NCBI RefSeq assembly: GCF_003182275.1
Contig: NZ_QGTR01000006.1
Coordinates: forward strand, 124,001-188,000
Length of the DNA: 64,000 nucleotides
DNA from: Hoeflea marina
GTDB taxonomy: Bacteria > Pseudomonadota > Alphaproteobacteria > Rhizobiales > Rhizobiaceae
Direction: 5' to 3'
Shown here: one piece after another, positions 1 to 64,000 of the stretch
How positions within the stretch are numbered: position 1 is the first letter of the stretch
Layout of the letters: every line of letters begins with the position of its first letter
Notes under the pieces: generated by a model
What the model saw: only the letters and a program-made list of their open reading frames with translations
The model's database searches: none
Told to the model about the DNA's origin: nothing
Translations under genes and position numbers: made by a program

Positions 1-345
1 GCGCAGGCCGTTGTGGCCGCCATGGCCGCCGCCGGCCTTGAGCCGGATCTTGCCGGCCGCCAGGTCGAGCTCGTCATGGATGACGACGATGTCGTTGGGG
101 CCGAGCTTGTAGAAGCGCATCGCCTCGCCGACGCTTTCGCCGGACAGATTCATGAAGGTCGAGGGCTTGATCAGCAGCACCTTCTCGCCGCCGATGGTTC
201 CTTCCGCGATCTCGCCCCTGAACTTGCGGCTCCAGGGCGAAAACGAATGGCGGCGGGCAATTGCGTCCGCCGCCATGTAGCCGACATTGTGCCGGTTCTT
301 CGCGTACTGGGCGCCGGGATTTCCAAGACCTGCAATGAGCAACAT
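1..345 (-). CDS. pth: Peptidyl-tRNA hydrolase (N-terminal part, cut by window edge)
   Basis: This enzyme frees tRNA from prematurely released peptidyl-tRNA in the cytoplasm. The 115 visible codons begin [11 protein letters not shown] and carry the family signature: the substrate-binding Asn and catalytic His in KNRHNVGY, then [10 protein letters not shown], the Asp in VIHDELDL, and the glycine-rich [11 protein letters not shown] at the edge. The full family length is about 190-240 residues, so the C-terminal half is outside the window. The ATG at 345 follows an AGGGAG ribosome site. It sits 36 bp downstream of rplY on the same strand, the usual ribosome-maintenance pairing, and is probably co-transcribed. 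Confidence 0.96.
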
Positions 346-381
346 GGATTCCGGCTCCCTGAATTCGGTCGAAGCCGAGGA

Positions 382-999
382 CTATTCCTCTTCGGCTTCT
401 TCCGTCGCTGCGTTGTCTTCGCTCTTCAGACCGGCAGGCGCCGCAACCGTCGCGATGGTGAAGTCGCGGTCGGTGATCGTCGGCGTCACGCCCTTGGGCA
501 GGGTCACATGCGAGATGTGAATGCCGTCGCCGATTTCGAGGCCGGTCAGATCGATGGTGAAGGAGTCCGGGATGGCGTTGGCCGAGCAGTGCACCTCAAC
601 TTCGTGACGCACGATGTTGAGCACGCCGCCGCGCTTGATGCCGGGGGACTTTTCTTCGTTGATGAAGTGCACGGGCACTTCGACGGTGACCTGGGTGTTC
701 TTCGACACGCGCAGGAAATCGACATGCATCAGGAAGTCGCGGACCGGATCCAGCTGATAGTCCTTCGGCAGCACGTTGTACTTCTTGCCGTCGACGTCGA
801 TCGTGACCAGCGTGGTCATGAAGCCGCCTGCATGGACCTTCTTGGTGACTTCATTGCGCGAGAGCGCGATGGACACCGGGGACTGTTTGTCGCCATAAAT
901 GACTGACGGAATCTGGCCGTTGCGGCGAAGTTCACGGGCGGACCCCTTACCAACCCGTTCGCGCGCCTCGGCCTTGAGCTCATAAGTTTCGTTGCTCAT
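382..999 (-). CDS. rplY: 50S ribosomal protein L25/general stress protein Ctc
   Basis: L25 binds 5S rRNA in the large ribosomal subunit. The 205-residue protein is the long Ctc (TL5) form: an N-terminal L25 beta-barrel (about residues 1-95, with [19 protein letters not shown]) followed by the beta domain (about 100-190, with the conserved [11 protein letters not shown]) and an acidic tail ending EEAEEE. I chose the ATG at 999 ([13 protein letters not shown]) because GAAAGG lies just upstream; a longer in-frame extension has no family similarity. It is followed after 36 bp by pth. Confidence 0.96.
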
Positions 1000-1060
1000 G
1001 GCATTACCTTTCGAGGTTCTAATCTGGGGCTGCTCTCCGGAGAGGCCTTGCGGACCCGCC

Positions 1061-1090
1061 AAAAAACATCAAGCGCCGTTGCCGGCGCCT
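1061..1090 (-). terminator. Intrinsic terminator hairpin upstream of rplY
   Basis: Read on the minus strand, GCGCCG-GCAA-CGGCGC (1088-1073, a perfect 6-bp stem with a GNRA-type loop) is followed by TTGATG and then six T. It would end transcription of the small DUF1127-like gene and insulate rplY. It lies only 62 bp before the rplY start, so part of it could also be an rplY leader structure. Confidence 0.6.
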
Positions 1091-1183
1091 CATCCGCGTT
1101 GCCTCCAAGGGTGTCTGCACGGACGGGCGTGCTATAACGGAGAGGTCCCGACAATGCAAGGGCGGCCGGGCTTTGCGAGGCTT

Positions 1184-1441
1184 TCAGCTGCGGTCAGCGT
1201 GGGCCGGGGCGCGCGCGTGACGGAGCCGGTCAGGGAAATGCAGGAGGCGGACCGGTGCTCCCGCTGCGCCGATGCCGGGAATGACGGCCGGGTCGAATGG
1301 CAGATCGGCGATCTCGCGCTCGGTCATCCGGCTGAGATCGGGATGCGACAGCGGATCGGCTTCCCAATGCGGTCTGCGATCCGGAACATCGAAGGAATGC
1401 GGCAGCAGGCGGAGTGCCCTGAGAGCGAGATCGTATAGCAT
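1184..1441 (-). CDS. DUF1127-like small protein
   Basis: An 85-residue reading frame whose central stretch HPDLSRMTEREIADLPFD resembles the core of DUF1127 proteins, small basic proteins abundant in Rhizobiaceae, some of which bind RNA and affect sRNA turnover. A Leu/Arg-rich N-terminal helix (LALRALRLLP) precedes it. It is transcribed divergently from the LysR gene at 1512, a common arrangement for a regulator and its target, and is followed by a hairpin terminator. The C-terminal 25 residues show nothing recognisable. The family assignment rests on motif resemblance only. Confidence 0.6.
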   Translation of the reverse strand: MLYDLALRALRLLPHSFDVPDRRPHWEADPLSHPDLSRMTEREIADLPFDPAVIPGIGAAGAPVRLLHFPDRLRHARAPAHADRS

Positions 1442-1511
1442 TGGTATAGGTTATCGACCCTGAATGCCATTTTCGATCGACATGTTCTCGATCTGCCTAT
1501 AGAAAAACTAT
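1442..1511. promoter_or_regulatory. Divergent promoter region, DUF1127-like gene/LysR
   Basis: This 70-bp AT-richer intergenic region separates two divergent genes. It contains TATAGG at 1445-1450 and its complement CCTATA at 1496-1501. As the only room for both promoters, it is the expected binding place of the LysR product. The exact operator is not resolved. Confidence 0.4.
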
Positions 1512-2405
1512 ATGAAGAATCTCAACCAGGTGCCGCTCAACGGGTTGCGCGCCGTCGAGGCGGTCGGGCGGCTCGGCAATTTGCGGACGGCGGCGGACGA
1601 ACTCGGCGTCACCCCGGGCGCCGTCAGCCAACAGATCCAGAAGGTGGAACAGCAACTCGGCTGCGAACTGTTCATCCGCCATCCGAAGGGCCTGTCCGCC
1701 AATGCGGCGGGACATCTGGTGCTGCCGCATCTCACCGCGGGCATGGCGGAACTGTCGATGGCGCTGACCCGGGCCTCCGAATCGCAGGGTGGCACGCTGG
1801 TGGTCTCGGTGGCGCCGGTGTTCGCGGCGAAGTGGCTGGTGTGGCGATTGAAGAGATTCTACGACGCCAATCCGTCGATCCGCATTCGCGTCGATGCCAC
1901 CACGGCGCTGGTCGACCCCAATGCGTCCGACGTTGATGTCTGCATCCGGGTCGGCAACGGGCCCTGGCCCGGACTGCGCGTTTCCAAGCTGCTTGATCAG
2001 CGCATCTTTCCGGTCTGCAGCCCCATGGTGGCGGCGGACCTGACGCGGCCGGACGACATCCGCGCCATTCCGGTGATCCGCGACGGCGGCTCCCGCTTCG
2101 GCTGGGAGATCTGGCTCGAGCCGTTCGGCCTGGTCGAGGCGGATCTGCGGGAAGGGCCCACCTTTTCCGATGCATCGCTGTGCCTGGACGCGGCGGTTGC
2201 GGGGCAGGGGATCTTCCTTGCCTGGGAAACGCTCGCCCATGACGCCCTGGCGGCTGGCCGGGTGGTGGCGCCTTTCCCGGAGCGGTTTTCCACCGGTGCT
2301 GCCTACTGGTTCGTCAGCCGCAAACAGAGCTACAAGGCACAGCAGACCGAGGCATTCGAGCGCTGGCTTCGCGCCGAAATGGCCGCCGCCTTCGAGATGG
2401 CCTGA
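1512..2405 (+). CDS. LysR-family transcriptional regulator, GcvA-like
   Basis: A 297-residue regulator with an N-terminal winged helix-turn-helix (residues 5-65, including NLRTAADELGVTPGAVSQQIQKVE) and a C-terminal periplasmic-binding-type effector domain (about 90-295). The LNGLRAVEAVGRLGNL opening and the WEIWL region in the effector domain are typical of the GcvA-like branch in rhizobia. It is divergent from the DUF1127-like gene and 26 bp upstream of a chromate-type transporter, so it may control either. The effector is unknown. The ATG lies in an AT-rich context (CTATATG) without a strong ribosome site. Confidence 0.88.
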   Translation: MKNLNQVPLNGLRAVEAVGRLGNLRTAADELGVTPGAVSQQIQKVEQQLGCELFIRHPKGLSANAAGHLVLPHLTAGMAELSMALTRASESQGGTLVVSVAPVFAAKWLVWRLKRFYDANPSIRIRVDATTALVDPNASDVDVCIRVGNGPWPGLRVSKLLDQRIFPVCSPMVAADLTRPDDIRAIPVIRDGGSRFGWEIWLEPFGLVEADLREGPTFSDASLCLDAAVAGQGIFLAWETLAHDALAAGRVVAPFPERFSTGAAYWFVSRKQSYKAQQTEAFERWLRAEMAAAFEMA

Positions 2406-2431
2406 CCTGCGATGAGTGTCACGCCAGCGCG

Positions 2432-3787
2432 GTGCGCGACAGGCAGCCGACTTCCACACTTGCCAAACGGGGCGACGCCTTGACCGAGATCGATCCACCC
2501 GCAGCGCCGAACTGGCGCGAACTGTTCCAGGTATTCGGCCGCATCGGCCTCCTGTCGTTCGGCGGGCCGGCCGGCCAGATCGCGCTGATGCATCGCGAAC
2601 TGGTCGAGGAGCGGAATTGGCTCGACGAGGATCGCTTCCTGCACGCGCTGAACTTCTGCATGCTGCTGCCCGGGCCCGAGGCGATGCAACTGGCGACCTA
2701 TTCCGGCTGGCTGATGCGCGGGATGCGCGGTGGCCTGCTGGCGGGCCTGCTGTTCGTGCTCCCCGGATTTGCCGTCATGCTGGCGCTGGCGGCCGTCTAT
2801 CTCAGCTATGGCGAAATGCCGGCAGTGGCGGGCGTGCTGTTCGGCCTGAAGGCCGCGGTGCTCGCCATTGTGCTCGAAGCGCTGATGCGGGTGTCGAAGC
2901 GGGCGCTGAAGACAAGGATGGCCTGGGCGATCTGTATCGCCGCCTTTGTCGCCATCGCGCTTCTGAAGCTGCCGTTTCCGCTGATCGTTCTCGGCGCCGC
3001 CGCCGTCGGCGTCGGGCTTGATCTGGCGACTGGACCCGCTCCCGTTTCAGGGCCGGCGGAGCCGAGAGGTGACAATCTGTGGCCGTCGACATTGCGCGCG
3101 CTGATCGTCTGGGGACTGATCTGGCTCGCGCCACTGGCCATGCTGGTCCTTCTGCCGGGCATCCCGGCGGTGCTGCCGGCGATGGCGGAGTTCTTTTCCA
3201 AGGCGGCGATCGTCACCTTCGGCGGCGCCTATGCGGTGCTGGCCTATGTCGGACAGCAGGCAGTGGACGTGCAAGGCTGGCTGGTGCCGGGTGACATGCT
3301 GGCAGGTCTGGGGCTGGCCGAAACCACGCCGGGGCCGCTGATCCTGGTGCTGGTCTTCGTCGGCTTTCTCGGCGGCGCGCGGCAATCCGGTCTCGATCCG
3401 CTGCTGGGCGGTCTGCTCGGGGGAACGGTGGCGCTGGTCTTCACCTTCGTGCCCTGCTTTCTATGGATCTTCGCCGGTGCCCCGCACATCGAGCGGCTGC
3501 GTTCGGTGAAATGGCTTGCCGCGGGGTTTGCGGCGATCACCGCGGCGGTGGTCGGCGTGATCGCCAATCTGGCGGTGTGGTTCGCGCTGCACGTGCTGTT
3601 TGCCGATGTCGGGGAATGGCGCACCGGGCCGCTGACCTTCCCGCTGCCCGACCCGGCGACGCTCGACTGGAGGGCACTGGCCATTGCGGCGACCGCGGCC
3701 ATCGCGCTGCTGCGCTGGCACGTCAATCTGTTCGCAGTGCTGGCGGGCGCCACGCTTGCGGGTCTGGCGGTGGCGTTCGCGGGCTGA
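2432..3787 (+). CDS. chrA: Chromate efflux transporter (CHR family, two-domain)
   Basis: A 451-residue integral membrane protein with two homologous CHR domains. The first (about residues 25-200) has the signature FGRIGLLSFGGPAGQIALM and LLPGPEAMQLATYSGW; the second (about 225-430) has FSKAAIVTFGGAYAVL and AETTPGPLILV. This is the long-chain ChrA type that expels chromate by membrane potential; family members may also move sulfate or other oxyanions. The GTG at 2432 is used here; a TTG at 2480 after GGGGCGA is a credible alternative removing 16 residues. It follows the LysR gene closely, and an FMN reductase of the ChrR type lies downstream. Confidence 0.88.
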   Translation: MRDRQPTSTLAKRGDALTEIDPPAAPNWRELFQVFGRIGLLSFGGPAGQIALMHRELVEERNWLDEDRFLHALNFCMLLPGPEAMQLATYSGWLMRGMRGGLLAGLLFVLPGFAVMLALAAVYLSYGEMPAVAGVLFGLKAAVLAIVLEALMRVSKRALKTRMAWAICIAAFVAIALLKLPFPLIVLGAAAVGVGLDLATGPAPVSGPAEPRGDNLWPSTLRALIVWGLIWLAPLAMLVLLPGIPAVLPAMAEFFSKAAIVTFGGAYAVLAYVGQQAVDVQGWLVPGDMLAGLGLAETTPGPLILVLVFVGFLGGARQSGLDPLLGGLLGGTVALVFTFVPCFLWIFAGAPHIERLRSVKWLAAGFAAITAAVVGVIANLAVWFALHVLFADVGEWRTGPLTFPLPDPATLDWRALAIAATAAIALLRWHVNLFAVLAGATLAGLAVAFAG

Positions 3788-3941
3788 ACCGCGGACGCCA
3801 CCGACAGGATGCATTGACAGTGTGTCGCCCGGTTTCCCGCAGGTGCCCATCTTTAACCGGGGGTCGAAAGCGGTATCTGGAGGATGCGTGACCGGTTGTC
3901 GGCCGCGCGCGCCGCATCTCCATTCGAAATGAAAGCTCCCC

Positions 3942-4487
3942 ATGAAAACTGTAGCCGTCATCGTTGGCTCGCTCAGCCGCGACTCCCTCAACCGCAAATT
4001 CGCGCAGAGCCTCGGCAAGCTTGCCTCCGACCGGCTTGCCTTCACCTTGGTCGAGATCGGCGACCTTCCGCTCTACAACAATGACCTCTGGGAAAACCCG
4101 CCCGAATCGGTTCTGCGCATGAAGGCCGCTGTCGAAGCCGCCGACGCAGTGCTGTTCGTCACGCCCGAATACAACCGCTCGTTCACGCCGGCGATCAAGA
4201 ACGCCATCGACTGGGGCAGCCGGCCCTACGGAGCCAGTTCCTGGCAGGACAAGCCGGCCGCCGTTACCGGAACTTCGCCCGGCGCCCACGGCACCGCGTC
4301 CGGCCAGAACGCCCTCAAGCAGGTGCTTGTCGTCATCGGAACCATTCTGATGGGCCAGCCGGAGGTGTATTTCCAGTACAAGCCGGAGCTGTTCGATGCC
4401 GATGGCAATGTGACCGACGATGCCACCCGCACCTTCCTCAACGGCTGGGTCGACAAGTTCGCGGCCTTCATCAACCGCCTGTCGTGA
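3942..4487 (+). CDS. NADPH-dependent FMN reductase, ChrR-like
   Basis: A 181-residue flavodoxin-fold reductase. The N-terminal phosphate-binding loop GSLSRDSLNRK, the dimer/flavin motif PEYNRSFTPAIKNAIDW (around residue 70-85) and the GTSPGAHGT loop mark the NADPH:quinone/chromate reductase (ChrR/YieF) family, which reduces quinones and can reduce Cr(VI). It starts 154 bp after chrA on the same strand, so a chromate export plus reduction module is possible. However, relatives are general quinone reductases against oxidative stress, and the gap leaves room for its own promoter. A hairpin terminator follows on the opposite strand. Confidence 0.85.
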   Translation: MKTVAVIVGSLSRDSLNRKFAQSLGKLASDRLAFTLVEIGDLPLYNNDLWENPPESVLRMKAAVEAADAVLFVTPEYNRSFTPAIKNAIDWGSRPYGASSWQDKPAAVTGTSPGAHGTASGQNALKQVLVVIGTILMGQPEVYFQYKPELFDADGNVTDDATRTFLNGWVDKFAAFINRLS

Positions 4488-4490
4488 ACG

Positions 4491-4521
4491 AAAAAGCCGG
4501 AGCGCTCATGGCGTTCCGGCT
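4491..4521 (-). terminator. Intrinsic terminator of prs
   Basis: Imperfect stem AGCCGGAGCGC/GGCGTTCCGGCT (4495-4505 with 4510-4521, loop TCAT). On the minus strand it is followed by five T (4495-4491), so it ends prs transcription. It also sits directly after the FMN reductase stop and may act weakly in that direction. Confidence 0.8.
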
Positions 4522-4549
4522 CTTCAGGCGGCTTGAATGATCGCGGACG

Positions 4550-5482
4550 TCAGTCGAACAGGCTCGACACCGACTGCTCGGCGGCGGTGCGGTTGATCGC
4601 CTCGCCCATCAGCATCGCGGTCGAAATGACGCGGATGTTGTGGGCGCTCTGCACGGCGGGCGTCGGCTGGATCGAATCGGTGATCACCAGCTCCTTGAGC
4701 TTTGAGGCGGCGACGCGCGCCACCGCTCCGCCAGACAGCACCCCGTGGGTGATGTAGGCGGTGACGCTGTTGGCGCCGCCCGCCAGCAGCGCTTCCGCCG
4801 CATTGCACAGTGTGCCGCCGGAATCGACGATGTCGTCGATGAGCAGGCAATCCTTCCCCGAAACGTCGCCGATGATGTTCATCACCTCGGATTCGCCCGG
4901 CCTGTCGCGGCGCTTGTCGACGATGGCGAGAAGGGCATCGAGGCGCTTGGCCAGCGCCCGGGCGCGGACCACGCCGCCGACATCAGGCGAAACCACCATC
5001 AGGCTGGAGTTGGGGTAGTGTTCCTTGACATCGCGCGACAGCAGCGGAATGGCGAACAGGTTGTCGGTCGGAATGTCGAAGAATCCCTGGATCTGGCCGG
5101 CATGCAGGTCAAGCGTGAGGACCCGGTCGGCGCCGGCCTCGGTGATCAGATTGGCCACGAGCTTGGCGGAGATCGGCGCCCGCGGCCCCGGCTTGCGGTC
5201 CTGTCGGGCATAGCCGAAATAGGGGATGACCGCGGTGATGCGGCGGGCCGAGGACCGGCGCAGCGCGTCGATCATGATCAGAAGTTCCATCAGGTGATCG
5301 TTGGCCGGAAACGAGGTCGACTGAACGACAAAGACGTCCTCGCCGCGCACGTTTTCCTGAATCTCGACAAAAATCTCCTGATCGGCGAAGCGCCTGACGC
5401 TGGCCTTGCCCAATGGCAAATTGAGATAGTTGCAGATCGATTCCGCCAAACGCCGATTGGAGTTTCCCGCGAAAACCTTCAT
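4550..5482 (-). CDS. prs: Ribose-phosphate pyrophosphokinase (PRPP synthetase)
   Basis: Makes PRPP from ribose 5-phosphate and ATP for purine, pyrimidine, His and Trp synthesis. The 310-residue length is standard for class I enzymes. Visible motifs: [20 protein letters not shown] near residue 35, the ATP/metal loop with YARQDRK, the catalytic flexible-loop region [11 protein letters not shown] near 130, and the PRPP-binding loop [10 protein letters not shown] near 220. The start at 5482 ([13 protein letters not shown]) matches the family start. It is transcribed alone, with its terminator 29 bp downstream. Confidence 0.97.
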
Positions 5483-5721
5483 CTGGGACCGCCTGTGTTT
5501 GTGGCCGCATCCGCACGCCGGAAGAGCCGGGCCGGACGGGGCGCCAACCCGTTGGGTCCGGGTTTTAGCGGCGCTTGCCGCGATTGCAAGCGGCCATGGT
5601 CGGCCACGGTGAATTTTCCTGTAAAATTTTGGGTGCAAGGCCGATCTCGGCGGCGCTTTCCCTCTTGGCAATTATGCATGTCGTGATCCCGAAACCGCCG
5701 CACACTTTCGGGCGACATGCA

Positions 5722-6312
5722 TCAGCCTGAGGCGGTTTGGCGCCAGCTGTTGTAATCGGCAAGCGTCCGCGCCGCAATCTTCTCCATCAGCGCAGGGGGA
5801 ACAGTGCTCCAGGCATCCGCGCCGGCCGGCGGCGCGCCGGGGATCTCCTCCTGACCCTGGATGCGATGCAGCCGGTTGCCGGATGGATCGAGAATGTCCC
5901 AGACATAGACCACAGTGGTCTTGGTGTCGTCGCTGATGGCGGAGAAATAGCCCTTGAGAATGTGGTCGCCATCCTGATCGTTGGCGCTCTTGATGGTGTA
6001 GCCCAGCGTGCGGGCGCTCAGGCCCAGCTGGCGCGACAACGGCGTGACTGCGCTCAGCGGCGCCCCGATCACCGGCGTGAAGCGAATACTGCCGACGACG
6101 TTGCCTGCCGCGGGACCGGACCGGCCGGAGGGGGCAGCGGCAGCGAAGGCTGCATCCGTCGCCACGGGCGTGACGGGCGCCACGGTGGCGGCGGAAGAAG
6201 AGTCCGATCCGTCACCCGGGATCGGCGCCAGAGTCTGTTCTGTGCTGTTGCAGGCGGCCAAGAGCACGACCAATCCCGTCAGCAAGGCCATGCGCGCAGG
6301 AGTCATGTCCAT
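5722..6312 (-). CDS. Putative lipoprotein
   Basis: A 196-residue exported protein. The N-terminus has a hydrophobic segment ending in the lipobox LLAAC, so Cys21 should be lipidated; a Ser/Ala/Pro-rich linker follows to about residue 75. The C-terminal domain (TLGYTIKSANDQDGDHILKGYFSAIS, then VYVWDILDPSGNRLHRIQGQEE) is a conserved unknown in Rhizobiales that I know only as a hypothetical lipoprotein. It lies between prs and the M24 gene on the same strand, 56 bp after the latter, and may belong to the lgt-pgeF operon. It is notable that lgt, the lipoprotein-modifying enzyme, heads this gene run. Confidence 0.75.
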   Translation of the reverse strand: MDMTPARMALLTGLVVLLAACNSTEQTLAPIPGDGSDSSSAATVAPVTPVATDAAFAAAAPSGRSGPAAGNVVGSIRFTPVIGAPLSAVTPLSRQLGLSARTLGYTIKSANDQDGDHILKGYFSAISDDTKTTVVYVWDILDPSGNRLHRIQGQEEIPGAPPAGADAWSTVPPALMEKIAARTLADYNSWRQTASG

Positions 6313-6368
6313 GGTTCCAGTCCGTTTCCAAGGCTTCTGTTATGGAAGCGACCGGACAGAACTGTCAA

Positions 6369-7538
6369 TCACCGGCCGGCCCGGGTCGGGGCGGTCAACA
6401 GGTCATGGCCGAGGCTCGACAGCGATTCCGGCGCATCCTCGGTGGTCAGATAGGTCTGGCCGAGCGTCATCGCGGTCGATGTCTCCGAGTCCATGATGAT
6501 CATGTGGGCAAACAGGGTCATGTCCGGTTCGATGACCAGGGGGTTGCCGGCATGGAACATCTGGTGCTCCATCCAGGACGGTGTGAAGCGGGCACCGAGC
6601 GAGTAACCGCAGGCGTTGAGCCGGTGCCGGGTCAGGCCATGGTCTTCCATCACCCGAGAGTGGGTGTCGAACACCTCGCCAAAGGTCTTGCCCGGACGCA
6701 GGATGTCGACAATCGCTTCGAGCGCCTCGCGGCTGGCGTCGTAAAGCTCGAGGTGGCGCTTGCTGGGCTTGCCGATGATGACCGTGCGCATCATCGCCGC
6801 ATGATAGTGGGCATAGCTGCCGGCCCATTCGAGCGTCAGCTGGTCCGACTTGTCTAGCTTGCGGCGGCCGGACTTGTAGCGGCATAGCAGGGCGTCGGCG
6901 CCGGAGCCGATGATGAACTCGTTGGCCGGATAATCGCCACCCCCGGAAAACACAGCTCCCTGCATGGCGGCGAGGATGTCTGCCTCGTTGGCGCCGGGCT
7001 TGATCAGCGGCAGGGCTGCCTCCAGCGCCAGATCCGCGAGCTTGGCGGCCTTGCGGGCATAGTCGATCTCCGCGGGGCTCTTGATCAGCCGCAACCGGCT
7101 GACCAGGTAGGATTCGTCGACCAGTTCGGCGAAGCTCTGGAGCTGGTTGTCGAGCTTGTGGCAATTGGCGCCGGTCAACCCGTGGGTGTCGTACTCGACG
7201 CCGATGCGGGCGCCGAGAAGATCGAGATCGGACAGCAGGTTCTTGAGGTCCAGCGCCGGATCGGCCTTGGTCCGGTCGGTCCACACCGTGATATTCTCGA
7301 TCACCGAGGTGTGGCGGGCCTGGCGCAGGTCCGCCGAGCGCGTCAACAGCGTCATCGATCCGTCGGCCTTGACCACCAGGCACTGGAAGAAGCAGAAGCC
7401 GAACGTGTCGTAGCCGGTCAGCCAGTACATGCTTTCCTGGGCAAACAGCAGCATGGCATCGATCTTGTCCTCGCCCATGCGGGCAAGCAGCTTGTCGAGC
7501 CGGGCCGCATATTCCTCGCGCTCAAAGTGCAGTGCCAT
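6369..7538 (-). CDS. M24 (pita-bread fold) family protein, metal site lost
   Basis: A 389-residue two-domain protein: a creatinase-type N-terminal domain (about 1-150, with QESMYWLTGYDTFGF) and a pita-bread C-terminal domain (about 160-385). Active Xaa-Pro peptidases use Asp, Asp, His, Glu, Glu. At the matching places this protein has LTLEWAG (Glu), HYHAAMMRT (Ala), CGYSLGARF (Tyr), FAHMII (His) and AMTLGQTY (no acid), so none of the five ligands remains. Creatinase and DoeA-like hydrolases also work without metal, so a C-N hydrolase role on a small substrate is more likely than peptidase. Its start overlaps the pgeF stop by 17 bp, implying co-translation. Confidence 0.82.
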   Translation of the reverse strand: MALHFEREEYAARLDKLLARMGEDKIDAMLLFAQESMYWLTGYDTFGFCFFQCLVVKADGSMTLLTRSADLRQARHTSVIENITVWTDRTKADPALDLKNLLSDLDLLGARIGVEYDTHGLTGANCHKLDNQLQSFAELVDESYLVSRLRLIKSPAEIDYARKAAKLADLALEAALPLIKPGANEADILAAMQGAVFSGGGDYPANEFIIGSGADALLCRYKSGRRKLDKSDQLTLEWAGSYAHYHAAMMRTVIIGKPSKRHLELYDASREALEAIVDILRPGKTFGEVFDTHSRVMEDHGLTRHRLNACGYSLGARFTPSWMEHQMFHAGNPLVIEPDMTLFAHMIIMDSETSTAMTLGQTYLTTEDAPESLSSLGHDLLTAPTRAGR

Positions 7539-8337
7539 TGTCGTTCTCCCTCAAAGTGATGGCGGATATCTGCCGCCCGTAGTCCGTCTCTCGGCGATGC
7601 GTGGTGCGGCGATAGGAAAACCATGCATCCTCGCCGTCATAGGTGCAGGCGTCGATCATCTCGGCCTGGAGGCCGGCTGCCTGCAGCCTGGCCAGCGTCA
7701 TGCCGCGCAGGTCGAACAGGGCATGGCCGGGCCGCTCGGCACGCGAAAACCATTGTCCGTGATCCGCGTCGCGGGCCAGGAACCGGTCTATGAATTCCGG
7801 CCCGACCTCGTAATTGGGCTGGCTGATCGAAGGGCCGAGGCAGGCAACGATCGAGGCGCGCTCGGCGCCGAGGCCGATCATCGCCTCGACGGTGTTTTCA
7901 AGCACGCCGTCAAGCGCGCCGCGCCAGCCGGCGTGGGTGGCGCCGATCACGCCGTTGCCGGCATCGGCGAACAGAACGGGGCCACAATCGGCGCTGAGCA
8001 CGCCGAGCACGAGGCCCCGGTCTCGCGTCACCATCGCGTCGGCCTCCGGGCGTTCGCCGCGATTGTCGTAGGTCACCACATGCACGCGTGGCGAATGGAC
8101 CTGATGCACGGTGATCAGCCGGTCGGCCGGCAGCGCGAACCAGCGGCTGATCAGCGCGCGGTTTTCCAGCACCCGCTCGCGGTCATCGGCCGAGCCGAGG
8201 CCGACATTGAGACTGTCGTAGATGCCCTCGGACACGCCGCCCTGGCGGCTGAAGAAACCGTGCGCGATCGGCGCAGACCGTTCGGCCTCGGTCAGGAGCG
8301 TGCTTCTGGTCGGAACTGGTCCGGAGGCAGTTGCCAT
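7522..8337 (-). CDS. pgeF: Peptidoglycan editing factor / purine nucleoside phosphorylase-like (YfiH/LACC1 family)
   Basis: A 271-residue member of the YfiH (DUF152) family, once called multicopper polyphenol oxidase. Members remove mis-incorporated amino acids from peptidoglycan precursors or act on purine nucleosides. The zinc-site motifs are clear: HQVHSPRV near residue 70, SADCGPVLFAD near 115, and GATHAGWRGALDGV near 130; YSYRR-type WFSYRRTTHRRETDYGRQ ends the protein. I place the start at 8337 (MATASGPVPT), since upstream codons lack similarity. It lies between a MidA-like methyltransferase and the M24 gene in one operon. Confidence 0.92.
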   Translation of the reverse strand: MATASGPVPTRSTLLTEAERSAPIAHGFFSRQGGVSEGIYDSLNVGLGSADDRERVLENRALISRWFALPADRLITVHQVHSPRVHVVTYDNRGERPEADAMVTRDRGLVLGVLSADCGPVLFADAGNGVIGATHAGWRGALDGVLENTVEAMIGLGAERASIVACLGPSISQPNYEVGPEFIDRFLARDADHGQWFSRAERPGHALFDLRGMTLARLQAAGLQAEMIDACTYDGEDAWFSYRRTTHRRETDYGRQISAITLRENDNGTAL

Positions 8338-8505
8338 GATTCGGTTTCTCCCGTCGGGCCTGATGCGCCTGTCCGCCGGCTGGCAGTTGCTTGCCGGCGC
8401 CTTGTCGCGCATCCCTGTCGCTCGCGGATTCCCCTGGAGCCTGCGATGGCGGTCTGTTTCACTGCTTCGATCCGCGCGGGATGTTGGCGATCCTGACCTG
8501 TCCTG

Positions 8506-9606
8506 TCAATTCTCCGAATCGAATGGCGCCAGCGGCACCCGGCGGCCACTGACGGCGAGCACCTTGAACAGCGCGCCCATCAATCCCTTGCCCTCGCCGG
8601 CGAGCCGGTTGACGGCATCGTGAATGGCAGCCTGCGCCAACTGGTCGCGTCCGGCGCCGAGCTTGCCGGCCCTTTCCAGCAGGCCCAGGCCGACAAGGAA
8701 TTCCCCCTGCGAGATCGGTCGGTGGACATGGCCGCCCACCGAACTTGCCGCCCGAGCCAGGGCCTCGAAGTCGACGTGGCTGGTCAGGTCGGCCTTGCCC
8801 GGGCGGGCGAGCGGCGGGTCATATTCGTGATGATAGATCGCCTGCAGAGTGTCGCCGAAGCCCGTGACGAGGTGACCGTAATCGATCGCCAGCGCCGTTC
8901 CGCCGTGCCGGACCAGCCGATCGGCAATCGAAAGCATGACCGCGGAGCGGGCCGGCGCAACCTCGAACACCGTGTTGAGCGGAGCGCTCCCGGCATGGTC
9001 GGGCAGCAATGCCTCGTCGATGCCCGCCGGTCCGATGCCGAAGTCCAGCATGCCCAGGCTGTTGACGCGGACGCTGCGTTCGCGGAACCCGGATTCCGTC
9101 TTGACGAACTGACGGAAGGGGATGGCGTCGAAGAGCTCATTGGCGACCAGCAGGGTGAAGCCGGGCGGTGTGTCCTCGAACGTGGTGTGCCAGCGGATCC
9201 GGTCCTTGTGCCGCACCAGCGTCTGGCGCTGCACGTTCTGCAGTCGCTCGCTGGTCTCGACCATATGGACGGTCATGCGATCGAAGAGCTCGGGGGCCAG
9301 ACGCTCGATGACGCGAATGGCGTCCGCCATCAGCGTGCCGCGGCCCGGGCCGATCTCGATGAGCCGGACGTCGGCTGGGCTTGCCTGGGTGCTCCAGGCA
9401 TGGACCAGGAACACGCCGATCATTTCGCCGAAGAGCTGCGAGACTTCCGGCGCGGTGACGAAATCGCCGGCCCGGCCGAACGGTTCCCGCGTCCGGTAGT
9501 AGCCGAACTCCGGGTCGGCGAGACAGAGAGCGAAGTAATCAGCCACGCTGATCGGGCCGGTCTGGTGGATGAGATCGATGATCTTCTGCGCGAGAGGTGT
9601 GGTCAT
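8506..9606 (-). CDS. Class I SAM-dependent methyltransferase, MidA/NDUFAF7 family
   Basis: A 366-residue COG1565/DUF185 protein. The family signatures are present: GPISVADYFALCLADPEFGYY near the start, the FVTAPEVSQLFGEM motif around residue 60, the SAM-binding loop IEIGPGRGTLMAD near 95, and VANELFDAIPFRQF near 165. The eukaryotic homologue dimethylates an arginine of the complex I subunit NDUFS2, so methylation of a NuoD-type protein is the likely bacterial role. The ATG at 9606 starts 17 bp after lgt; an upstream codon at 9636 would overlap lgt. It is followed by pgeF at 168 bp. Confidence 0.92.
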   Translation of the reverse strand: MTTPLAQKIIDLIHQTGPISVADYFALCLADPEFGYYRTREPFGRAGDFVTAPEVSQLFGEMIGVFLVHAWSTQASPADVRLIEIGPGRGTLMADAIRVIERLAPELFDRMTVHMVETSERLQNVQRQTLVRHKDRIRWHTTFEDTPPGFTLLVANELFDAIPFRQFVKTESGFRERSVRVNSLGMLDFGIGPAGIDEALLPDHAGSAPLNTVFEVAPARSAVMLSIADRLVRHGGTALAIDYGHLVTGFGDTLQAIYHHEYDPPLARPGKADLTSHVDFEALARAASSVGGHVHRPISQGEFLVGLGLLERAGKLGAGRDQLAQAAIHDAVNRLAGEGKGLMGALFKVLAVSGRRVPLAPFDSEN

Positions 9607-9622
9607 GGGGCCACTGTGCCGG

Positions 9623-10477
9623 TCAGGTGCGAGCATGGCGGCGGGTCCTCAGCATGAGCCAGAGGCCCACTGCCAGCATAGGCATCGACAACACCATCCC
9701 CATCGTCAGCCAGCCGCCGGCGAGATAGCCGATCTGCGCGTCCGGCTCCCGGTAGAATTCCACAACAATTCGCGCCAGGCCATAGCCGAATGCGAAGGCG
9801 CCGGCGACGAAACCGGGCCTGGCCAGAGCGCCGCCGCGATAGATGAGGACTGCGGTGAGCGCCAGCAGGGCAATGCCCTCCAGCCCGGCCTCGTAGAGTT
9901 GCGTGGGATGGCGGGGGAAGGGGCCGCCGGTCGGGAAGACGAAGGCCCAAGGCACATTGCCAAGCTTGCCCCAGAGCTCGGAATTGATGAAATTGGCGAT
10001 CCGTCCAAAGAACAGTCCGATCGGCACCACGGCGGCGATGACATCAAACAGGCTGAAAAGTGGGATGGCGCGGGCGCGCGCAAACAGCACCATGGCGACG
10101 ATGGTGCCGATGAGGCCGCCATGGAACGACATGCCGCCATTCCAGATCTCGAAGGCGCGCAGCGGATTGGCCGCCACCGCGGCAAAGTCGTAGAACAGAA
10201 TGTAGCCGATCCGGCCGCCGCAGACGATGCCGACGGCGGCCCAGAGCATGAAGTCATCCATGTCTAGCGCAGCCATCGGCGGCCGGCCGGCGGGCCACAG
10301 GCGGGTGTTTTCGACCAGGCGGCGTGCGTAGCGCCAGCCCAGCAGGATGCCTGCAACATAGGCTACTCCGTACCAGCGGATGGCCAGCGGGCCGAGGGAG
10401 ACGATGACAGGGTCAATCTGCGGAAAGCTCAGCAGCGACAGCGTTGAGGCGACAAATTCCAAGGCACTGCCCTTCAC
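9623..10477 (-). CDS. lgt: Prolipoprotein diacylglyceryl transferase
   Basis: Transfers diacylglycerol from phosphatidylglycerol to the lipobox Cys of prolipoproteins at the inner membrane. The 284-residue protein has about seven membrane segments and the Lgt signature [13 protein letters not shown] (around residue 150), plus conserved IRWYG near 35, [11 protein letters not shown] near 115 (essential His) and [10 protein letters not shown] near 190. It heads a minus-strand run with the MidA-like methyltransferase, pgeF and the M24 gene. Confidence 0.97.
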
Positions 10478-10802
10478 TCATTCCGGGGTGCCCCACATGC
10501 GCGGCCTGCGCGATGCGTGCTCCCTTCCATCCAGATTGCGCAGATCCGGCCGCGGTGGCCGCCCGATTGCGCTGGTCGTGCCGATCGAATTGACTCGTCG
10601 CCAACCTGGCGATCCATTGCGGCAGGTTCAAGATGACCCGGGTGCGCCATCCATGACCGATTCGGCATGGTTGTGTCAGCCGGGCTTTGCGCCGGGCTTG
10701 CCATGTTGCTGCAAGGACCGCTTTTTCTTGCATCGACGGGCGCGAATGCTTACCTGTTCAGGCACCAGACCATGCCCATCAAGCTCGAAAGGCGCGACGA
10801 CA
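10478..10802. other. Intergenic region between lgt and ubiK
   Basis: 325 bp between divergent genes. It must hold both promoters. The only site I can support is AAAGGCG at about 10789-10795, the ribosome site for the ubiK GTG start. Overlapping open frames in it look like chance frames. Confidence 0.5.
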
Positions 10803-11102
10803 GTGACCAACGGACCCAACCGAATCCTGGATGAACTTGCCAAGCTGATGACCGATGCCGCCGGCGCCGCCCAGGGCGTGCGCAAGGAGGTCGAAACCGC
10901 GGGTCGCGCTCAGATCGAGCGCCTGCTCAACTCGATGGACCTCGTCAAACGCGAGGAGTTCGATGCCGTGCGCGACATGGCGGTCAGGGCGCGCGAGGAA
11001 AACGACGCGCTTTCTGCCCGTCTCGCCGCGCTCGAAGCGCGGCTCGGCGAGCCCGAAGCCGCCGCGACGCCAAAGTCGGCGCCCGACGGGCCGTCGATGT
11101 AG
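10803..11102 (+). CDS. ubiK: Ubiquinone biosynthesis accessory factor UbiK (BMFP protein)
   Basis: A 99-residue cytoplasmic protein of the YqiC/BMFP family, which supports aerobic ubiquinone synthesis with UbiJ and fuses membranes in vitro. The sequence fits: NRILDELAKLMTDAAGAAQ, an amphipathic N-terminus, then a C-terminal coiled coil (about residues 45-80, LVKREEFDAVRDMAVRAREE...LEARL) and a loose Pro/Ala tail. The GTG start at 10803 follows AAAGGCG and matches the family start; long upstream in-frame codons have no similarity. It is transcribed alone, divergent from lgt. Confidence 0.9.
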   Translation: MTNGPNRILDELAKLMTDAAGAAQGVRKEVETAGRAQIERLLNSMDLVKREEFDAVRDMAVRAREENDALSARLAALEARLGEPEAAATPKSAPDGPSM

Positions 11103-11439
11103 GTCGAGCAGGCAGGGACCACAACTTTTTTTCCCCACCGTCCCGGCCGCGCCGACGATGCCGAAAATCCTTTTGCCTGAGTCAGTTATGAGTCACGGCG
11201 GAATCAGTTTGCCAACATCTGTCCACACCCCAATCGCGAAAATGCGACAGGGGGGGGCTGGCGCGCGGACTCTGCATTTATAGACTGATTCTAAATGATG
11301 ATTCGGATCACAGTCATGAGGACTGGTGAATGCGGCCCCGAAACCGCCTCGCCAGGCCACGGTCCGACTCATCCTGAATTCAAAGCCCGACGTGACCTCC
11401 GCAGTGAGGTCGGGTGCGGGCTTGGCAAGAAGGTGGGGC
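11103..11439. other. Intergenic region between ubiK and the YbjN gene
   Basis: 337 bp. It holds an 8-T run at 11125-11132 after the ubiK stop without a convincing hairpin, a directly repeated TGAGTCA (about 11177-11200), an 8-G run near 11250 and the AT-rich stretch TTTATAGACTGATTCTAAATG (11277-11297), a plausible promoter. I see no gene in it. Confidence 0.4.
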
Positions 11440-11940
11440 ATGAATCTAGTTGAACTTGACTTCGAACGTCATTCCAATCCGGTCGACATGATTGAGTTTG
11501 TGGCGGCGGCGAATGACTGGACCTTCGAACGGTCCGGCGACGACGAAATCGCCATGACGGTGGAAGGTCACTGGACCGATTACCATGTCTCGTTCTCCTG
11601 GATGGAGGACTGCGAGGCGCTGCACATCGCCTCCGCTTTCGACATCAAGGTGCCGGAAAACCGGATCACCGAGGTGATGAAGCTGCTGTCGCATGTCAAC
11701 GGCCAGGTGCTGATGGGCCATTTCGACCTCTGGCAGCAGGAGCATGTGATCATCTTCCGGCAGTCGCTGCTTCTGGCCGGCGGCGCCGAGCCGACCAACC
11801 GTCAGGTCGAGGTGCTGCTGTCCAACGCGCTCGATTCCTGCGAGGCCTATTTCCAGGCGTTCCAGTTCGTCGTCTGGTCGGGCATGGAAGCCAAGGCGGC
11901 GCTCACGGCGGTGCTGTTTGAAACGGTCGGGGAAGCCTGA
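11440..11940 (+). CDS. YbjN domain-containing protein
   Basis: A 166-residue YbjN (DUF1790) family protein, a type III secretion chaperone-like fold without signal or membrane segments. The run NPVDMIEFVAAANDWTFER and the block MEDCEALHIASAFDIKVPE are the family features I recognise; function is not established, though YbjN affects stress and motility in E. coli. The ATG at 11440 is preceded by AGGTGGGG, better than the in-frame start at 11326. It is followed after 1 bp by proC, so the two are translationally coupled, as in other rhizobia. Confidence 0.85.
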   Translation: MNLVELDFERHSNPVDMIEFVAAANDWTFERSGDDEIAMTVEGHWTDYHVSFSWMEDCEALHIASAFDIKVPENRITEVMKLLSHVNGQVLMGHFDLWQQEHVIIFRQSLLLAGGAEPTNRQVEVLLSNALDSCEAYFQAFQFVVWSGMEAKAALTAVLFETVGEA

Positions 11941-11941
11941 G

Positions 11942-12754
11942 ATGGTGTCGCCGGCGGCACCGCTCGTTCTCATCGGCGCGGGCAATATGGGCGGCGCCAT
12001 GCTCGCCGGCTGGCTTGAAAGCGGCATCGCGCCCGGGGCCATCCTGGTCGTCGATCCGCGTCCCTCCGATGCGATGGCGCGCCGGCTGTCCGACCTCGGC
12101 ATCCGTCATGAAACGGCGGTCCCCTTGGGCGTGACCGCCGGCGTGCTGCTGCTGGCCGTCAAACCGCAGGTGATGCAGGCGGCGCTGGAGCCGGCCCGGT
12201 CGCTGGTCGGTCCGGATACGGTCAGCGTGTCGATCGCCGCCGGCAAGACCATTGCCTTTTTCGAGGAGCATCTCGGTGGCGCCATCGTGCGCTCGATTCC
12301 CAACACCCCTGCCATGGTTCGGCGCGGCATCACCGCCTGCGTCGCCAATGCAGCCGTCACCCCTGCCATGCGCGCGGAAGCCGACAGCCTGCTTTCGGTC
12401 TGCGGTCCGGTGGAATGGGTTGATGACGAGGCTCTGATCGATGCCGTCACGGCACTTTCGGGCAGCGGCCCGGCCTATGTGTTCTACCTCGTCGAGTGCA
12501 TGGCGGAGGCGGGCCGGAAATGCGGCCTGCCGGCGGACCTCGCCATGCGCCTGGCGCGCGCGACCGTGTCGGGGGCCGGTGAACTGATGCACCAGTCACC
12601 GGACGGAGCCGCGACGCTGCGCCAGAACGTGACTTCGCCCAACGGCACCACCGCGGCGGCGCTCGCCGTGCTGATGGCCGGGGACGGCCTGCAGCCGCTC
12701 ATGGACCAGGCGATCAACGCCGCATGGCGGCGGTCGCAAGCGCTGGCGGGCTAG
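11942..12754 (+). CDS. proC: Pyrroline-5-carboxylate reductase
   Basis: Last step of proline synthesis, reducing pyrroline-5-carboxylate with NAD(P)H. The 270-residue protein has the Rossmann loop LIGAGNMGGAMLAGWL at the N-terminus, VKPQVM near residue 70, SIPNTPAMVRRG near 115 and the C-terminal P5CR signature region ATVSGAGELM...TSPNGTTAAAL (about 205-240). The ATG at 11942 overlaps the YbjN stop context (TGAGATGG) and is preferred over an upstream in-frame start inside that gene. Confidence 0.96.
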   Translation: MVSPAAPLVLIGAGNMGGAMLAGWLESGIAPGAILVVDPRPSDAMARRLSDLGIRHETAVPLGVTAGVLLLAVKPQVMQAALEPARSLVGPDTVSVSIAAGKTIAFFEEHLGGAIVRSIPNTPAMVRRGITACVANAAVTPAMRAEADSLLSVCGPVEWVDDEALIDAVTALSGSGPAYVFYLVECMAEAGRKCGLPADLAMRLARATVSGAGELMHQSPDGAATLRQNVTSPNGTTAAALAVLMAGDGLQPLMDQAINAAWRRSQALAG

Positions 12755-12926
12755 GGTACATCGCGCAAATTCAGGTTCACACGCTTTGCTTTGGCTTTTC
12801 CCGTCGTGCAGGTCGTCATCCAGAGACCCCTGCCCACTCCCGGGCGACAGCATCAGATCAATGGGCCAGGGGACCTGATCCTCGCCGCGGACGGTGCCGC
12901 GGATCCACCACATGAGGACGGATGCG

Positions 12927-13267
12927 ATGAGTGAAATGATCAGTTGGGACGAGTTCGAGAAGGTCGATATCCGCACCGGCACAATCGTCAGCGCCGAACC
13001 GTTCCCGGAAGCGCGCAAGCCGTCGATCAAGATGCGCATCGATTTCGGGCCGGCATCGGCGAAAAGAAGTCCTCGGCGCAGATCACCGTCCACTATGCGC
13101 CGGCAGATCTTGTCGGTCGCCAGGTGATGGCGGTGGTCAACTTTCCCCCGCGCCAGATCGGGCCGTTCATGTCGGAGGTGCTGACGCTGGGATTTGCCGA
13201 CGAGTCGGGCGCGATCGTGCTGGCGGCGGTCGACAGGCCGGTGCCCAACGGGCAGCGGCTGATGTAG
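12927..13267 (+). pseudogene. csaA: CsaA-type tRNA-binding protein gene, frameshifted
   Basis: CsaA is a homodimeric OB-fold tRNA-binding, chaperone-like protein of about 113 residues. The first 42 codons read [20 protein letters not shown]...FGPA in one frame; the rest ([20 protein letters not shown]...NFPPRQIGPFMSEVLTLGF...PNGQRLM) is in another. Joined, they give a full-length, otherwise intact CsaA. The break is at about 13050-13056, where FGP-x-IG needs one more base, so a single-base deletion explains it. All conserved residues after the break are kept, so the change is recent, or it is a sequencing error. It lies downstream of proC. Confidence 0.85.
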
Positions 13268-13282
13268 TCTGCGCTCAGTCAG

Positions 13283-14665
13283 TCAGGCAGGCAGTCGCAC
13301 CGTTGCGCGCAATCCGCCCATCGGACTGTCGGACAGGGTCACGTCGCCGCCGTGGCTGCGGGCGATGTCGCGCACGATCGCCAGTCCCAGTCCCGTTCCG
13401 CTTTCATCCAGATTGCGGGATACGTCGAGCCGGTAGAACGGCCGGAACACGTCCTCGCGCGCGTCCGGCGGAATCCCGGGGCCATCGTCGTCGATGATGA
13501 TCGATACCCATCTCCCGCGGTTGTAGGCCTCGATGGCGACATTGTCGGCGTGGCGGCAGGCATTGGCGACCAGATTGGTCAGCAGACGTGAAAAGGCGTT
13601 CGGCCGGACATTGATGAGATCCTCGCCATCGACGGAAAAGGTCACCGTGGCGCCACGAAGGCGGCCGTCTGAGGCGACCTTTCCGACAATTTCCGACAGG
13701 CTGAGCGAGCCCACATCCTCTTCCGCCTCGCCGCGGGCGAAGGAAAGGTAGCTGTCGAGCATGTTCTGCATGTCGTCGACATCCTTGTTGAGGCTGTCGA
13801 TTTCCGGGCTATCGCCGACGAGCGCAAGCTGCAGCCTGAACCGTGTGAGAATGGTTCGAAGATCGTGGCTGACGCCCGACAGCATCGCCGTTCGCTGTTC
13901 CAGCTGGCGTTCGATGCGCTCGCGCATCTTGATGAAGGCGAGGCCGGCCCGGCGCACTTCGTCGGCGCCGCGGGGGCGGAAGTCGTCGGGCATGCGCTGG
14001 CCCTTGCCGAAGCTTTCCGCCGCCTGGGTCAGTTGCAGGATCGGCCGCACCAGGCCGCGCAGAAACAGGATGGCGATGGCCAGCAGCACCAGGGAGGTCC
14101 CCACCATCCACAGAAGGAAAATGTGGGTGTTGGAGGCGTAGGCCTGGCTGCGCTTGGCAAAGACGCGCAGGATCTTGTCGTCGAGCTTGATCCGCACCTC
14201 GACGATGTTGGAATTGCCCACCGTGTCGATCCAGAACGGCAGCTGGACCTGCCGGGTGATCTCCTCGCTGAGGATCTGGTCGAGGATGGAGAAGAACGGC
14301 TTGGGCCTGGGCGCAGGCAACTGGCCCGGCGGCTCGATGGCGATGTTGAGCTCCAGCCGCTCGCGCGCGATCCGGATCAGCTGGTCGTAGTTCTGGTCCT
14401 GAGGGTAGGTGTTGATGATGTCGATAATGGCGGCGATGTCGCGGGTGACTGCCATCGACAGACGCTGCGTCACCGTCTGCCAGTGACGCTCCATGAACAC
14501 GAAGGCGACGACGGACTGCAGCAGCACCATCGGAATGATGATGATCAGCAGCGCGCGGGCATAGAGCCGGGTCGGAATCCGCTTGGTGAACCAGCGCGTG
14601 AAGCGGCGCAGTCCGCTCGGCGGATAGCGCTCGTATTCCCGTCGGATGGATTCAATGCTGGTCAT
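13283..14665 (-). CDS. Sensor histidine kinase, EnvZ/OmpR type
   Basis: A 460-residue inner-membrane kinase. It has one membrane segment at about residues 37-58, a periplasmic loop to about 180, a second membrane segment (FLLWMVGTSLVLLAIAILFL), a HAMP domain ending in the ADEV motif, an H-box MLSGVSHDLRTILTRFRLQ with phospho-acceptor His267, and an ATPase domain with N (VANACRHADN), G1 (DDDGPGIP), F (FRPFYRLD) and G2 (GTGLGLAIV) boxes. All catalytic features are present. No response regulator is adjacent; the nearest minus-strand OmpR-type regulator is at 21769-22491, beyond the TRAP block. Confidence 0.93.
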   Translation of the reverse strand: MTSIESIRREYERYPPSGLRRFTRWFTKRIPTRLYARALLIIIIPMVLLQSVVAFVFMERHWQTVTQRLSMAVTRDIAAIIDIINTYPQDQNYDQLIRIARERLELNIAIEPPGQLPAPRPKPFFSILDQILSEEITRQVQLPFWIDTVGNSNIVEVRIKLDDKILRVFAKRSQAYASNTHIFLLWMVGTSLVLLAIAILFLRGLVRPILQLTQAAESFGKGQRMPDDFRPRGADEVRRAGLAFIKMRERIERQLEQRTAMLSGVSHDLRTILTRFRLQLALVGDSPEIDSLNKDVDDMQNMLDSYLSFARGEAEEDVGSLSLSEIVGKVASDGRLRGATVTFSVDGEDLINVRPNAFSRLLTNLVANACRHADNVAIEAYNRGRWVSIIIDDDGPGIPPDAREDVFRPFYRLDVSRNLDESGTGLGLAIVRDIARSHGGDVTLSDSPMGGLRATVRLPA

Positions 14666-14921
14666 GCTCTGCGCCTCACCCCCGGCTTGTCTCGTTGCGG
14701 CTGGACCGGCCGCCGATTTGCTTATAGCGTCGATGGAACGCGGACGGCTAGGGTCCGCATCGATCCTGTGCCCGGGAGGTGGAGCTAGACGGGCCTGGAC
14801 GATCAGGGATCCCGAATTCCTAGTTCTTTAGTCGAAGAGAGGATTGGGTTGTCAGGCAAACCGATTTGCTTGATATTCGACAGGTTGAATTATGAATGCA
14901 AACCATCTGGGAGGATTGGCT

Positions 14922-16058
14922 ATGGATACTGGGCAGGATAAATCCGTTTCGCGACGGTCGTTTTTGAAGAAGGGGACGATGCTGGGCGGCGTGGCCGCGG
15001 CGGGTGCATTGTCCGCGCCGGCCGTGATGGCGCAGGCGCCTCTGGTGGTGAAGATGCAGTCCTCCTGGCCTGCATCCGACATCTGGATGGATTTTGCCCG
15101 CCAGTACATCACGCGCGTCGAGGAAATGTCGAACGGCCGGCTCAAGGTCGACCTCCTGCCCGCGGGCGCCGTCGTCGGCGCGTTCCAGGTGATGGACGCA
15201 GTCAATGACGGCGTCATCGATGCATCCCACAGCGTGTCGGTCTACTGGTACGGCAAGTCGAAGGCCGCCTCGTTCTTCGGCACCGGCCCGGTGTTCGGCG
15301 GCTCGGCGACGACCATGCTCGGCTGGTTCTATCAGGGCGGCGGACAGGAACTCTATCGCGAACTGACCCAGGATGTCCTAGGTCTCAACGTCGTCGGCTT
15401 CTACGGCTTTCCGATGCCGGCGCAGCCCTTCGGCTGGTTCAAGGGCGAAGTCAACACCGTCGCCGACATTCAGGGCTTCAAGTACCGCACCGTCGGCCTC
15501 GCCGCCGACCTGCTGCAGTCGATGGGCATGTCGGTGGCGCAGCTGCCCGGCGGCGAAATCGTCCCGGCCATGGAGCGGGGCGTGATCGACGCCTTCGAGT
15601 TCAACAATCCGTCGTCCGACAGCCGCTTCGGCGCCCAGGACGTGGCCAAGAACTATTACCTGTCCTCCTACCACCAGGCGTCCGAATCCTTCGAGTTCTG
15701 CTTCAACAAGGATTTCTGGGAAGATCTGGATCCGGACCTGCAGGCGATCCTGAAATACTCGGTCGAGGCGGCGTCGACGGCCAACACGGCGCTGGCAATG
15801 AAGGAATATTCGTCCGATCTGCAGAAGCTGCAGACCGAATCCGGCGTCACGGTGCACCGCACCTCGAAGGAGATCCTGGCTGCGCAGCTCACTGCCTGGG
15901 ACGGTCTCATCGAAGAGCTGGGCGCCGACCCGTTCATGAAAAAGATCATGGACAGCCAGCGCGCTTGGGTCGAGCAGGTCTCCTACTACGAACTGATGAA
16001 CTCGGCCGATCTCGGTCTGGCGTATGAGCATTACTTCCCTGGCAAGCTGAAGCTCTGA
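14922..16058 (+). CDS. dctP: TRAP transporter solute-binding protein, DctP type
   Basis: Periplasmic receptor of a tripartite ATP-independent transporter. The 378-residue protein starts with a Tat signal (SRRSFLKKG at residues 10-18, hydrophobic stretch, cleavage near AVMAQA), followed by the DctP fold: MQSSWPASDIWMDFARQY, LPAGAVVGAFQVMDAV, the substrate-arginine strand GFKYRTVG, and GVIDAFEFNNPSSD. It resembles the alpha-keto acid/mannitol-chloroaromatic subgroup (TAKP-like). The ATG at 14922 follows GGGAGGATTGG, stronger than the upstream ATG at 14892. It heads an operon with dctQ, dctM and an amidase, so an amide or a carboxylate derived from one is a reasonable ligand. Confidence 0.92.
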   Translation: MDTGQDKSVSRRSFLKKGTMLGGVAAAGALSAPAVMAQAPLVVKMQSSWPASDIWMDFARQYITRVEEMSNGRLKVDLLPAGAVVGAFQVMDAVNDGVIDASHSVSVYWYGKSKAASFFGTGPVFGGSATTMLGWFYQGGGQELYRELTQDVLGLNVVGFYGFPMPAQPFGWFKGEVNTVADIQGFKYRTVGLAADLLQSMGMSVAQLPGGEIVPAMERGVIDAFEFNNPSSDSRFGAQDVAKNYYLSSYHQASESFEFCFNKDFWEDLDPDLQAILKYSVEAASTANTALAMKEYSSDLQKLQTESGVTVHRTSKEILAAQLTAWDGLIEELGADPFMKKIMDSQRAWVEQVSYYELMNSADLGLAYEHYFPGKLKL

Positions 16059-16083
16059 ACCGGACTGTTCGCATTTTTGCAGT

Positions 16084-16111
16084 GATCCGGCGGAAATCGC
16101 TCCGCCGGATC
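16084..16111. repeat. Perfect inverted repeat between dctP and dctQ
   Basis: An 11-bp perfect stem, GATCCGGCGGA (16084-16094) with TCCGCCGGATC (16101-16111), loop AATCGC. No T-run follows, so it is not a standard terminator. In TRAP and ABC operons such hairpins after the binding-protein gene stabilise its mRNA or reduce downstream expression, giving more receptor than membrane subunits; that role here is inference. Confidence 0.75.
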
Positions 16112-16137
16112 AGTTGTGCAGGGAAAAGTGGCTGGTC

Positions 16138-16722
16138 ATGATCCAATACATTCGTTTTGCCGACACCCTGTCGGCGGTCTTCGGCAAGGCCTTCGCCTGG
16201 CTGATCATCCTCATGGCATTCGGGACCGGCTATGAGGTGGTGTCGCGCTACGTCTTCAACGCCCCCACCCCGTGGGCCCTCGACATATCCTTCATCATGT
16301 ACGGCTCGCTGTTCATGATGGGCGGCGCCTACACGCTCTCGCGCGGCGGCCATGTCCGGGGCGACTTCATCTACCGGCTCTGGCGGCCGCGGACCCAGGC
16401 AAGGCTGGATCTGGTGCTCTATCTCCTGTTCTTCTTTCCCGGCGTGACGGCTCTGATCGTGTCGGGCTGGAAATATGCCTCCCGCTCCTGGGGCTACGGC
16501 GAAGTCAGCGTCAACAGCCCGGCCGGCATTCCGATCTACCAGTTCAAGACGGTGATCGTGGCTGCCGGGATTCTGCTGTTCATCCAGGGCATCGCCCAGG
16601 TCTTCCGCTGCATCGTCTGCATCCGCACCGATGAGTGGATCGAGGCCGACGAGGATGTGCGCGAGACGGAAGACCTGATGATGAAAAGGGCCGACGAGGC
16701 CGAAACCGGCGGACACATATGA
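16138..16722 (+). CDS. dctQ: TRAP transporter small permease, DctQ type
   Basis: A 194-residue protein with four membrane segments (about residues 17-40, 55-75, 100-122, 140-162), fitting the DctQ family. The RYVFNAPTPWALDIS stretch after the first helix is the family hallmark. A charged cytoplasmic tail (EADEDVRETEDLMMKRADEAETGG) ends the protein. The ATG at 16138 is used; an upstream GTG at 16114 is possible. It overlaps dctM by 4 bp (ATGA). Confidence 0.93.
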   Translation: MIQYIRFADTLSAVFGKAFAWLIILMAFGTGYEVVSRYVFNAPTPWALDISFIMYGSLFMMGGAYTLSRGGHVRGDFIYRLWRPRTQARLDLVLYLLFFFPGVTALIVSGWKYASRSWGYGEVSVNSPAGIPIYQFKTVIVAAGILLFIQGIAQVFRCIVCIRTDEWIEADEDVRETEDLMMKRADEAETGGHI

Positions 16723-18137
16723 CCGATCCTCAAATTGCCCTGTTGATGCTGGGCCTGTTCATCTTCATGGTGTTCCTGGGCTTTCCGATCGCGTTCACGC
16801 TGATGGCCATGGGCATCGGCTTCGGCTACTACGCCTATTTCGATGCCTCCCGGATGTGGCGGTCCTATTTCCGGCTCGACGAGCTGGCGAGCACCTGGGA
16901 CAGCATATCGCTGTGGATCGAGGGGTTCTTCAACAACCGGATCTTCGATCTTTTCATCAACCAGACCTACACGGTGATGTCGAACGAGGTTCTGACGGCG
17001 GTGCCGCTGTTCCTGTTCATGGGCTACATCGTCGAGCGCGCCAACATCGTCGACAGGCTGTTCTCGACCCTCAACCTGGCCTCCAAGCGCATTCCCGGAT
17101 CAATGGGCGTGGCCGCACTGATCACATGCGCGCTGTTTGCCACCGCCACCGGCATTGTCGGCGCGGTGGTGACATTGATGGGCCTGCTGGCGCTGCCGGC
17201 GATGCTGAAGGCGCGCTACGACCCCTCCTTCGCCTCGGGCATCATCTGCGCCGGCGGCACGCTCGGCATCCTGATCCCGCCCTCGATCATGCTGATCGTC
17301 TACGCCGCGGCGTCGGGCGTTTCCATCGTCAAGCTGTATGCCGGCGCGCTTCTGCCCGGCTTCACGCTGGTGGGACTCTATCTGGTCTACATCATCGGCC
17401 GCTCGATCCTGCAGCCCTCCGTCGCCCCGCGTCCGACGGAGGAGGAGGTGCCGGATGTGCCGATGGGACGGCTGCTGTTCCTGGTGGCGACATCATTCTT
17501 CCCGCTGGCATTCCTTATCCTGTCCGTGCTCGGCTCGATCCTGTTCGGCCTGGCGACACCGACTGAGGCGGCCTCGATCGGTGCGCTGGGCGGCATGCTG
17601 CTGGCCGTGGGCTATCGCGCCATGACCTGGCAGCGGCTTCGCGAAAGCGTCTATCTCACCGTGCGGACGACGGCGATGGTGTGCTGGCTGTTTGTCGGTT
17701 CCTACACCTTCTCCTCGGTGTTCTCCTATCTCGGCGGCGAACAGATCATCGCCCAGTTCGTCACCGGACTGGACCTGACGCCGTTCCAGTTCCTGCTCTT
17801 GGCCCAGTTGATCATCTTCCTGCTCGGATGGCCGCTGGAATGGTCGGAGATCATCATCATCTTCGTGCCCATCTTCCTGCCGCTGCTGGCGATCTTCGAC
17901 ATTGATCCGCTGTTCTTCGGCATTCTCGTCGCGCTCAATCTGCAGACGTCGTTCCTGACGCCGCCGATGGCGATGTCGGCTTACTACCTCAAGGGGATAG
18001 CGCCCCCGGAGGTGAGGCTGACGCAGATCTTCACCGGCGTGATGCCATTTTTGCTGATGGTGTTCATCTGCATGGCGCTGATGTATGCGTTCCCGCAGAT
18101 CGTCTACTACCTGCCGGACCGCTTCTATGGCCATTGA
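16719..18137 (+). CDS. dctM: TRAP transporter large permease, DctM type
   Basis: A 472-residue membrane protein with about twelve helices, the sodium-coupled translocating subunit. The motifs GFPIAFTLMAMG, VPLFLFMGYIVERANI, the ICAGGTLGILIPPSIMLIVY block and the C-terminal LNLQTSFLTPPMAMSAYYL are typical. Its insertion between the first two helices (residues about 40-75) and its length place it in the large mannitol/chloroaromatic-type subgroup. The start overlaps dctQ and the end overlaps the amidase by 11 bp, so all are co-translated. Confidence 0.95.
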   Translation: MTDPQIALLMLGLFIFMVFLGFPIAFTLMAMGIGFGYYAYFDASRMWRSYFRLDELASTWDSISLWIEGFFNNRIFDLFINQTYTVMSNEVLTAVPLFLFMGYIVERANIVDRLFSTLNLASKRIPGSMGVAALITCALFATATGIVGAVVTLMGLLALPAMLKARYDPSFASGIICAGGTLGILIPPSIMLIVYAAASGVSIVKLYAGALLPGFTLVGLYLVYIIGRSILQPSVAPRPTEEEVPDVPMGRLLFLVATSFFPLAFLILSVLGSILFGLATPTEAASIGALGGMLLAVGYRAMTWQRLRESVYLTVRTTAMVCWLFVGSYTFSSVFSYLGGEQIIAQFVTGLDLTPFQFLLLAQLIIFLLGWPLEWSEIIIIFVPIFLPLLAIFDIDPLFFGILVALNLQTSFLTPPMAMSAYYLKGIAPPEVRLTQIFTGVMPFLLMVFICMALMYAFPQIVYYLPDRFYGH

Positions 18138-19479
18138 CCGGACAGCGGCCGGGCTGAGCGCGGTCGAGGCTCGCGACCGCATGGCAGGCGGGGCGCTGAA
18201 CGCCAGCGACTACATGAAGGGCTGCCTTGACCGGATCGCCGCCCTGGAGGGCGAGATCCAGGCGTTCGAATGGTTCGATGCGGCCTTCGCCATGCGCCAG
18301 GCCGAAGCCGCCGACGCGCACCGCAAGTCCGGCCGGCCGACAGGGCCGCTGCACGGCCTGCCGGTGGCGTTGAAGGACATCATCGACACGCGCGGAATTC
18401 CGACCTGCAACGGCACGGCGCTCGACGCCGGCAGGGTGCCGGGACGGGATGCGGCGATCGTGGGGAGGCTCAGGGCCGCGGGCGCCATCATCATCGGCAA
18501 GACGGTCACGACCGAACTCGCGCTGGTGACTCCCGGAAAGACCCGCAATCCGGTCAACCCGCTCCACACGCCGGGCGGCTCGTCTTCGGGATCGGCCGCC
18601 GCCGTCGCTGCCGGCATGGTGCCGCTGGCCGTCGGCACCCAGACCGGCGGCTCGGTGATCCGGCCCGCTTCCTTCTGCGGCGTCACCGGCTTCCTGCCGT
18701 CCGCGGGCAGCATTCCGCGCACGGGAATCCTGGCGCAGTCACCGACGCTGGATCGGGTCGGAGTCTTCGCCCGCTCGGTCGAGGATGCGGCGATGCTGGC
18801 GGAGGTGCTGTTCGGGCATGACGATGCCGACCGGCTCACAGCGCCGGCCCCGCATCCGCGGCTGTTGTCGGTCGCCTCGGCCGATGCGCCGGTCAAGCCG
18901 ACATTCGCCTTCGTGCGTTCGCCTTACTGGGACCAGGCAGAGCCTTCATGCCGGGCGGCGATGGAGGAACTTGCCGAACACCTTGGCGAAAACTGTTTCG
19001 AGGCCGAATTGCCGGCTGCCTTCTCGGAGGCGGCTGCCGTCCGGTCGCGCATCCATCTTGCAGAGATGGTGAAGTGTTATCACAGGTTTTCCCGAGACGG
19101 CCTCGACCGCCTGTCTGGTGAAACCCGCGAAGCGCTCGAGAAGGGCGGCAAGATTCTGGCGCATGACTACATTGCCGCGCTTGACTGGCCCGACTACCTC
19201 TATGCCGCGCTCGGCGAGATCTTCCAGCGCTGCGATGCCATCATCACACCTGCGGCAACCGGTCCGGCGCCAAGGGGTCTGGAAAGCACCGGGAGCCCGA
19301 TCTTCAACGCCATCTGGACCCTGTGCGGTGCTCCGGCGATAACGTTGCCGCTGTTCGAGACCGGAGACGGGATGCCGATGGGCGTGCAATTGGTCGGTCC
19401 GCGCGGCGGCGACGCCCGCCTGCTCAGGACGGCCAGGTGGCTGACGAAACATCTTGAAACCGATGGCGACGGAGACTGA
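18127..19479 (+). CDS. Amidase signature family hydrolase
   Basis: A 450-residue cytoplasmic amidase. The Ser-cisSer-Lys triad is visible: Lys in GLPVALKDIIDT (near residue 82), the cis-Ser in the glycine/serine loop GGSSSGSAAAVAAG (near 155) and the nucleophile Ser in GTQTGGSVIRPASFCG (near 178). It lacks the extra features of GatA and is not beside gatB/gatC, so hydrolysis of a small amide is likely. The 11-bp overlap with dctM argues that it degrades the solute imported by the TRAP transporter. Substrate unknown. Confidence 0.9.
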   Translation: MAIDRTAAGLSAVEARDRMAGGALNASDYMKGCLDRIAALEGEIQAFEWFDAAFAMRQAEAADAHRKSGRPTGPLHGLPVALKDIIDTRGIPTCNGTALDAGRVPGRDAAIVGRLRAAGAIIIGKTVTTELALVTPGKTRNPVNPLHTPGGSSSGSAAAVAAGMVPLAVGTQTGGSVIRPASFCGVTGFLPSAGSIPRTGILAQSPTLDRVGVFARSVEDAAMLAEVLFGHDDADRLTAPAPHPRLLSVASADAPVKPTFAFVRSPYWDQAEPSCRAAMEELAEHLGENCFEAELPAAFSEAAAVRSRIHLAEMVKCYHRFSRDGLDRLSGETREALEKGGKILAHDYIAALDWPDYLYAALGEIFQRCDAIITPAATGPAPRGLESTGSPIFNAIWTLCGAPAITLPLFETGDGMPMGVQLVGPRGGDARLLRTARWLTKHLETDGDGD

Positions 19480-19484
19480 CGCGC

Positions 19485-19643
19485 ATGGAACGGATTCTGA
19501 CACTCATCGCCTTCGTCGTCCTGTGCGGCTTTCTTGGCGTGCTCATCTACAAGCTGCCCAGGCTCGACCTCGGCATTGTCGTCGTGACGACCCTGGTGAT
19601 GGCCTTCTACGACCTGTTCATCCACAAGCGCCGGGCGCGCTGA
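19485..19643 (+). CDS. 52-residue membrane protein of the TRAP-amidase operon
   Basis: A short gene starting 5 bp after the amidase stop. The product starts MERILTLIAFVVLCGFLGVL, turns through IYKLPRLDLG, has a second hydrophobic stretch (IVVVTTLVMAFYDLFI) and ends in the basic tail HKRRAR. Two membrane helices with a positive C-terminus suggest an inner-membrane hairpin. The tight spacing and the terminator 17 bp after its stop make it the last gene of the operon. I know no function; a small partner of the transporter is inference. Confidence 0.72.
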   Translation: MERILTLIAFVVLCGFLGVLIYKLPRLDLGIVVVTTLVMAFYDLFIHKRRAR

Positions 19644-19660
19644 TCCCAGCCGGACGCAAA

Positions 19661-19690
19661 AGCCGCGCGAGGTTCGCGCGGCTTGTCTTT
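19661..19690. terminator. Bidirectional terminator, TRAP operon / chemoreceptor
   Basis: Perfect 10-bp stem AGCCGCGCGA/TCGCGCGGCT (19661-19670 with 19674-19683), loop GGT. TGTCTTT follows on the plus strand and four T on the minus strand, so it serves both converging transcripts. Confidence 0.88.
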
Positions 19691-19724
19691 CGGCATTTCC
19701 CGGTCCTGTGACGGGGTCGGACGT

Positions 19725-21596
19725 TCAGGAGGCCTTGCGCATCTGCCGATAATCGTGAGCGGCGGGTGCGCCGCCGTGGCCCGAGACGACGAACTGCCCG
19801 ATCAGGCCCGTCAGGCGCGTGGAGCTTTCCGCCAACCTGTGCATGACGGCCGTGGCTTCCTCGACCATCGCGGCGTTCTGCTGCGTGACCTGGTCCATCT
19901 GGTTGACGGCGGCATTGATGCCGCTGAGGCCGGAAGTCTGCTCCCGGGCGGCGGTGGCAATCGAGCTGATATGACCGTTGATAGAGGCGACCTGCTCGGA
20001 AATGCCGGTCAGTGCCTCGCCGGTGGCATTGACGAGCTTGACGCCGTCGGAGACTTCCTCGCCGGACTTGGTGATCAGCAGCTTGATGTCCTTGGCCGCG
20101 TTGGCCGAGCGTCCCGCCAGTTCGCGCACTTCCTGGGCGACGACGGCAAAGCCGCGGCCCGCTTCGCCGGCGCGCGCCGCCTCGACCCCCGCGTTGAGAG
20201 CCAGGAGGTTGGTCTGGAAGGCGATCTCGTCGATCACGTTGATGATCTTGGAGATCTCGCTGGATGCCGATTCGATGCGCGACATGGCGTTGACGGCGTC
20301 GGACACCACCTTGCGTGAGTTGACCGTGCTCTGCTGGGCCCTGGACGCCATCTCAGTGGCTTCATCGGCCCGCTTGGAGGAGTGGCTGACGGTGGCCGTG
20401 ATCTCGTCGAGCGCGGCTGCGGTTTCCTCGAGCGCAGCAGCCTGGTGCTCGGTGCGCCGGGCGAGGTCGGAGGTCGCCGAGCGCATTTCGCTTGAGCCGT
20501 TCTGGAATTCCTCGGACTCCGCGCGCACGTCGGTGAGCGTCGCGGAAAGCTTTTCGACTGCGTCATTGAAGTCGAGACGCAGCTTTTCGAACTTGTCGGC
20601 GAAGGGCCGGTTGAGCCGCACCGTCAGGTCGCCGTCGCTGAGCTTGCTGAGGCTGGCGCCGAGCTCTTCGACGGTGATGTCGAACTGGCGGTCGTATTCG
20701 GCCTTTGCTGCCTCGCGCTGGCCGCGCTCCCGGTCCGAGAGACCGGCCTGCCGGGCCGCTTCGGCTTCCAGCTGCTGCTTCTGGAGGGCCTCGTCCTTGA
20801 GCACCGCCAGCGACTTGGCCAGGCCGCCAATCTCGTTGCGGCGGTCGGTGAAGGGGACATCCACAGACAGGTCTCCCGAGGCAAGGGCGGACGAAACCTG
20901 GGTCAAGGCCGGAATCGGCGATAGGATGGATCGGGCAAGCCAGGCCATCAGCCCGGTGGCGACTACCAGCACGAGCGCGGCGGCGATGCCGATGGTCCAG
21001 AACATCTCGTCGGCCAGTGCATTGATCTCCGCCGAGCGGACGCCGGCATAGAGAATGCCGATGCTCTCGCCGGCGGGCGAGAAAATCGGCTGGTAGATGG
21101 TGTAGTAGGGCGTGCCGAGGATGACGGCCTCGCCGCGATAGGTCTCGCCCTTGGTGACGACCGGGTAGACCGCGCCCGCTTGGCCGAGCTGCGTGCCGAC
21201 GGCGCGTGACCCGTCGGGCTTGATGATGTTGGTGGTCTTGCGCCAGAAGTCCTTGCTCTCGGCGTCCCACGCGAAGATCGTCGCGGTCTGGCCGGTCATC
21301 CGGCCCACGGTGTCGATCATCGAATGGTCGGTGAACTCCGTCGGGATCGCGTCCATGACGATGCGTTCGACGTTCCCGTCCTTGCTCCAGGCGACCTTGG
21401 TGCCGGCCACATCGCGTTCGACGATGGTCGCTGCGGTACGCAGGCTGGTGTTCTGGCTGGCGATTGCCTGCTGGGCAATACGATCGGAGATGTTGGCCGA
21501 GATCGCCCATGAAACGGTTACAAGTGCGATCAGCAGAATGGCAGTGGTGGACGCGGTAACGGTCGGAACCAGCTTGAAACGAGAGAATATGTTCAT
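19725..21596 (-). CDS. Methyl-accepting chemotaxis protein, Cache-type sensor
   Basis: A 623-residue chemoreceptor. It has a membrane segment at residues 10-33, a periplasmic Cache domain (about 45-190, with [11 protein letters not shown] and the [25 protein letters not shown] block typical of single-Cache sensors), a second membrane segment (about 200-222), HAMP (to about 275), a further HAMP-like linker and a methyl-accepting domain with the hairpin tip [21 protein letters not shown] near residue 465. There is no C-terminal CheR-binding pentapeptide. It converges on the TRAP operon, so it may sense the same compound, a common arrangement but unproven here. Confidence 0.93.
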
Positions 21597-21768
21597 CTTG
21601 ACCTCTGAATGATGTGCCTTTCATTGTATCGATCGAGGTTAATAAATGAATGATCCTGCCGGAGAATGTGCAGGTTGGCGCTGTCGTCAGCGCAACGGCC
21701 GGAAATCACTGTATAAAAATTCGCACTGGGCGAACGAGGAGCCGTCCGTCGTTTGCGATCCCGGAGCG

Positions 21769-22491
21769 TCAGCCGCCGCTGACGGCCTCGACGCTGAGAC
21801 GATAGCCGATGCCGCGAACCGTCTGCAGCCAGATCGGATTCGCCGGATCATCCTCGATCTTGCGGCGGAGCCGGTTGATCTGCACGTCGATCGTCCGCTC
21901 GCCGACCTCGATGTCGTTGCCGACGAGCTCATGGCGCGGGATCGTTTCGCCTGCGCGTTCGGCGAACAGGATCATGATCTCGCGCTCGCGGTCGGTGAGC
22001 CGGATGGGCTCGCCGGATTTCTTCAGTTCGCGACGGGCGATGACGAAGGTGTAGGGGCCAAAGACCACCTGCTCGACCTTCGGGGTGGCCGGCTGGCCGC
22101 CGCGCTTGAGGATGTTGTTGATGCGGAGCACGAGCTCACGCGGATTGAATGGCTTGGCCAGGTAGTCATCGGCGCCCGCCTCGAGCCCGTCGATGCGCGA
22201 GTCCGATTCCGACAGCGCCGTCAGCATCAGAATCGGCACGGACTTCACCTCTCGCAGGCTGCGGGTCAGGGACAGACCGCTTTCGCCCGGCATCATCACG
22301 TCTATCACCAGCAGGTCGAAATCGATGCCGGCGAGCTTGCGGCGCGCCTCTGCCGCGTCGGCGGCGGTGGTGACGCGGAAGCCGCGTTCGCAAAGGTAAC
22401 GGTTGAGAAGCTCGCGAATGCGGGTGTCGTCGTCGACGATGAGGAGATGGGCTGCGTCGTCTGCTGGCGAGGATGCGGGTACAGCGGTCAT
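21769..22491 (-). CDS. OmpR-family response regulator, PetR-like
   Basis: A 240-residue regulator with a receiver domain (LLIVDDDTRIRELL, phospho-acceptor Asp64 in LLVIDVMMPGESG, and Lys in DDYLAKPFNPRELV) and a C-terminal winged helix (about 140-235, ending VDVQINRLRRKIEDDP...QTVRGIGYRL). It overlaps the upstream MarR gene by 4 bp; the MarR/OmpR pair before it matches the petP-petR pair first described in Rhodobacter and seen in rhizobia near ilvE. In that setting a kinase usually follows directly; here the chemoreceptor and TRAP block intervene before the EnvZ-type kinase at 13283-14665. Confidence 0.93.
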   Translation of the reverse strand: MTAVPASSPADDAAHLLIVDDDTRIRELLNRYLCERGFRVTTAADAAEARRKLAGIDFDLLVIDVMMPGESGLSLTRSLREVKSVPILMLTALSESDSRIDGLEAGADDYLAKPFNPRELVLRINNILKRGGQPATPKVEQVVFGPYTFVIARRELKKSGEPIRLTDREREIMILFAERAGETIPRHELVGNDIEVGERTIDVQINRLRRKIEDDPANPIWLQTVRGIGYRLSVEAVSGG

Positions 22492-23030
22492 GTGTTGTCT
22501 CCTGGGCGCTCCTCGAGCGGGACGCCACTCCCCCCAGGCACCCCGCCGCCATCGCGGTTGATCATGCCGTTGAGGAATTCGGTCACTGCGGCCTGTTCGC
22601 CTGGCCCCAGGCCGGTCAATGCCCTGGCGATGCGGCGAGACTGTGGCCTGGCGAGGGCCAGTGCCAACTCGCGGCCCTTGCGTGTCGGATACAGCCGCCG
22701 CTGCCGGCGGTCTTCGGGGCCGGCAACCTGATGGATATAGCCGGAATCAATGAGTTGCTTGAGCACCCGCGCAAGGCTCTGCTTGGTGATCATCAGCGTG
22801 TCGAGCAGCGCCGCGACGGTCAGTCCCGGCTCCCGGTTGACGAAGTGGACGACCCTGTGGTGGGCGCGACCGAACCCCTTGGTCTCCAGGATGGCGTCGG
22901 GATCGGATATGAAGTCGCGATAGGCGAAGAACAGCAGTTCGATGAGCTCGAAATTGATGCCTTCCCCGTCACCGAGGGCGCTTTCGAGTCTGTCGGCGGC
23001 CTCGGCCTTTGTTGCGCTATCGCGGCTCAT
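22488..23030 (-). CDS. MarR-family transcriptional regulator, PetP-like
   Basis: A 180-residue winged-helix repressor or activator. The DNA-binding core is visible: AHHRVVHFVNREPGLTVAALLDTLMITKQSLARVLKQLIDSGYI (about residues 55-100) and the wing GPEDRRQRRLYPTRKG. It has unusual extensions at both ends: a helical N-terminus and a Gly/Pro-rich tail. It overlaps the OmpR-type gene (ATGA) and is divergent from ilvE. A dyad at 23050-23070, 20 bp before its start, is its likely operator. Confidence 0.9.
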   Translation of the reverse strand: MSRDSATKAEAADRLESALGDGEGINFELIELLFFAYRDFISDPDAILETKGFGRAHHRVVHFVNREPGLTVAALLDTLMITKQSLARVLKQLIDSGYIHQVAGPEDRRQRRLYPTRKGRELALALARPQSRRIARALTGLGPGEQAAVTEFLNGMINRDGGGVPGGSGVPLEERPGDNT

Positions 23031-23049
23031 GGCGACTGATCCTTCCAGA

Positions 23050-23070
23050 TATGTCAGTTATGTTGACATA
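23050..23070. promoter_or_regulatory. Candidate MarR operator, TATGTCA-N7-TGACATA
   Basis: A 7-bp perfect inverted repeat with a 7-bp spacer, 20 bp before the MarR gene start. Its right arm overlaps TTGACA (23063-23068), which with TAGCCT at 23086-23091 (17 bp spacing) could be the promoter reading towards ilvE. Such a place would let the MarR product control itself and possibly ilvE. Confidence 0.6.
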
Positions 23071-23217
23071 AATTGGCGCAATTGCTAGCCTTGTTCCGCG
23101 TTGGCTGCAATTGCCGAGCTCTCCGGTCCGCCGCGTTCCGCATGTGCCCTGGCCCATTCGGTGCCGCCCGCCGGGACAAAATCCAACAGATTGGCGCTTG
23201 GCGCCGGAGGAACCTCG

Positions 23218-24108
23218 ATGGCATCCGTACCTTTTGACCAGCTCGACGGCGAGATCTGGTACAACGGCGAATTCGTACCCTGGGCCGATGCGAAGCTGCA
23301 CGTGCTCACCCACGGGCTGCACTACGCGAGCTCTGTGTTCGAAGGTGAACGCGCCTATGGCGGCGAGATCTTCAAGCTCACCGAACACACCGAGCGGCTG
23401 CATGCCTCGGGCAAGATCCTCGGCTTCACCGTCCCCTACAGCGTTGCCGAAATCGACGCCGCCTGCGTGGAACTGCTCAAGCGGCAGGGCTTCGCCGACG
23501 CCTATGTCCGCCCGATCGCCTGGCGCGGGTCGGAGATGATGGGCGTTTCGGCGCAGAAGAACCGGATCAATGTCGCCATCGCCATCTGGCAGTGGCCGAG
23601 CTACTTCAAGCCGGAAGAGCGCCTCAAGGGCATCCGCCTCGACATCGCAGAATATCTGCGGCCCGATCCGCGCACCGCGCCATCCAAGTCGAAGGCCGCG
23701 GGGCTCTACATGATCTGCACCCTGTCCAAGCACCGGGCGGAAGACCGCGGCTATGCGGATGCGCTGATGCTGGACTGGCGCGGCCAGGTCGCGGAAGCCA
23801 CCGGCGCCAACATCTTCTTCGTCCAGGACGGCAGGATCCACACCCCGACGCCGGATTGCTTTCTCGACGGCATCACCCGGCGCACGGTGATCGGTCTGGC
23901 GCGCCAGCGCGGCTACGAGGTGATCGAGCGGGTGATCATGCCCGACGAGATGACCGGTTTCACCGAATGCTTCCTCACCGGCACTGCCGCGGAAGTGACG
24001 CCGGTCTCGGAGATCGGCCCTTACCGGTTTACCCCGGGCGAAATCTCCACCAATCTCGTCAACGACTACATGGCGCTGGTGCAGCCGAAGCGGGCGGCGG
24101 CCGAATAA
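23218..24108 (+). CDS. ilvE: Branched-chain amino acid aminotransferase (class IV)
   Basis: Moves amino groups between glutamate and the keto acids of Leu, Ile and Val, with PLP. The 296-residue protein shows fold-type IV features: GLHYASSVFEGERAYGG near residue 35, an Arg at FRLxEH-like KLTEHTERL, YVRPIAWRG near 97, the PLP-lysine in SKSKAAGLYM (Lys159), and EATGANIFFV near 193 plus the C-terminal GTAAEVTPV. The ATG at 23218 follows GGAGG with ideal spacing. It is single, divergent from the MarR gene, with a strong terminator after it. Confidence 0.94.
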   Translation: MASVPFDQLDGEIWYNGEFVPWADAKLHVLTHGLHYASSVFEGERAYGGEIFKLTEHTERLHASGKILGFTVPYSVAEIDAACVELLKRQGFADAYVRPIAWRGSEMMGVSAQKNRINVAIAIWQWPSYFKPEERLKGIRLDIAEYLRPDPRTAPSKSKAAGLYMICTLSKHRAEDRGYADALMLDWRGQVAEATGANIFFVQDGRIHTPTPDCFLDGITRRTVIGLARQRGYEVIERVIMPDEMTGFTECFLTGTAAEVTPVSEIGPYRFTPGEISTNLVNDYMALVQPKRAAAE

Positions 24109-24135
24109 TCGCCCGCAGCGAAGCTCTCACGACAG

Positions 24136-24167
24136 AAAAGGCGGCACCGTGCGGATGCCGCCTTTTT
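24136..24167. terminator. Bidirectional terminator, ilvE / hpd
   Basis: Perfect 11-bp stem AAAAGGCGGCA (24136-24146) with TGCCGCCTTTT (24156-24166), loop CCGTGCGGA. T-runs on both strands make it terminate both converging genes. Confidence 0.92.
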
Positions 24168-24199
24168 CGTTCCGGGTTCGCCAGCCGTGGCTTCGCGGG

Positions 24200-25309
24200 C
24201 TACTCGGCGGCGTCGTTGAACACGCCGCGGCGGATCTGGTCTTCCTCGATGGACTCGAAGAGCGCCCTGAAATTGCCCTCGCCGAAGCCTTCGTCGCCCT
24301 TGCGCTGGATGAACTCGAAAAAGATAGGGCCGATCACGGTCTTCGAGAAGACCTGCAGCAGGATCCTGGTCAAGCCGCCATCCACGACCCCTTCGCCGTC
24401 GATGAGAATGCCATGGCGCTGCATGCGGTCGATCGGCTCGTCATGGCCGCTCACCCGGCTCTTCGACTGCTCGTAATAGGTCGCCGGCGGGCCCGGCATG
24501 AAACGCACGCCCCTGTCGGCGATCAGGTCGGTCGCGGCGTATATGTCATCGGTGCCCACCGCGATGTGCTGGATGCCTTCGCCCTTGTACTTGCGCAGAT
24601 ACTCCTCGATCTGGCTCCGGTCATCGGTGGATTCGTTGAGCGGAATGCGGATGCGGCCGCAGGGTGAGGTGATGGCGCGCGAAACCAGGCCGGTGAGCCT
24701 GCCCTCGATGTCGAAGAAATGGATCTGGCGGAAGTTGAACAGGTCACGGTAGAAATCCCACCACTTGTCCATGTTGCCGCGGATCACATTGTGGGTGAGA
24801 TGGTCGAGATAGTAGAAGCCGGCGCCGGCGGGCCTCGGATCGGTCTCGCCCAGCCATTCGAATTCCGCGTCATAGGGTGAGCCACGCTCCCCCCAGGTGT
24901 CGGTGAAATACAGCAGCGACCCGCCAATGCCGAGGATCGCCGGGGCGTCGAGCGTCTTGTCCTCGCCGGTGTATTCGATCGCACCCTTGGAGACCGCATG
25001 CGCCAGCGCACGGGCGGCGTCATCCACCCGCCAGGCCATCGACGGCGCGCAGGGGCCGTGCTCGGCGACGAAGCGGTCGGCGAAAGACCCCTTCTCGGCG
25101 TTGAGCACGTAGTTGATGTCGCCCTGGCGCCAGACCGTGATGGCCTTGTCGCGGTGTCTGGCAACCGGCTCGTAGCCCATGCGGGCAAACAGGGCCTCGA
25201 GGGCGGCCGGATCCGGATGGGCGAATTCGACGAATTCGAAGCCGTTGGTGCCGGCGGGGTTCTCGTCGGAAATCGGGGCGACCGGTGCATCGTGCGGGAA
25301 GGGACCCAT
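24200..25309 (-). CDS. hpd: 4-hydroxyphenylpyruvate dioxygenase
   Basis: Converts 4-hydroxyphenylpyruvate to homogentisate in tyrosine breakdown. The 369-residue protein has two vicinal-oxygen-chelate domains. The iron ligands are in the C-terminal domain: His170 (YLDHLTHNV), His248 (GIQHIAVG) and Glu332 (FFEFIQRKG). The C-terminal RKGDEGFGEGNFRALFESIE helix that gates the active site is intact. A divergently transcribed Lrp-type gene is 139 bp upstream, the usual arrangement for tyrosine catabolism genes in rhizobia. No hmgA or fahA is in view. Confidence 0.96.
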   Translation of the reverse strand: MGPFPHDAPVAPISDENPAGTNGFEFVEFAHPDPAALEALFARMGYEPVARHRDKAITVWRQGDINYVLNAEKGSFADRFVAEHGPCAPSMAWRVDDAARALAHAVSKGAIEYTGEDKTLDAPAILGIGGSLLYFTDTWGERGSPYDAEFEWLGETDPRPAGAGFYYLDHLTHNVIRGNMDKWWDFYRDLFNFRQIHFFDIEGRLTGLVSRAITSPCGRIRIPLNESTDDRSQIEEYLRKYKGEGIQHIAVGTDDIYAATDLIADRGVRFMPGPPATYYEQSKSRVSGHDEPIDRMQRHGILIDGEGVVDGGLTRILLQVFSKTVIGPIFFEFIQRKGDEGFGEGNFRALFESIEEDQIRRGVFNDAAE

Positions 25310-25378
25310 GGCTGTCTCCGTTCAGTGGCGGGGGACTTGACTGGCGACAATGATGACGCACAATGAGCGCAATGTGCG

Positions 25379-25411
25379 TGCATATGCAGCGCCGTGAACG
25401 CCTTATATGCA
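25379..25411. promoter_or_regulatory. Candidate Lrp sites between hpd and the Lrp-type gene
   Basis: A perfect palindrome TGCATATGCA (25379-25388) and a related ATATGCAT (25404-25411) lie about 25 bp apart, roughly two helical turns plus, in the 139-bp divergent region. Repeated, phased half-sites are what octameric Lrp/AsnC proteins bind, so this is the probable control site for hpd. Confidence 0.45.
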
Positions 25412-25448
25412 TGAAATGTGTATCGAGAGGCGATCTGGAGACAACATC

Positions 25449-25907
25449 GTGCAAGTGGATGACTTTGACCGCAAGCTCATGCGGCTTCTGCAGCAGGATG
25501 CCCGGCTGACCAACAACGAACTGGCGCAGGCGATCAACCTCTCGGCATCCCAGTGCTCGCGGCGGCGGATGCGGCTGGAGGAGGCCGGCATCATCCGGGG
25601 CTACCGGGCGGAACTCGATCGCGAGAAGCTCGATCTGGGCATCGTCAACATCATCACGGTGACGCTTGCCACCCACAATCGGGACAATGCCCAACGCTTC
25701 GCGCGCCTGATCAAGAGTCTGCCCGCGGTGCTGGAAGCCTATTCGCTGACCGGCGAAATGGACTACATCATCAAGGTGGTGACGCCGGATCTCAGGACCC
25801 TCTCGGCTTTCGTCAGCGACGTGTTGCTGCCGCACGAATCGGTGCAGCACGTCAAGACGGCGATCGTGCTCGACACCTTGAAGGAAGGCGCTGCGCTGCC
25901 GATCTAG
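25449..25907 (+). CDS. Lrp/AsnC-family regulator (probable hpd regulator)
   Basis: A 152-residue feast/famine regulator. It has an N-terminal helix-turn-helix (DDFDRKLMRLLQQDARLTNNELAQAINLSASQCSRRRMRLEEAGIIRGY) and a C-terminal RAM ligand domain (about 70-145, with YSLTGEMDYIIKVV). The GTG start at 25449 after GGAG is preferred to an ATG at 25407, whose extra residues lack similarity. Divergence from hpd points to control of tyrosine breakdown with an aromatic amino acid as ligand. Confidence 0.9.
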   Translation: MQVDDFDRKLMRLLQQDARLTNNELAQAINLSASQCSRRRMRLEEAGIIRGYRAELDREKLDLGIVNIITVTLATHNRDNAQRFARLIKSLPAVLEAYSLTGEMDYIIKVVTPDLRTLSAFVSDVLLPHESVQHVKTAIVLDTLKEGAALPI

Positions 25908-26111
25908 AGAATGTGCAGACGGAATGAATTTCATTTCGTCATAGGAAAATGTGACAGATCAAAAGCTTAGAGCGGTCTGCGCTTCAGTGAAAAGCAGAAG
26001 CGTTCTGAGGGCGGCAACGCGGGAGCTGCGGTTTCAGGGCAAGGCACGGGGTGACAACCCGTCATCCCGCAGCCAAGCTCGTCCACGCGATTCGAACGAA
26101 AGGACGACCTG

Positions 26112-26759
26112 ATGACCAATCTTCGCGCCGGCATCATCCCGGTGACTCCGTTCCAGCAGAACTGCACCGTGCTGTTCGACGAGGGCACCCGCGAAGGCGT
26201 CGTCGTCGATCCGGGGGGCGATGTCGAGGTGATCGAACAGACGATCCGCGAGAACGGGCTCAAGATCACCGCCATCTGGCTCACCCACGGCCACATCGAC
26301 CATGCAGGCGGCGCCGATGAACTGCGCGAAAAGCTCGGCGTCCGCATCATCGGACCGCACGAAGCCGACCTGCCGCTGCTGTCGGGGCTGGAGCAGCAGG
26401 CGAAGATGTTCAACATGGATGGCGATGTCCGCAATGTCATCCCCGACACCTGGCTCAAGGACGGCGACACGGTCTCCTTCGGCGACCATCACTTCGAGGT
26501 CTATCACACACCGGGGCATGCTCCGGGCCATGTGATCTATTTCAACCGGGTGCAGAATTTCGCCCATCTCGGCGACGTGCTGTTTTCCGGCTCCGTCGGT
26601 CGCACCGACCTGCCGGGCGGCGACCACCAGACGCTGATGAACTCCATTCGCGACAAGGTGCTGCCGCTGGGGGACGATGTCGGCTTCATCTGCGGCCACG
26701 GGCCGGGCGGCCGGATCGGCGAGGAGCGCCGGACCAATCCCTACCTGAAGGGCCTCTGA
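26112..26759 (+). CDS. Metallo-beta-lactamase-fold hydrolase, glyoxalase II-like
   Basis: A 215-residue cytoplasmic hydrolase. The zinc-site motifs are all present: THGHIDHAGG (residues about 57-66), the His in HTPGHAPGHV (near 136), the bridging Asp in HLGDVLFSGSVGR (near 153) and the final His in CGHGPGGRIGEER (near 198). The GHGPGG end and the short length match the YcbL-type glyoxalase II-like group that hydrolyses thioesters such as S-lactoylglutathione. GAAAGG lies upstream of the start. The gene is alone; a terminator follows. Confidence 0.9.
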   Translation: MTNLRAGIIPVTPFQQNCTVLFDEGTREGVVVDPGGDVEVIEQTIRENGLKITAIWLTHGHIDHAGGADELREKLGVRIIGPHEADLPLLSGLEQQAKMFNMDGDVRNVIPDTWLKDGDTVSFGDHHFEVYHTPGHAPGHVIYFNRVQNFAHLGDVLFSGSVGRTDLPGGDHQTLMNSIRDKVLPLGDDVGFICGHGPGGRIGEERRTNPYLKGL

Positions 26760-26777
26760 ACGCAGCCCGCAGACACG

Positions 26778-26812
26778 AAAATGCCGGCCCTTGCGGGGCC
26801 GGCATGTCGTTC
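26778..26812. terminator. Bidirectional hairpin terminator
   Basis: Perfect 10-bp stem ATGCCGGCCC (26781-26790) with GGGCCGGCAT (26796-26805), loop TTGCG, placed between the converging hydrolase and BA14K genes. Four A precede it (four T on the minus strand); on the plus strand only GTCGTTC follows. Confidence 0.75.
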
Positions 26813-26826
26813 AGTCCGAGCGGGTG

Positions 26827-27267
26827 TCAGTTGGCGACGCAGAAATGGTCGCGTCCGTCATACCCGCGGTAGGTGCCGGTGCGATCGTTGAACGACCGAT
26901 AGCGGTTGTCGCAGTAGCGGTACCATGCGGGTGTCCAGGGCTCGATGCTGCCGCTGTACTGGACACCGCGCGAATTGTTGTTGATGGCACCGCCGATGAT
27001 GGCGCCGGCAGCAAGGCCGCCGAGAATGCCGAGCGCCACGCCGCTGTTGTCGTTGTGGCGGTAGTGGCGGCCGTAATGACGTCCGTAATGGCCTGAGCGG
27101 TTGCGATACTTCCACTGCTGGTTCTGGTTCTGCCCCATTTCGCGCAGATTGGGGCGACCGTACTTCTCGTTGTTCCAGCTGCCATCGGCATGCGCGCTGG
27201 CAAGCGGCGCAATGGCCGTGACGGCGGAGATGACCGCGATTGCAATTGTTCTGGTGATGGTCCTCAT
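26827..27267 (-). CDS. BA14K family exported protein
   Basis: A 146-residue secreted protein. The N-terminal signal peptide (MRTITRTIAIAVISAVTAIA, cleavage after ASAHA) is followed by a polar Asn/Arg/His-rich linker with repeated HYGRHYGRHYRH, a glycine-rich hydrophobic segment (ALGILGGLAAGAIIGGAI) and a C-terminal BA14K motif (YRYCDNRYRSFNDRTGTYRGYDG, ending HFC). BA14K was named for a Brucella antigen; related proteins are envelope lectin-like or structural. The ATG at 27267 follows AAAGGATG. Confidence 0.88.
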   Translation of the reverse strand: MRTITRTIAIAVISAVTAIAPLASAHADGSWNNEKYGRPNLREMGQNQNQQWKYRNRSGHYGRHYGRHYRHNDNSGVALGILGGLAAGAIIGGAINNNSRGVQYSGSIEPWTPAWYRYCDNRYRSFNDRTGTYRGYDGRDHFCVAN

Positions 27268-27702
27268 GACGACATCCTTTCCTGGCTTTTCGGGCCGCTG
27301 AAGCGTTGGCCGGTCTGACCGGTATGTGGTGGACTTTAGGTCACCGCGGCTGAACCGGACCTGAACGAATGCCTTTTTTGAGGGGGCTGACGATCCAGGG
27401 GTGTCCGGACAGAATTCGGGTAACTTTTGTCTTGACCACACAACGTTCGGCCAACGACTTGGTTCCGCGGAAACCACGTGTCCGCACACGACGTACAGCG
27501 GATTGCAAATCAGCAGCGTGTCAGTGGGAAACCGGAAAGGCGGCGATCCGGACTATCGACTGGACAGCATACGGCCCTTCAAATAAGCCCTTGTCATGCT
27601 GTTGCTCGCAGCTTGCAATGGATCTGCACCAGGCCAATGGCAGCATCCGAGCTGCAGCAACCCGACCCGGGTCCACCTTTGTTTCGAGATGGCTGTGCTC
27701 TC
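27268..27702. other. 435-bp region between BA14K and glycosyltransferase genes
   Basis: It separates divergent genes and has a lower GC content than its surroundings from about 27360 on. Several in-frame codons continue upstream of the glycosyltransferase start, but they show no family similarity. I see no RNA gene or clear terminator. The promoters of both flanking genes must lie here. Confidence 0.4.
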
Positions 27703-28458
27703 ATGTTGAAAACCTATGTCATCAATCTCGATCGCGCGTCCGAACGCATGGCCTACATGCGGGCGCAGCTCGACGGGCAGTCTTTTGCTTATGAGCGGAT
27801 AGCTGCCGTTGACGGTTCAAAACTGAAGCCGCCAATTCCCGGTTTTGACGAGCGCGGTTACAATCTTCTGCATGGCCGCCGCTTTCATCCCGGCGAAGTG
27901 GGCTGCTATCTCAGCCATATGGAGGCGCTGCGTCGATTTCTCGGCACGGATTGCCTGCATGCGCTCATTCTCGAGGATGATGGTGCACTGCCCGCCGATC
28001 TCGCGGCAGTGGTCGAGGAGGCACTGACCGCCGCAGAAGACTGGGACATATTGAGGCTCTCTTCGGTCAGCCATGGCCACAAATTTCCCGTGCGCCGGCT
28101 CCCGGGCGGCCACGAGCTGGCGGTCGCACTAACCCGTGAAAAAGGCTCGGGTGCCTATCTTGTGAACCGTCGCTGCGCCGAAGTGTTTTTGCGTCGGCTC
28201 GACCCGATGCGCATGGCCTGGGACATCGCCTACGACACGGAATATCTCATGGGTCTCAAAGCGTTGTTGATGATGCCTTTACCTGTCAGCCAGACCGGTG
28301 GCCCGGAAAGCCAGATCCAGATTCACAATCATCTCTACAAATTGCCGCGTTGGCGTTATCTGACGGTATTCCCCTGGAGGGCGTGGGTGGAAACCAATCG
28401 CGTAATTCATCGCGGATTTCGACTGCTGACGCTCAAGTGGCTATACCGACGATCCTGA
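27703..28458 (+). CDS. Glycosyltransferase family 25 (LPS type)
   Basis: A 251-residue soluble or peripheral membrane glycosyltransferase of the Lex/LgtB kind that adds a sugar, often galactose, to lipooligosaccharide. The family signatures are visible: YVINLDRASERMAYMRAQL at the start, HPGEVGCYLSHMEALR near residue 62, LHALILEDDGALP near 85 (the nucleotide-sugar/metal site) and the KGSGAYLVNRRCAEVFL block near 150. The ATG at 27703 fits the family start. Its stop overlaps the next gene by one base (TGATG), so the two envelope-polysaccharide genes are coupled. Confidence 0.9.
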   Translation: MLKTYVINLDRASERMAYMRAQLDGQSFAYERIAAVDGSKLKPPIPGFDERGYNLLHGRRFHPGEVGCYLSHMEALRRFLGTDCLHALILEDDGALPADLAAVVEEALTAAEDWDILRLSSVSHGHKFPVRRLPGGHELAVALTREKGSGAYLVNRRCAEVFLRRLDPMRMAWDIAYDTEYLMGLKALLMMPLPVSQTGGPESQIQIHNHLYKLPRWRYLTVFPWRAWVETNRVIHRGFRLLTLKWLYRRS

Positions 28459-29822
28459 TGTTGCCCGATGCTCTTGGCTGTGCAAAGGCTGTCGGGTTCC
28501 ATCAAAGCGGTGAGGCAAAGCAACCCGTGCGGCCACAAACTATCCATTCGTGGACGACTCGCCTGTTTCTACGTCGAAGGCGCTGGGACGGGTTCGCATT
28601 GTCGCTGGCCATCGCATTCCTGCCGGTGTTTTCGATTGTCAGTGTGGTGGTGTTCGGTTTCTTTGCTGGAGTGGGTGCATACGTCATTCTTGCAAGGCAT
28701 CGTGCCGTCAGGCTGATCAACCGGACCTTTCTTGCGGCTTCGGCTGTATTCGCGCTCAGCGCGGTAGCCCTTGCCGGGATCAACGGAAGTCTGATGTCGG
28801 ATTTCCGCTGGACGTCCTACGCGGCATATTATTTGTGCGGCGCGGTCTTCTTTGCGGGTTGGGTGCATTTCCGCAATCCACTGCGCCAAGCCGTGCTGGG
28901 CGCCCGGATCGGCGTCGTGCTGGCAAGCATCGCTTCGGTGGCGGAAGTTCTCGCTGGAGCCGATCGCGTCGGCTTCGGGAGCAATCAGGCAAACGCTGCT
29001 TTCGTCATCGCGGCAATCGCCATATTGACCCGGATCCGGGTCCCTGCAGCGCCGCGGCCTTTAGGCAATTCCAGGGCATGGTTCTATCTCGCAGTCATTC
29101 CCATGATGCTGACCGGCACGCGCTCCACCTTGCCGCTCATAGGCATTTGCGTGATTCTCGATCTGGCCGCCTGGCTGCGCGCGCGCCAGCCTTCCCGGAG
29201 GGTAGTTGTCGCGCTCGCAGCCGCGTTGGCGTTCGTCGTCCTCGTTCCTGCAATTGCGATCATGAGCTACCATCTGCCGTTGCCGGACGCAGTGGAGCGC
29301 ACTCGCATCGAATACCGGGCAATGATGGAGAATCCGCTCGACCATGACAACGGGCTGTCGATCCGGCTGGTGCTGTGGGATCACGCCTGGCAGGTGATCC
29401 GGACCAGGCCCTGGACCGGGTATGGCGGGGTGGCAAGCATGGCGCTGATCAAGGCCGATATCCCCGCCAATGGTGAGCGATTTGAAAGCTTCATCCATGT
29501 GCACAACCTGATAATGGATGAACTGCGAATCCGGGGTGTGATCGGCCTTGTGCTGCACCTTGGATTTTTCATTTTCGTCTTCAGCCAGATGTATCGCCGC
29601 GGCAATGCGGATATCCGCCAAAATGTCCTTACTTTTGCTTTCTGGATGGTGGTCTACGGTTCATTTCACGGGCTTCTGCAGGCAGATCGCAACATCATGG
29701 TGGTAACCATCTATATTACGCTCGTTCTGGCAAGCATCGACCGCAACCGATTTGCCCGCAGGCCCGATGACCGCGATGTCGTGACGGCCACCGGGATCAG
29801 GCGTAGCCAGGGTGCTTCCTGA
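28458..29822 (+). CDS. O-antigen ligase/polymerase family membrane protein
   Basis: A 454-residue membrane protein with about ten hydrophobic segments. The Wzy_C/WaaL-type periplasmic loop is recognisable: SIRLVLWDHAWQVIRTRPWTGYG (around residue 295-315), then FIHVHNLIMDELRIRGVIGLVLH with the conserved His-Asn. Such proteins ligate or polymerise O-antigen or exopolysaccharide at the periplasmic face. The start at 28458 overlaps the glycosyltransferase stop. Together they look like a two-gene surface-sugar module outside any large gene cluster. Ligase against polymerase cannot be decided from sequence alone. Confidence 0.82.
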   Translation: MLPDALGCAKAVGFHQSGEAKQPVRPQTIHSWTTRLFLRRRRWDGFALSLAIAFLPVFSIVSVVVFGFFAGVGAYVILARHRAVRLINRTFLAASAVFALSAVALAGINGSLMSDFRWTSYAAYYLCGAVFFAGWVHFRNPLRQAVLGARIGVVLASIASVAEVLAGADRVGFGSNQANAAFVIAAIAILTRIRVPAAPRPLGNSRAWFYLAVIPMMLTGTRSTLPLIGICVILDLAAWLRARQPSRRVVVALAAALAFVVLVPAIAIMSYHLPLPDAVERTRIEYRAMMENPLDHDNGLSIRLVLWDHAWQVIRTRPWTGYGGVASMALIKADIPANGERFESFIHVHNLIMDELRIRGVIGLVLHLGFFIFVFSQMYRRGNADIRQNVLTFAFWMVVYGSFHGLLQADRNIMVVTIYITLVLASIDRNRFARRPDDRDVVTATGIRRSQGAS

Positions 29823-29862
29823 CGGCTCGCCGCAGGGCTGGCAACCCGGGCGCGTGAAACCA

Positions 29863-29887
29863 GAAACCCGGCGTTCTTGCACCGGGT
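29863..29887 (-). terminator. Weak hairpin after the cold-shock gene
   Basis: On the minus strand ACCCGG (29887-29882) pairs with CCGGGT (29871-29866) around a 10-nt loop and is followed by TTC. The stem is only 6 bp and the T-run short, so it is a tentative terminator. Confidence 0.3.
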
Positions 29888-29913
29888 CCCGAAATTCGCG
29901 AGGCGTCGCCGGA

Positions 29914-30126
29914 TCAGGCGAGACGCAGATTGACGGCCTTGGGGCCCTTGCCGCGGCGGTCAGGCTCGGTGTCGAAGGAGACAACCTGGTTCTCGTTCAG
30001 GCCGGGAAGACCCGATGCCTGCACGGCGGAGATATGGACAAAGATGTCCGGACCGCCATTTTCGGGCTTGATGAAGCCAAAGCCCTTGTCGACATTGAAG
30101 AATTTTACGGTGCCAGTTTCGGCCAT
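29914..30126 (-). CDS. Cold-shock protein (CspA family)
   Basis: A 70-residue single-stranded nucleic acid-binding OB-fold protein acting as an RNA chaperone. The RNA-binding motifs KGFGFIKPE (RNP1) and DIFVHISAV (RNP2) are intact, and the start MAETGTVKFFNVDKG is typical of alphaproteobacterial members. A long gap upstream fits the long, temperature-responsive leader usual for csp genes, although I cannot assign its transcription start. Confidence 0.95.
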   Translation of the reverse strand: MAETGTVKFFNVDKGFGFIKPENGGPDIFVHISAVQASGLPGLNENQVVSFDTEPDRRGKGPKAVNLRLA

Positions 30127-30469
30127 GCTGTCAGGTCCTCTGATTGCCGACCGGAAACGCCCACGCGTCCGGCAAGCGACATGTCATATCCCGCATTGGC
30201 GCGGGGGTTATGGCAGGCAGTTCTTGACGTATTTGGAAAGGTCCTGATTGTGGCGGCGTAACCGAAATGACCTGCCGAAGCATGTCCGGTTTTCCCTGCC
30301 GCCCGAAGGTTTTGCGCGACTTCGGCTCGCATTGTTCTGGTCTTCCCGCGTTCGCAAATTGCCCGAACGGCTGAAATCATGCTTTCTTTGTCGAAAATTG
30401 GCAAGATTTTTTTTGCACGTATTGCGGTAGCACGGCCGGGCAGGCGAATTCGGCCCGGCCGATACCGGG
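30127..30469. other. 343-bp region upstream of the cold-shock gene
   Basis: It should contain the csp promoter and leader on the minus strand and the end of the DUF1344 transcript. It holds an AT-rich stretch with eight T in a row (30411-30418 on the plus strand) and no credible gene. Confidence 0.4.
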
Positions 30470-30715
30470 CTATTGCTTTACGCTGACAGCGGTCGCGTCG
30501 GTGCTGTTCTCTTCATGGGTGACGGTCACGTCTGCGCCCGTGCTGAGATCGCCGGGCTCGACGCCTTCGACAAGCACGTAGGTCTCGCCGGTGTCCAGAG
30601 TCAGCATCCGCGTGTTGATGTCATAGTTGCTGACCACGCCCTGGGTCTCGGCCGCAAAGGCCGTGCCGGCAAGCAGCAGCGCGGCAAGCGAAGCGGTTGC
30701 GAAGATCTTGATCAT
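30470..30715 (-). CDS. DUF1344 family exported protein
   Basis: An 81-residue protein with a signal peptide (MIKIFATASLAALLLAGTAFA, cleavage before AETQG). The mature part is a short beta-barrel-like domain, GVVSNYDINTRMLTLDTGETYVL..., matching DUF1344, a small periplasmic family common in Rhizobiales with unknown function. GGAGAG lies 6-7 bp before the ATG. It stands alone. Confidence 0.85.
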   Translation of the reverse strand: MIKIFATASLAALLLAGTAFAAETQGVVSNYDINTRMLTLDTGETYVLVEGVEPGDLSTGADVTVTHEENSTDATAVSVKQ

Positions 30716-30924
30716 GGTCGTTTCTCTCCTGTTGATACCCAGTGTTCGGGCTGTCCTGCCACGCCATTTAGGTAGAGGGCAGACATGTTTCCAATCACAT
30801 TCTGTTAATATACGTAATCAAAACAATGTCATAAAGCAGGCTCACAGGATCGGCCCATTGCCGTCCCCCGAGACCGGCGGATCCGCGCGCCTGTCCGGGG
30901 GAGGGCAGGCCGGGTCATCCGGCG

Positions 30925-31842
30925 CTACGCCGGGCGGTCGTGGGGTTCGATGCCGGGCACGGACGGCTTGCGCCGCATCAGCGTGGGGCCGACCTCGACG
31001 AGCAGGATGGCGAGGAAGATCAGCAGTCCGCCAAGATATCCAAGCGGCAATATGGTCTCGCCCAGGACGAGGGCGGCGAACAGGGCCGCAAACAGGGATT
31101 CCGTCGACAGGAAGATCGCCGCCTGCGGTGCGCTGGTATAGCGCTGGGCCACCACCTGCAGGGTGAACGCGATGCCGCTGGCGAACACCCCCGCGAACAG
31201 GATCTCGGGCAGGGCCGCGGCGATGGCTGCCGGATCGAGCGGTTCGCTGACCGATGCCACGGCAAGTCCGAGGCAGGCGGTTATGGCGAACTGGCTCAGC
31301 GACAGCGCGTAGGGCCGGTTGCTCTGGCTTGCAAAGCGGCCGATCAGGATCAACTGGACCGCCCACAGCACGGCGCAGGCGATTGTCAGATAGTCTCCGT
31401 GGTTGAGGGGCTCGGCCTGGCCGCCTGCCAGCAGCCAGATCCCCGCGAATGTCGTCAGCACCGCGGGCCAGACCAGAACATGGGGCCGGAGGCGAAGAAC
31501 CAGCAGGGAAATGACAGGGGTGAAAATCACATAGAGTCCGGTCAGGAACCCGGAATTGGTCACGCTGGTCGACAGCAGGCCAACCTGCTGCAGCCCCATG
31601 CCGGCAAACAGCGTCGCGCCGATGGCGACAAAGCCGCGGCGTGACGAGCGCGACAGGGGAGCGGTGGCCGAGCGCATTTCCCGTATCGCCAGCGGCGCAA
31701 CCACGAAGGAGGCGACGAGAAATCTCAGGCCGATGAACAGGAACGGGCCGATGGCGTCCATGGCCGTCGACTGGGCCACAAAGCCCATGCCCCAGATGGC
31801 GCCGGCAAGCAGAAGCAGCAGATTGGCCATCGGACGGGACAT
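30925..31842 (-). CDS. DMT-family transporter (two EamA domains)
   Basis: A 305-residue inner-membrane protein with ten predicted helices in two EamA repeats (about residues 5-140 and 150-285). Features are LLAGAIWGMGFVAQSTAM at the start, GLYVIFTPVIS at the end of the first repeat, and the second-repeat SGIAFTLQVVAQRYTSAPQAAIFLSTE followed by LGGLLIFLAILL. Such proteins export metabolites or drugs; substrate is not evident. The ATG at 31842 (MSRPMANLLL) is used because the upstream codons are low-complexity Ala/Arg. Confidence 0.88.
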   Translation of the reverse strand: MSRPMANLLLLLAGAIWGMGFVAQSTAMDAIGPFLFIGLRFLVASFVVAPLAIREMRSATAPLSRSSRRGFVAIGATLFAGMGLQQVGLLSTSVTNSGFLTGLYVIFTPVISLLVLRLRPHVLVWPAVLTTFAGIWLLAGGQAEPLNHGDYLTIACAVLWAVQLILIGRFASQSNRPYALSLSQFAITACLGLAVASVSEPLDPAAIAAALPEILFAGVFASGIAFTLQVVAQRYTSAPQAAIFLSTESLFAALFAALVLGETILPLGYLGGLLIFLAILLVEVGPTLMRRKPSVPGIEPHDRPA

Positions 31843-32068
31843 GAAACCTCGCGGGGGGACTGGGCGCCCGACGCGGTAGCAGTTGGCATTCCGCCGCGCA
31901 AGCCCGGCTCGGGCTGGCGCAGCCGCCGCCGCTGCGGACGGAACGCCAGCAGGCACACGGCATGTCCCGCGAGCTTGTCAGGCTCACGCGCCCGAAATGT
32001 CCCGGAACAGAACCTCAAGTTGCCGGCCGGGCGGCCGTTGCGGCGTCCGCCGACCTCGGTTCGTCGGT

Positions 32069-32644
32069 TCAGGCTGCGTGGTCTGCCCGGACCTGTTCTG
32101 CATCGCGCGAATTTGCCATATAGGCCGACACGGCGGCGCCGAGGATGGTTTCGGCCGCGACGGATTTGGTGTGGCTCTGCTCCGCCGGGGCGACGATCGA
32201 CTTGATCAGCAGATCGGTCGTCATCCAGTTCTGCGCCGCCACCGCCGTGAACCGCTGCGTGTCCGCGTCGCCTTCGACAGTGATTTCGTCGGCCTCCGCC
32301 CGGGTCTCGGACGCGTCCGCCGGAGCCAGGTCGGCGGCGGAGTTGCTTCGCGCCGCCCGGGAGGGATCGGCGTGCGGCGAGCCGGAGGGGGAAGCCGCAT
32401 GGGAGCCGGGGGCGCCGCTCGACCGGGTCATGCCGGTCGCGGTGTCGCCGGTCTGGCTTCCAGCAGCGAAGCTTGCGAGAGCGGGAAACGGGTTTGGCGC
32501 AGAGGGCGCAGAAGGAGCAGGAGGCTGGATGTCGCGCGGCGCCGCGGCGATGCTGGCGGGGCCGGAACCGGCGCCGGATTCAACGGCTGCGGGCGGACCG
32601 GTCGGCCGGACATAGGGTGAGGTCAGCGTGCTGGTGATGAGCAT
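32069..32644 (-). CDS. Conserved-looking protein of unknown function, Pro/Ala-rich N-terminus
   Basis: A 191-residue cytoplasmic protein without signal or membrane segment. Residues 1-12 (MLITSTLTSPYV) read like a conserved start; about 13-110 is low-complexity Ala/Pro/Ser; the C-terminal third (TQRFTAVAAQNWMTTDLLIKSIVAPAEQ, then SVAAETILGAAVSAYMANSRDAE) is regular and probably folded. I do not recognise a family. The minus-strand reading is preferred over the plus-strand frame across the same DNA, which is only Arg/Gly-rich. Confidence 0.6.
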   Translation of the reverse strand: MLITSTLTSPYVRPTGPPAAVESGAGSGPASIAAAPRDIQPPAPSAPSAPNPFPALASFAAGSQTGDTATGMTRSSGAPGSHAASPSGSPHADPSRAARSNSAADLAPADASETRAEADEITVEGDADTQRFTAVAAQNWMTTDLLIKSIVAPAEQSHTKSVAAETILGAAVSAYMANSRDAEQVRADHAA

Positions 32645-32774
32645 CGGTTTTCCGCAGATTTCTACTGCGGTACGGCATCGCACGACATCACTTTCGGACA
32701 GCTTTCCTTGCGCCCGTGCATTTGACGAAAATTTTAGATTCTCGCCGCCCGGGACGCTTGCCGGGAATGATCGC

Positions 32775-33263
32775 TCAGGGTTTGAGAAGCTGTTCGAGCC
32801 GCGCGCGGTTCTTGCCGAAGTCGTTGTTGCCGAGCTGCGAACGGGAATAAGCCATGATGCCGGTCATTCCGTCGGCAAGGGGCACCGCCTCGAAGTGGAT
32901 TACATCGGGAAACCGCATCCATCGCGTGTAGGTCACATAGCGGGCCTTGAGCTGATCCTTGTCCGTGTCGAGGCGGCGGGCGTGGGGATCGAGGGTCTTC
33001 AGTCTCCGGCCGAGTTCGCTGAGCACGTCAGCAGGCTCGCCGGAACGGGGATCGACGATGATGTCGGGGTTGTCGCAGAGGTCCTGACTGCAGGCCAGCG
33101 CGTCGTTGGGGACCGCGGAGCGGCGGCCGGCGCCGAAATCGAACTGCTCGCGGTCGGGCGAGCCGGCCAGCAGCACCCAGGTGCGCTCACGGCCGATGAA
33201 CAGAACGGCAAGGATCAGCAGGGCGACGATCGCCAGCAGTGCCAGTGCAATGGATTTGAACAT
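32775..33263 (-). CDS. DUF1499 family membrane-anchored protein
   Basis: A 162-residue protein with one N-terminal membrane helix (residues 4-24) and a soluble DUF1499 domain: ACSQDLCDNPDI with two Cys, RYVTYTRWMRFPDVIHFEAVPL, and the C-terminal YSRSQLGNNDFGKNRARLEQLL. The family is widespread and of unknown function. It lies 46 bp downstream of the sugar dehydrogenase gene on the same strand, so the two may be co-transcribed. Confidence 0.88.
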   Translation of the reverse strand: MFKSIALALLAIVALLILAVLFIGRERTWVLLAGSPDREQFDFGAGRRSAVPNDALACSQDLCDNPDIIVDPRSGEPADVLSELGRRLKTLDPHARRLDTDKDQLKARYVTYTRWMRFPDVIHFEAVPLADGMTGIMAYSRSQLGNNDFGKNRARLEQLLKP

Positions 33264-33309
33264 GATGCCTCCCTTCAGGCGGTCCCGGTTGATCCGGGTC
33301 CTTGCCTCG

Positions 33310-34479
33310 TCAGTTTTCCGCGACCGGCGAGCGCGAGATCCTCAGCAGGGCCCCGTCTTCTTCGTCGGTCACCACCAATACCGCTCCGTCCGCGTCTACC
33401 CCGACATCGCGGATGCGGCCGTAGTGGCCCTTCAATATCCGTTCCTCGCCAAGCACCTCGCGGGTCTCGGCATCGAGGTGCAGGCGAGCCAGCAACTGGA
33501 ATTTCAACGCGGCCACCAGAAGGTCGCCGTTCCATTCCGGAAACATCCTGCCGCGATAGACCGCCATGCCGCCGGGCGCAATGGAGGGGTCCCAATAATG
33601 AATCGGCTGCTCGTAGCCGTCGGCGGCGGTGCCGATGCCGATTTCGGCCCCCGAGTAGTGCCGGCCATAGGATATTGTCGGCCAGCCGTAATTGGCGCCG
33701 GCCCTGGGCAGATTGACTTCGTCGCCACCCCGTGCACCGTGCTCGATCTCGAACAACTCCCCAGTTTCGGAATCAAAGGCCAGTCCCTGCGGATTGCGGT
33801 GGCCCTTCGACCAGACCTCCGGTGCGTCGCTTCCGACGCGGGGATTGTCGGGAGGAATGGATCCATCCGGGTTTATGCGCAGCACGGCACCCGCATGATC
33901 GGACCAGTCCTGCGCCCGCTCATCCTTGCCGCGGTCGCCGATGGAGAAGAACAGCGTGCCATCGGTGGCAACGGCAATGCGCGAGCCGAAATGGCGATGC
34001 GTCGCCGAAGGGCGGTTCATGCGGAAGATTTCCGTCACCTGCTGCAGGCTTGTCATGTCCGCCGACAATGTGGCCCGGGCGATGGCCGTGCCGGCGGCGG
34101 CCGGAGTGCCGGCGCTGTAGCTCAGGAAGATCACCCGGCTGGAGGCGAAGTCGTTGGCGAGCGCCACGTCCAGAAGGCCGCCCTGGCCCTCGACGAGGAC
34201 CTCCGGCATGCCTGCGATCGGCTTCGAGAGTTTGCCGTCGCGGAAGAGGTGCATTTCGCCCGACCGTTCAGTGACGAGAATCGATCCGTCCGGAAGCGGC
34301 TCCACCGACCAGGGATGGGACAGCCCGCCGGCGAGCTTTTCAACGATCACCTCCACCTCCTGGGTCGGGACCACGTCGGCCGCCGTTGCCGGCGGTCCCG
34401 CGGCGCTCGCAACCAGCGCGCCGAGCACTGCCAGACGCGACAGGCAGCACCGGAACAATGGCCCATGGAGCATGATCAT
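33310..34479 (-). CDS. PQQ-dependent sugar dehydrogenase (soluble, GSDH/YliI type)
   Basis: A 389-residue exported beta-propeller protein. A signal sequence (about residues 1-34, ending ATAAD) precedes the propeller. Motifs of the glucose/sorbosone dehydrogenase family are clear: GLSHPWSVEPLPDGSILVTER, QGGLLDVAL, the HFGSRIAVATDGTLFFSIGDRG block with the catalytic His-Arg region, GHRNPQGLAFD and EHGARGGDEVNL. Members oxidise aldose sugars in the periplasm with PQQ. The ATG at 34479 follows GAGGAGG. The acceptor is unknown; no pqq genes are in view. Confidence 0.9.
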   Translation of the reverse strand: MIMLHGPLFRCCLSRLAVLGALVASAAGPPATAADVVPTQEVEVIVEKLAGGLSHPWSVEPLPDGSILVTERSGEMHLFRDGKLSKPIAGMPEVLVEGQGGLLDVALANDFASSRVIFLSYSAGTPAAAGTAIARATLSADMTSLQQVTEIFRMNRPSATHRHFGSRIAVATDGTLFFSIGDRGKDERAQDWSDHAGAVLRINPDGSIPPDNPRVGSDAPEVWSKGHRNPQGLAFDSETGELFEIEHGARGGDEVNLPRAGANYGWPTISYGRHYSGAEIGIGTAADGYEQPIHYWDPSIAPGGMAVYRGRMFPEWNGDLLVAALKFQLLARLHLDAETREVLGEERILKGHYGRIRDVGVDADGAVLVVTDEEDGALLRISRSPVAEN

Positions 34480-34610
34480 AGGGAGTCCTCCTCTTGACCC
34501 AGTGCATATGGGTCTTGTTTCGCCACAGAAAACCCGTCGATGGCATGATTGAGACCGCAACCGTGCCCGGTTCTGTGCGGAAACCGCGAATCCGGATAGA
34601 CTGCGCGGCC

Positions 34611-35141
34611 ATGATCAGCAGCGAATCGCCTCCCGCCATCCAGGATACCGGGCTCTTGATCGTGCCCGGAGCGAAATCCGTCTGGCGGGCGAGCGCGATG
34701 GCGCTTTTCCTTCCGACGCTGGTGATCGCCGTCGGCTATGCCGGCCTGTGGGCATATCTGCTTCTGTCCGGTCGGGAGGCCGGCGCCCTGGCGCGGGCAA
34801 GCCAGGCGGTCCTGATCCTTGGCGTGCCGCTGCTGCTCGTCCATGCGGGGCTCAGGCTTGCCACCACCGAGATGATTTTGCGCGGGTCGCAACTGGAGAT
34901 CCATCCCGGCTTTCCGGCGCGCGATCCGGTGCACATCGCCTACCGGGACATCGGCACGATCAGGCTCAGGCGCGGCCTGTCCGGCCGTCTGACCGGTTCC
35001 GGCTCGCTGATCCTGGAGGTGCCCGCCGGCAGGCCGGTTGTGGTCTGCGCGCTTCAGGAGCCGGAAGCGGCACTGGCCGCCATCAGGTCGCGGTGCAGCC
35101 GAGAAGAACCGCCGGCCAGGGCGGTCGAGGAGAGGCTCTGA
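34611..35141 (+). CDS. Membrane protein with bacterial PH-like domain
   Basis: A 176-residue protein with two membrane helices (about residues 27-50 and 62-82) followed by a PH-like beta domain (TEMILRGSQLEIHPG...VHIAYRDIGTIRLRRGLSGRLTGSGSLILEV). The arrangement matches bPH_2/YdbS-like proteins, whose role is unclear. The ATG at 34611 was chosen because upstream in-frame codons are basic and unstructured. Its last 88 bp overlap the 3' end of the oppositely oriented sortase gene, so the two transcripts are complementary at their ends. Confidence 0.7.
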   Translation: MISSESPPAIQDTGLLIVPGAKSVWRASAMALFLPTLVIAVGYAGLWAYLLLSGREAGALARASQAVLILGVPLLLVHAGLRLATTEMILRGSQLEIHPGFPARDPVHIAYRDIGTIRLRRGLSGRLTGSGSLILEVPAGRPVVVCALQEPEAALAAIRSRCSREEPPARAVEERL

Positions 35142-35770
35142 GCCAGAACCGGCGGTGCGGGCGTCAGTTCGGTCTCGACGATGTAACGCAGCGGTCCGCG
35201 GCTGTTTGAGTCGAACGGCCAGCAGGTGGCGAGATCGAGCCAGGTTCCGGCCCGCTCCGGGTCGATGCCGCTCTCGTCATTGCGGGCGATGCGGGCGTTG
35301 CGGACCGTGAAGCGATGCGCCACTCCGGCGCGGTCCGTCACCGTGAGCGCGTCCCCTGGCCTGAGATCGGCGAGCCAGCGGAAATGGGTATCCCGGTGCG
35401 CGGCGATCACCGCGGTACCGGGCTGGCCCGCTTCCGGCGTGCCACCGACACGGGCCGGGCCGAAGGCCAGCGCCTCGCCGCTTGCTTCCGACAGCACGAT
35501 GGCCGATCTGCCGAGCCTGGGCGCGACAATGCGCGCCTCGGTGTTGAAATCCGCCCAGGGCCATGGACGCGGATCGCCGCCCTGGGCAAGCAGCCGCTCG
35601 AAGCCGCGGTCAAGCAGTACCTGCGCCGCCGCCGCCTTGACATGGATGTAGATACCCTTGCCGACAAGGACCAGGCCGCTGCCGACGAGCAGCAGGAAGG
35701 CCAGCCGTCCGGCCAGGCTCGACGATGTCACCGGTGCGCGCCGCCTGTCCGCCGCCACGTCACGCCTCAT
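35054..35770 (-). CDS. Class GN sortase
   Basis: A 238-residue transpeptidase of the proteobacterial class GN sortase family. One N-terminal membrane helix (about residues 22-40) anchors it; the sortase domain carries the triad His125 (IAAHRDTHF), Cys183 (LATCWPF) and Arg195 (RGPLRYIVE). It probably cleaves the LPQTATG signal of the VIT/VWA protein encoded immediately upstream, whose stop overlaps this start by 11 bp. The last ~29 residues lie beyond the catalytic core and overlap the opposing PH-domain gene. Few Gram-negatives carry sortases, and each usually has a single dedicated substrate. Confidence 0.93.
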   Translation of the reverse strand: MRRDVAADRRRAPVTSSSLAGRLAFLLLVGSGLVLVGKGIYIHVKAAAAQVLLDRGFERLLAQGGDPRPWPWADFNTEARIVAPRLGRSAIVLSEASGEALAFGPARVGGTPEAGQPGTAVIAAHRDTHFRWLADLRPGDALTVTDRAGVAHRFTVRNARIARNDESGIDPERAGTWLDLATCWPFDSNSRGPLRYIVETELTPAPPVLAQSLSSTALAGGSSRLHRDLMAASAASGS

Positions 35771-38075
35771 CGTCGCGGTTCCATGCGGCGAAGAAGTCGT
35801 TCACGCCGGAGTTCCAGATCCGCGTGGTGAACAGGGCCATGAGTGCAAACAGGATCATCATCATGCCGAGAAGGATGTCGCGTTCGGCGCCTGTGGCCGT
35901 CTGTGGCAGGGCCACCGTGGTGCTGAGCCCGGCCACAGCCATCGCCGATTCGGCCGTTGGCGCGGCAGCGATCATGCGGGTGTCGGCCATTGCCATCCGG
36001 CTCTGTGCCGGAAGCGCGGCGCGGTCCCTGCCGGGCGAGGCGGAGGCCGGTTCGCCCATCACCTGGTCGAAATCCCAGCCCGCCGGAAGGTTGAGCGGCA
36101 GCCTGGTCTCGCCCAGCGGCGCTGCGCCGGGACGCGACGGCTGGACTTCCACCGCCACCAGGCTTGTCAGCCGGCTGACGAGATGGTTTTCCAGCGCGAC
36201 GCGCTCGATCTCGCGATCGACGGTGGCGGGATCGGCGGCCAGGTTGCGCCCGGCCTCCAGACCGGCGATCGAGCGCCTTGCCCAGAGCTTGGCAATGCCG
36301 GTCGCGGGCGCCGCCTTCGCGAGGGGCAACTCCACGCGCCAGGGCTGGTCGCCCAGCATACCGGCAAGCGTGATGGGACCCGCGGCCGCATCGCTCCTTA
36401 GGCGCGCGGTCAGCACCACGGGCTCACCCTGGTAAAGGTCGGGCAGCGGGTCGGGGGCCAGGCCCGGGATGTCGGTGCCGTTCATGGAGGCCGTCAGTCC
36501 GGTCACCGCCGGGTTTTCCAGCTTCTCGAACAATTCGGTCATGCGTTCGCTGATCTGCGCTTCGGACCCGACATGGGTGAAGGTGCCGCGGCCCAGTTCG
36601 GCAGCGCGGGTCATGAAGAAGCTGTTGGGTGCCGAGCCGATGCCGACGGTGAAGACGCGGGCTTCGCCGCGGTCGCGGCTGATTTCGTCAAACAGCTGGC
36701 TCTCGTTGCCGATGTCGCCGTCGGTGAGGAACACCACCTGGCGCAGAGATCCGGCGCTGATCGGTCCCTGGCGCGTCAGTGCCTCGTGCAGCGCGGGGAG
36801 CATTTCGGTGCCGCCCTCGGCCTGGAGGCCGCGCACCCAGGCGATCGCGTCCTCCCGCTTGCCGGGCGATGCCGCCACGGGCGCGTCGAACAGCGTGTCG
36901 TAGGTGTCGTCGAAGCGGATGACGTTGAAGCGGTCTTCGGGGCCGAGCCGGCCGATGGCAAGCGCCAGGCTGTCGCGCGCCTGACGGATGGATTCGCCGG
37001 CCATCGATCCGGAATTGTCGATGATGAAAATCACCTCGCGTCGCGCCGGCTTGTCGGCCGGCACGCTCGGCGGGGTCACGAAGGCCATCAGATAGGTCTG
37101 GCCGTCGAGCGTCTCGCGGAACAGGCCCGCGTCGGGCGTCCTGCCGGACTGCGCCTTCCAGACCATTTCGAAGTCGCGGTCGGCCGGCACACTTTCGGTT
37201 GCAAGGCGCAAGGTGCGCGACCCGTCGGCGCCGGTCTCGCTCGTCATCCGGTGGAACGGGGTTTCGACGGTGTCCAGCGGAAAGCCCGCGGCGAGGTTGA
37301 CGGTCAGACTGACCGGATTGATTCTGGCGTTCTCGCGCGGGTCGAGCACCGGCGCCGTGATCGCGTCGCGGTCAGGGACCGGATCGCTGACGGCGAAGCC
37401 GCGATCAGGACCGAAATCGACCGTCTGGACGATGGGGGCCGGGTTGTAGCGCGGCGCCACCACCATGGGAAAACGCAGGGAGAAGGCGCCTCCCGACTGG
37501 CGCACGCTCTGCTGATACTCGATCTGGATGACGACGGTCTGCCGCGGACCGATATTGGCGACCTGGTTGGTGAAGATGTTGGGTCTTTGCTGTTCGAGCA
37601 GCGCCGCCTTCTGGCCGCTGGCCTTGGCCTGCTCGTAGATGGCGCGGGCTTCGGCGCGGGGCTTGATTCGTCCCTCGATGAGGCGGTCGCCGATCTGCAT
37701 CTTCAGGGTGTCGACAGCCGAATCCTCCGGCAGCGGAAACACGTAGGTGCCCTCGACCCAGCCGTCGGTCGGGTTCTCGAATCGCTGAGTGACCTTGGCG
37801 CGCGCGATGGGGCCGCTGACATCGATGACCACATCGGTCTTGAGCCGGGGTGCCTCGACGAAGAACCCTGGCTCCTTGGAAGGCAGCAGCAGCGCCCCGG
37901 AATTCATGTCGTTGGGACGGACCAGGCCGGCAAGGCGCGTCTCCGCCGCTTCGGTCTGGCTCACCAGCAGCACCATCATGATCATGCAGGCGGTCAGCGC
38001 CGCCAATGCCAGGCGCCAGGCAAAGGAACGTTCGGCGGCTGCCGCGATCCTCTGGGCGTGGTTGTTGTCGAACAT
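35760..38075 (-). CDS. VIT/VWA sortase target protein (LPQTATG signal)
   Basis: A 771-residue surface or periplasmic protein of the proteobacterial sortase target family. In order: an N-terminal hydrophobic segment (about 22-42), a VIT domain (about 55-190, with KVTQRFENPTDGWVEGTYVFPL), a VWA domain from about 347 with a complete MIDAS start (Asp353 in IIDNSGSMAG, then TDGDIGN), a Pro/Ala linker, the sorting signal LPQTATG at 723-729, a hydrophobic helix (ILLGMMMILFALMALF) and a charged tail. VIT/VWA pairs occur in inter-alpha-trypsin inhibitor heavy chains and bind metal-dependent ligands. AAGGGGAA precedes the ATG at 38075. Confidence 0.94.
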   Translation of the reverse strand: MFDNNHAQRIAAAAERSFAWRLALAALTACMIMMVLLVSQTEAAETRLAGLVRPNDMNSGALLLPSKEPGFFVEAPRLKTDVVIDVSGPIARAKVTQRFENPTDGWVEGTYVFPLPEDSAVDTLKMQIGDRLIEGRIKPRAEARAIYEQAKASGQKAALLEQQRPNIFTNQVANIGPRQTVVIQIEYQQSVRQSGGAFSLRFPMVVAPRYNPAPIVQTVDFGPDRGFAVSDPVPDRDAITAPVLDPRENARINPVSLTVNLAAGFPLDTVETPFHRMTSETGADGSRTLRLATESVPADRDFEMVWKAQSGRTPDAGLFRETLDGQTYLMAFVTPPSVPADKPARREVIFIIDNSGSMAGESIRQARDSLALAIGRLGPEDRFNVIRFDDTYDTLFDAPVAASPGKREDAIAWVRGLQAEGGTEMLPALHEALTRQGPISAGSLRQVVFLTDGDIGNESQLFDEISRDRGEARVFTVGIGSAPNSFFMTRAAELGRGTFTHVGSEAQISERMTELFEKLENPAVTGLTASMNGTDIPGLAPDPLPDLYQGEPVVLTARLRSDAAAGPITLAGMLGDQPWRVELPLAKAAPATGIAKLWARRSIAGLEAGRNLAADPATVDREIERVALENHLVSRLTSLVAVEVQPSRPGAAPLGETRLPLNLPAGWDFDQVMGEPASASPGRDRAALPAQSRMAMADTRMIAAAPTAESAMAVAGLSTTVALPQTATGAERDILLGMMMILFALMALFTTRIWNSGVNDFFAAWNRDDEA

Positions 38076-38218
38076 GGTATTCCCCTTGCGCTGGTATTCC
38101 CCGCTGCAAGAAGGCGCTCGGAAGCGGACCGCAATCGGACCGGATTGTGGCAAGGCGCGACATTTATCGTGGCGACATTGTGTCGCGCGTTAATACTTTG
38201 TGAAGGATGTGGTGGAGG

Positions 38219-39184
38219 TCAGCGGCTGCGCCGGCCGAACGGCACGCTGCGGCGGCGCGCGGCCACGGCACCCCTTTGCGGATCTGGGAGCAGGGGATTG
38301 TCGGTGAGCTGGGGCGCGACAAGGCGGCGGGGCAGGCTCATGACGGGAGGCTCGGCCCGGTCTCCCTGCTCCGGGAAGCGCTCGTGGAAGGTGGTGGGCG
38401 CCAGTTCCGGGCGAGCCAGCGCGAAGCCTTGCATCAGCTGGACACCGACCTCGCGACAAAAGTCGATCTGGTCGTCCTCCTCAAGACCTTCGAACAGGAC
38501 GGTGATGCCCCGGTCGATGAACTGCGACACCATCAGCTCCAGCAGGCTGCGGCCGGGAGACGTCTCGGTGAAGCGCCGCACCCAGGCCGAGTCGAACTTG
38601 ACCACGTCCGGCTGCAGCTTGTCGACGCGGGCGATGTCGGAGTCCTCGGCGCCGAAATCGTCCACGGCGATCTTGAACATGCTGCGGCGCAACCCGCCGA
38701 CCAGTTGATCGATGGTGGCCGCGTCGCCGCCCTGCTCGGTGATCTCACAGACGATGCGGCTGGGCCGCAGGCCCGCCTGCAAGGTGACGTCCAGCATGTG
38801 CGCGACTTCGGCTTCGATGCTGGCGCCGGCGGTGAACAGGCCCGGATTGAAGTTGATGAACAGTCTGGCATGCCTGCGGTTGAGCCTGCCCATGTTGCGG
38901 ATGTGCAGTTCCCGGCAGAGCGTGTCGATTGCGAGGGAATCGGCGGGTTCCACCATGGAGAAGAAATGATGCGGGGAAACCGGTTCGCCCCCGCGCTGGG
39001 CGCGGATCAGCGCCTCGAAAGCCTCGATGGTGAGATGGCCCTCGGCGTTCTGGCTGAAGATCGGCTGGAAGGCGGAGCGCAGCATGAAGGGACCATAGGA
39101 GGATGTGAAGATCCCCCGGTCATCTTCCAGGAAGTGTGGCTGGCTCAGCCTGTCCATCAATCGTCGGGCTCCGTCCAAGCGCAT
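38219..39184 (-). CDS. EAL-domain protein (c-di-GMP phosphodiesterase-like)
   Basis: A 321-residue single-domain EAL protein. Key residues of the active site are present: Glu57 in FEALIRAQ, Asn in LFINFNPG (112/114), Glu151 in CEITEQ, Asp176-Asp177 in VDDFG, Lys197 in VVKFD, Glu233/236 in FEGLEE and Gln253 in LMQGF. Loop 6, normally DDFGTGYSSL, reads DDFGAEDSD, which can impair dimer-dependent activity, so hydrolysis of c-di-GMP is plausible but not assured. There is no membrane segment. The Arg-rich tail is low complexity. It lies 143 bp upstream of the sortase substrate gene on the same strand. Confidence 0.85.
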   Translation of the reverse strand: MRLDGARRLMDRLSQPHFLEDDRGIFTSSYGPFMLRSAFQPIFSQNAEGHLTIEAFEALIRAQRGGEPVSPHHFFSMVEPADSLAIDTLCRELHIRNMGRLNRRHARLFINFNPGLFTAGASIEAEVAHMLDVTLQAGLRPSRIVCEITEQGGDAATIDQLVGGLRRSMFKIAVDDFGAEDSDIARVDKLQPDVVKFDSAWVRRFTETSPGRSLLELMVSQFIDRGITVLFEGLEEDDQIDFCREVGVQLMQGFALARPELAPTTFHERFPEQGDRAEPPVMSLPRRLVAPQLTDNPLLPDPQRGAVAARRRSVPFGRRSR

Positions 39185-39220
39185 CGAACCGTGTTAACCA
39201 ATAGCGGTTCAATCCTTTAA

Positions 39221-40558
<1,338 letters not shown>

Positions 40559-40638
40559 CCGCATTTGACTTCTGCCGGGACGGGTCATTCCTGTCCCGGC
40601 ACTTGCCGGGGGCTGCAGGAGCCGGCTTACCAGGCCGT

Positions 40639-41016
40639 TCAGTGCGTCCGATCGTCCTTCCTGTGGGCAATCATCAGCTCGACCCGCTTGAGTTCACGCA
40701 GAATCCGGTCCGCCTGCATCTGCGGCATCAGGCTCGTCTTGAGGATGGTGGCCACGATCATCAGCGTGGCCGAGGGCAATCCCCATTTCAGGGCGGTCAG
40801 TCCATCGCCTGCGGCGAAGAAGTGCCAGCCGGTCCAGACCGCCGCAACGAACAAGGCGGTCTGGGTGATCATCAGCACCCATGACACCCAGCCCAGCTTG
40901 CCGGTGAACTGGCTGGCGCCGAGTTCAAACCAGCCCAGTTCGCGGGTTTCGCGCAGCAGGGTCTCGTCCTGCTCCGAAAGCGCCTCTTCTATCAGTTGGT
41001 CGAGTTTACTCATCAT
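40639..41016 (-). CDS. Small membrane protein paired with ECF sigma factor (DUF6768-like)
   Basis: A 125-residue protein with a charged N-terminus (MMSKLDQLIEEALSEQDETLL), two membrane helices (about 44-64 and 78-98) and a basic, His-ended tail. It overlaps the sigma gene by 11 bp and is translated from the same message. Its shape is that of the DUF6768 proteins found after sigma genes in Alphaproteobacteria. By position it is a candidate anti-sigma factor, but it lacks a recognisable zinc or ASD motif, so that role is inference. Confidence 0.7.
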   Translation of the reverse strand: MMSKLDQLIEEALSEQDETLLRETRELGWFELGASQFTGKLGWVSWVLMITQTALFVAAVWTGWHFFAAGDGLTALKWGLPSATLMIVATILKTSLMPQMQADRILRELKRVELMIAHRKDDRTH

Positions 41017-41557
41017 GGTCTCCTTTCAGGGCTTTGGTCAGCTTTGATCGTGCATGCATCAGGCGGGTCTTGACCGTTCCGGGCGGGACATCCAGGGCAA
41101 TGGCCACCTCGGCCACGCTCATGTCCTCAAGGTAGAACAGCGAGATCGCGGCGGCCTGCGGAGGCGGCAGCGCGCTGATCGCCCGGCGGACCGCATCGGT
41201 CTCGGTCGACATCGATGCGGTCCCTGCCCCGGCTGCGTCCTCCAGCGTGGCGGCGTCATCGATGTGGCGGCGCCGCTCGATGTTGGCGGCGACAATCCGG
41301 GCGGCGCGGCGGGTGACGATCCGGTAGGCCCAGGCTGCAAACGCCCGGTCGTCGCGCAATGTGCGCAGCCCCCTGATGATCTCGATCCAGGCCTCCTGAA
41401 CGGCATCGTGCGCATCGTCGCGGTTGCCGAGCAACCGCATCGCATGGCGCAGGAGAGCGGGTCCACGCACGGCTGCCAGCCCGGCGACGGCCTTGCGGTC
41501 GCCCAGCCGGGCGCAGGCCACCAGATACTCTTCAACGACATGTTGCTTGCTGCGCAT
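41006..41557 (-). CDS. ECF-type RNA polymerase sigma factor
   Basis: A 183-residue sigma-70 family protein with region 2 (LLRHAMRLLGNRDDAHDAVQEAWIEIIRGLRTLRDD...FAAWAYRIVTRRA, about 37-90) and region 4 (AISALPPPQAAAISLFYLEDMSVAEVAIALDVPPGTVKTRLMHARSKL, about 125-175). It resembles SigJ/RpoE-type ECF factors with a membrane partner downstream. I place the start at 41557 after GGGAG; the frame stays open to 41644 without similarity. The regulon is unknown. Confidence 0.9.
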   Translation of the reverse strand: MRSKQHVVEEYLVACARLGDRKAVAGLAAVRGPALLRHAMRLLGNRDDAHDAVQEAWIEIIRGLRTLRDDRAFAAWAYRIVTRRAARIVAANIERRRHIDDAATLEDAAGAGTASMSTETDAVRRAISALPPPQAAAISLFYLEDMSVAEVAIALDVPPGTVKTRLMHARSKLTKALKGDHDE

Positions 41558-41729
41558 CGGGGCTCCCTTGCCGCGTATGATACAAGGTGCCGTCAGATGA
41601 GGGTTTGGTTCAATGCAATCGAGCAAAATGTGCCGGAGCGCCACGCCGCCCTTCGGGGCGGCCTTTCTGTTTGAGCCGAAAAATGCGATGATGCAGGGCT
41701 TCTGGAGCCTGGACCAAGGGAGAAGCGCG

Positions 41730-42023
41730 ATGAAGGTCTGCTATGAAATCGTCCCGCATGACGGCGGGTGGGCGTACAGGTATGACGGTGTCTATTCGGA
41801 GACGTTCTCCACTCACGATTCGGCGCTGGCGGCGGCGCGTTTCGTCGCGCTGGAACAGCAGGTCGGTGGTGAATCCGCGGGCATCAGCTATCAGGACGAG
41901 GACAGCAACTGGCACGAGGAATACGCCGACGGCGGCGACCGGCCGGAAGCCGTGATTCTCGATGCCGGCGGCGAGCCGGACATCCCCGATCCGGGCGACG
42001 AGCCGAACCCGCATGCGGCCTGA
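41730..42023 (+). CDS. DUF2188-like small protein
   Basis: A 97-residue soluble protein starting MKVCYEIVPHDGGWAYRYDGVYSETFSTHDSALAAARF. The HDGGWAYR core and the helix that follows resemble DUF2188, a small family of unknown function often in soil bacteria. The C-terminal half is acidic and Pro/Asp-rich. AAGGGAGAAGCG precedes the ATG. It converges on the VOC gene with a 5-bp gap. Confidence 0.65.
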   Translation: MKVCYEIVPHDGGWAYRYDGVYSETFSTHDSALAAARFVALEQQVGGESAGISYQDEDSNWHEEYADGGDRPEAVILDAGGEPDIPDPGDEPNPHAA

Positions 42024-42028
42024 GGCGA

Positions 42029-42505
42029 TCAGCGTCGGCTTCGCGGTCCCAGGGATTGCGAAAACCGCAGCAGATAGCCGTCGGGATCCTGAACGAGGAA
42101 TTCAAGCGAACCGGTCTCGACGCCTTCGCCAACATTGTACCAGGACTCCCTGGTTTCGCGGAACAGCGGCCATTTGGCCCGATCCAGCTCCGTCAGCATT
42201 GGCTGAAGGTCGTCGGTCTCGATCTGAAAATTCACCCCGCGGCCGAAGGGTCGTGCCAGGTCGCCGGTGAGCCATTCCCCATTGATCTCGCAGAGCATCA
42301 CCTGTGCGCGCTGCCTTTCAAGATAGGCGAAGCCTGCCTCCGGCCGCTCGTAGGCGATGCGGAAGCCGAGCAGACCGGACCAGAAAGCCAGGCTTTGGGT
42401 CAGGCTCGAGACATCGAGTTCCGGCACCAGGGGTGCAAAGCCGCCGGTGGGCCCGCTGCCATTGGCTCCGGCGCTGTTGCGCCCTGCCTGGTCGAGTTCA
42501 GCCAC
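42029..42505 (-). CDS. VOC-family protein, bleomycin-resistance type
   Basis: A 158-residue protein with a Gly/Ala-rich N-terminal 22 residues and one vicinal-oxygen-chelate fold: PELDVSSLTQSLAFWSGLLGF, ERQRAQVMLCEI, and the C-terminal LEFLVQDPDGYLLRFSQ with the conserved Glu. Members sequester drugs such as bleomycin as dimers or act as small lyases. It overlaps the LysR gene by 8 bp on the same strand, suggesting a joint message. Confidence 0.85.
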   Translation of the reverse strand: MAELDQAGRNSAGANGSGPTGGFAPLVPELDVSSLTQSLAFWSGLLGFRIAYERPEAGFAYLERQRAQVMLCEINGEWLTGDLARPFGRGVNFQIETDDLQPMLTELDRAKWPLFRETRESWYNVGEGVETGSLEFLVQDPDGYLLRFSQSLGPRSRR

Positions 42506-43412
42506 GGGATCTTCTCCTTTCCGGTGCGAGATAGGCCAGCAGGCCCTGCACCAGCGCGTCGAAGGTGACGCGGCAGCGCGGGCTCGCCTTCAGGTCCTCA
42601 TGCATGACCAGATATGTCTCCAGCTTGAGATCGATGAGGCCGGGAAGCACCGGCACCAGGTCGGGATCGGTGGCGGCAAGCGCCGTCTGGCAGACGCCGA
42701 TCCCGCCGCCGGCGCGGATCATTGCCAGTTGCGCCATGTTGCTATCGGTGCGGAAATCGAAGCGGGCGTCGGCCAGTTCAGGATGGAATGTCAGCATCTG
42801 GCGCACATAGGGGAGTTGCCGGTCGAAGCCGATCAGGCGGTGAGACAGCAACTCCACCAGGTTCTCCGGCGTGCCGTGGCGGTCGAGATAGCGGCGATGG
42901 GCGTGGAAGCCGAGAGGAATCGCCCCGATACGGCGGCTGACAAGCGCTCCCTGGGTGGGCGGCACCATGCGCACGGCGATGTCGGCTTCCAGCCTGAGCA
43001 AGTCCTCGACCGCGTCCGACAGCCACAGTTCGATGGTCAGGCGCGGATGGCGGTCCTGAAGGTCGGCGAGGATCGGCGGCAGAACCGCGAGCCCGATCAC
43101 CTCACTGGCGCTGATGCGCACCGTGCCTTCCGGAGCCTCGCCGTCGGCGGAGGCTGCGCGCGCCAGCGCCGCCGCGCTGGCCGCCATGGATTCGGCATGG
43201 CTGCGCATGCTCAGCGCCGTCTCGGTGGGCAGCAGCCCCTGATGCGAGCGCAGGAACAGCGGCTTGCCCGCCGCCAGTTCCAGCGCCTCGACATGCCTGC
43301 CGACGGTGGGCTGCGAGACACCCAGCGCGCGGGCGGCACCCGATTGCGAGCCTTCCTGCAGCACAGCCAGCAGGGTGCGGTAATGATCCCAGTCCAGTGA
43401 TCCGTCGGACAT
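42498..43412 (-). CDS. LysR-family transcriptional regulator
   Basis: A 304-residue regulator: N-terminal helix-turn-helix (DWDHYRTLLAVLQEGSQSGAARALGVSQPTVGRHVEALE, about 7-47) and a C-terminal effector domain from about 95. It is divergent, over a 92-bp gap, from the SDR gene at 43505, and co-directional with the VOC gene. Either neighbour is a likely target. The effector is unknown. Confidence 0.92.
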   Translation of the reverse strand: MSDGSLDWDHYRTLLAVLQEGSQSGAARALGVSQPTVGRHVEALELAAGKPLFLRSHQGLLPTETALSMRSHAESMAASAAALARAASADGEAPEGTVRISASEVIGLAVLPPILADLQDRHPRLTIELWLSDAVEDLLRLEADIAVRMVPPTQGALVSRRIGAIPLGFHAHRRYLDRHGTPENLVELLSHRLIGFDRQLPYVRQMLTFHPELADARFDFRTDSNMAQLAMIRAGGGIGVCQTALAATDPDLVPVLPGLIDLKLETYLVMHEDLKASPRCRVTFDALVQGLLAYLAPERRRSRG

Positions 43413-43504
43413 GCATGAATGTATAGCAGGTCAACGCAAAACCACAATTCCGTTCGTCACCGCCATTCGGCATCATCTCCTCAGCGAAAAGAAGGAGCAT
43501 CATC

Positions 43505-44557
43505 ATGCGCAATGACAGCCAAATCCATGCGACGAGTCCGGCCGCGCCCCTGGCGCTGGTGCTGGGCGCCACCGGCGGCATCGGCGGCGCGGTGGCGGCA
43601 AAGCTCGCCGGCCGCGGCTACGCGGTGCGGGCCATGCACCGCGATGCCTCAAGCCAAAGGGCGAAGTCTCCGGACTGGGAGTGGGTGGAGGGCGACGCCA
43701 TGAACAGGGAGGATGTCGTTCGCGCTGCCCGCGGCGCGCAGCTGATTGTCCACGCGGTTAACCCTCCCGGCTATCGGAACTGGGGGAAGCTGGTGCTGCC
43801 GATGATCGACAACACCATCGCCGCCGCCCAGGCGGCGGGGGCGGGCATCCTGATGCCGGGCACGATCTACAATTACGCCCCGGATGTCTTCGCGAATCTG
43901 GCCGAGGACAGCCCGCAGAATCCGCTGACGGCCAAGGGCAGGATCCGCGTCGCCCTGGAGCAGCGCCTGCAAGCCGCCGCCGGGCGGGGCACCCAGGTGA
44001 TCCTGGTCAGGGCAGGGGACTTCTTCGGCCCAGGCGCCGGCAACAACTGGTTCGCCCAGGCGGTGGTCAAGCCCGGCGCGCCCCTGGCCGCCATCACCAA
44101 TCCCGCCGAGCGAGGCGTCGGCCACCAGTGGGCCTATCTGCCCGATGTGGCCGAGACCATGGTCCGGCTTGTCGTCCGGGCCGACGAACTGCCCGCCTTC
44201 TCGCGTTTCCACATGCGCGGCTTCTGGGACGAGGACGGCCTGCAGCTCGGCAACGCGATCCGCCGGGTCACCGGCCGGCCGGATCTGCCGACCAAGCGGT
44301 TCCCGTGGCTCCTGCTGCGGCTCGCCTCGCCCTTCGTGCCGGTGTTCCGGGAGCTTCTCGAAATGCGCTACCTCTGGAAGACGCCCCTGCGGATGGACAA
44401 TGCCAGGCTGGTCGAATTCCTCGGCGAAGAGCCCGCCACCCCGATCGACGAGGCCGTTCGCGTGACGCTTGCGAGTCTCGGCTGTCTGGGGCCCGCGACT
44501 GGCGGAGCAACCACGCGGGCGCCGGCGGACGACCGCCGCAAGGGAGTGGCGGCATGA
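43505..44557 (+). CDS. NAD(P)-binding epimerase/reductase (extended SDR type)
   Basis: A 350-residue protein with a Rossmann fold whose glycine loop is LVLGATGGIGGAVA (about 18-31), an NMREDVVRAARGAQLIVHAV strand, and the stretch GILMPGTIYNYAPD in place of the YxxxK motif region. It belongs to the NAD-dependent epimerase/NmrA-like group; the substrate is not evident. It overlaps the next, four-helix membrane gene by 4 bp (ATGA) and may form a small operon with it. The LysR at 42498-43412 probably regulates it. Confidence 0.8.
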   Translation: MRNDSQIHATSPAAPLALVLGATGGIGGAVAAKLAGRGYAVRAMHRDASSQRAKSPDWEWVEGDAMNREDVVRAARGAQLIVHAVNPPGYRNWGKLVLPMIDNTIAAAQAAGAGILMPGTIYNYAPDVFANLAEDSPQNPLTAKGRIRVALEQRLQAAAGRGTQVILVRAGDFFGPGAGNNWFAQAVVKPGAPLAAITNPAERGVGHQWAYLPDVAETMVRLVVRADELPAFSRFHMRGFWDEDGLQLGNAIRRVTGRPDLPTKRFPWLLLRLASPFVPVFRELLEMRYLWKTPLRMDNARLVEFLGEEPATPIDEAVRVTLASLGCLGPATGGATTRAPADDRRKGVAA

Positions 44558-44961
44558 GCCGGCGGCGCGGCCGCGCAGTGCCCCTGGTTACGGCCATGGC
44601 CGCGCTGGCGATTGCGGGCATCGTGATCCAGGCATATCTCGCCGGACTGGCGATATTCGGCGCCGCTTTCGGCCTCGCCATGCACCGGATGCTGGGCGGG
44701 CTGGTCGCCATCCCCATCCTCGGGCTGCTGTCCGCGACGCTACATCCGTCGGGCGGCACCGGATGGCGCGGCCCCGCCCGATTGCTGGGTGTGCTCTATT
44801 TCGTTCAGCTGGGGCTCGTCGCGGCGGGCACAGCCGCGGGCGTGAGCTGGATTGCGGCGCTGCATCCGGCAAATGCGCTTGCCATGCTGCTGGTGGCGGT
44901 CGAGATTCTGCGGCGCAATGCGGCGCTCCCGAGCGCACGGGCGACAGACACACGAAATTGA
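44554..44961 (+). CDS. Four-helix membrane protein (DUF6220-like)
   Basis: A 135-residue protein with four hydrophobic segments (about residues 10-30, 43-62, 78-98 and 102-120) and a short Arg-rich N-terminus. The central HRMLGGLVAIPILGLLSATLHPSGG with conserved His residues resembles DUF6220-type proteins. It starts inside the stop of the SDR gene. MsrP follows 68 bp later, but this protein is too short to be the six-helix heme subunit MsrQ. Confidence 0.65.
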   Translation: MSRRRGRAVPLVTAMAALAIAGIVIQAYLAGLAIFGAAFGLAMHRMLGGLVAIPILGLLSATLHPSGGTGWRGPARLLGVLYFVQLGLVAAGTAAGVSWIAALHPANALAMLLVAVEILRRNAALPSARATDTRN

Positions 44962-45029
44962 TTCGTGGCCAATTGTGCAACGGAAGACCGGATTGCTACT
45001 CTGCGGGCCTCAATGGAGGTTCGATCGTC

Positions 45030-46034
45030 ATGCCCGCAGCCCGTCCGCCGCTCGCCGCTCCCGCAGGCTCGATCAGGTCGTCCTGGTTCCTGGCCGAGCG
45101 CGAAGCCACGCCCGAGGCCGCCTTTCTTAGCCGGCGGTCCTTGCTCCGGTCGCTTGGACTCACCGGCGGGGGGCTGATCCTCGGCAATGCCGTGATGCCG
45201 GGCAGGGCGGCGGCCGGCAGTGCCGCCGACAAGACCGCCGGGCTCTATCCGGCCCGGCACAATGATGCCTTCGAGTTGGACCGGGATCTCACCCCGGAGG
45301 AGATCAACGGCAAGTTCAACAATTTCTATGAATTCGGCTCGCACAAGCAGATCTACCGCGAGGCCGAGCGGCTGGTCACCGATCCGTGGCCGATCAGCAT
45401 CGACGGGCTGGTCGATCGTCCGGAAACGATCGAATTCGCCGAGCTGGCCAAGGCCATGTCTCTCGAGGAACGGCTCTACCGGCATCGATGCGTCGAGGCC
45501 TGGTCGATGACCATTCCCTGGACCGGCTTTCCGCTGGCCCGATTGCTGGACCGCGCCGGGGTGCAGCCGGGCGCCAGATATGTCCGCTTCGAGACGTTTC
45601 TCGATCCGGTCATGGCGTCAGGGCAGCGCCAGGTCTGGTATCCGTGGCCCTATGTCGAGGGCGTCACCATCGCCGAGGCGCGCAACGATCTCGCCTTCCT
45701 GGTCACGGGCGCCTATGGCAAGCCGCTCGCCAACCAGTTCGGGGCGCCGCTGAGGCTGGCGCTGCCATGGAAATATGGATTCAAGTCGATCAAGTCCATT
45801 GCCCGAATCTCGCTGGTGGCCGAGCGGCCGGTCAGCTTCTGGGAGTCCATCAGCAAGACCGAGTACGGATTCTGGGCCAACGTCAATCCGGCGGTGCCGC
45901 ATCCGCGCTGGAGCCAGGCGAGGGAACAGGTGCTGCACACCGGAGAGGAGCGGGACACGCTGCCGTTCAACGGCTACGGGCAGCAGGTGGCCGCACTCTA
46001 CGGCGGGCTGGAGAGCGAGGCGCTCTACAGATGA
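45030..46034 (+). CDS. msrP: Protein-methionine-sulfoxide reductase, molybdopterin subunit MsrP
   Basis: Periplasmic enzyme that repairs oxidised Met in envelope proteins. The 334-residue protein has a Tat signal (SRRSLLRSLGLTGGG, Arg35-Arg36), the molybdenum ligand Cys154 in HRCVEAWSM, and the sulfite-oxidase-type fold with YGFKSIKSIARI and FWESISKTEYGFWANVNP near the end. GGAGG lies upstream of the ATG at 45030. The usual partner, membrane heme protein MsrQ (YedZ), is not adjacent; the upstream small membrane gene is not MsrQ. Confidence 0.94.
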   Translation: MPAARPPLAAPAGSIRSSWFLAEREATPEAAFLSRRSLLRSLGLTGGGLILGNAVMPGRAAAGSAADKTAGLYPARHNDAFELDRDLTPEEINGKFNNFYEFGSHKQIYREAERLVTDPWPISIDGLVDRPETIEFAELAKAMSLEERLYRHRCVEAWSMTIPWTGFPLARLLDRAGVQPGARYVRFETFLDPVMASGQRQVWYPWPYVEGVTIAEARNDLAFLVTGAYGKPLANQFGAPLRLALPWKYGFKSIKSIARISLVAERPVSFWESISKTEYGFWANVNPAVPHPRWSQAREQVLHTGEERDTLPFNGYGQQVAALYGGLESEALYR

Positions 46035-46096
46035 AGCCTGGGCACGCGATCGCATCCGCCCCGGTTCCCAGACCCCGCCGCCACCCGAATCCGGAC

Positions 46097-46214
46097 AAAA
46101 AAATGGGCCTCGAGATTGCTCTCGGGCCCATGAATTATGAAGGTTAAAACCTCCAGAGGGGAACAGCTCATGCGGCGGCACTGGGAGGAGTAGGCCGCCA
46201 AAGGTGCATCAGCT
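46097..46214 (-). ncRNA. abcR: AbcR-type trans-acting small RNA (alpha-r15 family)
   Basis: About 118 nt on the minus strand. From the 5' side: a hairpin GGCGGC/GCCGCC (46199-46194 with 46179-46174) with a 14-nt loop CUACUCCUCCCAGU that displays an anti-Shine-Dalgarno stretch including CUCCCA; a single-stranded UUCCCCUCUGGAGGUUUU section; and a 12-bp terminator stem (46131-46120 with 46115-46103, one bulge, loop GCAA) followed by seven U. This matches AbcR RNAs of rhizobia, Agrobacterium and Brucella, Hfq-dependent repressors of ABC transporter mRNAs encoded next to lsrB/vtlR, as here. Boundaries come from the terminator and the inferred promoter. Confidence 0.82.
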
Positions 46215-46220
46215 GCAGGC

Positions 46221-46296
46221 GATATGATGCTTATTTGGGCAAGCTTCAAGTGGTGAATGCGCATGCCAGCCCTGCAATCTGTGCATATCTGGCATG
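46221..46296 (-). promoter_or_regulatory. Promoter and candidate LsrB/VtlR site of the AbcR-type RNA
   Basis: On the minus strand CTTGAA (46250-46245) and CATATC (46226-46221) with 18 bp between them form a plausible sigma-70 promoter, giving a start near 46214. Upstream, a perfect 8-bp inverted repeat, CATGCCAG (46296-46289) with CTGGCATG (46269-46262), is centred at about -65, the place where LysR-type activators bind. VtlR activates abcR2 in Brucella, so the LsrB-like product is the expected binder; this is inference. Confidence 0.6.
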
Positions 46297-46352
46297 TGTG
46301 CCCCTGAAATTGTCCGGGTCTGTCTACAGGCTGGCCGACACCGCGGCATGGG

Positions 46353-47249
46353 TCAGTAGCTCCAGTTGCGCGCCTTGTTGATCAGGAAATCCCGGAACGC
46401 CTTGAGTTTGGCGGCATTTCTCATTTCCTCGGCATAGCAGAAATAGCAGTCGAAGGTCGGGATGTCGGCGGTGAGCACCAGTTGGACGAGTCCGGCGTCG
46501 CGGCTGACCATGTAGTCGGGCAGCAGCGAAATGCCGGCGCCGTTCATGGTGGCGCGGCGGATGGCGGCGAGATTGTTGATCTGCAGATGCGCCGGCCGGC
46601 GGTTTTCGTTGCTGCGCCCGGCATGCTCGAGCCAGTTCACGTCGTGGAGATAGATCGGCGCCGGCTCTCCGAAGGTGATGATTCGGTGATGGTCGAAATC
46701 CTCGATCGACCGCGGCTCCCCGAACCTGGCCAGATAGACCGGCGAGGCATAGACGTGGAAATGCACGGTGAACAGCCGCCGCTGGATCAGGTCGGGCTGC
46801 TGGGGCGCACGCAGGCGGATGGCGCAGTCGGCCTGGCGCATATTGACGTCGAGTTCCTCGTTGTCGAGGATCAACTGCATCTGGACGTCCGGAAACAGCG
46901 TCTGGAATTCCTGCGCCTTCTCGGTCAGCCAACCCTGGCCCAGGCCGACGGTGGTGGTGACCCGGAGCTTGCCGCTCGGCTTTTCGCGGGTCTCCGTCAG
47001 CCGGCTCTTGACCGACTCGAGCTTCATCAGCACTTCGTGGGCTGCCTGATAGAGGATCTCGCCCTGCTCGGTGAGGATCAGGCCGCGCGCATGGCGGTGG
47101 AACAGCTTGGCGCCCACCTCCATCTCCAGCGCACTCACCTGGCGCGAGATCGCCGACTGCGAAAGATGCAGCTTTTCGGCCGCATGGGTGAACGAGCCGG
47201 CCTCGGCGGCGGCATGGAATATGCGCAGTTTGTCCCAGTCCAACGGCAT
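46353..47249 (-). CDS. lsrB: LysR-family regulator LsrB/VtlR
   Basis: A 298-residue regulator with the start MPLDWDKLRIFHAAAEAGSFTHAAEKLHLSQSAISRQVSALE and an effector domain from about 92. The start, length, trxB neighbour and sRNA downstream identify it as LsrB (Sinorhizobium) / VtlR (Brucella, Agrobacterium), which controls AbcR RNAs, LPS, redox balance and host interaction. Cys at about positions 146 and 238-241 (DCAIRL; FDCYFCYAEE) are noteworthy since LsrB of S. meliloti senses peroxide through cysteines. trxB lies 57 bp upstream on the same strand. Confidence 0.88.
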   Translation of the reverse strand: MPLDWDKLRIFHAAAEAGSFTHAAEKLHLSQSAISRQVSALEMEVGAKLFHRHARGLILTEQGEILYQAAHEVLMKLESVKSRLTETREKPSGKLRVTTTVGLGQGWLTEKAQEFQTLFPDVQMQLILDNEELDVNMRQADCAIRLRAPQQPDLIQRRLFTVHFHVYASPVYLARFGEPRSIEDFDHHRIITFGEPAPIYLHDVNWLEHAGRSNENRRPAHLQINNLAAIRRATMNGAGISLLPDYMVSRDAGLVQLVLTADIPTFDCYFCYAEEMRNAAKLKAFRDFLINKARNWSY

Positions 47250-47306
47250 TGGCAGTCCCCCGATGCCACCGGTTGCTCCGGTTGGCTTTTTCCCGCAGTC
47301 ATGCGC

Positions 47307-48281
47307 CTATTCGGCTGCCTGCGAATGACCGACAAATGCGGTCAAATAGCGTTCAGCCTCCAGTGCGGCCATGCAGCCCATGCCCGCCGCCGTCACCGCC
47401 TGCCGGTAGATGTCGTCGGTGACGTCGCCGGCGGCGAAGACGCCGGGAACGTCCGTCGCCGTCGAATCGGGTGCGGTCCAGAGATAGCCGTTCGGCTTGT
47501 GCTTGAGCTTGCCGGTGAACAGGCTGACCGCCGGCGCGTGGCCGATGGCGACAAAGACGCCGTCGATCGGCCTGTCGGTCTCCTCGCCGGTGACGCGATT
47601 TCTCAACCGGACCGCGTTGACGGTCGACGGCATCGGGCCGACCGGCGGCGCGCCGTGGAATTCGGTCACCTCGGTGTTCCAGATGATCTCGACATTCGGC
47701 CTTGAAAACAGGCGCTCCTGCAGGATCTTCTCCGACCGCAGCGTGTCGCGGCGATGCACGAGCGTCACCTTGGCTGCCAGATTGGACAGATAGAGCGCCT
47801 CCTCGACGGCCGAATTGCCGCCGCCGACGACGATGACCTCCTTGCCGCGGTAGAAGAAGCCGTCGCAGGTGGCGCAGGCGGAGACGCCGAAGCCCATGAA
47901 CTTCTTCTCGCTCTCGATGCCGAGCCACTTGGCCTGAGCGCCGGTGGCAATGATCAGTGCGTCGCAGATCCAGGTGGCGCCGGAATCGGTGCGCACGGTG
48001 AAGGGCCGGCTGGCGATATCCACCTCGGTGACCAGATCACTGACGATTTCGGTGCCGACATGCTGGGCCTGCTTGAGCATCTGCTCCATCATCCAGGGGC
48101 CCTGCACCGGTTCGGCGTAGCCCGGGTAGTTTTCCACGTCGGTGGTGATCATCAACTGCCCGCCCTGTTCCATGCCGGCGATGAGCACCGGCTTGAGCAT
48201 GGCGCGCGCGGCATAGATGGCCGCGGTGTAGCCGGCGGGGCCGGAGCCGATGATGAGGACGGGGACGTGGCGGGTGGTCAT
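47307..48281 (-). CDS. trxB: Thioredoxin-disulfide reductase
   Basis: Reduces thioredoxin with NADPH through FAD and a redox disulfide. The 324-residue protein starts MTTRHVPVLIIGSGPAGYTAAIYAARA (FAD loop), has GQLMITTDVENYPGY, the redox-active CATCDG (about residues 140-145), the NADPH loop VVGGGNSAVEEALYL and the C-terminal FAAGDVTDDIYRQAVTAAG. The ATG at 48281 is the family start; longer in-frame codons lack similarity. It is divergent from an Lrp-type gene and followed by lsrB. Confidence 0.97.
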   Translation of the reverse strand: MTTRHVPVLIIGSGPAGYTAAIYAARAMLKPVLIAGMEQGGQLMITTDVENYPGYAEPVQGPWMMEQMLKQAQHVGTEIVSDLVTEVDIASRPFTVRTDSGATWICDALIIATGAQAKWLGIESEKKFMGFGVSACATCDGFFYRGKEVIVVGGGNSAVEEALYLSNLAAKVTLVHRRDTLRSEKILQERLFSRPNVEIIWNTEVTEFHGAPPVGPMPSTVNAVRLRNRVTGEETDRPIDGVFVAIGHAPAVSLFTGKLKHKPNGYLWTAPDSTATDVPGVFAAGDVTDDIYRQAVTAAGMGCMAALEAERYLTAFVGHSQAAE

Positions 48282-48573
48282 GGTCGATATCCTGATGGCG
48301 GCGCGGGCGGTCCAGCCTGGCTGGTGCCAGTCTGGTCGAATCTTGACTCCCCCGCAATGAGAAGAACCGGGGATAAGCGTTTCATGCTCACCGGTCCACG
48401 GGCTCATGCCTATTTAGGAGTTCCTTTCCCGATGTTTCAAGCTTGCAGTGGCTTTGCACACAACTGTTGGTGTCCGCCTCCTGCCTGCGACTGGACAAAT
48501 CCGGGTGGCCGCGCAATAAAGTTTCGTGTATGAGGCCATTGTGATGCCTCGGACCGTTTCTTGCGAGGCATCC

Positions 48574-49044
48574 ATGGCCATAAAGGCCGAACTTGACGCA
48601 ATCGATATCCGGATTCTGCGCGAATTGCAGAACGAGGGCCGCATCACCAATGTGGAGCTGTCGAGCCGGGTCGGCATTTCGGCGCCGCCGTGCCTGCGAC
48701 GGGTGCGCAAGCTGGAGGAGGCGGGCATCATTGGCGGCTACCGCGCCATGCTCAACGCACCGGCACTCGGCTTCGACCTCGTCGCTTTCTGCATGGTCGG
48801 CCTCAAGCACCAGTCGGATGCCGGCATCAAGGCCTTTGCCGCGCAGGCCCGCGAGTGGCCGATCGTGCGCGAGGCCTGGATGGTGTCGGGCGAATCCGAC
48901 TTCCTGCTGCACTGCGTGGCACGGAACCTCACGCATTTCCAGGATTTCGTCATCGAGCAGCTGACCGCCGCCGACAATGTCGACACGGTCCGGACCATGC
49001 TGACCATCCGCAAGGTGAAGCAGGAGGGCATGGTGGATATCTGA
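48574..49044 (+). CDS. lrp: Lrp/AsnC-family transcriptional regulator
   Basis: A 156-residue Lrp-type regulator with a helix-turn-helix (ELDAIDIRILRELQNEGRITNVELSSRVGISAPPCLRRVRKLEEAGIIGGY) and a RAM ligand domain (about 70-150, with WMVSGESDFLLHCVA). The ISAPPCLRRV wording is typical of the global-type Lrp next to trxB in Rhizobiaceae. The ATG at 48574 follows GAGG. It is divergent from trxB. Confidence 0.92.
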   Translation: MAIKAELDAIDIRILRELQNEGRITNVELSSRVGISAPPCLRRVRKLEEAGIIGGYRAMLNAPALGFDLVAFCMVGLKHQSDAGIKAFAAQAREWPIVREAWMVSGESDFLLHCVARNLTHFQDFVIEQLTAADNVDTVRTMLTIRKVKQEGMVDI

Positions 49045-49125
49045 CGGGGCTTCGTGTCGGGCGGCAGTTCGACCTGCCGGCTTCCGGAGACAGCCACGGC
49101 CTTCCGGCGAGGACGCAAACGCTCG

Positions 49126-50223
49126 TCAGTGCTGCCGCAGCAGGCCGGCATAGACGGCATTGACGGCTTCGGCTTCCACCTCGATGGCAAAGCGTGACCG
49201 GACCGTCTCGAGCGCGCCGGCGCCGAGCTCGGCGATGGCCTGCCCGCGCTCAAGCACGCGGGCGATCGCGGCCGTGAGTCCGGCGCCGTCGTCGGTCGCG
49301 CAGATCTCGCCATTGACGCCTGGAACGATCATGTCGGCATAGGCCCCGGCGGTCGTCGCCACGGCCGGCACGCCGCAGGCCATCGCCTCGAGCGGGGTCA
49401 ACCCGAAACCCTCGTTGCGCGAGGGTGCGACATAGAGATCGATGGCCCGGTACCAGGGCAGGATGTCGGGCACCTCGCCGAGCAGCACAATCCGGTCGCC
49501 CAGCCCGGCTCCGGCGATCTTCTCGCGCAGGCCGGCGGCGAAGCCCGCATGCTCCGACGTCACCCGTCCGGCGATGACGGCCATCCAGTCGGGATGGGCG
49601 GGCAGCAGCGCGATCATCGCCTCGACGAACAGATCGGTGCCCTTCTGGTGGCGCACCCGGCCGAAGCAGCCGATGAGCCGCGTCCTGTCGGAGACGGCGC
49701 CGGGAAGGTCGACCGCGCGGCGCGCGGCCGGCTTGTCGGCGGCGGGTCGGAATTTCGCGGTGTCGATGCCGTGCATGATGACGGTGTGGGGGACCTTGAG
49801 ATAGCGGGCGCTGCCGCTGCCGGTGGCGATCACCCGGTCCATGCGGCCGATCAGAAAACGGGTGAAGCCCTTGTGATGGCGCTGGGCCGCCGAGGTGAAG
49901 ACCAGTTTCAGCGGCATGCGCAGCAGATCGCGCATGATGACGCCGGGCAGCATCTCGGTGTTGCGGCGCGCATGCCAGATGCGGACGCCGCCGCCGCGGG
50001 GTCGCTGCCACAGCCGCCACAGATCGCGCAGGCGCAGGCGCGGCAGCCCGGCGGGCAGGCCGGGTCCGACGACGGCGATGCGCGCTCCAAGGCGCGCCTG
50101 GGCGGGTACCAGCTGGATGATCGTCGATGTCACGCCCGACAGCCGTCGCTTGAAATTGGGCGCGATGACGTCGATTTCACCGGGATCGATGAAGCAGGCG
50201 GCCATGCGCGGACCGGACGGCAT
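49126..50223 (-). CDS. lpsB: Glycosyltransferase family 4, LPS core (LpsB/LpcC-like)
   Basis: A 365-residue GT-B glycosyltransferase. The start IDVIAPNFKRRLSGVTSTIIQLVPAQ is diagnostic of the mannosyltransferase LpsB/LpcC of rhizobia, which adds the first mannose to the LPS inner core with GDP-mannose. The C-terminal EX7E motif region is ...APSRNEGFGLTPLEAMACGVPAV (near 275). The ATG at 50223 overlaps the greA stop (TGATG); an ATG at 50205 is a possible alternative. In S. meliloti lpsB also neighbours greA, supporting the call. Confidence 0.87.
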   Translation of the reverse strand: MPSGPRMAACFIDPGEIDVIAPNFKRRLSGVTSTIIQLVPAQARLGARIAVVGPGLPAGLPRLRLRDLWRLWQRPRGGGVRIWHARRNTEMLPGVIMRDLLRMPLKLVFTSAAQRHHKGFTRFLIGRMDRVIATGSGSARYLKVPHTVIMHGIDTAKFRPAADKPAARRAVDLPGAVSDRTRLIGCFGRVRHQKGTDLFVEAMIALLPAHPDWMAVIAGRVTSEHAGFAAGLREKIAGAGLGDRIVLLGEVPDILPWYRAIDLYVAPSRNEGFGLTPLEAMACGVPAVATTAGAYADMIVPGVNGEICATDDGAGLTAAIARVLERGQAIAELGAGALETVRSRFAIEVEAEAVNAVYAGLLRQH

Positions 50224-50699
50224 CAACCCCAGCGGATTTCGAGTATTTCGTAGGCCTTGGAGCCGCCTGGAGCGACGACTTCGACGCTGTCGCCGACGGC
50301 CTTGCCGATCAGCGCCCGGGCGATGGGCGACGAGATCGAGATGCGGCCGAGCTTGACGTCGGCTTCCTGGTCGCCGACGATCTGGTAGACCTTCTCGGCT
50401 TCCGTGTCCTCGTCGACCAGCTTGACGGTGGCGCCGAACTTGATGCTGTCGCCCGACAGCTTCGACGGGTCGATGATCTCGGCGCGGCCGACATAGTCCT
50501 CGAGCTCGCCGATCCGGCCCTCGTTGTGGCTCTGGGCTTCCTTGGCGGCATGGTATTCGGCATTCTCGGACAGGTCGCCATGGGCGCGGGCTTCGGAAAT
50601 CGCCTCGATGATCCGCTGACGTTCGGTCTGCTGGCGAAAGCGCAGTTCCTCCACCAATTTGGTGTAGCCGGGCTGGGTCATGGGTACTTTTTCGACCAT
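50223..50699 (-). CDS. greA: Transcription elongation factor GreA
   Basis: Rescues backtracked RNA polymerase by promoting transcript cleavage. The 158-residue protein has the N-terminal coiled coil with the acidic tip ([16 protein letters not shown], around residue 40-55) and the C-terminal FKBP-like domain ([32 protein letters not shown]). The ATG at 50699 ([19 protein letters not shown]) is the family start; upstream codons are non-homologous. It is coupled to the glycosyltransferase gene. Confidence 0.96.
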
Positions 50700-50749
50700 T
50701 TCACTGTCCTTCAGATCTGTGCCGCGCCAGCTTTTGTCTGCGCCAACAC

Positions 50750-50783
50750 AAAATAAAAACGCCCCCGGAGACCGAACTCCGGG
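50750..50783 (-). terminator. Intrinsic terminator upstream of greA
   Basis: On the minus strand CCCGGAG (50783-50777) pairs perfectly with CTCCGGG (50770-50764), loop TTCGGT, followed by GGCGTTTTTATTTTG. It faces into greA from the carB side although no minus-strand gene now lies directly before it, so it looks like the terminator of an ancestral upstream gene (carB in relatives). Confidence 0.75.
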
Positions 50784-51142
50784 ACCGTCAATCACTTCGA
50801 TGGCTCCCATCATAGCAGAGTTGCGATTGAAAAAGCCAGATTTTTCGCGACCACCGGCAGCCGCCCCTGCTTTCTTGGGGGTCATGATCGGGTGATTGGC
50901 GCCGGTCCGGCGGCACCGGACCCATCGGCCCGAAAACCGGGCGGAGCTGGGGCGGCGTCCGGGTTTTCGGATAAACGCTATGAGCCAAGATGCGATCCGT
51001 ACCTAGGGATGGAAGTGAAGCCGATAGAATCCGGGAGCCTAAACTCAATTGCATATGTGAAAATTCAATTTTCCAGAAATTCTGGAATAATAATATAAAA
51101 ACTATAGACTAATGTCGGTAGTTTCCAACAAGGAAGTTTGAC
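50784..51142. other. Intergenic region and start of AT-rich segment
   Basis: 359 bp. The first half is normal GC and carries the greA upstream region; from about 50990 the base composition drops sharply (for example AATAATAATATAAAAACTATAG at 51086-51107 is rich in A and T), marking the edge of a probable acquired segment. I see no gene before 51143. Confidence 0.5.
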
Positions 51143-51550
51143 ATGTTGAAGAAAATTTCTGTGTTTTTAACTTATGTTGGGTTGTCATGTCTCGTCTTGT
51201 ACACGTCTACCGTTCTCGAGGCGGGAGCCGAAACGAGATACGGAAAAGTCGAAAAGACAATAATGAAGGGTGAGCAAGCCAGAATACAAATCATGTACTC
51301 CATACGCGCATCCAATTGCCATGCTGACAGGATACCACCGAAGCCGAAGATCGTCAGGGCACCAAAGTTGGGAACGCTGACTTTCAGTTCCGGCAGGAGC
51401 GCTCCATATCAATGTCCGAATATCGAGATCAACGTCAACTTCGCCGACTATAAGTCGGACGGGGCTCCGGGAGTGGACCGATTTAGGATCAGGTGGATTG
51501 CGTCAGGGGGAGTCGTGTTTGACCGGAGCTATGTCATCAACATCAGATGA
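51143..51550 (+). CDS. Unknown secreted protein in AT-rich segment
   Basis: A 135-residue protein with a signal peptide (KKISVFLTYVGLSCLVLYTS, cleavage near EAGAE) and a beta-rich mature part containing two Cys (SNCHADR, PYQCPN), likely a disulfide pair. The stretch PKIVRAPKLGTLTFSSGRSAPYQCPNIEINVNF and the end VVFDRSYVINIR suggest an immunoglobulin-like domain. I recognise no family. Codon use is much more AT-rich than neighbours, a sign of transfer. Confidence 0.65.
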   Translation: MLKKISVFLTYVGLSCLVLYTSTVLEAGAETRYGKVEKTIMKGEQARIQIMYSIRASNCHADRIPPKPKIVRAPKLGTLTFSSGRSAPYQCPNIEINVNFADYKSDGAPGVDRFRIRWIASGGVVFDRSYVINIR

Positions 51551-51562
51551 TGTGGACAGATG

Positions 51563-52537
51563 TCAGTTCGCCACATTTGTGCAGGCTGTGATCGTGCGCC
51601 CTCCGTCTCCCAGAAGAAGCCGCATGCTGTTCGGACTGTTTGATGTGATCGCGAGTCTTGCGCGAATGCTCCGGCACCCGAGCCTGGAGCTTCCGGTGCG
51701 AAGGAAAAAGCTCGTCGTCCAAGTGTCCCATGTGGGAATTCCGAGAAAACCGATCATCCGAAGCGTCCTCGCCCGCGACTTGGCGTGTGCAGCCAGGGAA
51801 GGAATGGTCTGGGCAATCACAGGCGCCGTTGCTGCCCGGGCGCCGATGCCGGTCCTGTAGGTGACCATCCACAGTTTCGCCGGGTGATGGCGGATCAGAA
51901 AGTCTTGGGCCCAGACATCTTCAGATACGTTCATATCCCGAAATGCAAACACGCGGCCAAGGCTACGATTGGTGGCGAAGCTCTCGTTGCGAACCCGCCC
52001 GCCGACGGCGAGAATTTTTTCAATTTCTGCCGGGCTTACATAGCCTCCGGAAAGCAATCTAGCTGACACGGTGACCGGACCAAGTTCAGCGATGACGACA
52101 GGCTCGGTCGCGGACTTGATGAGTTCTGCGATCGCGCGAAGGCGCTCGATGTCGGCGGACTTCTCCGCACGCTTGTTCAAGACGGTGGTGTAGCGCTCAT
52201 CCGGCCCGCGCAAACGGCGCCAGAGGCCGCCGCCGAGTGCAGGCAACCGACGCTCAAGGTTCCTGTGTATCTGGGCTGTTGTCGAATTTCCGTTCCCAAG
52301 GATCGATACGACGCCAATGACCCTCAGACATCCGGCGAGTTCCAACTGTCGATAGGCATGCATGCTTATGCTGTCATCAATTTCGCCGTCGATTGTGAGA
52401 TCGGTCACGAGCAAAACGGGCTGCTCCCGATCAACACATTGTGGATCTTGTCCAAAATAATGATCCGATAGGTCTCCCGCCAGCGACGGAGCTGCCAGGA
52501 TAAATATGCAGAATATTGCACATGAACACGCGTTCAT
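51563..52537 (-). CDS. Exported nucleoside-hydrolase-like protein
   Basis: A 324-residue protein with a signal sequence (CAIFCIFILAAPSLAGD). The motif VTDLTIDGEIDDSISMHAYRQLELAGC corresponds to the Asp-rich calcium site (DxDxxxDD) of inosine-uridine nucleoside hydrolases, and VVIAELGPVTVSARLL recalls their LGPLTNLA segment. The last 60 residues are Arg/Ser-rich and unlike the family, so the C-terminus may have been altered. A periplasmic location is unusual. It converges on the unknown secreted protein with a 12-bp gap. Confidence 0.6.
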   Translation of the reverse strand: MNACSCAIFCIFILAAPSLAGDLSDHYFGQDPQCVDREQPVLLVTDLTIDGEIDDSISMHAYRQLELAGCLRVIGVVSILGNGNSTTAQIHRNLERRLPALGGGLWRRLRGPDERYTTVLNKRAEKSADIERLRAIAELIKSATEPVVIAELGPVTVSARLLSGGYVSPAEIEKILAVGGRVRNESFATNRSLGRVFAFRDMNVSEDVWAQDFLIRHHPAKLWMVTYRTGIGARAATAPVIAQTIPSLAAHAKSRARTLRMIGFLGIPTWDTWTTSFFLRTGSSRLGCRSIRARLAITSNSPNSMRLLLGDGGRTITACTNVAN

Positions 52538-52825
52538 TTTTCACGGGTCCTCAATATTCAGAATATTCTACGATAATAACGGAAAAATGAAAATGACGGG
52601 CAATGCGAATTCTGGCTTGTTGTTTCTTCACCTATACGATAGGTTTTCGGATTTTTTAGAGTTCTCCGCTGCAATTGAGATGTGATCGACAGCGATTGTG
52701 GCAATGCTTGCGGGGCGATGGGTTGCGCGCAATCAGCGGTGGTTTTGGATGGTGATTGATTCCCACAGCCTGACGGTGCAATGAGAGCAAACCGCGCTAG
52801 ATGCCCGATCCGATAGAGGCTAACC

Positions 52826-53251
52826 ATGGACACCTATCTCTGGCTCAAGGCAGCCCATATCGCATCCGTCGTCGCCTGGATCGGCGGCATGCTGCTGCTT
52901 GGCGTCGTCCACCGACTGATCGCGACCGGCGCGATGACCGAAGAGCGGCTGCTGCTGATCCGGCAGGCACTGAAATGGGACCACCGGGTCAGCCAGCCGG
53001 CGCTCGGCGGCGTCTGGCTGTTCGGCATCGCCGTCGCCGCGATGGGCCACTGGTTCTCCTCGCCCTGGCTGATGGCGAAGCTCGCGATCGTCATCTTCCT
53101 CTCGGCGCTGCACGGCATCCAGGCGGGCCGGCTCAGGCGCTTCGCCAACGATCCGGCCCGGGTGCCGCCGGCGTTCCTGAGGCATTCCGCCGCCATCACC
53201 ATCGCCTGCATGATCGCCATCGTCGTGCTGGTGGTGACCAAGCCGTTCTGA
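52826..53251 (+). CDS. CopD/HemJ-like membrane protein
   Basis: A 141-residue protein with four membrane helices. The start LWLKAAHIASVVAWIGGMLLLGVVHR and the block WLMAKLAIVIFLSALHGIQAGRLRRF, each with a conserved His, resemble CopD-family and HemJ-type (protoporphyrinogen oxidase) proteins, which bind heme or copper through such His. Which of the two applies is not clear. It is a single gene between the AT-rich segment and hicAB. Confidence 0.65.
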   Translation: MDTYLWLKAAHIASVVAWIGGMLLLGVVHRLIATGAMTEERLLLIRQALKWDHRVSQPALGGVWLFGIAVAAMGHWFSSPWLMAKLAIVIFLSALHGIQAGRLRRFANDPARVPPAFLRHSAAITIACMIAIVVLVVTKPF

Positions 53252-53345
53252 AGCTGGCGGCGGTAAGTGGGGGAAGTGGGGAGCTTGCCCGACCGCCGGC
53301 AACGGACCCGCGGTCCGACCGCCCCTCATGCCGGGGGCCGTGCTC

Positions 53346-53624
53346 TCACGCCGCGTCGGCTATCCCTGGCGCGGGCATGACGGCGGCGACCACGGCGTCA
53401 GCGGATTGCTCCAGAAACACCGGATCCAGCCGCAAAGCGTCGAGCGTGCGCGGCGCCGGACGGTGGCCGCTCCAGTCCTCGAAGGCAAAACCCAGGGCGA
53501 CCGATGCCTCGCGCATCGCCTCGTCAAGTGTGTCGGCGACTGCGGTAACTCCCGGAACATCGGGAAAGGATACACCGTAGCCGCTGTCGGACTGCTTGTG
53601 GATGAGGGCGATGTAATAAGCCAT
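53346..53624 (-). CDS. hicB: HicB-family antitoxin
   Basis: A 92-residue antitoxin with the partially degraded RNase H-like fold: MAYYIALIHKQSDSGYGVSFPDVPGVTAVADTLDEAMREASVAL is the family core. It follows hicA by 3 bp and neutralises it, also repressing the operon in known pairs. The C-terminal region lacks a clear ribbon-helix-helix or HTH. Confidence 0.9.
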   Translation of the reverse strand: MAYYIALIHKQSDSGYGVSFPDVPGVTAVADTLDEAMREASVALGFAFEDWSGHRPAPRTLDALRLDPVFLEQSADAVVAAVMPAPGIADAA

Positions 53625-53627
53625 GGT

Positions 53628-53825
53628 CTAGTCCTTGGGCCAGTTTGCCTGCGCGTAGATCGAGCGCACGGTTCCAACGGGGATGTCCTTGCGCGGATGC
53701 GTGACAATCACGATCCTGCCGTCCGAGTGGCGCCGGAACTTGTGGTGAGATCCGCGTGTCGAGACCAGCACGAAACCATCAGACGTCCGACGTTTGATGA
53801 TATCGCGGCTGTCTCTCAGCATCAA
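53628..53825 (-). CDS. hicA: HicA-family mRNA interferase toxin
   Basis: A 65-residue double-stranded RNA-binding-like toxin that cleaves mRNA. SRDIIKRRTSDGFVLVSTRGSHHKFRRH shows the family pattern with the catalytic His in GSHHKF (His27), then VIVTHPRKDIPVGTVRSIYAQA. It is complete and precedes hicB. Its start is only 9 bp from the carB stop, so expression may be partly read-through from carB. Confidence 0.92.
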   Translation of the reverse strand: MMLRDSRDIIKRRTSDGFVLVSTRGSHHKFRRHSDGRIVIVTHPRKDIPVGTVRSIYAQANWPKD

Positions 53826-53834
53826 CTCACCCCA

Positions 53835-57326
<3,492 letters not shown>

Positions 57327-57776
57327 GGTCCGGTCCATTTCGTGCGGTTTGCGCAAAAAATCCCCCGTCGGGAATCCCACACGGGATTCGGAGGCGGGAG
57401 AGGCCATGCGCACAATCTGAGGCTAGACGCGGCTTATAGGGAAATGTTGGCCACGGCGAAACCCCTAAAGCGGGTTGTCAAAGGGAAAGTGCGGGCAACC
57501 GCGGATGCTGCGGGACGGAGATCCGAAACGCCGGGTCGTGCGCGCGTGCCGAGGAGCCTCGTTCCATCACCCCGCCTATCGACCGGGAGATCGAACGCTG
57601 AGTTGATCGGCGTTGGGGGCAGTATTCTGCTCGGGCTATGACTCGACGGACGACGCCTCCCTTCACTCTCATCCCGGGCGGCCGCGAAGCGCCCTCGAAG
57701 GGCGAGCGCGAATCCCTATCTGTCGCAGCGACAAGTCCGCGCCATCTGTCGCAGCGACAAGTCCGCGCCGACGATC
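57327..57776. other. Intergenic region between carB and ynfA
   Basis: 450 bp holding the carB promoter on the minus strand and, at its left end of ynfA, the 26-bp tandem duplication. Open frames here are Arg/Ala-rich and unsupported. I see no other structured element. Confidence 0.4.
57718..57769. repeat. Perfect 26-bp tandem duplication with palindromic core
   Basis: Two head-to-tail identical 26-bp copies (57718-57743 and 57744-57769). Each contains the perfect palindrome TGTCGCAGCGACA followed by AGTCCGCGCC. The second copy ends 8 bp from the ynfA stop. Identical copies point to a recent duplication; the palindromes could bind a dimeric protein or form small hairpins in the ynfA 3' end. 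Confidence 0.85.
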
Positions 57777-58103
57777 TCAGCCTGCGCGCGGCGCCCACAG
57801 GATGATGCCCGCGCCGACGAGGCAGAGGCCGGCGCCGAGCCCGTCCCACGGATCGGGACGGTGCCCCTCCACCAGCCAGAGCCACAGCAGCGAGGCGGCA
57901 ATGTAGATGCCGCCATAGGCCGCATAGGCGCGCCCGGCATGGTCGGCGGGGCTGAGCGCCAGCAGCCATGCGAAGGCGGCGAGCGACATGAGGCCGGGTG
58001 CCAGCCACAGCGCGGAATGGCCCAGCCTCAGCCACGCCCAAAAGGCGAAACACCCGGCAATCTCGGCCAGCGCCGCGGCAAAATAGATCGGATAGACCAG
58101 CAT
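57777..58103 (-). CDS. YnfA family small membrane protein
   Basis: A 108-residue UPF0060 protein with four helices: [23 protein letters not shown] at the start, [24 protein letters not shown] near residue 57 and a final [17 protein letters not shown]. YnfA is related to small multidrug resistance exporters and can expel toxic cations. It lies near an ArsR gene but is 78 bp downstream of it on the same strand, so co-transcription is possible. Confidence 0.92.
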
Positions 58104-58181
58104 TTGTCCGGGTTACGATCTGGCGGTTGCGGCGTCAACCGGATGCCGCTCGATCATCCCGGGCCGGTCAGGGCGCCATGA

Positions 58182-58526
58182 TCACTGAAGACCGCAACCT
58201 TCCGGCCCGAAAGGAGAGGGCAGCGCAATGGCATTGGCGATGATGGCGTCGAGCACGCCCGGAAAGCGGCTGTCGATGTCGGCGCGACGCAGGCTGATCA
58301 GCCGCCTGGTGCCGCTCGGTTCGACATGGACGATGCCGGCCTCGCGCATCCTGGCGATATGATAGGTGAGGTTGGATTTCGATGTCAGTTCGCGAAAGTC
58401 GGCGCAGCAAAGGGCGGTGCCGGTGCTGCGGGCGAGATCGCCGAGAATGGCCAGGCGGATCGGGTCGCCGAGCGCCGCGAGAATTGTCGTCAGGTCGATG
58501 TCTTCTACGGCGGGATGGTCGAGCAT
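58182..58526 (-). CDS. ArsR-family transcriptional regulator
   Basis: A 114-residue winged-helix repressor (ILAALGDPIRLAILGDLARS, then LTSKSNLTYHIARMREAGIVHVEPSGTRRLISL). The LCCADF pair of Cys (about residues 39-40) before the recognition helix could sense metals or oxidants, but the classical ELCVCD motif is absent. It is divergent from the MFS gene; the dyad at 58688-58705 is its likely operator. Confidence 0.9.
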   Translation of the reverse strand: MLDHPAVEDIDLTTILAALGDPIRLAILGDLARSTGTALCCADFRELTSKSNLTYHIARMREAGIVHVEPSGTRRLISLRRADIDSRFPGVLDAIIANAIALPSPFGPEGCGLQ

Positions 58527-58687
58527 GACGCAAAGCTAAGCAATTTGTCGCCCGTTGCAAGGCCGCGCCGGCCTCGCGCTCCGAATCCGCGCCTGCGCGA
58601 GGGCCTGCACCGCTGGCCGGGGCATGGATGCTGCAGTGCGGAAGAAAACCGGATCGCGGGCCTTGCAATGAGTCACGACGGCGCTTA

Positions 58688-58705
58688 GTTCAATGTTTAT
58701 TGAAC
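58688..58705. promoter_or_regulatory. Candidate ArsR operator GTTCAAT-N4-ATTGAAC
   Basis: A perfect 7+7 bp inverted repeat with a 4-bp centre, AT-rich against its GC-rich surroundings, 13 bp before the MFS start and touching its AAAGGA ribosome site. ArsR-type repressors bind such dyads of about this size. Confidence 0.7.
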
Positions 58706-58718
58706 AAAGGATTTTCCC

Positions 58719-59897
58719 GTGGACAAGCGTCTCTTCCTTCTCGGCCTTGGCGCCTTCTGCGTCAGCACTGTCGCCTTCGTCTTTGCCGGCGTGCTGCCGC
58801 TGATCTCGCAGAGCACCGGAATCCCGATCGCCAATGTGGGCGCGCTCGTGGCCGTCTATTCGCTCTCCTATGCGATCGGCACCCCGATCCTGTCGGCGAT
58901 GGCCGGCACCTACAACCGCCGCAGCGTGCTGCTGATCGGCATGGCGGCCTTCGTGTTGGGAAACCTGATGATCGCGGCGAGCGCCACGGTGCCGCTCTTG
59001 TTCCTGGCGCAGATGGGCACGGGCATGGCCGCCGGCCTGTTTGCCGCCACGGCCCAGGCCATCGCTGTGCAACTGGCCGGACCGGAGCATCGCGCCAAGG
59101 CGATTTCGGTGGTCGTTGGGGGCACCACCTTCGCGGTGGCTCTGGGCGCTCCGCTTGGCACCTTCTTCGCGCATATGCTGGGCTGGCGCGAGACCTTCGT
59201 CGGCATCGGCCTGGTGGGACTCCTCTGCGTGGCGGCTCTCAGGCTCTGGCTGCCCGACAATCTTGCCGGCTCCCGCCTCAGCCTCGGCAGCAGGCTCGGC
59301 GTCATCCGGCGACCCGGCGTGCTGCGCGCGATCTCCGTCACCTTCCTCTATCTCGCCGGCGGCTTCTCGCTGATTTCCTATCTCGGGCCGCTTGCCATCG
59401 AGGGCGTCGGCCTGCCGCAGGACATCCTGCCGGTGGTGATGCTGGCCTATGGCGTTGGCGCCATCGCCGGCAACTACACCAGCGGACGGCTGGCCGACGA
59501 CCTTGGCGCCAGGCGCGTGGTGGTGACGGCGATCATGTCCTCAATCCTGCTGGCCGTCGTGATGTCCTGCGTCGCGCGCTTCGTGCCGGATGCGATCGCC
59601 GGCCCGCTGCTCATCGCCCTGATGCTGATCTGGGGATTCGTCGGCTGGATCTTTCCGCCGGCGCAGACGAGCCGGCTGGTCGCCCTGGCCCCTGATGTTG
59701 CCCATCTGACGCTGGCGCTCAACGGTTCGGCGATCTATCTCGGCATCGCGACTGGCACCTTTGTCGGCGGCCGGGTGCTGGCCCTGGCTTCGGTCAACGA
59801 ACTGGGCCTGGTCGGCGCCGGCTTCGCCCTGCTCGCGCTGGGCCTGGTCGTCACCGACCGCGCCGGTGCGCGCCGGCTTGCCGGACAGCAGGCTTGA
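58719..59897 (+). CDS. MFS exporter (AraJ/YdhP type)
   Basis: A 392-residue twelve-helix major facilitator. Between helices 2 and 3 is the modified motif SAMAGTYNRRSVLLIGM; GRLADDLGARRVVV marks the second-half repeat. Start MDKRLFLLGLGAFCVSTVAFVFAGVLP is typical of drug/sugar efflux members regulated by ArsR proteins. A GTG at 58719 after AAAGGA is the start. Substrate unknown. The divergent ArsR gene and dyad suggest induction by the substrate. Confidence 0.9.
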   Translation: MDKRLFLLGLGAFCVSTVAFVFAGVLPLISQSTGIPIANVGALVAVYSLSYAIGTPILSAMAGTYNRRSVLLIGMAAFVLGNLMIAASATVPLLFLAQMGTGMAAGLFAATAQAIAVQLAGPEHRAKAISVVVGGTTFAVALGAPLGTFFAHMLGWRETFVGIGLVGLLCVAALRLWLPDNLAGSRLSLGSRLGVIRRPGVLRAISVTFLYLAGGFSLISYLGPLAIEGVGLPQDILPVVMLAYGVGAIAGNYTSGRLADDLGARRVVVTAIMSSILLAVVMSCVARFVPDAIAGPLLIALMLIWGFVGWIFPPAQTSRLVALAPDVAHLTLALNGSAIYLGIATGTFVGGRVLALASVNELGLVGAGFALLALGLVVTDRAGARRLAGQQA

Positions 59898-59967
59898 GCG
59901 CCGTCGCCTCCTTGACCAGCCGGTCGTCCGGTCCCCGGCCCGGCCATGGCTGGCGATCTCCAGTCCG

Positions 59968-60342
59968 TCACTGCGGCTTGAGCGACAGCAGATACTCGAC
60001 CACGTCGGCCTTTTCATTCTCGAACAGCCGGTAGGTGGTCATCGGAAAGTGATCTTCCCTGAAGAATCGCTCGAAATAGGCCCGGTCGCGGCCAGGGCGC
60101 AGGACGATGCGCTCATAGGGCAGCGCCATGTCGGCATCGGGCCGGTCGCGGGCGCGAAGATGGCAACCTCGGCACCAGTCTTCGACCACCTGCCGCCCAC
60201 GCCCGGCGGCGGCCGTGTCAAACGCCTCAGCGCCGCCGGCGGGCGCCGGCAAGGCCGGTGCGAGCAGGACCGCGGCGAGCGCCGCGGCGCGGAGATGCGG
60301 GGTGGCAAGGGCATTCAGGACTGCAAGAGACTGTGGGTTCAC
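59968..60342 (-). CDS. Exported class I cytochrome c
   Basis: A 124-residue protein with a hydrophobic signal (about 15-37) and one heme-binding CRGCH (CxxCH) motif near residue 57; the axial Met is likely in FPMTTYRLFENE. The domain is about 85 residues, the size of small c-type cytochromes. I prefer the GTG at 60342, preceded by GGAGG at 5-7 bp; an ATG at 60354 would add four residues. Donor and acceptor are unknown and no oxidase is adjacent. Confidence 0.85.
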   Translation of the reverse strand: MNPQSLAVLNALATPHLRAAALAAVLLAPALPAPAGGAEAFDTAAAGRGRQVVEDWCRGCHLRARDRPDADMALPYERIVLRPGRDRAYFERFFREDHFPMTTYRLFENEKADVVEYLLSLKPQ

Positions 60343-60564
60343 GGCGACCTCCATCGTTGCCTTCAGTCTGCGCGGCAATCGGATACCGCACCCTGATCCT
60401 GATCAAACCGGCCGGATCTCCGCGCGAGGGAACTGGTTGGGGCCCGGCGATATTGCCCCGGGCTACGGGATTGGCTTGCGTCGGGATATTCCACCATGCT
60501 TGATATGAACCGAATGGCGTCCCGGGCATTGAACGGGACCGGCTGGATGAAGGAGCATTGCGTC

Positions 60565-61482
60565 ATGGACTGGAAGGGCCGTCGCCAGAGCGACAATATC
60601 GAGGATCGGCGCGGCCAGGGTGGTGGGCGCGGCAATCCGTTCGGCCGCGGCGGCATAAGGCTTCCCACCGGGGGCGGCGGGATGCGCGCCTCGGGCGGCG
60701 GGCTCAAGACCATCATCTTCCTCGTGCTGCTGTTCGTCGTGCTTCGCGCCTGCGGCATCGATCCGACCGCCTTGCTCGAAGGCGTGGCGCCGGGCGGATC
60801 GGGTTCCGTCACCGAGAGCCGGACCGCGCCGACATCGGCCCGGCAGGACGAGATGAAGCAGTTCGTCGCCACTGTCCTGGCAGAGACCGAGGACACATGG
60901 ACAGGCATCATGAAATCCGAGGGGCTGGATTATCCGCAGCCGACGCTCGTGCTGTTCACCGGGTCGGTGGCGTCGGCCTGCGGCAACGCCAGTTCTGCGT
61001 CCGGACCATTCTACTGCCCCGCCGATTCCAAGGTCTATCTCGACCTCGATTTCTACAACGAGCTGTCGGACCGTTTCGGGGCTTCCGGTGATTTCGCCCA
61101 GGCCTATGTACTCGCCCACGAAGTGGGCCATCATGTGCAGAACCTGATCGGCGTGCTGCCCGAATTCAACCGTCAACGCCAGGCGATGAACCAGAGCGAG
61201 GAGAACCAGATGTCCGTGCGGGTCGAGCTGCAGGCCGACTGCTTCGCCGGGATCTGGGGGCATTATACCGAGCAGAAGGGCATCCTCGAGACAGGAGACC
61301 TGGAAGAGGCGCTCAACGCCGCCCAGCAGATCGGCGACGACGCGCTGCAGCGCTCGACCCAGGGCTATGTGGTGCCCGACAGCTTCAACCACGGCACCTC
61401 GGCGCAGCGCGTCAAATGGTTCAAGCGCGGGTTTGACACCGGCCGTCTGGATTCCTGCGACACGTTCAACGACCCGGTCTGA
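60565..61482 (+). CDS. Neutral zinc metallopeptidase, YpfJ type
   Basis: A 305-residue membrane-anchored peptidase of the DUF2342-related YpfJ family. A Gly/Arg-rich N-terminus (GRRQSDNIEDRRGQGGGRGN) is followed by one membrane helix (about 48-68) and the catalytic domain with zinc motif HEVGHH (YVLAHEVGHHVQN, near residue 188) and downstream QADCFAGIWGHYTEQ supplying the third ligand. The domain faces the periplasm; substrates are not known. AAGGAG precedes the ATG at 60565. Confidence 0.92.
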   Translation: MDWKGRRQSDNIEDRRGQGGGRGNPFGRGGIRLPTGGGGMRASGGGLKTIIFLVLLFVVLRACGIDPTALLEGVAPGGSGSVTESRTAPTSARQDEMKQFVATVLAETEDTWTGIMKSEGLDYPQPTLVLFTGSVASACGNASSASGPFYCPADSKVYLDLDFYNELSDRFGASGDFAQAYVLAHEVGHHVQNLIGVLPEFNRQRQAMNQSEENQMSVRVELQADCFAGIWGHYTEQKGILETGDLEEALNAAQQIGDDALQRSTQGYVVPDSFNHGTSAQRVKWFKRGFDTGRLDSCDTFNDPV

Positions 61483-61508
61483 TCCTTCAAGGACGAAATG
61501 CATCCGGC

Positions 61509-61540
61509 ACGGGCCGCATCATCGGATGCGGCCCGTTTTC
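61509..61540 (+). terminator. Intrinsic terminator of the metallopeptidase gene
   Basis: Perfect 11-bp stem ACGGGCCGCAT (61509-61519) with ATGCGGCCCGT (61526-61536), loop CATCGG, followed by TTTTC on the plus strand. Confidence 0.92.
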
Positions 61541-61851
61541 GTTGCGCCGCAGCGGCAGGCCGAAGCGGAAAGCCAGTCCAGTCTCTGTCCTGGGCCTGCC
61601 TGGCGCCTTGGCAATCGGCCACAGGCAACGCCTCCGCGGCGCGGTCGGTCTCGTGCCGAGGTGGTTTCTCGCCTGTTTCCTTTTCCTGTTTCTTAAGTAT
61701 TGGAATTTTAGATATTGGCTATGGACCCGGATGAGACAGGGTCCGCTGCTCTCAACACACCACCTGTCGGCCAGACGCGCTCTGGCGGAAATGGGCTTCA
61801 ACTTCCCGCATGAGGCTGCGAGTTGAAACAATAGGCCGGGATCATACGGGA
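61541..61851. other. 311-bp promoter region of the CHASE3 chemoreceptor
   Basis: Contains an AT-rich patch (61680-61725, with TTTCTTAAGTATTGGAATTTT) that probably holds the promoter, leaving a leader of about 120 nt. The minus-strand open frame across it is Arg/Ala-rich and unsupported. Confidence 0.4.
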
Positions 61852-63798
61852 ATGCACTCTACCAAATTCAAAGTCGGCGCCAAGTTCGCAGCCACCTTCG
61901 CACTGCTCATCGGTCTGTTCCTGGCCGTCGCCGGAACGACCTTCTTCAGCCTGCGCACAATCGAGACCGCCAGTGCTTGGAACACCCATACCTACGAGGT
62001 CCTGGGCAGCTCAAATGAACTGATGCTCTCCGTCATCAACCAGGAAACCGGGCTGAGAGGATACCTGATTTCAGCCAACGAGAACTTCCTCGAGCCTTAC
62101 ACCAAAGGCCTTGCCAGGTTCGACGAGACCCTGAAGACCCTGCTTGACCTTACCTCGGACAATGCCGAGCAGCAGGCGCGGCTGAAGCTGATCCAAGAAC
62201 TGCACAATGAATGGCGAACGACGATTGCCGAACGCGAAATCACCATGATGAAGGACCCCGCCACAGTGGAAGAGGCGCGGGCTCTGGCAAGCGCCGGCGT
62301 CGCCAAGGGGATCATGGACAAGTTGCGCGCGGCGCATGCGGAATTCGAATCTGCCGAAAGCGGGCTGCTGGGTACCCGCAGCGCCATGCGCGCCGATGCC
62401 ATCAACTTCTCCCAGATGGCCATCCTGGCTGGTATCGCGGCCATTCTGGTCCTCGGCCCGCTTCTGGCCTATATGCTCACCCGTCACATCGGCGGCGCCG
62501 TCTCCTCGCTCACACGGGTTATGGCGGTGCTCGCTTCCGGCAAGAACGACGTGGAGATTCCTTACCGCGATCGCGGTGACGAAATCGGCGAGATGTCCGC
62601 CTCCATCGTCATGTTCCGTGATGCGGCCCTCGACAAGGAGCGCATGGAGCGCGAAGCCAACGAGAACCGCAGCCTGAGCGAACGCGAACAGGCCGAGCGC
62701 GAGGCCACCAAAGCGGCGGAGGCCCGAAGCCTCGCCGCTGCCATCGAGGCGCTGGCAACCGGCCTGCAGCACCTGTCCGACGGCAACCTGACCATCCGCC
62801 TCGACACGCCCTTCGCCGGGGAGCTCGACCGCCTGCGCACGGACTTCAACAGCTCGGTCGAGAAACTCGCCGATACGCTGTCGGACGTGAAGGTCAACAT
62901 CCACTCGATCCATGCCAATGCCGGCGAAATGCGTTCGGCGGTCGAGGACCTGTCGCGCCGCACCGAGCAGCAGGCGGCGGCGCTCGAGGAAACCTCGGCC
63001 GCGCTCGAAGAAATCACCGCCACGGTGAAGAGCTCTTCCGACCGGGCGCAGGAAGCCAGCGACAAGGCATCCGAGGCCAACAGGGCCGGCAGTGCTTCGG
63101 CCCTCATCGTCGCCGACGCCGTCGGCGCCATGAGCCGCATCGAGAGCGCCTCCGGCGAGATCGCCAAGATCATCGGCGTGATCGACGAGATCGCCTTCCA
63201 GACCAACCTGCTGGCGCTGAATGCCGGGGTCGAGGCGGCGCGCGCCGGCGAGGCGGGCCGCGGCTTTGCCGTGGTCGCGCAGGAAGTGCGCGAGCTTGCT
63301 CAACGGTCCGCCACGGCGGCCAAGGAGATCAAGACCCTGATCGGCAAGTCGAGTTCCGAAGTCGAAAGCGGCGTCAGCCTGGTGAAGGCCACCGGCGAAG
63401 CGCTGGGCAAGATCGCGGCGCATGTCGTCGATATCAATGCGCATATCGAATCGATCGCGACGGCCGCCCGGGAGCAGGCGAGCGGGCTGCAGGAGGTCAA
63501 CTCGGCCGTCAGCCAGATGGATCAGGTGACGCAGCAGAACGCGGCGATGGTGGAAGAAACCACCGCCGTCACGCATCGCCTGGCCAACGAGGCCGACAGC
63601 CTCAATGCCCTTGTGTCACGCTTCACCACCGAGGGATCCTCCGCTCCGGCCCGCCCTCAGTCGCGGACCGCGCCATCTGCGGCTGTGTCGGGATCGATGC
63701 CCCGGACATCACCGGCCAAGGCCATGGTCAACAAGGTGCGGCAGGCGTTTTCCAGCAACGGATCGGCCGCGGTTGACCAGAACTGGTCCGATTTCTGA
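61852..63798 (+). CDS. Methyl-accepting chemotaxis protein, CHASE3 sensor
   Basis: A 648-residue chemoreceptor with a membrane helix (about 12-32), a four-helix CHASE3 periplasmic domain (about 38-185; [28 protein letters not shown] is the family signature), a second helix (about 185-205), HAMP (to about 260), and a methyl-accepting domain with tip [20 protein letters not shown] near 450. A Ser/Ala/Pro-rich tail without CheR pentapeptide ends it. CHASE3 ligands are unknown. The signalling domain is very like that of the Cache receptor at 19725-21596. Confidence 0.94.
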
Positions 63799-63824
63799 CA
63801 GCCTGACGGGTCTTCACCGATACC

Positions 63825-63855
63825 GGCCGGGAGCCTCAGGGCTCCCGGCCTTTTT
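63825..63855 (+). terminator. Intrinsic terminator of the CHASE3 receptor gene
   Basis: Perfect 11-bp stem GGCCGGGAGCC (63825-63835) with GGCTCCCGGCC (63840-63850), loop TCAG, followed by five T on the plus strand. Confidence 0.95.
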
Positions 63856-63915
63856 GTCTCTGCGGGTCGCCGCGAACGAACCGCCCGGCGGACGGCGACC
63901 TCTGGTCGGGGCGGC

Positions 63916-64000
63916 TCAGCGGCCGCTGCGCTTCTCGCTGTCGAGATGGGCCATCTGCGCCTCGGCGTAGCGAGCACCCGCGGCAGCGTCCTTCGGAACC
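63916..64000 (-). CDS. C-terminus of an unidentified protein (cut by window edge)
   Basis: The last 27 codons of a minus-strand gene, reading VPKDAAAGARYAEAQMAHLD and then SEKRSGR before the stop at 63916. The RY-EAQM-HLDSE pattern resembles the ends of some aldo/keto reductases in rhizobia, but 27 residues are too few for an assignment. It converges with the chemoreceptor. Confidence 0.5.
   Translation of the reverse strand, partial: VPKDAAAGARYAEAQMAHLDSEKRSGR

Follow-up and report, generated by a model that had tools for sequence, protein, structure and literature searches.

An AbcR small RNA gene downstream of lsrB in Hoeflea marina and its predicted, symmetric LsrB operator

The trxB-lsrB-abcR locus

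We analysed a stretch of 64,000 nucleotides of the Hoeflea marina genome, referred to below as the window, in which a small RNA gene lies behind the gene of a LysR-type regulator. The genes, and the elements of the RNA, are located as follows in window coordinates.

47307-48407, minus strand: trxB, thioredoxin reductase-like (Pfam Pyr_redox_2), upstream of lsrB; trxB-lsrB co-localization as given in PMC11975290
46353-47249, minus strand: lsrB/vtlR, LysR-type regulator of 298 aa (Pfam HTH_1 and LysR_substrate; 75-86% identity to 80 named orthologues)
46099-46214, minus strand: AbcR (ar15) small RNA (Rfam RF02345, 96.2 bits; fold z -5.65)
46182-46187, minus strand: M1, CUCCCA, an anti-Shine-Dalgarno motif that lies in hairpin 1 (RNA position 28; motif as defined in PMC5461406)
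46159-46164, minus strand: M2, GUUCCC, located between the first two hairpins (RNA position 51; PMC5461406)
46097-46131, minus strand: intrinsic terminator, hairpin 46103-46131 with a U6 tail at 46097-46102 (from sequence, fold and Rfam alignment)

A preliminary description of the locus had proposed an AbcR-type small RNA, and a covariance scan of the window (cmscan) bore this out. The ar15 model of the AbcR family (RF02345) matched at 46214-46099 on the minus strand with 96.2 bits (E 8.1e-19), complete over model positions 1-112, against a gathering cut-off of 40 bits, and was the sole match over cut-off in the whole window. BjrC68 (19.6 bits), ncS011 (16.1 bits) and ar14 (15 bits) also matched at this region, but all three scored below their own cut-offs and were rejected as the identity of the RNA. 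At the level of the covariance model, membership of the AbcR/ar15 family is established.

The predicted fold of the RNA has three hairpins (z = -5.65), and none of 200 shuffled sequences was equally stable. The loop CUCCUCCCA, the section GUUCCCCUCUGGAGG and a strong terminator, all claimed earlier, are present, the last as the hairpin with its U6 tail. A simple scan for terminators gave no hit within 46000-46400 and hence missed the abcR terminator too, which marks it as a weak scan. M1 and M2 are described as mediators of AbcR target regulation in Brucella (PMC5461406); in the first AbcR copies at the best 80 of 488 loci ranked by LsrB similarity (the named loci), M1 occurs in 71 and M2 in all 80. 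By analogy with its family, the Hoeflea RNA would be expected to bind Hfq and to repress ABC-transporter mRNAs. A literature search on Hoeflea together with AbcR found no paper. The Hoeflea AbcR is an ordinary copy of a known small RNA, with a modest twist on a known circuit in the form of its likely LsrB operator, which is unusually symmetric.

The order trxB-lsrB has been described for Rhizobiales (PMC11975290). Among the best 80 of the 488 loci, the closest LsrB proteins are 86% identical to that of the window, and an AbcR copy lies downstream of lsrB at every one of the 80, as detected by means of a profile built from the Rfam matches of Hoeflea genomes. LysR domains, the trxB-lsrB-abcR synteny and orthology together identify the regulator as LsrB/VtlR from its sequence and setting. 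The RNA was thus correctly placed behind lsrB/vtlR in the preliminary description; the distance of 139 bp given there is corrected to 138 nt, counted from the lsrB stop to the RNA start. On the other side, a molybdopterin oxidoreductase-like gene (45030-46034, plus strand) converges on abcR, with about 62 bp between its stop and the end of the U-tail.

The redox cysteines C142 and C271 of the window LsrB, equated by position and context with C144 and C273 of Agrobacterium tumefaciens (PMC11975290), are conserved in all 80 named orthologues. In 42 more distant, partly duplicated LsrB rows, C271 is absent in three, one of which also lacks C142. Residue 268 is a cysteine in the window protein and a threonine in 80/80 named orthologues and in 40 of the 42 more distant rows, which include the window itself and duplicates. 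C268 and C271 together make up a CxxC, and C271 corresponds to C273 of A. tumefaciens, which is critical for redox sensing there. The pattern FDCYFCY was found in two of 199 Rhizobiaceae genomes; in the second (G096) it sits in a relative of LsrB that shares 58% identity and has alanine at position 142.

A conserved operator centred at -65

Promoters of the lsrB-proximal AbcR copies were collected from the 80 named loci and 12 further genomes, giving 92 unique sequences with the window excluded, and were aligned without gaps on the RNA start. Model position 1, together with the conserved -10 and -35 elements, places the presumed +1 at 46214. The following elements were then recognized in the window.

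46222-46227, minus strand: -10 element TCATAT (CATA at -12 to -9 in 92/92 other promoters)
46245-46250, minus strand: -35 element CTTGAA, with a 17-nt spacer to the -10 (TTG at -35 to -33 in 92/92 other promoters)
46261-46290, minus strand: conserved predicted LsrB/VtlR operator AG-N3-TGC-N7-GCATGNCTGNCATGC, in the window GCAGGGCTGGCATGC with -58 T>G (92-promoter comparison)
46267-46291, no strand assigned: central dyad CAG-N3-TGC-N7-GCA-N3-CTG, axis 46279 (-65), complete in the window as in 16 of the 92 others

An E. coli-type promoter scan of 46000-46400 found nothing. In the alignment, TTG and CATA are 100% conserved at every position, and a TGC at -27 to -25 is conserved at 83, 99 and 99%. 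The operator spans -76 to -47 with its dyad axis at -65. On its distal side, AG at -76/-75 is kept in 77 and 82% of the promoters and TGC at -71 to -69 in 96, 89 and 98%. Towards the promoter follow GCATG at -61 to -57 (83, 100, 100, 99 and 86%), C, T and G at -55 to -53 (100, 79 and 98%) and CATGC at -51 to -47 (90, 90, 100, 100 and 100%). Complementarity mirrored about -65 is 0.80-0.96 for the TGC/GCA pairs and 0.82, 0.65 and 0.48 for the CAG/CTG pairs. An exact TGC plus GCA occurs in 62 of the 92 promoters, so not every promoter has the distal half.

The promoter-side part of this element coincides with a published LsrB box. In S. meliloti PabcR1, the box GCAT-N3-TG-N3-T lies at -61 to -49; its removal is reported to lower reporter activity more than 22-fold, and LsrB binding was seen in gel shifts (PMC8844928). 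The strict form of this box is present in 54/92 relatives; a lax form is present in 78 of the 80 first copies and fails in two. VtlR is reported to bind the abcR1 promoter in A. tumefaciens (PMC7486931), and the reverse complement of the Brucella VtlR box, given as CAATGCAGCCATGCA (PMC12595884), matches GCATGGCTG-CATTG. For S. meliloti, PMC7486931 states that abcR is not under LsrB regulation under its conditions, whereas the later PMC8844928 gives the opposite result, with LsrB acting on abcR.

The 92-promoter comparison allows the oddly non-palindromic LsrB/VtlR box to be re-read as the promoter-side part of a TGC-N7-GCA dyad plus the next half-site. If the box is part of a dyad with its axis at -65, the regulator would therefore behave as an ordinary LysR activator. 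T-N11-A motifs in tandem had already been noted (PMC8844928), and the dyad reading sharpens that observation and that of a TGCA-N6-GCAT site (PMC10746234).

Similar sites were sought elsewhere in the 5.26-Mb genome. The short pattern GCATRGCWGNCATGC with up to two mismatches gave 147 forward and 133 reverse matches (controls 22 and 25) and was rejected as a site finder because it is too loose. The longer operator pattern with up to two mismatches gave 22 matches (control 4), three of which were the abcR site in overlapping readings; the context was inspected for four of the other 19, at three places. Two overlapping matches form an operator-like site (965650-965674) ahead of a gene for a 46-aa DUF1127 protein (Pfam E 1.5e-14). 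In Brucella melitensis, VtlR is reported to act chiefly on DUF1127 genes and AbcR2 (PMC12595884), and NfeR1 (ar14) is named as an LsrB target in S. meliloti (PMC10746234). A similar site ahead of DUF1127/ar14, known kinds of VtlR/LsrB target, lends support to the LsrB-operator reading of the element.

An ar14 RNA (92.8 bits; L178 1354-1629, C1:965769-966044) lies directly behind the DUF1127 gene, an arrangement that suggests a joint unit of DUF1127 mRNA and ar14 small RNA. Upstream of a second ar14 RNA (L177 1397-1422, contig C2), the stretch ATGCGTTTTTGGAATAGCTGCACTGC resembles the LsrB operator. At L193 (1501-1525, minus strand) the operator-like TGCAGTTTGCGCATAGCTGCACTGC stands about 90 bp upstream of a 57-aa frame (1237-1410, minus strand), a candidate LsrB target by its position; the frame resembles DUF1127 by eye and gave no significant Pfam match. 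The match at L179 falls inside long open frames.

The inverted repeat and the predicted symmetric operator

A perfect 8-bp inverted repeat with arms 19 bp apart, centred at about -65, had been proposed as the LsrB/VtlR operator. The repeat is present on the plus strand as CATGCCAG (46262-46269) and CTGGCATG (46289-46296), with a spacer of 19 and its axis at 46279, which is -65 for +1 at 46214. Its arms, and a further feature that overlaps it, are these.

46262-46269, no strand assigned: promoter-proximal arm, the conserved side (columns -55 to -48)
46289-46296, no strand assigned: promoter-distal arm, its outer part private (columns -82 to -75; five outer pairs complete in 0/92)
46273-46297, plus strand: inverted second operator half, TGC-N7-GCATATCTGGCATGT, including a perfect published box GCAT-N3-TG-N3-T at 46283-46295

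The 64-kb window contains 99 perfect 8-bp inverted repeats with spacers of 3-30, or roughly 0.8 in every 500 bp, and such a repeat alone was rejected as proof of an operator. The repeat is meaningful because its axis is that of the operator conserved in relatives; about the other axes tried in the window promoter, from -98 to -21, at most four of eight pairs form. Its right arm and inner CAG/CTG lie within the conserved operator and overlap the published LsrB/VtlR box. An LsrB operator near -65 comprising these parts is likely, and the right arm is kept in the aligned relatives. The full 8-bp repeat is not a conserved signature: the outer left half is private to the window among the 93 promoters, and for that part the earlier proposal fails by its own standard, under which a poorly conserved repeat would count against it.

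The window site also departs from its relatives within the proximal half. The T at -58 is near-invariant (91/92, the exception being G034), and the window has G, so that its box, GCAGGGCTGGCAT, at exactly -61 to -49 (46275-46263), carries one mismatch, GCAG for GCAT. GCAG departs from the relatives at a base kept in 91/92, which could mean a weaker promoter or one that does not depend on LsrB. From the 92 relatives, the window being left out, a position weight matrix was built that covers -77 to -46. The window site gave the two best scores in the 64 kb, one on each strand (28.9 and 24.8), the next non-overlapping score being 3.3. The forward score of 28.9 falls in the lower fifth, 17 of the 92 relatives scoring lower.

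With up to one mismatch, the operator pattern matched three times in the window's own 5.26 Mb (control 0), two of these being the abcR site read both ways. In 18 Hoeflea genomes it matched 41 times (control 1), 28 of the matches being assigned by position to abcR promoters; all exact matches fall at abcR promoters, and only the window's genome has a match in both orientations. The symmetric operator is a private feature of this genome among the 93 promoters compared. The loss of T at -58 and the gain of a mirror half may represent compensation or chance.

The outer left arm might be a chance extension; the functional operator would then be just the asymmetric element that the relatives conserve, with -58 T>G weakening it slightly. 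This view agrees with the RNA and LsrB parts of our explanation and departs from it solely in what the second half does. The abundance of 8-bp repeats in the window speaks for it, as does the behaviour of the outer pairs in the relatives: all five outer left bases are paired in 0/92 and four in 5/92, and complementarity for these pairs (k = 13-17) is 0.09-0.34 per pair, near background. With the inner CAG/CTG set aside, five additional pairs are left, a chance of about 1 in 1000 per promoter at equal base frequencies, which over 93 promoters is not overwhelming. Against chance stands the reverse score of 24.8, which none of the 92 relatives reaches at the mirrored place (median -7.2, maximum 17.1; at least 15 in 2/92 and at least 20 in 0/92), and the extension contains, on the opposite strand, a perfect match to the published box. 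Moreover, the exact, fully symmetric 20-base pattern occurs in one of 394 Rhizobiaceae genomes, the window's own; if up to two mismatches are allowed, 13 genomes have it (one genome in the backward-read control), in four of them, the own genome included, at abcR, which adds three further abcR promoters. Chance extension is a serious possibility, to which we give slightly less than even weight.

That the repeat instead works in RNA, as a hairpin that terminates or stabilizes the trxB-lsrB transcript at its 3′ end, is very improbable. It sits in the 3′ flank of lsrB and appears as an 8-bp stem in the predicted fold, and between the lsrB stop and -75 the window has no hairpin followed by a T-rich stretch, such as is found in 21 of 81 sequences, the window included. 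However, this stretch is not more stable than shuffled sequences (z -0.37), no T-run follows the repeat, the terminator scan (weak, as noted above) gave no match, and the axis coincides with that of the DNA operator conserved in 92 promoters; the hairpin was rejected on these grounds. It is equally hard to believe that the single copy is regulated as S. meliloti AbcR2 is, by RpoH1 under stress, rather than as AbcR1 by LsrB: its -35 CTTGAA is that of the RpoH1 consensus CTTGAA-N16-CCTATAT (PMC8844928) and TTGAA is found in 18 of 28 boxless downstream copies, but TTGAA also occurs in 13/80 first copies, the two box-failing ones not among them, and the window copy has the operator and a 17-nt spacer and lacks CCTATAT. 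A divergent promoter served by the symmetric operator was considered; inspection by eye of the plus strand at the mirrored distance revealed no -10-like sequence.

Homology and operator conservation argue strongly for LsrB control of Hoeflea abcR. From the RNA family, the gene order, the position and conservation of the operator and its match in both directions, we consider it highly probable that this is an AbcR1-type orthologue under LsrB via an operator at -65 that is symmetric in this lineage. In the mechanism we propose, LsrB made from the gene just upstream would occupy the operator around -65, in the dimeric or tetrameric form of LysR-type proteins, and recruit RNA polymerase to the conserved housekeeping promoter CTTGAA-N17-TCATAT. 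The folded AbcR would present CUCCCA (M1) and GUUCCC (M2) to its mRNA targets, which would mainly serve transport and metabolism, and pairing would lower their expression. In this lineage the proximal half has lost its T at -58, and an inverted second copy of the half lies across the dyad; this nearly symmetric site may still hold LsrB although its proximal half is weakened. The Hoeflea variant offers a natural test of which operator half matters.

A more speculative idea, which we regard as unlikely, is that sensor and operator were retuned jointly: LsrB would have gained an additional cysteine, giving the CxxC (C268-C271) at the redox-critical position, and the abcR operator would have passed from the asymmetric form seen in the relatives compared to a fully symmetric one that LsrB can occupy both ways, with an altered redox setting of the AbcR level from a single gene copy.

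Copy number and known systems

The single RNA copy seen in the preliminary description proved to be the sole AbcR match in the genome (5.26 Mb, 20 contigs, 96.6% complete). Within Hoeflea this is unremarkable: among 17 genomes of the genus in which a match was found, nine have one copy and the rest two to four, counts in which tandem repeats may have collapsed in draft assemblies. The genus count was made with stricter filters; G007 (77% complete) has no copy, and in G012 (9% contamination) the second copy is on another contig. The statement in PMC3712013 that AbcR is always multi-copy in Rhizobiaceae does not hold for the window's genome, and we read it, as worded there, as over-general and not as a criterion of the family.

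All 30 Hoeflea copies score above 14 for the forward operator motif, some of their promoters being in the training set; the tandem copies therefore keep the site. Tandem arrays of three or four abcR copies, every copy with an LsrB-type box of its own, occur at L078 (G017), L016 (G003), L080 (G016) and L074 (G005), and in G005 the distal half is weak in two of the copies. In S. meliloti, by contrast, only AbcR1 is reported with such a box. Of the 53 downstream copies at the named loci, 25 have the box; a TTGAA -35 occurs in 18 of the other 28, which fits the RpoH1-driven AbcR2 described for S. meliloti (PMC8844928).

The comparisons with Sinorhizobium and Brucella are drawn from papers. The Hoeflea gene resembles that of S. 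meliloti AbcR1 (alpha-r15, RF02345, LsrB-activated) in RNA family, place behind lsrB, promoter layout, the place of the box at -61 to -49 (here with one mismatch) and the M1 and M2 motifs. It differs in being a single copy where S. meliloti has a tandem pair, in the change of box base 4 from T to G and in the extra inverted operator half upstream. The order trxB-vtlR-abcR is shared with A. tumefaciens AbcR1/VtlR, and the box GCAT-N3-TG-N3-T, in Hoeflea one mismatch away in transcription orientation and perfect on the opposite strand, has its counterpart in both this system and Brucella AbcR2/VtlR, where VtlR activates the gene as LsrB probably does in Hoeflea. Species, copy number and operator symmetry set these systems apart, and direct VtlR binding, predicted for Hoeflea, was shown in them. 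The S. meliloti NfeR1 (alpha-r14) promoter belongs to another RNA family, and its NtrC repressor site is a feature of that promoter. As described, it too is LsrB-activated, and its TGCA-N6-GCAT at -72 to -60 is a T-N11-A dyad of the same TGC...GCA kind.
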